Shown here: positions 1-21,116 of the stretch, one piece after another | How positions within the stretch are numbered: position 1 is the first letter of the stretch | How the letters are laid out: every line of letters begins with the position of its first letter | IMG/VR virus record: IMGVR_UViG_3300031857_016292 | Span: 1-21,116 of that record | Strand: one strand, 5' to 3' | Length of the DNA: 21,116 bases | Origin: a virus | Notes under the pieces: generated by a model | What the model was told of the DNA's origin: nothing | Seen by the model: the letters and a program-made list of their open reading frames with translations, nothing else | Databases searched by the model: none | Program-made: the position numbers and the translations under genes

Positions 1-798
1 CAAGGTAATGACGGGGAACCAACTCACGATAGCGTACAAATAGACCAAATCGCAAACTCAATCAATCTACTTAAAACAGACCCAGACTCAAGACGTAATA
101 GAGTTAATGCTTGGAATGTAGGTGAGATAGACCAAATGGTACTTCCACCTTGTCATACAGATTTTCAATTTTATACAAGAGAGTTGGGTATAATTGAAAG
201 AATAAAATTAGCAGAACAAACAACCGATATTATACCAGGGTTTGATAGCCACTTTGATTCGGATGAAGATGTTCATAAAGTTTTAGATACTTGGAACATT
301 CCAACCAGAGCAATCTCATTGATGTGGAATCAACGCAGCGTAGATACATTCCTAGGTTTACCATTTAACATTGCTTCTTACGGATTGCTGCTTGAAATCA
401 TTGCTAAAGCAGTTAATATGGTTCCTGATGAGTTAATTGGTAACTTGGGTGACGTACACTTATACAGTAACCATGTTGAACAGGCAAAAGAACAGATTGG
501 TAGAGAATTAACTCACAGAGAAAGAATAGAAAAATTATTCGAAACAAATAAAGATGCAAAATCATTATTATCACAAGAAGAACCAGAGGTTATTAGTTCA
601 TTACTTTTAGATGAATTAAAAATTCCAACCAGAACAAGAGAACCGTACCCATTACCAACACTAAAACATCTGAGAAGTGATGAGAAATATAGACTGTTAC
701 CTGAATTTCCATCACTATGGGGAGAATTCAAAATAACAGATTTTGAATTAGAAAACTATCAATCACATCCGACTATTAAGGCAAAACTCTCCAATTAA
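1..798 (+). CDS. thyA: Thymidylate synthase, C-terminal part (5' end outside window)
   Basis: Methylates dUMP to dTMP using methylene-tetrahydrofolate. The frame is open from the first base, and the upstream part before the ATG at 136 already reads as ThyA (DSRRNRVNAWNVGEID), so the gene enters from the left. Visible motifs are the phosphate-binding RR pair, the catalytic cysteine in PPCH (codon 151-153), NQRSVDTFLG, the FNIASY substrate loop and GDVHLYSNH. Compared with the usual family, about 35 extra residues lie between the PPCH...QFY strand and the QRS motif, and another insertion follows SNHVEQ before the end. The stop is directly followed by the ATG of the next gene, making it the first visible member of a tight operon. 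Phage ThyA enzymes usually serve to raise the dTTP pool during replication. Confidence 0.95.
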   Translation, partial: QGNDGEPTHDSVQIDQIANSINLLKTDPDSRRNRVNAWNVGEIDQMVLPPCHTDFQFYTRELGIIERIKLAEQTTDIIPGFDSHFDSDEDVHKVLDTWNIPTRAISLMWNQRSVDTFLGLPFNIASYGLLLEIIAKAVNMVPDELIGNLGDVHLYSNHVEQAKEQIGRELTHRERIEKLFETNKDAKSLLSQEEPEVISSLLLDELKIPTRTREPYPLPTLKHLRSDEKYRLLPEFPSLWGEFKITDFELENYQSHPTIKAKLSN

Positions 799-1233
799 AT
801 GTATAAATCAGTTAGAACATGGGTTAAACAGGAGAAAAGAATAGTCCGACTCTTATATCGGAAAGGTTTTATTGATGACTTTCATCTTAAAGTAAAAGAT
901 TTGTATTGGGCTTCATACACTCCTAATAGAAGACCTAGAAAAAGGAAAAATGGACCAAAATATAGATTTACGGTATATTATCCTGAAATTCATTATTGTA
1001 CCACAGATTACTGGGGAGAATCAGATGAACACAGTATTGTACGTCACGTAAAAGATACAATGTATTGGACTCATATTGATGAAAGGAATTGGAATCCTAA
1101 TAACGGAGAATTTCCAAAAACCTTATTTAAACACTTTGACAGAAAGAAATTTATTAAGTATCTTTCATCATTACCTACAAAGAGAGGTGATAATAAAATT
1201 AATAAAGTACTAAGTAGAATAATTGAGTATTAA
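799..1233 (+). CDS. Hypothetical protein, basic and aromatic-rich
   Basis: 144 residues, not recognised. It begins at the base after the thyA stop and ends two bases before the next ATG, so it is surely co-transcribed and probably translationally coupled. The protein is rich in Arg, Lys, Tyr and Trp, with a very basic stretch near residues 45-52 (NRRPRKRKNG) followed by an alternating strand-like segment (KYRFTVYYPEIHYC). No signal peptide or membrane segment is visible. The basic patch suggests nucleic-acid contact, but that is only an inference. The uninterrupted frame and perfect fit in the operon are the main reasons to believe the gene. Confidence 0.8.
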   Translation: MYKSVRTWVKQEKRIVRLLYRKGFIDDFHLKVKDLYWASYTPNRRPRKRKNGPKYRFTVYYPEIHYCTTDYWGESDEHSIVRHVKDTMYWTHIDERNWNPNNGEFPKTLFKHFDRKKFIKYLSSLPTKRGDNKINKVLSRIIEY

Positions 1234-1235
1234 TT

Positions 1236-1463
1236 ATGGCAAGATATAGATTATTAGAAATAAGAGATAAATTTATTAATGACGGAGAACCGTATTGGGT
1301 TGTTGAAAAACATATTTTAGGGTTATGGTGGTCAAGTTATTTTGAAGAACATAATGAATGGTCAGCAACTTATTACAACAAGGATGAAGCAATGAAATGG
1401 TATGAGTACCATATAGATAAAGAGAGTAGAGTACAAGTTAAAATAATTGCACAAAATAAATAA
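1236..1463 (+). CDS. Small hypothetical protein, Trp/Tyr-rich
   Basis: 75 residues, no function recognised. The start sits in TAATTATGG, two bases after the previous stop, and the same junction is repeated at its own end. This is close spacing without any Shine-Dalgarno. The sequence contains GEPYWVVEKHILGLWWSSYF and then a short helix-like region with a YNKDEAMKWYEYH segment. That is the look of a small alpha/beta domain of the kind common in phage accessory operons. No membrane segment is convincing despite the LGLWW patch, because charged residues flank it closely. Confidence 0.75.
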   Translation: MARYRLLEIRDKFINDGEPYWVVEKHILGLWWSSYFEEHNEWSATYYNKDEAMKWYEYHIDKESRVQVKIIAQNK

Positions 1464-1465
1464 TT

Positions 1466-2032
1466 ATGGTAGGATTTTTAACCCAAGATTATAGTGGTAA
1501 ATGGATGGTTAAATGGTCAGACCTACATTCATTCGGTCACGGTACTCATTGGAGTTACACAGAAATATCACCAAAATACAATTCAATTAAATTTATTGAA
1601 GGTGGTGAAATTAAGTGTAAACCATTTAAAGAGAATGAAAAAGTAGAGTTTGAGCATTCTCTTACAGGTTATGATTCAAATACATTTATACCTTTTAGAT
1701 ATGCGGAACTATTATTTCCTGAGGTAGAAAAATTTGAGAAAGAGGAAAAAATTAAAGAATACGTTAAAAATAAAGGTAAATTATTTTCTTTTGATACCGT
1801 ATCAAGACTTAGGGATGGTGGTAACATTATTTTGATTAGTATTTCATCAAAAACCACATATTATATTCATAAAGATAACTGGACACTACATTCCGAATAC
1901 CCTATTACGGATGATAATATAGTAACAGATGAACCTACAAAAGTTTATATACAGGATAGATTAGAAAAATATAAAGAGGATTGTGTTTTTAATCTTAAAC
2001 AAATTAATACCATTTTAAGTAAATTTAAGTAA
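1466..2032 (+). CDS. Hypothetical protein
   Basis: 188 residues, not assigned to a named family. The N-terminal third (GFLTQDYSGKWMVKWSDLHSF and following His/Gly-rich HGTHW) looks like a compact beta domain. A lysine/glutamate-rich helix lies around residues 88-105 (EVEKFEKEEKIKEYVKNKGK), and a second beta-rich part ends in a helical tail. It follows the previous gene by two bases, and its stop overlaps the next start (TAATG at 2030-2034), so translational coupling is likely. Cytoplasmic by appearance, with no signal or membrane segment. Function unknown. Confidence 0.8.
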   Translation: MVGFLTQDYSGKWMVKWSDLHSFGHGTHWSYTEISPKYNSIKFIEGGEIKCKPFKENEKVEFEHSLTGYDSNTFIPFRYAELLFPEVEKFEKEEKIKEYVKNKGKLFSFDTVSRLRDGGNIILISISSKTTYYIHKDNWTLHSEYPITDDNIVTDEPTKVYIQDRLEKYKEDCVFNLKQINTILSKFK

Positions 2033-2745
2033 TGAAAAGATTTTGGAAGTTTAGTAAAATAGAAGAAAGAGATAAAACTGTCGGTTATCGTAACGATTGG
2101 ATGTCGTTCTATCCCGGTTTTAAAAAATGGAATTTTACCATAGCACCTGCCAGTTATTTTGATAATCGGTTCTATATTAGTTTCTGTATTCTATGGGGAC
2201 AATTCTATATCCATATCCCATTTATTAGAAGTAAATATGACGAATGTGACCCACCAAGGTACGGATGGTATTTTTATTCAGTGGGTGGATGGATACCCAC
2301 AACATTTGTAGTATGTTATGGTAAAAAAACAAAACATTATCATATGCCTTGGGAATTAGATTGGGTTAGGACATCAATACTATTAAAAGATGGTACGTGG
2401 GCTAATGAGACTAAAGGGAATCGTCAAGATTTTTGGAAAGAAGAGTGGAAAGAAAAAAAATGGAAAGAGGTTCACCCATATATGTACACTTTAAAAAATG
2501 GAACCACCCAACATAGAATGGCAACAATAACTGTTGATGAAAGAGAATGGAGACCTAGATGGTTTAAGTGGACCGGGTTATTTAAAAAAATAAGAACAAC
2601 CATTGATGTTAGTTTTGATGACGAGGTAGGTGAAAGAAGTGGTAGTTGGAAAGGGGGAACTCTTGGATGTGGGTACAACATTTTACCAAAAGAGACACCA
2701 CTCCAATGTTTAAGAAGAATGGAAAGAGAAAGAATTTTTAATTAA
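2032..2745 (+). CDS. Conserved phage-type hypothetical protein, aromatic-rich
   Basis: 237 residues, exceptionally rich in Trp, Tyr and Phe. The N-terminal half is a run of aromatic strands (FYISFCILWGQFYIHIPF). The C-terminal half carries a conserved-looking block: QHRMATITVDEREWRPRW, then DVSFDDEVGERSGSWKGGTLGC, then ETPLQCLRRMERER. I recall similar C-terminal blocks in hypothetical proteins of other tailed phages, but no activity is known to me. Residues that stand out as possibly functional are the Glu/Arg-rich DEREWR and the invariant-looking SWKGGTLGC loop. The start overlaps the previous stop by one base. Confidence 0.85.
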   Translation: MKRFWKFSKIEERDKTVGYRNDWMSFYPGFKKWNFTIAPASYFDNRFYISFCILWGQFYIHIPFIRSKYDECDPPRYGWYFYSVGGWIPTTFVVCYGKKTKHYHMPWELDWVRTSILLKDGTWANETKGNRQDFWKEEWKEKKWKEVHPYMYTLKNGTTQHRMATITVDEREWRPRWFKWTGLFKKIRTTIDVSFDDEVGERSGSWKGGTLGCGYNILPKETPLQCLRRMERERIFN

Positions 2746-2750
2746 AAAAA

Positions 2751-3215
2751 ATGGAACACACAGATGATTTGTGGTGTCATTATTCTGATTTACCAAGTGT
2801 AATGTCTTACGATATGTCAAAAGAAAAAAAATATCCTGACAATGTTGTATGGAGCGAAGAGCGTGGTTATTACGCGCACTTGCTACCATATGCAACAAAT
2901 ATAGGAGCACCGTCTATCTCTCCCACTAATGTATCAACTTGGAAGAAAGAAAAGATTATAAAAACCAATCATTACTTCAATAAAAAATATGAAGAGATAA
3001 AAGAGCAATACCAAAAATTACTTGAAGAATTTGAGTGGAATAGTATTGTATATAACGCGTCATACAATTTTCAACCGATTATCGGGCAAGAATATTATAT
3101 GTATCGTAGAGAAAATGGAGAATTTTTCTTATCATTAATTAAACCGACCGAATGGAATGAAGAATACATTGGAACTTTTGAATTAGATTCGGATAATAAA
3201 TGGATAAAAAAATAA
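2751..3215 (+). CDS. DUF2452-like protein
   Basis: 154 residues. The order of motifs fits the DUF2452 family as I remember it: a hydrophilic N-terminus, LLPYATNIGAPSISPTNVSTWKKEK, a helix (NHYFNKKYEEIKEQYQKLLEEFEW), then NSIVYNASYNFQPIIGQEYYMYRRENGEFFLSLIKPTEW. The last part suggests a small beta barrel that begins with IGQEYYMYRR. DUF2452 proteins occur in Bacteroidota and in phages and have no established function. The start follows the previous stop after an A-run, with no ribosome-binding site, and the gene is followed one base after its stop by the thioesterase gene. Confidence 0.8.
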   Translation: MEHTDDLWCHYSDLPSVMSYDMSKEKKYPDNVVWSEERGYYAHLLPYATNIGAPSISPTNVSTWKKEKIIKTNHYFNKKYEEIKEQYQKLLEEFEWNSIVYNASYNFQPIIGQEYYMYRRENGEFFLSLIKPTEWNEEYIGTFELDSDNKWIKK

Positions 3216-3216
3216 T

Positions 3217-3651
3217 ATGGAACTTATAACAACATACATTTGTAAGAAAGGAGATATTGGTGTGCATGATAATATGTTTGGGGGTTTATTACTCGGACTT
3301 ATTGATGATGCCGCGGCATCATATGCGTCTCAAATTTGTGATACACAAAAAATAGTAACACTTAAAATTGATGAATTAGTTTTTAAAAAACCAGTTAAGG
3401 TTGGTAGTATTTTAAAAGTATATGGTGATGTGGTATCATTTGGTAATACGTCAGTAACACTTTATATTGAAGTTAGGAAACATAATGTATATACCGGTGA
3501 CCAAGAGATTGTCACTCACACTAAAATGGTTTTTGTTAGAATTGATGAGGATGGTAAACCAAGACCTATACACCAACACGTTAAAGAAAGGTTTAAGGAA
3601 AGAAAAGAAAAATTTGGTAGGGGTCTTTTGTCTCCCGAAGAAAAAAAATAA
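3217..3651 (+). CDS. Hotdog-fold acyl-CoA thioesterase-like protein
   Basis: 144 residues matching the YciA/BFIT-type hotdog thioesterases. They hydrolyse acyl-CoA thioesters to free acid and CoA. Signature parts are HDNMFGGLLLGLIDDAAASYA (residues 17-37, the central hotdog helix with the usual Asn and Asp residues), then VTLKIDELVFKKPVKVGSILKVYGDVVSFGNTSVTLYIEV and a final strand HTKMVFVRIDEDGKPRPI. Only one hotdog domain is present, so the active form is probably a dimer or hexamer. It is the last gene of the thyA operon. A CoA-thioester hydrolase is an unusual phage cargo; substrate unknown. Confidence 0.85.
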   Translation: MELITTYICKKGDIGVHDNMFGGLLLGLIDDAAASYASQICDTQKIVTLKIDELVFKKPVKVGSILKVYGDVVSFGNTSVTLYIEVRKHNVYTGDQEIVTHTKMVFVRIDEDGKPRPIHQHVKERFKERKEKFGRGLLSPEEKK

Positions 3652-3652
3652 T

Positions 3653-3681
3653 TTGACAAATTAAATCAAGATTACTACAAT
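3653..3681 (+). promoter_or_regulatory. Candidate promoter, TTGACA-N17-TACAAT
   Basis: TTGACA at 3653-3658 and TACAAT at 3676-3681, separated by 17 bases, directly downstream of the thioesterase stop and 18 bases before the ATG at 3700. The match to the general bacterial -35/-10 pattern is good, but Bacteroidota primary promoters normally look different (TTG and TAnnTTTG), so activity in such a host is uncertain. Confidence 0.4.
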
Positions 3682-3699
3682 TATAAAAAAACAAATAAC

Positions 3700-3933
3700 A
3701 TGTCATTACAAAAACTAGTGTTTAACACAACAAACAAAACCGCACGAGTATTCTCAGCAACAATGCCTAACGAATTGATTTTTGATTTGGAAAATGTTTC
3801 AACCGTAAAACCTTTGGACGGATATTACGAAATCATGCAAAAAATCGAAAGTAGTACCGCTCCTTCAGGACATTCCGCGATTCCGGTGCTTAGACTACCC
3901 ATCGTTAACACAAACATGGTCATTGAGAAATGA
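3700..3933 (+). CDS. Small hypothetical protein
   Basis: 77 residues, not recognised. Short beta-rich protein: residues 4-20 (QKLVFNTTNKTARVFSA) and 24-40 alternate hydrophobic and polar residues, followed by a Ser/Pro-rich loop (SSTAPSGHSAIPVLRLPI). It has no membrane segment or signal. It starts a new transcription unit after a 48 bp gap that contains a promoter-like pair, and its stop TGA overlaps the next ATG as ATGA, so the two genes are probably expressed together. GC is slightly higher than in its neighbours. Confidence 0.75.
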   Translation: MSLQKLVFNTTNKTARVFSATMPNELIFDLENVSTVKPLDGYYEIMQKIESSTAPSGHSAIPVLRLPIVNTNMVIEK

Positions 3934-4454
3934 AAAAATACAAAATAGTTGTTAGTGGACGAGGTTCCGAATGTTATGTTTATAAATTAAACGAAGACCA
4001 ACATAAACAATTATTAGAATTTAATGTTGAGAGTGGGGAATGTGATAGCGACAAAATTTCAAACATTATTGGAGTTGAGGGTATATTCACATCTGACGAT
4101 ATCTTTTTAGGTCCCTATAATTCACCGGAAGATTATATAATCCAAGTATACAAAGAGGACGATAATAAAATATGGGAGTCAAAAGATAATCATGAGTTTA
4201 ATGATTATGACACCGAATATTTATTTGAACTTGATAAAGTATTATTGGTAGATGATTTTGTAAAAGGTGAATTTTATAGCTTTGAAATTGAAATTGACGG
4301 GGATTTTGACCCTGATAAACTAATACCGATTGTCACAGAAATATCTGAAAGGATTGAAATCATCACAGGATTCATTTACAATGACGTGAATTTATCTCAA
4401 TTTAAAGAATATGGTGACTATTGGAGCAAAGGGATAACCTATTACTTAAATTGA
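3930..4454 (+). CDS. Acidic hypothetical protein
   Basis: 174 residues, strongly acidic, no function recognised. The N-terminus KYKIVVSGRGSECYVYKLNEDQHKQLLEF looks like a short strand-turn-strand followed by a helix. A later beta-rich region FEIEIDGDFDPDKLIPIVTEISERIEIITGFIYNDV could be a small ferredoxin-like or sensor fold. It overlaps the upstream gene by four bases (ATGA). It ends facing the GH19 gene on the other strand. I recall similar N-termini (GRG-ECYV/H-KL) among phage hypothetical proteins, but cannot name a family. Confidence 0.8.
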   Translation: MKKYKIVVSGRGSECYVYKLNEDQHKQLLEFNVESGECDSDKISNIIGVEGIFTSDDIFLGPYNSPEDYIIQVYKEDDNKIWESKDNHEFNDYDTEYLFELDKVLLVDDFVKGEFYSFEIEIDGDFDPDKLIPIVTEISERIEIITGFIYNDVNLSQFKEYGDYWSKGITYYLN

Positions 4455-4471
4455 ATAAAATAAAATTCTTA

Positions 4472-4508
4472 GTATTTCATTTTTCATTTTACTTAATAAT
4501 GAAAATAC
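4472..4508. terminator. Weak AT-rich hairpin between convergent genes
   Basis: GTATTTCATT at 4472-4481 can pair with AATGAAAATAC at 4498-4508 with one bulge. It lies between the convergent stops at 4454 and 4518. The stem is AT-rich and the loop about 16 bases, so terminator function is possible but weakly supported. Confidence 0.3.
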
Positions 4509-4517
4509 AGACGATTT

Positions 4518-5306
4518 TTAGGCAATATTAAAGTTGTCCATTTTATCAAATGCGTTCTCTCTGGCTCTTTGTGAGTTAGACCCTGAAGTTAAATCCGCAA
4601 AATATTCTACAGATTTCTTTTTATCATTAAATTTTGGGAGTGAGTTTGCGGATTTTCCTTTTGTGTAATATAAAATAGCCGCTTTAGCCGCAACTCTAGG
4701 GTCCTCAAGTAAAGATGGGTTTGAAATTAAATCAAGTCCTGTAAGTCTGCTAATTTTTTCATAGTTAGCTCTTCCAGTAATTTGATTAAATCCTCTACCA
4801 ATAAATTTGGCACCATCACCAGTCTGATTATTACCTAAACTAACTCCTGAATTTTTACCGTAAACGCACTCAAAAAATTTTGAGTCGTCACACTTCAAGG
4901 ACTTACATCTATTACCTCGTTTATTTCCAAATACATTAATAATTCTGTTGTCAGGAGTACTACAATAACTTTTTTCTTTGAAGGAATTAAAGCTACTTTC
5001 TTTAGCTGCGACACTCAAAATACCTATTTGATGTAATGGGTCAGTAATACCCATTTTATTCATTTCATCAATAAAAATATTTATGTTATTGAGTTTATCA
5101 CCACTATACCCTGTTATTTTTACTTTACCGTCAATGGATGAGATTGATTCTTTGTCCTCAGGTTTTTTACCGTCTTCTTTCTTTTTAGAAAATATGTTTT
5201 TCAAAAGAGATTCTATTCCGGCTCTGAGATAATCTTGTTCGGATAAATTATATAGTTTTTTAATTTCTTTTTGTTCTTCTTCTGAAATTATTAATTTTCT
5301 ACTCAT
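4518..5306 (-). CDS. GH19-type muralidase (endolysin or virion lysin)
   Basis: 262 residues. The GH19 (chitinase/lysozyme-like) domain covers roughly residues 70-260. Glu103 in AAKESSF and Glu111 in FKEKSY fit the two catalytic acids, and GDGAKFIGRGFNQITGRANY (163-182) is the classic GH19 substrate-cleft motif. The enzyme should cut peptidoglycan glycan strands. The start is ATG at 5306; a GTG lies just upstream. The N-terminus MSRKLIISEEEQKEIKKLYNL matches the short tag seen in five other proteins here, followed by a Lys/Glu-rich linker to about residue 55. No signal peptide is seen. The tag suggests a virion-packaged enzyme rather than a simple free endolysin; this is inference. A late-type promoter lies directly upstream. 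Confidence 0.9.
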   Translation of the reverse strand: MSRKLIISEEEQKEIKKLYNLSEQDYLRAGIESLLKNIFSKKKEDGKKPEDKESISSIDGKVKITGYSGDKLNNINIFIDEMNKMGITDPLHQIGILSVAAKESSFNSFKEKSYCSTPDNRIINVFGNKRGNRCKSLKCDDSKFFECVYGKNSGVSLGNNQTGDGAKFIGRGFNQITGRANYEKISRLTGLDLISNPSLLEDPRVAAKAAILYYTKGKSANSLPKFNDKKKSVEYFADLTSGSNSQRARENAFDKMDNFNIA

Positions 5307-5319
5307 CACTATCTTTTAG

Positions 5320-5340
5320 TTATAAATATATTTATAATAA
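5320..5340. promoter_or_regulatory. Divergent late-type promoters in an 18-bp palindrome
   Basis: TTATAAATATATTTATAA (5320-5337) is a perfect palindrome lying between the divergent starts at 5306 (-) and 5352 (+). Each strand reads ATATTTATAA toward its gene, and the + side extends to ATATTTATAATAA. The same TATTTATA core precedes many other genes in the window. Confidence 0.6.
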
Positions 5341-5351
5341 CAAATTAGTCT

Positions 5352-5741
5352 ATGAAAGTTACTGTTATACATTTTGATAAAGAACACGGTATTAGGAATA
5401 AAAAAATATATCAAGAATTTATAAAATTCTTACAAGATATTTTACCAATAAAAAATGATGTAACGATTAATTTACTTAACAAAAGGGTTGGTGATATGAC
5501 TACAGGGTCAAGGTCATCTGACAATACTATTAAAGTTTTAACTAAAGGTAGAATTAATAGAGATATTCTAAGAACATTGGCGCATGAATGGGTTCATGAA
5601 TATCAGAGAACAATATTAAATCGAGGTAAAGGTCCTGATATTGGGGGTAAAAATGAAGATGAAGCCAACGCTTTTGCTGGCTCCATACTAAAAAAGTTTG
5701 AGAAACGATTCCCAAACTTTGAAGAAAAAATGTATGAATAA
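5352..5741 (+). CDS. Small zinc metallopeptidase-like protein (HExxH)
   Basis: 129 residues. HEWVH (78-82) is an HExxH zinc site, and NEDEANAFAG (101-110) supplies the downstream acidic zinc ligand in the arrangement of gluzincin-like minimal peptidases. The N-terminal 75 residues form an alpha/beta lead-in with no signal peptide and no membrane segment. Substrate unknown; related minimal HExxH domains in phages are found both as free proteins and within virion proteins. A late-type promoter (ATATTTATAATAA) ends 11 bases before the ATG. It converges with the SlyD gene, with five bases between the stops. Confidence 0.8.
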   Translation: MKVTVIHFDKEHGIRNKKIYQEFIKFLQDILPIKNDVTINLLNKRVGDMTTGSRSSDNTIKVLTKGRINRDILRTLAHEWVHEYQRTILNRGKGPDIGGKNEDEANAFAGSILKKFEKRFPNFEEKMYE

Positions 5742-5746
5742 GTTGA

Positions 5747-6172
5747 TTAGTTAACACTAACCACTTCCAAATCAAAAATCAATTTTTTACCAGCCAATGG
5801 GTGATTCGCGTCTACTTTAACAGTTGACTCACCAACTTCAACTACAGTAACATTAATTGGACCCATAGGACCCATCCCTTGTAACATCTGACCAACTTCA
5901 ATACCTTCAGGTACTTGAGTTTTGTTAACTTCAGTAACTAACATTTCATTAATTTCACCGTACGCGTCAGACGGTTCAATTTCGATTGTTTTCTTTTCTC
6001 CTTCAGTCATATCAACTAAACCATTTTCAAAACCCTTAATTAGTTGACCTTGTCCTAAAGTAACATTTAGAGGTTCACGACCTTCATTTAGAGAAGAATC
6101 AAAAATAGTTCCGTCTTCTAGTTTACCAGTGTAGTGGACAACAACAGTGTCCGAATTTGTAATTTTTTTCAT
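5747..6172 (-). CDS. slyD: FKBP-type peptidyl-prolyl isomerase, SlyD-like
   Basis: 141 residues, close to a minimal SlyD. Motifs: DTVVVHYTGKLEDGTIFDSS (FKBP strand and active-site Asp), LGQGQLIKGFENGLVDMTEGEKK, then EPSDAYGE, an insert-in-flap region of about 60 residues and ANHPLAGKKLIFDLEV. It catalyses cis-trans isomerisation of prolyl bonds and acts as a folding helper. The metal-binding His-rich tail of E. coli SlyD is absent, and so is the Cys/His cluster in the flap; GMGPMGPIN stands in its place. With dnaK in the same window it suggests that the phage carries its own folding aids. The start ATG lies after a T-rich leader with no Shine-Dalgarno. Confidence 0.93.
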   Translation of the reverse strand: MKKITNSDTVVVHYTGKLEDGTIFDSSLNEGREPLNVTLGQGQLIKGFENGLVDMTEGEKKTIEIEPSDAYGEINEMLVTEVNKTQVPEGIEVGQMLQGMGPMGPINVTVVEVGESTVKVDANHPLAGKKLIFDLEVVSVN

Positions 6173-6259
6173 TTTATGTTTTTTTTATAATGATAATTGA
6201 TTTTTTTTTGTTTTTCAATCAAATACGACAAAAAAATTGACTTACTTTTTTTTAAATTA

Positions 6260-6270
6260 TATATTTATTT
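6260..6270 (+). promoter_or_regulatory. Late-type promoter motif TATATTTATTT
   Basis: TATATTTATTT lies 14 bases before the ATG at 6285. A TTGACT is found at 6237-6242, 17 bases before TATATT at 6260, so a -35-like element could also contribute. Confidence 0.5.
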
Positions 6271-6284
6271 ACAAATCCACTAAA

Positions 6285-6467
6285 ATGAGTATGAGTAACG
6301 AAGAATATTTGGAAGAAATGTTTCACATTGCGTATCAATGCGGGGTATTAACCGAATTTCATGCGAAGATTGGTGAGATACAGTCTAAAAATAGAACACC
6401 GTATGTTACCGCGGTACCATTAGCGTTCCAAGAATTTAAAAATGAAGGTTTAATAGGAGAGGATTAA
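6285..6467 (+). CDS. Small hypothetical protein
   Basis: 60 residues from the ATG at 6285 (MSMSNEEYLEEMFHIAYQCG). The frame is open upstream to 6237 but that part reads as AT-rich leader and overlaps the promoter motif, so the internal ATG is preferred. The protein is probably a helical bundle: two amphipathic helices around residues 5-35 and 42-58. Function unknown. It converges with the next gene, the two stop codons overlapping in TTAA. It is too short for a family call; the late-type promoter supports that it is real. Confidence 0.65.
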   Translation: MSMSNEEYLEEMFHIAYQCGVLTEFHAKIGEIQSKNRTPYVTAVPLAFQEFKNEGLIGED

Positions 6468-6736
6468 ATTAAATCGTAAGTTACGGTAAACAATATTTTA
6501 TCATTATCAATACCTGTCCACGACCAACTTTCAGATACCAACATTTCAACACCCCCCAAATAGATTTCTTCAAATAATACCGGGTCTGAAACGTATAATT
6601 TGTAATCAATTAAGAAATGTTTGTTAGTGGTACAATACTTTACGTTATTTATCTTTATGTGACTACCTTTACCATACATTAATTCAAGGTCATCTATAAA
6701 AACTTTGTTAATTAATGTCTCTAAAAGCCTTTTCAT
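6464..6736 (-). CDS. Small hypothetical protein
   Basis: 90 residues, unknown. The N-terminus MKRLLETLINKVFIDDLELM is a likely amphipathic helix, followed by a beta-rich domain (KINNVKYCTTNKHFLIDYKLYVSD...ESWSWTGIDNDKILFTVTYDL). It lacks a signal peptide or membrane segment. The stop overlaps the stop of the convergent gene at 6467. Its start region is shared with the divergent gene at 6797; the 60 bp between them contain a host-type -7 motif on the + strand, and nothing equally clear for this strand. Confidence 0.65.
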   Translation of the reverse strand: MKRLLETLINKVFIDDLELMYGKGSHIKINNVKYCTTNKHFLIDYKLYVSDPVLFEEIYLGGVEMLVSESWSWTGIDNDKILFTVTYDLI

Positions 6737-6747
6737 TGAATTTTTTT

Positions 6748-6757
6748 GTATATTTGT
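6748..6757 (+). promoter_or_regulatory. Host-type promoter -7 element GTATATTTGT
   Basis: GTATATTTGT contains TATATTTG, an exact match to the Bacteroidota primary sigma -7 consensus TAnnTTTG. It lies 39 bases before the ATG at 6797. The identical 10-mer recurs at 7173 and, on the - strand, at 20647. Confidence 0.6.
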
Positions 6758-6796
6758 ACTTAAATTATACTAAAATACTAATTAAATACAAACTAT

Positions 6797-7039
6797 ATGA
6801 TGAAAATACTCTCAAATTCTAAAAATTTCGTCCAAAATATGGAATCCGAATACTCTTGGGTAATAAAAGTTTTAAAATCATCTCAAAATATGTCTCATAT
6901 TAACTCATCTCAGAGACTATTTCACAATTTCTTAGAAAAATGGGGTAAAAAACTGAACACCGATGAAAAATTCTATAAACTGAATAGTTTTAATGAGTAT
7001 AAACGAATAACAATCGCTTCTATATTAAAAAAAGCTTGA
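6797..7039 (+). CDS. Small basic hypothetical protein
   Basis: 80 residues, basic, rich in Ser, Asn and Lys, not recognised. It may start at 6797 or at the second ATG at 6800. The composition (MKILSNSKNFVQNMESEYSWVIKVLKSS) suggests a small helical protein. It has a host-type promoter upstream and is followed by a 160 bp region with a late-type motif, a hairpin and a strong terminator. Small basic proteins behind host-type promoters in phages are often early host-takeover proteins; this is inference only. Confidence 0.6.
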   Translation: MMKILSNSKNFVQNMESEYSWVIKVLKSSQNMSHINSSQRLFHNFLEKWGKKLNTDEKFYKLNSFNEYKRITIASILKKA

Positions 7040-7076
7040 TTTTTAGTATCGTAGTTAGTATTTTTTTTAAAATTGA

Positions 7077-7157
7077 CATATTTATTAACACTATCACTCT
7101 CATCTGAGAGCCTATATATACAAAAAAAGGGGTTTGAGTCAATCAACCCCTTTTTTA
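7077..7157 (+). ncRNA. Candidate small RNA (promoter motif, hairpin, terminator, no ORF)
   Basis: CATATTTATTAA at 7077-7088 matches the late-type promoter. The following stretch has no ATG, but contains the hairpin CTCTCATCTGAGAG (7097-7110) and then a strong terminator hairpin with a T-run (7122-7156). A transcript of roughly 60 nt is predicted. It may instead be only the 3' end region of the upstream gene. Confidence 0.35.
7122..7156. terminator. Bidirectional rho-independent terminator
   Basis: AAAAAAGGGGTT (7123-7134) pairs with AACCCCTTTTTT (7145-7156) around a 10-base loop. The A- and T-runs on both sides allow termination in both directions, though flanking genes are both on the + strand. 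Confidence 0.9.
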
Positions 7158-7172
7158 TTTATAAAAAGTGTT

Positions 7173-7182
7173 GTATATTTGT
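7173..7182 (+). promoter_or_regulatory. Host-type promoter -7 element GTATATTTGT
   Basis: The same 10-mer as at 6748, placed right after the terminator and 18 bases before the ATG at 7201. TATATTTG fits TAnnTTTG. Its position after a terminator makes it the likely start of the nusG transcription unit. Confidence 0.65.
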
Positions 7183-7200
7183 TTAAAATTAAACAAAATC

Positions 7201-7809
7201 ATGAAAGTAACGTTTACAGATAGTTTTTCTAAATCAATAAAAAGATTAATATGGCATGAAAATAAACTTTATAAGACATATTCTCTTTTTAGATACGATA
7301 TTCCGCGATTTTTTCATAATTTATGGTTATTCCGTAAAAATCTTTGGAATCATACGTGGTATAACGGTGACGGTTCTGTTTTGCCATGGGTAAAGACCGC
7401 TGTTGATGACATGTCTTGGAGAATTGAAAAATACGGACTTGAGATTGACGAAAGTCGCATGAAGAAGGTTGCAAAAATGAAGCGTCTTTCATATCTTATT
7501 GATATTTGTGTGAATGACAAGTATCTTGAGGTTGCAGAACAAGAATTGGGTATGAAATTAATACTTCACGAATGGGAATTTGAACCCGTAGACGAAAACA
7601 AAGAGTTATTTCAACTAAAAGATAAAGATACTCCTGAGGAAAAAGAACATAATCGTAAAATCTTCAAAAGGTCTCACGAAATTCAGAAGGAATATTGGGA
7701 AGAACTTTGTCAAATCATTAAAGGTCCTGATTATGACGCTATTAGAGCATCTGAGGAGGACTTTGATAAACTATATGACGGCTCTGATTTGAGAGCATGG
7801 TGGGATTAA
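7201..7809 (+). CDS. Hypothetical protein, phage-type
   Basis: 202 residues from the ATG at 7201; an upstream TTG in frame would extend it over the promoter motif and is rejected. The protein is charged and aromatic, with a basic Trp/Arg-rich N-terminal half (RYDIPRFFHNLWLFRKNLWNHTWYNGDG), central helices (ESRMKKVAKMKRLSYLIDICVNDK) and an acidic end closing with YDGSDLRAWWD. I recall similar endings among hypothetical proteins of large phages but know no function. It lies first in the unit with nusG, 15 bases upstream of it. Confidence 0.8.
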   Translation: MKVTFTDSFSKSIKRLIWHENKLYKTYSLFRYDIPRFFHNLWLFRKNLWNHTWYNGDGSVLPWVKTAVDDMSWRIEKYGLEIDESRMKKVAKMKRLSYLIDICVNDKYLEVAEQELGMKLILHEWEFEPVDENKELFQLKDKDTPEEKEHNRKIFKRSHEIQKEYWEELCQIIKGPDYDAIRASEEDFDKLYDGSDLRAWWD

Positions 7810-7824
7810 AAAAATAAATTTATT

Positions 7825-8346
7825 ATGGAATGGTATATTGTTAGAGCTCAGGCAAATAGAGAAAGAAAAGTTTCTGAGCGAATTATTAAAGAGGGTGAGA
7901 AAGGAGAATTAACAGGTGTAATAGGTAGAGTTGTTGTACCCACTGAAAAAGTATTTTTAACTAAAGATGGTAAAAAAACACAGAGAGAAAAAGTTTTATT
8001 TCCTGGTTACGTTTTTGTTGAGACATCCGCGATTGGTGAATTGAAACAAGTTGTTAAAAAAATACAGGGTGCGACAGGTTTACTGTCTGATAGAGCTGGA
8101 AATATACAAGTGGTTCCTGAAGCTGAAGTCAACCGAATGATAGGTATTCATGAAGAAAATAAAACTAAATCTTTTAGCGATATCTACAGTATTGGTGATG
8201 AAGTAATCATAACTGACGGACCTTTTACATCATTCAAAGGAAATATTGAAAATATTGATAAAGAAAAGGGTAAAGTTAAAGTAAATGTCCTTATCTTTGG
8301 CAGACCAACAATAGTTGAATTAGAAGATACACAAGTAAAAAAATGA
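7825..8346 (+). CDS. nusG: Transcription elongation/antitermination factor NusG
   Basis: 173 residues, full length. The NGN domain runs from EWYIVRAQANRERKVSERI to about residue 110 and includes LFPGYVFVE (58-66), the strand that contacts the RNA polymerase clamp. The KOW domain covers about 121-172 (IGDEVIITDGPFTSFKGNIENI, then FGRPTIVELEDTQV). Spacing and motifs resemble Bacteroidota NusG, so host origin is likely. Phage NusG copies may act as processivity or antitermination factors on host polymerase, or compete with host NusG; which applies cannot be read here. The stop overlaps the next start as ATGA. Confidence 0.95.
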   Translation: MEWYIVRAQANRERKVSERIIKEGEKGELTGVIGRVVVPTEKVFLTKDGKKTQREKVLFPGYVFVETSAIGELKQVVKKIQGATGLLSDRAGNIQVVPEAEVNRMIGIHEENKTKSFSDIYSIGDEVIITDGPFTSFKGNIENIDKEKGKVKVNVLIFGRPTIVELEDTQVKK

Positions 8347-9038
8347 AAATAACATTTATTTCAGACACTCACAATAAACACAAATCAATAACAGGTGATT
8401 TACTTGGTGGTGATTTGTTAATTCATGCTGGAGACATCTCAAGTATGGGATATAAGCATGAAATCCAAGAATTTTGCAAATGGTTTAATTCATTGGATAA
8501 CTATGATACCAAAGTATTCATTGCTGGTAACCATGATTGGGGGTTTCAAGACAGTCCAAAACAAAGTAAAGAAATTATTGATTCTTATAAACGGATTGAC
8601 TATCTCCAAGACGAAGAGTTAGGATTTCAAATCGGAGAAGGTCCTATGGTTAAAATTTACGGTAGTCCATGGCAACCTGAATTTTATAATTGGGCATTTA
8701 ACCTACCAAGAAATGGTTGGGAACTTGAGCAAAAATGGAATGACATTCCTGAAGATACTGACATCTTAATAACTCATGGTCCGGCTCAAGGATATGTTGA
8801 CACATCAGGACCACCTTGGAATGAACCTTTGCTAGGTTGTGAATTGTTGATTGAAAGAATCAAAAAAATTAAACCTAAGATTCATGTTTGTGGACACATT
8901 CACGGTGGATATGGTTATATGTTTAATGGGGATACTCACTTCATAAACGCTTCAGCATTAAATGAAAAGTATGACTATGTTAACAAACCATTAACGGTAG
9001 AATGGGACCCTATGACAAATAAACTTGATTTTTTATAA
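8343..9038 (+). CDS. Metallophosphoesterase (calcineurin-like)
   Basis: 231 residues with all metal-site motifs in order: SDTH (Asp8, His10), HAGD (Asp31), GNHD (Asn63, His64), THGP (His145) and GHIH (His185, His187). The layout, including SPWQPEFYNWAFN between motifs, is that of the MPPED/UPF0046-type metallophosphoesterases that act on phosphodiesters. The substrate cannot be told from sequence; cyclic nucleotides or RNA ends are possible. It overlaps nusG by four bases and is followed directly by a terminator, so nusG and this gene form a coupled pair. Confidence 0.93.
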   Translation: MKITFISDTHNKHKSITGDLLGGDLLIHAGDISSMGYKHEIQEFCKWFNSLDNYDTKVFIAGNHDWGFQDSPKQSKEIIDSYKRIDYLQDEELGFQIGEGPMVKIYGSPWQPEFYNWAFNLPRNGWELEQKWNDIPEDTDILITHGPAQGYVDTSGPPWNEPLLGCELLIERIKKIKPKIHVCGHIHGGYGYMFNGDTHFINASALNEKYDYVNKPLTVEWDPMTNKLDFL

Positions 9039-9064
9039 AAAACTGACATTATGTCAGTTTTTTT
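9037..9064 (+). terminator. Rho-independent terminator after the metallophosphoesterase
   Basis: AAAAAACTGACA (9037-9048), loop TTA, TGTCAGTTTTTT (9052-9063). Twelve paired bases and a T-run immediately after the stop codon. Confidence 0.9.
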
Positions 9065-9065
9065 G

Positions 9066-9110
9066 ATTTGGTACGGATTTTAATAATTTGGCACACGGAA
9101 CTTGATTCCA
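9066..9110 (+). promoter_or_regulatory. Repeat-bearing leader upstream of dnaK
   Basis: Two related elements, TTTGGTACGGATTTT (9066-9080) and TTTGGCACACGGAACTT (9087-9103), precede dnaK, and GGAACTTGATTCC forms a small inverted repeat. TTGGCAC resembles the upstream half of a sigma-54 promoter, but the -12 half is not at the correct distance. The region probably contains the dnaK promoter or an operator. Its exact type is unresolved. Confidence 0.35.
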
Positions 9111-9151
9111 TAAAATAAAAAACATATAATTAACAAAAAACAAAAAACTAT

Positions 9152-11023
9152 ATGGGTAAAATTATAGGTATTGATTTAGGAACAACAAATTCTTGCGTAG
9201 CAGTAATGGAAAACGGAGAACCTGTTGTGATTACAAACAGTGAAGGAAAAAGAACCACCCCTTCTATTGTTGGATTTTCAAATGGTGGAGAAAGAAAGAT
9301 TGGTGACCCGGCAAAAAGACAATCGGTGACTAATCCTGATAAAACCGTTTATTCTATTAAACGTTTTATGGGAGCTAGTTTTGACGAAACAAAAAATGAA
9401 TCAAAAAGAGTTCCTTATAAAGTGGTTAAAGGAGACGGTAATACCCCAAGAGTTGAGATTGACAATAGAAAATACTCACCTCAGGAAATTTCCGCAATGG
9501 TTTTACAGAAAATGAAACAAACCGCTGAGGATTATCTTGGACAAGAAGTCACTGAAGCGGTAATTACAGTTCCTGCATATTTTAATGATGCTCAGAGACA
9601 GGCAACAAAAGAAGCTGGTGAAATTGCGGGTTTAACAGTTCGTCGTATTATAAATGAACCAACCGCGGCGGCATTGGCTTATGGTCTTGATAAACAATCT
9701 AAAGACATGAAGATTGTGGTATTTGACTGTGGTGGTGGAACACACGATGTTTCAGTACTAGAGTTGGGAGATGGTGTCTTTGAAGTATTATCTACTGATG
9801 GTGATACTCATTTGGGTGGTGATGATTTTGACCAATCAATTATTGATTGGTTAGTTAAAGAATTTAAAGACGAGAACGGACTTGATTTGTCTAAAGACCC
9901 TATGGCGTTACAAAGACTTCGTGAAGGTGCTGAAAAGGCGAAAATAGAACTATCGTCATCACCATCGACTGAAATTAATCTTCCTTACATTATGCCGGTT
10001 GACGGAGTTCCAAAACACTTGGTTAGAACGCTAACAAAGGCTAAATTTGAACAGTTGGTTGATAACCTAATCCAAAGAACCATTAAACCTTGTGAATCGG
10101 CATTGAAAAATGCGGGATTGAAACCCTCAGACATCAATGAAATTATTTTAGTTGGTGGGTCAACTCGTATTCCGGCAGTTCAAGAGGCGGTTAAAAAATT
10201 CTTCGGAAAAGAACCGTCAAAAGGAGTTAACCCCGATGAAGTTGTTGCCTTAGGAGCGGCAATACAAGGAGGAGTGTTAGCAGGTGATTCAACGGTTAAA
10301 GATGTACTTCTATTGGATGTTACACCATTGTCATTAGGTATTGAGACTATGGGTGGAGTCTTTACCAAATTGATTGAATCAAACACAACCATCCCAACCA
10401 AAAAATCACAGGTATTCTCAACAGCGGCTGATAATCAACCGTCAGTTGAAATACACGTATTACAGGGGGAAAGACCAATGGCAAAAGACAACAGAACCAT
10501 AGGTCGTTTTCACCTTGACGGAATCCCACCATCAATGAGAGGGGTCCCGCAAATTGAAGTTACTTTTGACATTGATGCGAATGGTATTATCAATGTGTCA
10601 GCATTAGATAAGGCAACTAATAAACAACAATCAATTCGTATTGAATCCTCTTCTGGATTATCAAAAGAAGAAATTGAACGTATGAAAAAAGACGCTGAAT
10701 TAAATGCAGAACAAGACAGAAAGGTAAAAGAAGAAGCTGATGTTATTAACCAAGCAGATTCTATGATTTTCCAAACTGAAAAATCAATGAAAGACTTGGA
10801 AGACAAACTAACTGAGGACGATAAAAATGAAATCACGACAGCTCTTGATTCACTAAAAGAATCACACAAATCAAAAGATGTTGAAAAAATCAAATCGTCA
10901 ATGGATAAAGTTAACGAGACTTTCCAAAAAATAACTCAAAATTTGTATAATCAAACCACGGAAAATGGTGGACAGGATTATGAAGTTTCCGATGTTGATT
11001 TTGAAGAGGTAAAACAAAATTAA
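9152..11023 (+). CDS. dnaK: Molecular chaperone DnaK (Hsp70)
   Basis: 623 residues, full length. ATPase domain motifs are [47 protein letters not shown] (191-201), [10 protein letters not shown]. The interdomain linker is [13 protein letters not shown] (384-396). The substrate-binding domain includes [19 protein letters not shown], and a full helical lid ends in [14 protein letters not shown], which keeps the bacterial DnaK tail. Wording such as [23 protein letters not shown] and [11 protein letters not shown] is typical of Bacteroidota DnaK, so it was probably taken from a host. Cys193 replaces the usual Leu in DLGGGT; the catalytic Thr is kept. It stands as its own unit between two terminators, without dnaJ or grpE beside it. 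Confidence 0.98.
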
Positions 11024-11033
11024 AAAAGTTATG

Positions 11034-11060
11034 AAAAATCCCACGATTGTGGGATTTTTT
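11034..11060 (+). terminator. Rho-independent terminator after dnaK
   Basis: AAAAATCCCAC (11034-11044), loop GATT, GTGGGATTTTT (11049-11059), then a further T. It begins ten bases after the dnaK stop. Confidence 0.9.
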
Positions 11061-11063
11061 GTT

Positions 11064-11071
11064 TATCTTTG
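11064..11071 (+). promoter_or_regulatory. Host-type promoter -7 element TATCTTTG
   Basis: TATCTTTG matches TAnnTTTG exactly and ends four bases before the ATG at 11076. A start site at the usual distance would fall at or next to that ATG, giving a leaderless message. Confidence 0.5.
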
Positions 11072-11075
11072 TATT

Positions 11076-11252
11076 ATGACTTTTTTGATGCTGTGTTTGA
11101 TTAATACATTCAGTAGGAGATTTTTCCAATATCACCGAGGAGAAACCGAGTACGTCTCTTTTGTTGGGGAGGTAAAACAACTATTTGTTTGTTTTTTGTA
11201 TAGTATACCAACGGTTTTGATTATAACATTAATTATAAATTTAATAACATAA
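11076..11252 (+). CDS. Small membrane protein
   Basis: 58 residues from the ATG at 11076. The frame opens at 11031, but that extension is the dnaK terminator hairpin and is rejected. Two hydrophobic segments are seen: MTFLMLCLINTF at the N-terminus (short) and QLFVCFLYSIPTVLIITLIINLI (about 35-57, a convincing transmembrane helix), separated by a basic/acidic loop (SRRFFQYHRGETEYVSF). It probably sits in the inner membrane. It is followed two bases after its stop by another short gene, so it heads a unit with the HAD gene. Function unknown. Confidence 0.65.
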   Translation: MTFLMLCLINTFSRRFFQYHRGETEYVSFVGEVKQLFVCFLYSIPTVLIITLIINLIT

Positions 11253-11253
11253 T

Positions 11254-11403
11254 ATGAAACAAGGAAAATACCAAGTAATTTATGAAGATGATTTAAGTAA
11301 GTCAATTTGGACTTATGATACTGAGAAATTTAAAAATGGACCAATTTCAGTTGAGGTATTTGACAAAACTGAAGAACCGGTCAAAAAGAAACGAAAAAAA
11401 TGA
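11254..11403 (+). CDS. Small hypothetical protein, 49 residues
   Basis: Starts with ATG two bases after the previous stop and ends in TGA overlapping the ATG of the HAD gene (ATGA at 11400-11403), so it is almost certainly translated. The sequence begins MKQGKYQVIYEDDLSKSIWTYD and ends in a strongly basic tail (PVKKKRKK). A small beta hairpin plus flexible tail is plausible. The protein is not recognised; the basic tail could bind nucleic acid or phosphate-rich partners. Confidence 0.7.
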   Translation: MKQGKYQVIYEDDLSKSIWTYDTEKFKNGPISVEVFDKTEEPVKKKRKK

Positions 11404-11978
11404 AAGCATTATTTTTGGACCACGATGGGGTTATTTGTTTATCAAATAATTGGGGGTCAAGATGGAAAAAACAAAGGGAGGTTAGAAAAAAATTAACCGA
11501 GGATGAAAGGTCCTTACCTGTTCATGCCAGATTTGATAATATTGACGGAAAGGCAATTAAAGTTTTAAATGAGATTATTGAAAAAACTAATGCCGAGATT
11601 GTGGTGACATCTGATTGGAGAAATTGGTGTACGGTTGATGAAATGGGTGAATACTACGAAAGTCAGGGTATTATAAAAAAACCTATCAGTTTTACAAAAT
11701 TTATACAGGACTGTGATTATGAAGAAGATTTTCCTTGGTCAAGAGAATGGGATTTAGAACAGACCAGGTCTATTGAAATTAAACAATACCTCAGAGAACA
11801 TCCTGAGATAACTCATTGGGTCGCGGTTGACGACTTAAATATGGGTAAAAAAATAATGAGTTACGGTATGGAATATGTTCGTGATTGGGCTCTGGATAAT
11901 TTTGTACTTACCCGTTACAGGAGAGAAGGTATTAAACAATGTGGTGTTAAAGAAAAGATAATCTCCTATCTAAAATAA
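11400..11978 (+). CDS. HAD-superfamily phosphatase-like protein
   Basis: 192 residues. HAD motif I is FLDHDGVI with Asp7 and Asp9 (nucleophile and acid/base). Motif II is VVTSDWR (Ser71 after Thr70), and the downstream acidic motif is WVAVDDLNMG (Asp144, Asp145). There is an extended cap-like insertion between motif I and II, containing WGSRWKKQREVRKKLTEDERSLP. This HAD group is seen in several phages and in RNA-repair or phosphatase contexts; the substrate here is unknown. It overlaps the short gene before it and is followed immediately by a strong terminator. Confidence 0.85.
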   Translation: MKALFLDHDGVICLSNNWGSRWKKQREVRKKLTEDERSLPVHARFDNIDGKAIKVLNEIIEKTNAEIVVTSDWRNWCTVDEMGEYYESQGIIKKPISFTKFIQDCDYEEDFPWSREWDLEQTRSIEIKQYLREHPEITHWVAVDDLNMGKKIMSYGMEYVRDWALDNFVLTRYRREGIKQCGVKEKIISYLK

Positions 11979-12003
11979 AAAACCCCCAATTAAGGGGGTT
12001 TTT
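11978..12003. terminator. Bidirectional terminator between convergent genes
   Basis: AAAAACCCCC (11978-11987), loop AATTAA, GGGGGTTTTT (11994-12003). It lies between the + strand HAD gene and the - strand gene ending at 12010, with A- and T-runs suited to both directions. Confidence 0.92.
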
Positions 12004-12009
12004 AAAATT

Positions 12010-12315
12010 TTATTTAAACGGCTTAGTTTTACGATATGTTGCGAAATCAGCCAGATTTAAAACGTTATCCATAAGTTCTTCCTCAGTTTTAGACTTCATA
12101 ATAGAAGACGCCCACGCTTTTTTCATTTTATATAATCCATAGTCTTTATCGTCAATTTCTCTTTTCATTTTTGCAAGTTTAGTCCCGGCATCGTCATCCT
12201 CACCTGGTTTATACTCATCCCATTCAGGTTTATAACCTGGATATTCTTGTTCTTGTATTACTCTATTTACAAGTCTAGTCAAATCTGACTCAGTTAATCT
12301 TACTATTTTTTTCAT
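12010..12315 (-). CDS. Tagged hypothetical protein
   Basis: 101 residues. The N-terminus MKKIVRLTESDLTRLVNRVIQEQ is the clearest example of the short amphipathic tag repeated in this window. After it comes a Pro/Tyr/Asp-rich linker (YPGYKPEWDEYKPGEDDD) and a C-terminal helical domain of about 55 residues (GTKLAKMKREIDDKDYGLYKMKKAWASSI...). I recall very similar N-termini on many otherwise different proteins from marine and Bacteroidota phages. The likely role is a virion-internal or scaffold-associated protein, by inference. The late-type motif upstream (12337-12351) supports late expression. Confidence 0.8.
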   Translation of the reverse strand: MKKIVRLTESDLTRLVNRVIQEQEYPGYKPEWDEYKPGEDDDAGTKLAKMKREIDDKDYGLYKMKKAWASSIMKSKTEEELMDNVLNLADFATYRKTKPFK

Positions 12316-12336
12316 TTTTTATAATTTTATAATTTT

Positions 12337-12351
12337 ATAATAATAAATATC
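12337..12351 (-). promoter_or_regulatory. Late-type promoter motif
   Basis: On the - strand this reads GATATTTATTATTATAA, upstream of the start at 12315 with an AT-only leader of about 21 bases. Confidence 0.5.
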
Positions 12352-12376
12352 ACATCAAAAAAAAAAATTATTTTTT

Positions 12377-12661
12377 TTATTCTTCAGAATCTTCTTCTTT
12401 TTTCTTACCTCTACGAGCGGTAAATTTATCAACACTTGCTAAACCTAAAGTTCCAAATGCTAATAACGCAACAGCATCAACTAAATATCTGGCAGGTGCT
12501 ACATCAACCGATGAAAAACTATTATGGTACATTGTTATACATAATGCAACCGCACATCCCATACCTACAATCCTCTTAGATGATGGGTTTCCCTTTTCGT
12601 CGTTGAAAACTCCCTTCAACCACATAAAAGTTTCTTTGATAAAATTTAAAATTGTTTTCAT
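12377..12661 (-). CDS. Holin-like small membrane protein
   Basis: 94 residues from the ATG at 12661. An amphipathic N-terminal helix (MKTILNFIKETFMWLKGVFND) is followed by GNPSSKR, then two transmembrane helices (about 31-47 and 57-76, the second VDAVALLAFGTLGLAS) and a strongly charged tail (RRGKKKEEDSEE). This order, including the SSKR lead into the first helix, is typical of phage holin-type proteins in Bacteroidota phages, which make the membrane lesion that lets muralidases reach peptidoglycan. The frame stays open 42 codons further upstream, over the neighbouring small gene, but ATG 12661 is preceded by an AGGA-like stretch and is preferred. Confidence 0.7.
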   Translation of the reverse strand: MKTILNFIKETFMWLKGVFNDEKGNPSSKRIVGMGCAVALCITMYHNSFSSVDVAPARYLVDAVALLAFGTLGLASVDKFTARRGKKKEEDSEE

Positions 12662-12677
12662 AATTCCTGTTTTTTCA

Positions 12678-12800
12678 TTATCTACCTTGTCCTCTGTAGG
12701 CTTTTGGTTTTCGTTCTTTTGGTCCATATTTTCTTTTTGGTTTACCCTCTTTTTTTTTTCCAAAGGTCTCTTTTGAGCCTTGAGCACTTGTTTTAGCCAT
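12678..12800 (-). CDS. Small, highly basic protein (40 residues)
   Basis: Begins with ATG at 12800 (MAKTSAQGSKETFGKKKEGK) and continues with KPKRKYGPKERKPKAYRGQGR to the stop at 12678. About one third of residues are Lys or Arg and there is almost no hydrophobic residue, so it is likely disordered and may bind nucleic acid or the capsid interior. A late-type promoter (12839-12850) precedes it at 38 bases, and it is followed after 16 bases by the holin-like gene. Ten consecutive A residues in the coding strand (12750-12759) encode GKKK and form a possible slippage site. The KYGPKE-KPK-YRGQGR ending resembles small phage proteins I recall. Confidence 0.6.
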   Translation of the reverse strand: MAKTSAQGSKETFGKKKEGKPKRKYGPKERKPKAYRGQGR

Positions 12801-12838
12801 AATTCTTTACTTTATTTTATTTTTATTTATATTGTTCA

Positions 12839-12850
12839 ATTATAAATATC
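12839..12850 (-). promoter_or_regulatory. Late-type promoter motif GATATTTATAAT
   Basis: Read on the - strand, GATATTTATAAT stands just after a terminator and upstream of the small basic gene at 12800. Confidence 0.5.
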
Positions 12851-12860
12851 ATAAAAACAA

Positions 12861-12890
12861 AAAAGGGGACAGTAGCGAACTTCCCCTTTT
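12861..12890 (-). terminator. Rho-independent terminator
   Basis: On the - strand AAAAGGGGA and TCCCCTTTT pair (12861-12869 with 12882-12890) around a 12-base loop, followed by TT then GTTTTT. It ends the transcript of the gene at 12938-13453. Two smaller stems (CCTC/GAGG near 12923-12936 and GTTA/TAAC near 12894-12910) lie between the stop and this hairpin. Confidence 0.8.
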
Positions 12891-12937
12891 CCTGTTACCA
12901 TAACTGATAACGGTCCTAAAAGTCCTCATATAGAGGG

Positions 12938-13453
12938 TTATTTTTCCTTAATAAGATTTATACATCTTTTAAGATATTCTTTTGCTCTCGGTGATGGTGT
13001 ATATTCATCATCTTTAGATTGTAGCGCTAATACCCTCTCAATGTCTTTAACCAATTCAGTACCGTGCTCATTTTCTTTATAAAGTTCAATTACTTTATCC
13101 ATAGCACGATGACATTCACCAGAAGTTTCATCAAAATAATTTTTGTTTCTAAATTTGTTTAAATGATTCATCATTTCATAGGACAAGTGAGACCCACCGT
13201 CTGAAACGTCTTTAAACAGTCTTAAATTATTTAAAATACCTATAGTATCAACCATTGAGTTAACTCCACCACCTCTTTTCATAACACTCGGAGTGTAATG
13301 TATAAAGTCATCTGCTTTACCGACAATTTCATCCAACGGTATAGTGTTATTACTTAGACACATTGGTTTTCTTTCTTTTGAGTCAATCTCAGTTTCCTCA
13401 AGAATTCTTTTTCTAATAATTTCTCTGAGTTTTGATTCGTTTATTTTTTTCAT
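12938..13453 (-). CDS. Tagged hypothetical protein
   Basis: 171 residues from ATG 13453; an upstream TTG in the same frame would run over the promoter motif and is rejected. The N-terminus MKKINESKLREIIRKRILEE belongs to the shared tag set. After it the protein is mostly helical (KADDFIHYTPSVMKRGGGVNSMVDTIGILNNLRLF, then FDETSGECHRAMDKVIELYKENEHG). No known domain is recognised. A conserved-looking SDGGSHLSYEMMNHLNKF segment might hold an active site, but nothing supports that directly. Late-type promoter TATATTTATTGA lies 18 bases upstream. Confidence 0.8.
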   Translation of the reverse strand: MKKINESKLREIIRKRILEETEIDSKERKPMCLSNNTIPLDEIVGKADDFIHYTPSVMKRGGGVNSMVDTIGILNNLRLFKDVSDGGSHLSYEMMNHLNKFRNKNYFDETSGECHRAMDKVIELYKENEHGTELVKDIERVLALQSKDDEYTPSPRAKEYLKRCINLIKEK

Positions 13454-13470
13454 ATTGAGATTCTTTTTCT

Positions 13471-13483
13471 TCAATAAATATAC
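13471..13483 (-). promoter_or_regulatory. Late-type promoter motif
   Basis: Read on the - strand as GTATATTTATTGA, ending 17 bases before the ATG at 13453. Confidence 0.5.
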
Positions 13484-13510
13484 ACTCAAATAAAATTATT
13501 TCTATTCTAT

Positions 13511-13520
13511 AGTATTTATA
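13511..13520 (+). promoter_or_regulatory. Late-type promoter motif AGTATTTATA
   Basis: AGTATTTATA lies about 46 bases before the membrane-protein start at 13567, back to back with the - strand motif at 13471-13483. Confidence 0.4.
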
Positions 13521-13566
13521 TGATATTTGGTGACAACCATAAAATTTAATTTTTACAACATGGAAG

Positions 13567-13788
13567 ATGGAGATAGTAAAAAAGACTTGGAGGAAAATTT
13601 TCTTGGAAAACGTATATGTAAAGCTACTTATGATGGGGATGTTCTTCAACCCATTTGGGTTCGATATAATACAATACTATCTTATGTCACTAACAGGGAG
13701 TTTGTGGAGCGCAAACTTGGTTTTATACTCACTGTCGGGACTTTGTTTTGGGTCTGCTTTATTGTTGAGAAAATTCTCTAAGTTGTAA
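13567..13788 (+). CDS. Small membrane protein
   Basis: 73 residues: a basic N-terminus (EIVKKTWRKIF), then a hydrophobic helix (VKLLMMGMFFNPFGFDIIQYYLM), a short SLTGSLWSAN turn and a second helix (LVLYSLSGLCFGSALLL), ending in RKFSKL. The NPFGFD...LTGS-W pattern looks like membrane proteins I recall from other large phages. A second frame (start 13560) is also open over the same stretch, but its product is less protein-like and would waste this well-formed two-helix topology. It could be a holin, antiholin or spanin-like factor; no direct evidence. Confidence 0.65.
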   Translation: MEIVKKTWRKIFLENVYVKLLMMGMFFNPFGFDIIQYYLMSLTGSLWSANLVLYSLSGLCFGSALLLRKFSKL

Positions 13789-13789
13789 A

Positions 13790-13800
13790 ATATTTATTAT
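13790..13800 (+). promoter_or_regulatory. Late-type promoter motif ATATTTATTAT
   Basis: ATATTTATTAT ends 11 bases before the ATG at 13812, immediately after the upstream stop codon. Confidence 0.5.
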
Positions 13801-13811
13801 AAAATCAAGAT

Positions 13812-14438
13812 ATGTCAAAAAAAATAGAAACTTTAGTTAATAAAATACTTAGTGAGGTTAAAAATCCTCCGATGAAACTTACTGAAGATGTTACAGTTTC
13901 TAAAGAATTGAAATATCATTTAGATAATAATCTACCTTTGTGTGAAAATGTGTTTAGAATCTATTCGGATAAATATTTTTCATTAATTAATGAAGTTAGG
14001 TGGTTATATGATAATAATAAAATCAGATTAAATGAGGACGATATTTGGATTGTAGAATCTGATTTGGGTAAAAAAGTACTTCTTGAAAATGACCAAGAGG
14101 TGTACTTAGATGCTCCGATATATGAGGATGACCTTTGGGAGATAGTTACCGAAGCAAAACATCGTGGTAAAAATGTAAAGTTAAATAGTCCATTTAGAAC
14201 ACCTGGTGGTCCTAAAAAGTTTGCGGTATATGTAAAAACACCTGGTGGTAATATTAAAAAGGTTACATTTGGAGACCCTAATCTTCGTGTTAAAAATGCC
14301 AATAAAGGGGCGGCAAAATCTTTTAGAGCCAGACACAAATGTGACCAAAAGAAAGATAGAACCAAAGCAGGGTATTGGTCATGTAATGTCTCAAGATACC
14401 GTAAGAAATTAGGTTTAAAATCATCAAGAAGTTGGTAA
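13812..14438 (+). CDS. Phage protein with FGDPN/FRARH-type C-terminal domain
   Basis: 208 residues. The N-terminal part has a short helix KKIETLVNKILSEV and then a mixed alpha/beta region. From about residue 113 a basic, Gly-rich segment (HRGKNVKLNSPFRTPGGPKKFAVYV) leads to a conserved block: VTFGDPNLRVKN...KSFRARHKCDQKK...AGYWSCNVSRYRKKLGL. I recall this C-terminal block from many tailed-phage proteins, often near head or prohead genes. The His and two Cys residues in ARHKC and YWSC could form a metal site. The strongly basic end could contact DNA inside the head; this is inference. The stop overlaps the next start in TAATG. Confidence 0.8.
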   Translation: MSKKIETLVNKILSEVKNPPMKLTEDVTVSKELKYHLDNNLPLCENVFRIYSDKYFSLINEVRWLYDNNKIRLNEDDIWIVESDLGKKVLLENDQEVYLDAPIYEDDLWEIVTEAKHRGKNVKLNSPFRTPGGPKKFAVYVKTPGGNIKKVTFGDPNLRVKNANKGAAKSFRARHKCDQKKDRTKAGYWSCNVSRYRKKLGLKSSRSW

Positions 14439-14713
14439 TGAAATACGAAGGATTACCATTCAAAAATGAAACCATAAAGGACGGGGTAGTTAGGACATTT
14501 TCAGAATCAATTGACGACCACGAATTAAAGTGGCATGTAGACGAAGAAGATAGAATCGTTAAGAGTTTACATGAAACAAACTGGATGATTCAGTTAGATA
14601 ATGAGTTACCAATTTTATTAGAAAAAGGTAAAGAGATTTTTATACCCAAAGGATTATATCACAGAGTAATAAAAGGAAATGGAGACCTTAAAGTCTCCAT
14701 TAAATTCATTTAA
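14438..14713 (+). CDS. Small cupin-fold protein
   Basis: 91 residues from ATG 14438, overlapping the previous stop. The sequence reads as one cupin barrel: HELKWHVDEEDR (the first metal-binding-like motif), a middle strand region (NWMIQLDNELPILLEKG) and KEIFIPKGLYHRVIKGNGDLKVSIKF (second motif with Pro-Lys-Gly and His). The fold is similar to small cupins found in phages, with role unknown; binding of a metal or small sugar or acid is possible. It converges with the next gene, with no bases between the stops. Confidence 0.75.
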   Translation: MKYEGLPFKNETIKDGVVRTFSESIDDHELKWHVDEEDRIVKSLHETNWMIQLDNELPILLEKGKEIFIPKGLYHRVIKGNGDLKVSIKFI

Positions 14714-15724
14714 TTATTTATCAAATCTTTTTAAGGCATTTTCCGTTATAAAAACGTATTCTGATTCTTTAAATGATTCTAAATTCATAGAATTAGTGTA
14801 AGACATTGCTGATTTCAGGTAATCCTTAAAATTACTAATCCATTGGTCTAATCGGTACTCAACTTTATTTACTTTATGAATTCCCTCTGATGTTTTTAGT
14901 TTAGATTTACCCCACTTTTTTTGAACTGCTTTAGTACTCATACCTCTAAATTCTTTATAAAAATGTTTTCTCATTTTTGGGAACTTTTCCCAAATCTTTA
15001 TACCTAATTCGTGTGATATTTTAATCCGATTAAATAACTTAATATCAGAACAAGATTCTAAAGTTTTATTAAGTAATCCTCCTAGCATAACATAATCAGC
15101 ACCTAAAGCTAATGCTTTGATTATTTCATCATAATTTCTAAAACCACCATCGGCAACTATCTTTGTTGTGTATTCATTATTTTTCTTAATATTATAACAC
15201 TCACTAATTAAAGACGCCATAGGAAAATGTACACCTGTATTTGCTGATGTTAAACATCCACTACCACCACCAATACCGACTCTAATATACCCAACACCAA
15301 TTTTAGCAAATTTATTATAAGTTTTCGGGTTAGCAATATTACCGACCATAACCTTACTTAAATCGTTGTTCTTTGAAAATTCTACGCATAAATCATATAA
15401 TGATTTCATGTGACCATTAGCGATGTCAATTAATAAAAAACCACTTGCTTTAACTCTGAGAGAAACTATTGTCTCAAAATCCTCTAATGATATAGATTGG
15501 AACACGTATTGGTTGTTGGAATTAACTCCTCTTGGAGCACATGTGAATAAATTTCCTTCATTAAATAAATTAATATTTGAAGAATCCACAACAGTATCCA
15601 TTGGGGAAACCATTATGGGTAAAAATCCATATTCATTATAAACACTAATTTCACTTCGTGACCGAATAGATGATAAGGTTTCAGGAATTAAAGTGATATC
15701 TTTAAAATCAAATTTTTTGTTCAT
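14714..15724 (-). CDS. IMP dehydrogenase / GMP reductase family enzyme
   Basis: 336 residues, about the length of GMP reductase, and without CBS domains. Motifs of the TIM barrel: PIMVSPMDTV (36-45), DIANGHMKS (100-108), VGNIANPKTYNKFAKIGVGYIRVGIGGGSGC with the probable catalytic Cys157, KIVADGGFRNYDEIIKALALGADYVMLGGLL (188-218) and EFRGMS (258-263). After the Cys the sequence is LTSANTG rather than the more usual TTRxxTG. It should act on purine monophosphates (IMP to XMP, or GMP to IMP); I cannot decide which. It stands alone on the - strand, probably from a promoter in 15725-15775, and could shift the purine pool toward phage DNA or a modified base. Confidence 0.9.
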   Translation of the reverse strand: MNKKFDFKDITLIPETLSSIRSRSEISVYNEYGFLPIMVSPMDTVVDSSNINLFNEGNLFTCAPRGVNSNNQYVFQSISLEDFETIVSLRVKASGFLLIDIANGHMKSLYDLCVEFSKNNDLSKVMVGNIANPKTYNKFAKIGVGYIRVGIGGGSGCLTSANTGVHFPMASLISECYNIKKNNEYTTKIVADGGFRNYDEIIKALALGADYVMLGGLLNKTLESCSDIKLFNRIKISHELGIKIWEKFPKMRKHFYKEFRGMSTKAVQKKWGKSKLKTSEGIHKVNKVEYRLDQWISNFKDYLKSAMSYTNSMNLESFKESEYVFITENALKRFDK

Positions 15725-15774
15725 ATAGTTTGTTTATAACCTAATAATAGTTAAAAACTTAAACAAGGTCAAAG

Positions 15775-15786
15775 TATATTTATTAA
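15775..15786 (+). promoter_or_regulatory. Late-type promoter motif TATATTTATTAA
   Basis: TATATTTATTAA ends two bases before the ATG at 15788, closer than any other site of this type; the transcript would be nearly leaderless. Confidence 0.5.
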
Positions 15787-15787
15787 T

Positions 15788-16762
15788 ATGTTAAATGAAA
15801 AACAAATTGATAGAATCAATAAGTTGATTGGTGAAAAAACATATACCTATGACGGTCCGTTCATTAGTCCAGAAATAATATCAGATATTGATTTTAAATT
15901 TAAAGTATTGGGATATAGAACAATGATTAGAGTTGGGGAACCTTATCCATACATTAGGGTTAAAATAATAATTACAAATACGAAAGATAATATATCAACA
16001 TTTCTTTTTAACAAATATGAAAAACTACCGAAAGATGAGTTAATTAAAAGATTTAATGACCTATATTATTTTAGACGAGGGATAGAATCAGAAATTTCAA
16101 GGGTCCTTGTATTTTTTGATAATGAGAATTCTAATAATATCGTAATTGATGATGTGGAAATAGAGTCAAAAGAAGTTGTTACCGAACAAAAAAAAACTCG
16201 TCTATCAACTAAAACGATTGTAAGAGATATTGTTAATATTTTGAAGTCTAACGAAGAAGGTGATTTTAGTTTACCTGAAGATGATTTTTATGAATTTACT
16301 AATTACCCATTTTCGTTTTCGGTTGATTTATATATTGAACACTCTGATGATATGGACGATTATATTGTTGATGGAGGGTACTATAGTGATAGCGATAATA
16401 TAGAAATTACAATCACACACAATCCAAAAAACCTGAAAAAAAATTTTTATGGAATTATTGGGGAACTTAATGAGATTATCACCCATGAGCTTGAACATGG
16501 ATTACAAAAAAATCGTGGGGATTTAGAAAATTATCAAAACTCAAGTAGAGTAACTAATTTAGAATATTACTTACAACCCCTTGAAATTGAAGCACAAGTA
16601 AAAGGTTTTAGAAGATTATCTAATTTAACAAAACAACCTTTTGAGAAATTAGTGAGAGATTGGTTTGATACCCACCAAGATTTACATGGATTAAACAAAG
16701 ATGAAGAACAAGAAGTAATTGACTCGTTAATTAATTATAATAAAAAATGGAAAACAAAATAA
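15788..16762 (+). CDS. Tagged zinc metallopeptidase-like protein (HExxH)
   Basis: 324 residues. The C-terminal third is a zinc peptidase: THELEHGLQ (HExxH at 233-237) with the third ligand probably Glu266 or Glu268 in QPLEIEAQVKGF. The first 130 residues form a separate alpha/beta domain, and 131-150 is a Lys/Glu linker (EVVTEQKKTRLSTKT). The N-terminus MLNEKQIDRINKLIGEKT fits the shared tag. Together this suggests a peptidase carried in or on the virion or acting during head maturation; the second assignment is inference. Similar HELEH proteins exist in other large phages. It overlaps the next gene by 16 bases. Confidence 0.85.
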   Translation: MLNEKQIDRINKLIGEKTYTYDGPFISPEIISDIDFKFKVLGYRTMIRVGEPYPYIRVKIIITNTKDNISTFLFNKYEKLPKDELIKRFNDLYYFRRGIESEISRVLVFFDNENSNNIVIDDVEIESKEVVTEQKKTRLSTKTIVRDIVNILKSNEEGDFSLPEDDFYEFTNYPFSFSVDLYIEHSDDMDDYIVDGGYYSDSDNIEITITHNPKNLKKNFYGIIGELNEIITHELEHGLQKNRGDLENYQNSSRVTNLEYYLQPLEIEAQVKGFRRLSNLTKQPFEKLVRDWFDTHQDLHGLNKDEEQEVIDSLINYNKKWKTK

Positions 16763-17115
16763 ACCGTAATAAAGAAATTTTTGAATACTTTTTCTATACA
16801 GAAATTGGGATATCACAAGACGAGATAAAAATTAAAATCACTATTGATTATTTTAAATCAATGGTGGATGCGATTCTTTTGGATATTACTTATGAATCCG
16901 AATGCGCCCCAGATATAGAGTCGATTATCGAAAAATTAAGTTTTCTTAATGAAAAACTAGTGTCATTTTTTTCAAAATATACTATGGACGAAAATTTGAA
17001 AATGATTTCACATAATGAAAAAACTGGAAGTATGTTTACACCTCGTATTGGATATACTATTGATGATGAGATGATTACGGTAAATATACGTCATGTAATT
17101 GATGTCAACCTTTAA
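16747..17115 (+). CDS. Hypothetical protein
   Basis: 122 residues, acidic and Ile-rich, not recognised. It starts with ATG inside the end of the peptidase gene (16-base overlap), which suggests coupled translation and perhaps a partner role. Predicted structure: strand-helix (EIKIKITIDYFKSMVDAILLDITYE), a helix with ESIIEKLSFLNEKLVSFFSKY and a beta hairpin at the end (GYTIDDEMITVNIRHVIDV). The stop overlaps the convergent gene on the other strand (11-base overlap). It lacks a signal peptide. Confidence 0.75.
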   Translation: MENKINRNKEIFEYFFYTEIGISQDEIKIKITIDYFKSMVDAILLDITYESECAPDIESIIEKLSFLNEKLVSFFSKYTMDENLKMISHNEKTGSMFTPRIGYTIDDEMITVNIRHVIDVNL

Positions 17116-17734
17116 ATCTTTTGAGTATTTTTGTTATAATTTCTTTAATCATATTCCCTGTAACCGTCAGTAATCCAAATCCTGCCAACCTAATTGAAAT
17201 TTCTTTAATATCTTGTTGGTTAAATTGACCACTTTGAGCCATCTGAAATAACATTGGGATTAGGGGTAATATAAAAGTATAACTCATTATATTGGTGACT
17301 TTATGTAAGGTTAAATTTAAACTAGAAATAAATTCAACAAATACAGATTTGAATTCCTTACTTTTATTTAATGCCACCGAAAACATAGATTTTAATCCTT
17401 TCTCTTCAATTAATGATAATATATTCTTTATGAATTTTTTATTATCAAGATAATAAATTGAAATAATACCAGTTAATATTAAACTTAAATCAGTTGACGA
17501 TATGTCAGGGAACTCACCTTTTATAAAATCATTTAAAGGTCCGACAAATCCTCCAATACTGGCACCCCAAGTAATTAAAAATTCAAGATTCATTCCCATT
17601 TGTTTTGACGAATCTTGGATTATTGATTTTACAAACTCATAATTATTTTTAACAACATTGGTAAATTGGTTAAGTGATGACTCAACTAATAATTGTTTTT
17701 TTTGGTGTTCGTTTATTAAAACTGAGATTTTCAT
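17105..17734 (-). CDS. Tagged membrane protein
   Basis: 209 residues. The N-terminus MKISVLINEHQKKQLLVES carries the tag motif INEHQKKQLL. After an amphipathic helix, LEFLITWGASIGGFVGPLNDFI and then DLSLILTGIISIYYLDNKKF form hydrophobic segments, and a third and fourth follow (MSYTFILPLIPMLFQMA, ISIRLAGFGLLTVTGNMIK). Two to four transmembrane helices are likely, with Lys-rich C-terminus. A membrane protein with the same tag as virion-type proteins is odd. It may be a capsid-packaged pilot-type protein that enters the membrane at infection; this is inference. Late-type promoter AGTATTTATTAATG is directly upstream. Confidence 0.8.
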   Translation of the reverse strand: MKISVLINEHQKKQLLVESSLNQFTNVVKNNYEFVKSIIQDSSKQMGMNLEFLITWGASIGGFVGPLNDFIKGEFPDISSTDLSLILTGIISIYYLDNKKFIKNILSLIEEKGLKSMFSVALNKSKEFKSVFVEFISSLNLTLHKVTNIMSYTFILPLIPMLFQMAQSGQFNQQDIKEISIRLAGFGLLTVTGNMIKEIITKILKRFKG

Positions 17735-17735
17735 A

Positions 17736-17764
17736 CATTAATAAATACTGCGAATATTTATATT
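17736..17764. promoter_or_regulatory. Divergent late-type promoters in an inverted repeat
   Basis: ATAAATA (17741-17747), seven spacer bases, TATTTAT (17755-17761): an exact 7-bp inverted repeat between the divergent starts at 17734 (-) and 17777 (+). Each arm reads TATTTAT toward its own gene. Confidence 0.55.
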
Positions 17765-17776
17765 TAAATTCTTTTT

Positions 17777-18352
17777 ATGTCAAGACTAAAACAAGCGTTA
17801 AAACCAGGTGATAGAGTTAGATTAGTGTATATGGATGGAGAAACATCCATACCCCAAGGAACCGAAGGTACTGTAGTTAAAGCGTTTGAATTATTTGGTG
17901 ATATGCAATACGGTGTAGAATGGGATAATGGTAGTAAATTAGATTTGATTTCATCAAGTGATGCTTGGGTCAAATTGGACCCAAATACAATTAAGGAGTC
18001 TGATAACGATGTCTTTTTAAAAAACATAGATACCTTTAGATATTTTAAAATGAAATTTTTTAAGGATTATTTGTTAAAACTGAGAGAATGTGGTGTAACA
18101 AATATGCTTGGAGCATCTCCATACCTTTACATGGGTAGAGAAAGAATGGAAACCGATTTTAATTACCATAATGTTGACAATGAAATTTGTGATGAAGTTT
18201 TAGAGTTAGCTGACAAAGCTAAAGACGAACTAATAAAAGGTACCGTTAAATTTATGAACGAAAATGATTTAGAACTTGACATTGATAGAGTTTCAAGGTA
18301 CGCCAAGAAATTCGCGAATTCAATTCTTATTCTATATATACATCTGTTGTAA
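17777..18352 (+). CDS. Protein with N-terminal SH3-like barrel
   Basis: 191 residues. Residues 9-60 (LKPGDRVRLVYMDGETSIPQGTEGTVVKAFELFGDMQYGVEWDNGSKLDLI) look like a small SH3-like or KOW/DUF4314-type barrel. The rest is helical (KNIDTFRYFKMKFFKDYLLKLRECGV and DKAKDELIKGTVKFMNENDLELD). No family is named with confidence. The last 26 bases overlap the convergent gene ending at 18327; the end residues (ILILYIHLL) look unlike the rest and could be read-through past an ancestral end. Late-type promoter AATATTTATATT is upstream. Confidence 0.75.
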   Translation: MSRLKQALKPGDRVRLVYMDGETSIPQGTEGTVVKAFELFGDMQYGVEWDNGSKLDLISSSDAWVKLDPNTIKESDNDVFLKNIDTFRYFKMKFFKDYLLKLRECGVTNMLGASPYLYMGRERMETDFNYHNVDNEICDEVLELADKAKDELIKGTVKFMNENDLELDIDRVSRYAKKFANSILILYIHLL

Positions 18353-18629
18353 ATTCGTATCCTGAATCAGTTTTAATTGGGGTTAAAGGTAAATCCAAAA
18401 ATACAGGACTCTGCTCTCCAAAATAACCACCAATTATATTATAATCATAGTATTCTTCGGCTTCAGAATAAACCATACCATCCCGTTCCATTAGGATATC
18501 TAATATCTTACTTTTTGAATACAGAATTCTATTCCCGTTACCAAATTCCTCAACAATGCCGATAATTGCATCTTCTAAACCATCCAATAATATAGAACCC
18601 TCGGCGTATGTATCTAAATCAACTTTCAT
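18327..18629 (-). CDS. Conserved small acidic protein
   Basis: 100 residues, acidic. Characteristic stretches are LLDGLEDAIIGIVEEFGNGNRILYSKSKILDILMERDGMVYSEAEEYYDYNIIGGYFGEQSPVF. I recall the DG(L/M)EDAIIG...Y...EYF-FNI-GA-(V)GE-TP-F pattern from hypothetical proteins in bacteria, plasmids and phages. No function is known to me. It overlaps the upstream epimerase gene by four bases (ATGA), so the two are one unit. Confidence 0.75.
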   Translation of the reverse strand: MKVDLDTYAEGSILLDGLEDAIIGIVEEFGNGNRILYSKSKILDILMERDGMVYSEAEEYYDYNIIGGYFGEQSPVFLDLPLTPIKTDSGYEFTTDVYIE

Positions 18630-19132
18630 TTTTTTAAGCTTTTAATATATTCATCAAAATCCAAAGATTGATTGTCTTTTTGATTTATAGTTAATCTATT
18701 GTCACCTAAATAATCCTCAACAACCTTTGACACTTCCTTGTGACTACCCCAAAAAATACTTTTTTCGTGTTCTACTGAATATATTTCGTCCACAAAATAA
18801 TTTATGACCGTATTTTTTTTAAGGGTTAAAAACCCGTGAGCAAAACCTTTAGGAACATATAGACTATCTCCTTCTTCCATTTCATAGTAATAAACCTTAC
18901 CCAATTCATCTCCCACCAAACCAACGATAATATCAACAATTTTACCTTTTAACACTGTAATTTGTTTTGATTGTCTTTTCGGAGCTTCTTGTAAATGAAG
19001 ACCTCTTAATGTGTAGATGTTATCATTAAAACTTATGTTACTTTGAATCCAATCTTCTTTAATTGGTATTGGAATAAAAGAACCTCTATTATCATAAAAA
19101 ATAGGTTGTTTTGATATCTTAGGACTTTCCAT
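18626..19132 (-). CDS. rfbC: dTDP-4-dehydrorhamnose 3,5-epimerase-like (RmlC family)
   Basis: 168 residues from ATG 19132; the frame is open further upstream, but that part is AT-rich leader. RmlC landmarks are NRGSF (15-19), LRGLHLQ with catalytic His46, PKRQSKQ, KGKIVDIIV, LYVPKGFAHGF (91-101), Tyr112 in INYFVDE and Asp153 in NQKDN, which fit the His/Tyr/Asp catalytic set of the Salmonella enzyme. It would epimerise dTDP-4-keto-6-deoxyglucose. No rmlA, B or D copies are nearby, so it must use host substrate or a related sugar. A phage might use it for surface polysaccharide change. A weaker late-like motif (TATATTTTTATT, 19133-19144) abuts the start. Confidence 0.88.
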   Translation of the reverse strand: MESPKISKQPIFYDNRGSFIPIPIKEDWIQSNISFNDNIYTLRGLHLQEAPKRQSKQITVLKGKIVDIIVGLVGDELGKVYYYEMEEGDSLYVPKGFAHGFLTLKKNTVINYFVDEIYSVEHEKSIFWGSHKEVSKVVEDYLGDNRLTINQKDNQSLDFDEYIKSLKK

Positions 19133-19167
19133 AATAAAAATATATAAAATAACTTCTAACCAATCAA

Positions 19168-19181
19168 CATATTTATAATAA
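19168..19181 (+). promoter_or_regulatory. Late-type promoter motif CATATTTATAATAA
   Basis: CATATTTATAATAA ends 11 bases before the ATG at 19193; nearly identical to the sites at 5328 and 20970. Confidence 0.55.
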
Positions 19182-19192
19182 AAAAACAAAAT

Positions 19193-19765
19193 ATGAGCTC
19201 ATACTTTTTTAAAATGAACCAAGCGGAAAGAAACGATATTCTTGACCAACATAAAAAGATTTATGATGGATACGCAACACAATATGGACAATCAAACACC
19301 CAACCCTTATATGTCCAAGACTTTGCAAACGACAAAGGTGGAATTACTGTTAGCAATAAGGGTGATGTTACCGAATATAAAAACATGAACATTAATGAAG
19401 ATGTTATGTCTGGTGCAAAGTTTGAACCCGAAGTTAGTTTTGATGAATATGTAAGTATGGGTGAACAGTTAGATATGATTGGTGACGGTCCTGATGACAT
19501 GGAACACGGTACATTTGATAATGATTCAGAATTGGATTGTACTCATTGTGGGGGAATAGGAAGAGATGAGTTTAATGATGAGGAATGTGAGTGGTGCGGA
19601 GGAACAGGATTTGAGGATAAAAGCTCACATCATTTTGATTTAGAACCTGAGTTTGGAGATATCGACGACTTAGATATTGATGAGATTGATATTGACATTA
19701 TGGAACCTCTCCAAGAACAAGTTAATAAAACTTTGGATATGTTCAGAAGATTTAAAAATTATTAA
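19193..19765 (+). CDS. Tagged protein with two DnaJ-like zinc knuckles
   Basis: 190 residues. Residues 8-24 (MNQAERNDILDQHKKIY) fit the tag set. Next is a Gly/Asn-rich part (QPLYVQDFANDKGGITVSNKGDVTEY) that I recall following the same tag in other phage proteins. Cys116-x2-Cys119-GGIG and Cys132-x2-Cys135-GGTG are two CxxCxGxG repeats, enough to bind one zinc, as in the DnaJ zinc domain, which normally has four repeats. There is no J domain (no HPD). The C-terminus is very acidic (DIDDLDIDEIDIDIM) and ends in a basic helix. It may work with the phage DnaK or be structural; inference. Confidence 0.75.
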   Translation: MSSYFFKMNQAERNDILDQHKKIYDGYATQYGQSNTQPLYVQDFANDKGGITVSNKGDVTEYKNMNINEDVMSGAKFEPEVSFDEYVSMGEQLDMIGDGPDDMEHGTFDNDSELDCTHCGGIGRDEFNDEECEWCGGTGFEDKSSHHFDLEPEFGDIDDLDIDEIDIDIMEPLQEQVNKTLDMFRRFKNY

Positions 19766-19798
19766 TTATAGATTTTTTATTATTTTGTGATATTTCTT

Positions 19799-20143
19799 AT
19801 GAAAATGGATGTTATGGAAATCAAAGATTTGGTAGAATATGAAATAAATGAATCGTCACAAACATTAAAAGTGACTTTCAGATTATTACAGGATTGTGAG
19901 GATGAAGTTAGAATAGACACAATAGAGCTAAATGAAATTAAACAATACGGTTATTCTTTTTTAGATGATAACGAAAAAAAGTTTAATGAGGTTTTTTTAG
20001 GTGAGGACGATGAAGAGGATGAATTTGATTTCGGTGACGACGACTTTTTAGAAGAGTCAATTGATGAGCAAGAATTAGTGTCATTCTTAACCGAGTATTA
20101 TATTTTAAATCCAAGGAGACTACCCGATACTGAGTTTTTTTAA
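19799..20143 (+). CDS. Acidic hypothetical protein
   Basis: 114 residues from ATG 19799; a GTG at 19787 is possible but less likely. The N-terminus is a beta-rich domain (MEIKDLVEYEINESSQTLKVTFRLLQDCEDEVRIDTIELNEI) followed by a helix, then an extreme acidic stretch (GEDDEEDEFDFGDDDFLEESIDEQE) and a short end with LSFL-like helix. Its acidity matches the tail of the zinc-knuckle protein directly upstream; they may be part of one complex. It converges with the lipoprotein gene, stops overlapping. Function unknown. Confidence 0.7.
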   Translation: MKMDVMEIKDLVEYEINESSQTLKVTFRLLQDCEDEVRIDTIELNEIKQYGYSFLDDNEKKFNEVFLGEDDEEDEFDFGDDDFLEESIDEQELVSFLTEYYILNPRRLPDTEFF

Positions 20144-20643
20144 GGTCCGGTCCTTGTTAAATGTAAGGTAATTGATTTTTCTTCCCAAGAATTTATAAAA
20201 GTCCACCTTCCTGTGGTTCTTAACGTTAAACTCTCAGCGGAATCATCAATTATCTTAAATATAAGTCTTTTTCCATTCAAATTAATGTCAATATAACCTA
20301 AATCATATACAGTCCAAGAAGGTATTAGGTTATAAAAATATTGTTGAGTCCATTCAGATTGACCCCAACCATTAATTTCTTTATTAAAAGAAACTACACT
20401 ATAATCAAAATGCCATTTTTTAAATCCAACATCAACAGAATCCAATGGAATGTCTTCATTTGGATTCAGGAATGTTGTACCGGGTAAATAAATACTATCA
20501 ATCAATTCTTCACCGTCAATCGGTGTTATGGTTATTTTATCAACAATATATTCGCCAGGTAAACTAACAAGGGTCGGTTCTTCATATTTTACACATGAAG
20601 ATAATCCTAATAATATGAAATATAAAAATACAAAATGTTTCAT
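20140..20643 (-). CDS. Putative lipoprotein
   Basis: 167 residues from ATG 20643. The N-terminus MKHFVFLYFILLGLSSC is a signal peptide with lipobox LSSC at Cys17, followed by an extended linker (VKYEEPTLVSLPGEY). The mature part is beta-rich with many Trp/Tyr (KKWHFDYSVVSFNKEINGWGQSEWTQQYFYNL), perhaps a lipocalin-like barrel as in many Bacteroidota lipoproteins. It is exported and anchored to a membrane. Phage lipoproteins such as T5 Llp block receptors against superinfection; a similar role is possible but untested. A host-type -7 element lies 3 bases before the ATG. Confidence 0.85.
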   Translation of the reverse strand: MKHFVFLYFILLGLSSCVKYEEPTLVSLPGEYIVDKITITPIDGEELIDSIYLPGTTFLNPNEDIPLDSVDVGFKKWHFDYSVVSFNKEINGWGQSEWTQQYFYNLIPSWTVYDLGYIDINLNGKRLIFKIIDDSAESLTLRTTGRWTFINSWEEKSITLHLTRTGP

Positions 20644-20646
20644 TTT

Positions 20647-20656
20647 ACAAATATAC
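20647..20656 (-). promoter_or_regulatory. Host-type promoter -7 element GTATATTTGT
   Basis: On the - strand GTATATTTGT is followed by AAA then the ATG at 20643. It is the same 10-mer as at 6748 and 7173. A start site at normal distance would fall in or beside the ATG. Confidence 0.6.
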
Positions 20657-20677
20657 AAAAATATTTGTTTCCCACAA

Positions 20678-20690
20678 AATATTTATCAAA
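20678..20690 (+). promoter_or_regulatory. Late-type promoter motif AATATTTATCAAA
   Basis: AATATTTATCAAA ends one base before the ATG at 20692, in the intergenic region with the opposing lipoprotein promoter. Confidence 0.45.
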
Positions 20691-20691
20691 T

Positions 20692-20943
20692 ATGAAAACC
20701 GACATTGACTCAATTATTAGACTAATGAGGGATTATACTCCTAAAAAAGATAGTGGTGAATTGGGGGAACAAGAATCCGCACCACCACCATCAGGGGGAG
20801 GAGGAGGTGCAAAACCGGCATACCCAACCGTAACAAAATGGGAAAGCGGAGTCGCAAGAACAGGTCCCGCCAATCAAATCGGTCTAACTAAGTGGAGTGA
20901 TATTGTAAAATTAACCAGAGGCAAAGCAAATACTCTTTTATGA
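20692..20943 (+). CDS. Small Gly/Pro-rich phage protein
   Basis: 83 residues from ATG 20692; the upstream in-frame extension covers promoter sequence. The N-terminal helix MKTDIDSIIRLMRDYTPKK is short and amphipathic, followed by a Pro/Gly linker (APPPSGGGGGAKPAYP) and a block KWESGVARTGPANQIGLTKWSDIVKLTRGKAN that has two W-S/E repeats. I recall similar TKW...RGPANQIG...RGKAN blocks in phage virion-region proteins. No activity is known. Flexible linker plus short domain suggests an attached or structural protein. It is followed after 50 bases by another late-type promoter. Confidence 0.7.
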   Translation: MKTDIDSIIRLMRDYTPKKDSGELGEQESAPPPSGGGGGAKPAYPTVTKWESGVARTGPANQIGLTKWSDIVKLTRGKANTLL

Positions 20944-20967
20944 TTCAATTTTAATTGGATTAAGATA

Positions 20968-20980
20968 TATTTATAATAAA
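20968..20980 (+). promoter_or_regulatory. Late-type promoter motif TATATTTATAATA
   Basis: TATATTTATAATA followed by an A-run, upstream of the ATG at 20994. Confidence 0.5.
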
Positions 20981-20993
20981 AAAAATAAGACTA

Positions 20994-21116
20994 ATGAATA
21001 ATTTTATTAAAATATCTAAGTGTGGTAAATTCATAATGTCTGAAAGTATGGTTTATTCTGCTGAACGTAATAAGTCATACAATATTAAAGATTTAGGGAT
21101 TGGATTTTGGATTCAT
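20994..21116 (+). CDS. Partial CDS running off the right edge
   Basis: 41 codons from ATG 20994 to the window end, frame open throughout (MNNFIKISKCGKFIMSESMV...). It is preceded by a late-type promoter motif with an A-rich leader, which is why I accept it despite being short and partial. Too little is visible to name it. The N-terminus has no signal peptide and no clear match to the shared tag. Confidence 0.5.
   Translation, partial: MNNFIKISKCGKFIMSESMVYSAERNKSYNIKDLGIGFWIH

Follow-up and report, generated by a model that had tools for sequence, protein, structure and literature searches.

A divergent, CBS-free enzyme of large low-GC phages, most likely a GMP reductase, and its possible place in a guanine-to-adenine route

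Introduction

The closest described systems to the enzyme reported here are GMP reductase (GuaC) and IMP dehydrogenase (GuaB). In GMP reductases the Cys, Thr and Glu of the active site are kept, the Arg418-Tyr419 dyad is absent and the flap is truncated (PMC2525682, in the part of the text available). CBS domains are absent from GMP reductases except the trypanosomatid ones (PMC7160140). A phage GMP reductase has itself already been published (PMC7029224, excerpt), and the available text of the paper on huge phages mentions purine genes in general terms only (PMC7162821). During infection of S. aureus, phage K raises the transcripts of host purA and guaC (PMC9241854, excerpt). Among the listings and abstract openings of a mostly open-access literature, we found no paper on a phage-encoded pair of GMP reductase and PurA.

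Here we describe a purine enzyme gene of the window, that is, an entire virus record of 21,116 bases, which is a 21-kb fragment of a phage genome. Its product appears, from its sequence, most likely to convert GMP to IMP, which would give a large low-GC phage its own means of letting guanine nucleotides become adenine nucleotides.

Results

The original prediction had placed an IMPDH/GMPR enzyme without CBS domains at positions 14714-15724. The coordinates are exact, and the strand, which had been left unstated, is the minus strand, whose translation gives 336 amino acids and a stop; the plus strand is stop-riddled there and non-coding (Table 1). The enzyme class was confirmed as well, since a Pfam search of the 336 residues returned a single PF00478 domain (128.6 bits, E 3.5e-37, cut-off 25.6), which places the protein in the superfamily, and no CBS domain; besides PF00478, only weak barrel relatives were matched. 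The best phage family was phrog_9582, 'dehydrogenase' (174 bits, PHROGs). Compared with 15 relatives by the Nei-Gojobori count, the gene had dN/dS values of 0.10 to 0.23, at dS values of 1.2-2.3 that are near saturation; it is maintained under purifying selection. Because of these E-values and dN/dS ratios the match is not due to chance, and the gene is a genuine one; the kind of enzyme is known, but the branch to which it belongs is divergent and uncharacterised. Putative promoter hexamers were read by eye in the upstream sequences.

Table 1. Features of the window, in order of position
Feature	Position	Strand	Evidence or remark
thyA (thymidylate synthase), 5' end lost at window edge	1..798	plus	PF00303, 161 bits
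4HBT thioesterase	3217-3651		host-like gene
GH19-like lysin	4518-5309		host-like gene
FKBP isomerase	5747-6172		host-like gene
NusG-type antiterminator	7825-8346		host-like gene
Metallophosphoesterase	8343..9038	plus	53% identical relative adjoins DHFR and a PurA-like gene in phage G002
Hsp70/DnaK, full-length	9152-11023		host-like gene
GMP-reductase-type gene (PF00478), 336 aa, ATG to stop	14714..15724	minus	ORF, Pfam, PHROGs, AlphaFold2
Glu280 codon, third triad residue	14885..14887	minus	invariant, 54/54
Truncated flap lacking an Arg-Tyr pair, residues 263-279	14888..14938	minus	alignment
Active-site loop, residues 150-168 (GIGGGSGCLTSANTGVHFP)	15221..15277	minus	motif reading, family alignment
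Thr159 codon	15248..15250	minus	Thr 52/54, Ser 2/54
Catalytic Cys157 codon	15254..15256	minus	invariant, 54/54 aligned
Divergent upstream spacer, 63 bases	15725..15787	minus	putative TTGACC and TATTAT hexamers, by eye; L004 similar
dTDP-sugar isomerase	18626-19189		host-like gene

We aligned 54 members of the family. Cys157, Asp192, Gly261-Met262 and Glu280 are invariant, and the Cys, Thr and Glu of GMP reductase, whose roles are given in PMC2525682, are found in 54/54, 52/54 and 54/54 members, respectively. It had been predicted that the catalytic Cys157 is intact and that the loop after it is unusual, and both statements hold: the residue sits in a GIGGGSGC motif, and the following CLTSANTG departs from the canonical CxTR/K at Cys+3 throughout the family (54/54). 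This position is S in 32 members, T in 16, A in five and N in one, and Arg, Lys or Gln occurs there in none of the 54; in the canonical rows it is Arg or Lys in six GuaC and Arg or Gln in five GuaB sequences. Residue 166 is His in 39/54 members, where canonical enzymes have Gly. The flap, counted between Met262 and Glu280, comprises 17 residues in 52/54 members, and a [RK][YF] pair was seen in none of the 54. Its length is 19 residues in the GuaC proteins of Salmonella and XacN1 and 24, with Arg-Tyr-Phe, in Listeria GuaB. The family combines the triad with a truncated, dyad-free flap; in the window enzyme the two marks of IMP dehydrogenase, an Arg-Tyr dyad on a long flap and a CBS (Bateman) domain, are both missing. 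CBS-less forms of IMPDH exist, so that the absence of the domain is by itself a weak criterion. The label GMPR-like is given because of the Cys-Thr-Glu triad and the short flap without the Arg-Tyr dyad; as these are hallmarks of GMPR, GMP to IMP is the likeliest reaction, rather than IMP to XMP. We conclude that, within the IMPDH/GMPR superfamily, the protein represents a divergent phage type free of CBS domains and, as judged from its residues, most likely works as a GMP reductase.

In NCBIfam, no GMPR or IMPDH equivalog cut-off was reached by the window enzyme, and its GMP-reductase membership is therefore provisional. The IMP dehydrogenase model TIGR01302 scored highest (105.3 bits, cut-off 481.5), narrowly ahead of the GMPR models NF003966 (104.1 bits, cut-off 344) and NF003470 (98.6 bits, cut-off 397). 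The protein could accordingly be an IMP dehydrogenase that raises guanine nucleotides by converting IMP to XMP, with water activated by the Thr-Glu pair instead of Arg-Tyr; Thr321-Glu431 is able to activate water in IMPDH (PMC2525682, excerpt), and the best solved structures by both sequence and fold carry IMPDH labels. When the family profile was compared with the PDB by sequence, 3r2g (named IMPDH) came first, but GMPR entries made up three of the four next best matches (GMPR2, GMPR2 and GMPR1 directly after 3r2g). Moreover, the flap is shorter than in both the canonical GuaC and the canonical GuaB references and lacks the Arg-Tyr pair in all 54 members, and in IMPDH the replacement of Arg418 lowers hydrolysis ~1000-fold (PMC2525682, excerpt). 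We consider an IMP dehydrogenase unlikely.

The AlphaFold2 model had a mean pLDDT of 90.6, the weakest block being residues 151-160, the Cys loop, at 60, and it matched IMPDH/GMPR chains across residues 1-336. The top VIA and Foldseek structure rows were IMPDHs; T. brucei GMPR (6jig; Z 33.9, rmsd 2.6, 310 aligned residues) was level with IMPDHs. Fold comparison was dropped as a discriminator between the two enzymes, both of which match equally.

Relatives of the enzyme were encoded at 68 loci of an IMG/VR scan (100% to about 32% identity), in 55 records of a phage collection and at 80 loci kept from a genome collection. The closest records of the phage collection were the huge phages LR756504 (636 kb, 49%), LR756500 (462 kb), LR745206 (635 kb) and LR756502 (642 kb), followed by the crAss-like phage cr108_1 (41%) and then the Lak phages (33-34%). 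In a maximum-likelihood tree (107 rows, quick mode) the window enzyme fell into a clade of 76 rows (SH-aLRT 99, stem 1.28), whose members come from huge phages of 400-640 kb, from Lak phages, from one crAss-like phage, from many IMG/VR contigs and from Bacteroidales chromosomes. This clade is separate from GuaB and from the canonical GuaC proteins of Salmonella, Listeria and the phages G, XacN1 and Cr30, and the enzyme thus lies outside the canonical GuaC clade. The root and the deep branch order are uncertain; as the GuaB outgroup never formed one side of a branch, we make no claim as to which canonical enzyme is nearer.

The long stem (1.28 changes per column), a Cys+3 position that has lost its basic residue throughout the family (54/54) and the His at residue 166 in 39/54 members, where canonical enzymes have Gly, might also point to a new specificity of the altered Cys loop, for a different nucleotide such as dGMP or some other C2-aminated purine, or to a regulatory protein that turns nothing over. 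Both variants are opposed by the invariance of Cys157 and Glu280 of the triad and of Asp192. The Asp counterpart of Asp192 touches the ribose hydroxyls in IMPDH/GMPR and favours a ribonucleotide. A different substrate or a regulatory role is in our view improbable, and GMP reductase remains the preferred assignment.

The Bacteroidales chromosomal copies are nested inside the phage-type clade, which suggests gene transfer between phage and host. At three such loci (L092, L095 and L109) the gene lies amid ordinary-looking cellular genes, mostly judged by eye.

Several other members of the scans had features of their own. The 400- and 410-kb contigs L097 (CADBGE010000001) and L115 (ONIZ01000001), from Bacillota MAGs, resemble huge phages or binned phages. 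In two Mycoplasmatota MAG contigs (L114, L117) the members, when translated with table 11, are cut short ahead of the Trp-containing flap; this would be expected of a candidate code in which TGA specifies Trp. In the huge phage LR756504 (L070 7197-8996) the frame stays open for ~260 codons before the GMPR start, and the extension looked by eye like a homing-endonuclease sequence.

Three relatives carry inteins directly in front of the catalytic Cys, as would be expected in genes whose product is needed. At two loci (L058 6047-8534 and L065 7989-10598) the gene is in two parts, the N half with the start of the intein and the end of the intein with the C half. At least one endonuclease-like ORF, with weak DUF559-like matches, lies between the halves, and the C half starts with the catalytic Cys as the +1 residue. 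At a third locus (L120 692-2866) the same site is occupied by a contiguous intein within a 725-aa ORF, and LAGLIDADG was matched weakly. The IMPDH-1 split intein has been described in an IMPDH gene among 'fractured genes' (Dassa 2009, cited in the available part of PMC11766414). L058 and L065 resemble it in that an IMPDH/GMPR gene is cut in two around an endonuclease-like ORF, but differ in the +1 residue, which is Ser in IMPDH-1 (PMC11766414, excerpt) and the catalytic Cys here.

We then considered the company of the gene; the names of neighbouring families were assigned by eye, except for the dUTPase of L058 and the window phosphoesterase. Near the enzyme gene in 56 deduplicated loci were genes for dUTPase (seven), metallophosphoesterase (nine) and a NUDIX-like family (seven). 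In cr108_1, metallophosphoesterase and thyA are followed directly by the enzyme gene, with Pol I, dUTPase and a B12-dependent RNR nearby. For the wider gene content we searched 21 related records (14 IMG/VR contigs and seven named phages, phage G included), 16 of which contained ThyA. The combined control of purine and pyrimidine pools, which had been proposed from the presence of thyA, agrees with the gene content of the window, where thyA and the CBS-less IMPDH/GMPR enzyme are both present. The median GC was 0.298 for the family loci and 0.323 for the ThyA controls (Mann-Whitney p 8e-6, computed on sequences that are related to one another).

A PurA/PurZ homologue (PF00709) was present in 3/21 related records (or of 20 if phage G, whose enzyme is a canonical GuaC, is not counted), the divergent match in G010 being classed as PurA-type by NCBIfam scores alone, and in 0/26 further, mostly shorter contigs carrying the enzyme. 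In phage G002, whose GMPR is 61% identical to that of the window, a 343-aa PurA-like gene lies beside the DHFR and phosphoesterase genes, ~9 kb from the GMPR gene. The window contains the phosphoesterase relative (53%) and gave no convincing DHFR or PurA match; the other large contig of its own clade from the GMPR scan, G001 (203 kb), had no PF00709 match. A scan with the PurA-like protein of G002 kept 80 loci. Three contigs found in this way (G020, G025, G026) encode a GMPR 64 to 67% identical to that of the window, with ~12 to 17 kb separating its gene from the PurA-like one; having been found via PurA, they are no measure of how frequent the pairing is. In another phage group, at two loci (L226 5968-13072 and L239 35-3742), DNA polymerase III alpha, a PurA-like protein and dUTPase are followed by a second type of CBS-less IMPDH/GMPR enzyme, which has a short flap and on which NCBIfam is undecided between IMPDH and GMPR. 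With a median GC of 0.438, the phages that have this second, PurA-adjacent type are not rich in AT; low GC is therefore insufficient as the whole reason for the enzyme, and AT-richness was rejected as its sole cause.

Among PurA-like contigs of at least ~97 kb, 11/22 contained PF00478, compared with 4/24 controls chosen by ThyA (Fisher p 0.027); PurA was found in 1/24 of these controls, and PurA together with PF00478 in 0/24. As proof of pairing this co-occurrence was set aside: the contigs are related and may be incomplete, 8/11 carry a different enzyme type, and the rates for the window's own type (3/21 and 0/26) weaken it further. Phage PurB (PF00206) was detected in 0/21 related records, so that no complete phage-encoded route from GMP to AMP was seen and host PurB would be needed. 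Taken together, the pairing of the enzyme with a PurA-type synthetase in some relatives is suggestive of a phage GMP-to-adenylate route, the pairing not being general.

Phages with modified purines have dedicated purine enzymes (PMC8342488 and PMC12884076, excerpts), and the original prediction had recommended a search for a base-modification pathway. The PurA/PurZ homologues of some relatives could belong to such a pathway for 2-aminoadenine or 7-deazaguanine, with the window enzyme feeding or clearing precursors. The searches did not bear this out. A TGT (DpdA-like) match was found in 0/21 related records, which may be fragments and in which a divergent DpdA may escape the TGT model, and QueC exceeded its cut-off in 0/21, the lone row being G011 at 16.7 bits. 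The PurA-like protein of G002 scored 282 bits with the PurA model (cut-off 402) and 137.5 bits with the PurZ model (cut-off 300), both below. Published phage PurZ proteins carry Ser where PurA has its catalytic Asp13 in 147/147 cases (PMC12884076, excerpt), whereas the PurA-like family keeps the PurA aspartate in all 80 P-loop motifs (GDTGKGK 50, GDCGKGK 24, GDSGKGK 5, GDEGKGK 1), a set in which the query gene recurs and one full-length PurA is counted. Furthermore, a GMP reductase would be expected to deplete, not to supply, the dGMP of PurZ. With only PurA-type matches in the 21 related records, base modification by PurZ, DpdA or QueC is unsupported, and we regard a role of the enzyme in a modified-purine pathway as very improbable.

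Discussion

From the sequence, the predicted fold, the triad, the short flap, the selection on the gene and its company in relatives, we infer the reaction, its direction, the NAD(P)H cofactor and a purpose in the supply of A. In the GMP reductase reaction, Cys157 would attack C2 of GMP, ammonia would depart with the aid of Thr159 and Glu280, and the covalent intermediate would be reduced by NAD(P)H to IMP. IMP could then be converted to AMP via host PurB and an adenylosuccinate synthetase, which would be that of the host or, in some relatives, a PurA-type enzyme of the phage. Purine would be moved from G to A while the low-GC phage genome replicates, and T would be supplied by ThyA, in relatives also with dUTPase. 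The phage K data would fit a need for GMP-to-AMP flow, though the genes concerned are those of the host.

It is possible, and we propose it tentatively from the few relatives in which the route is read, that large phages have their own guanine-to-adenine conversion, which consists of a divergent GMPR and a short PurA-type synthetase placed with thyA, dUTPase, DHFR and a replicative polymerase. Guanine would be pushed towards adenine alongside the push of pyrimidines towards T, and the changes in the Cys loop would mark out a new functional class of GMPR, one that has also entered Bacteroidales chromosomes. If this is true, the 400-640 kb huge, Lak and crAss-like lineages have in common a purine-steering step for which 'dehydrogenase' is at present the sole label, and the balance of dATP and dGTP could be tested directly in phages whose base composition is unlike that of their host. 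An untested branch would be added to a well-studied superfamily of drug-target enzymes.

The best phage family, PHROG 9582, is given no function beyond the word 'dehydrogenase', and gp050 of cr108_1 is annotated by the same word. The window enzyme resembles GuaB (TIGR01302) in its barrel, its Cys loop and its Thr-Glu pair, but differs from it in lacking the CBS domain and the Arg-Tyr pair and in its flap of 17 residues compared with 24 in Listeria GuaB. The comparison set for GMP reductase comprised GuaC (NF003966, NF003470, TIGR01305/01306), human GMPR2 (2c6q), phage G gp120 and the enzymes of phages XacN1 and Cr30. Unlike GuaC, to whose Salmonella member it is ~25% identical, the window enzyme has lost the basic residue at Cys+3, has a flap two residues shorter and scores under the curated cut-offs, unlike phage G gp120 (658 compared with a cut-off of 465.65) and the XacN1 enzyme, which reaches that of NF003470. 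With GuaC it shares the barrel, the Cys-Thr-Glu triad, the lack of CBS domains and the short flap without Arg-Tyr.
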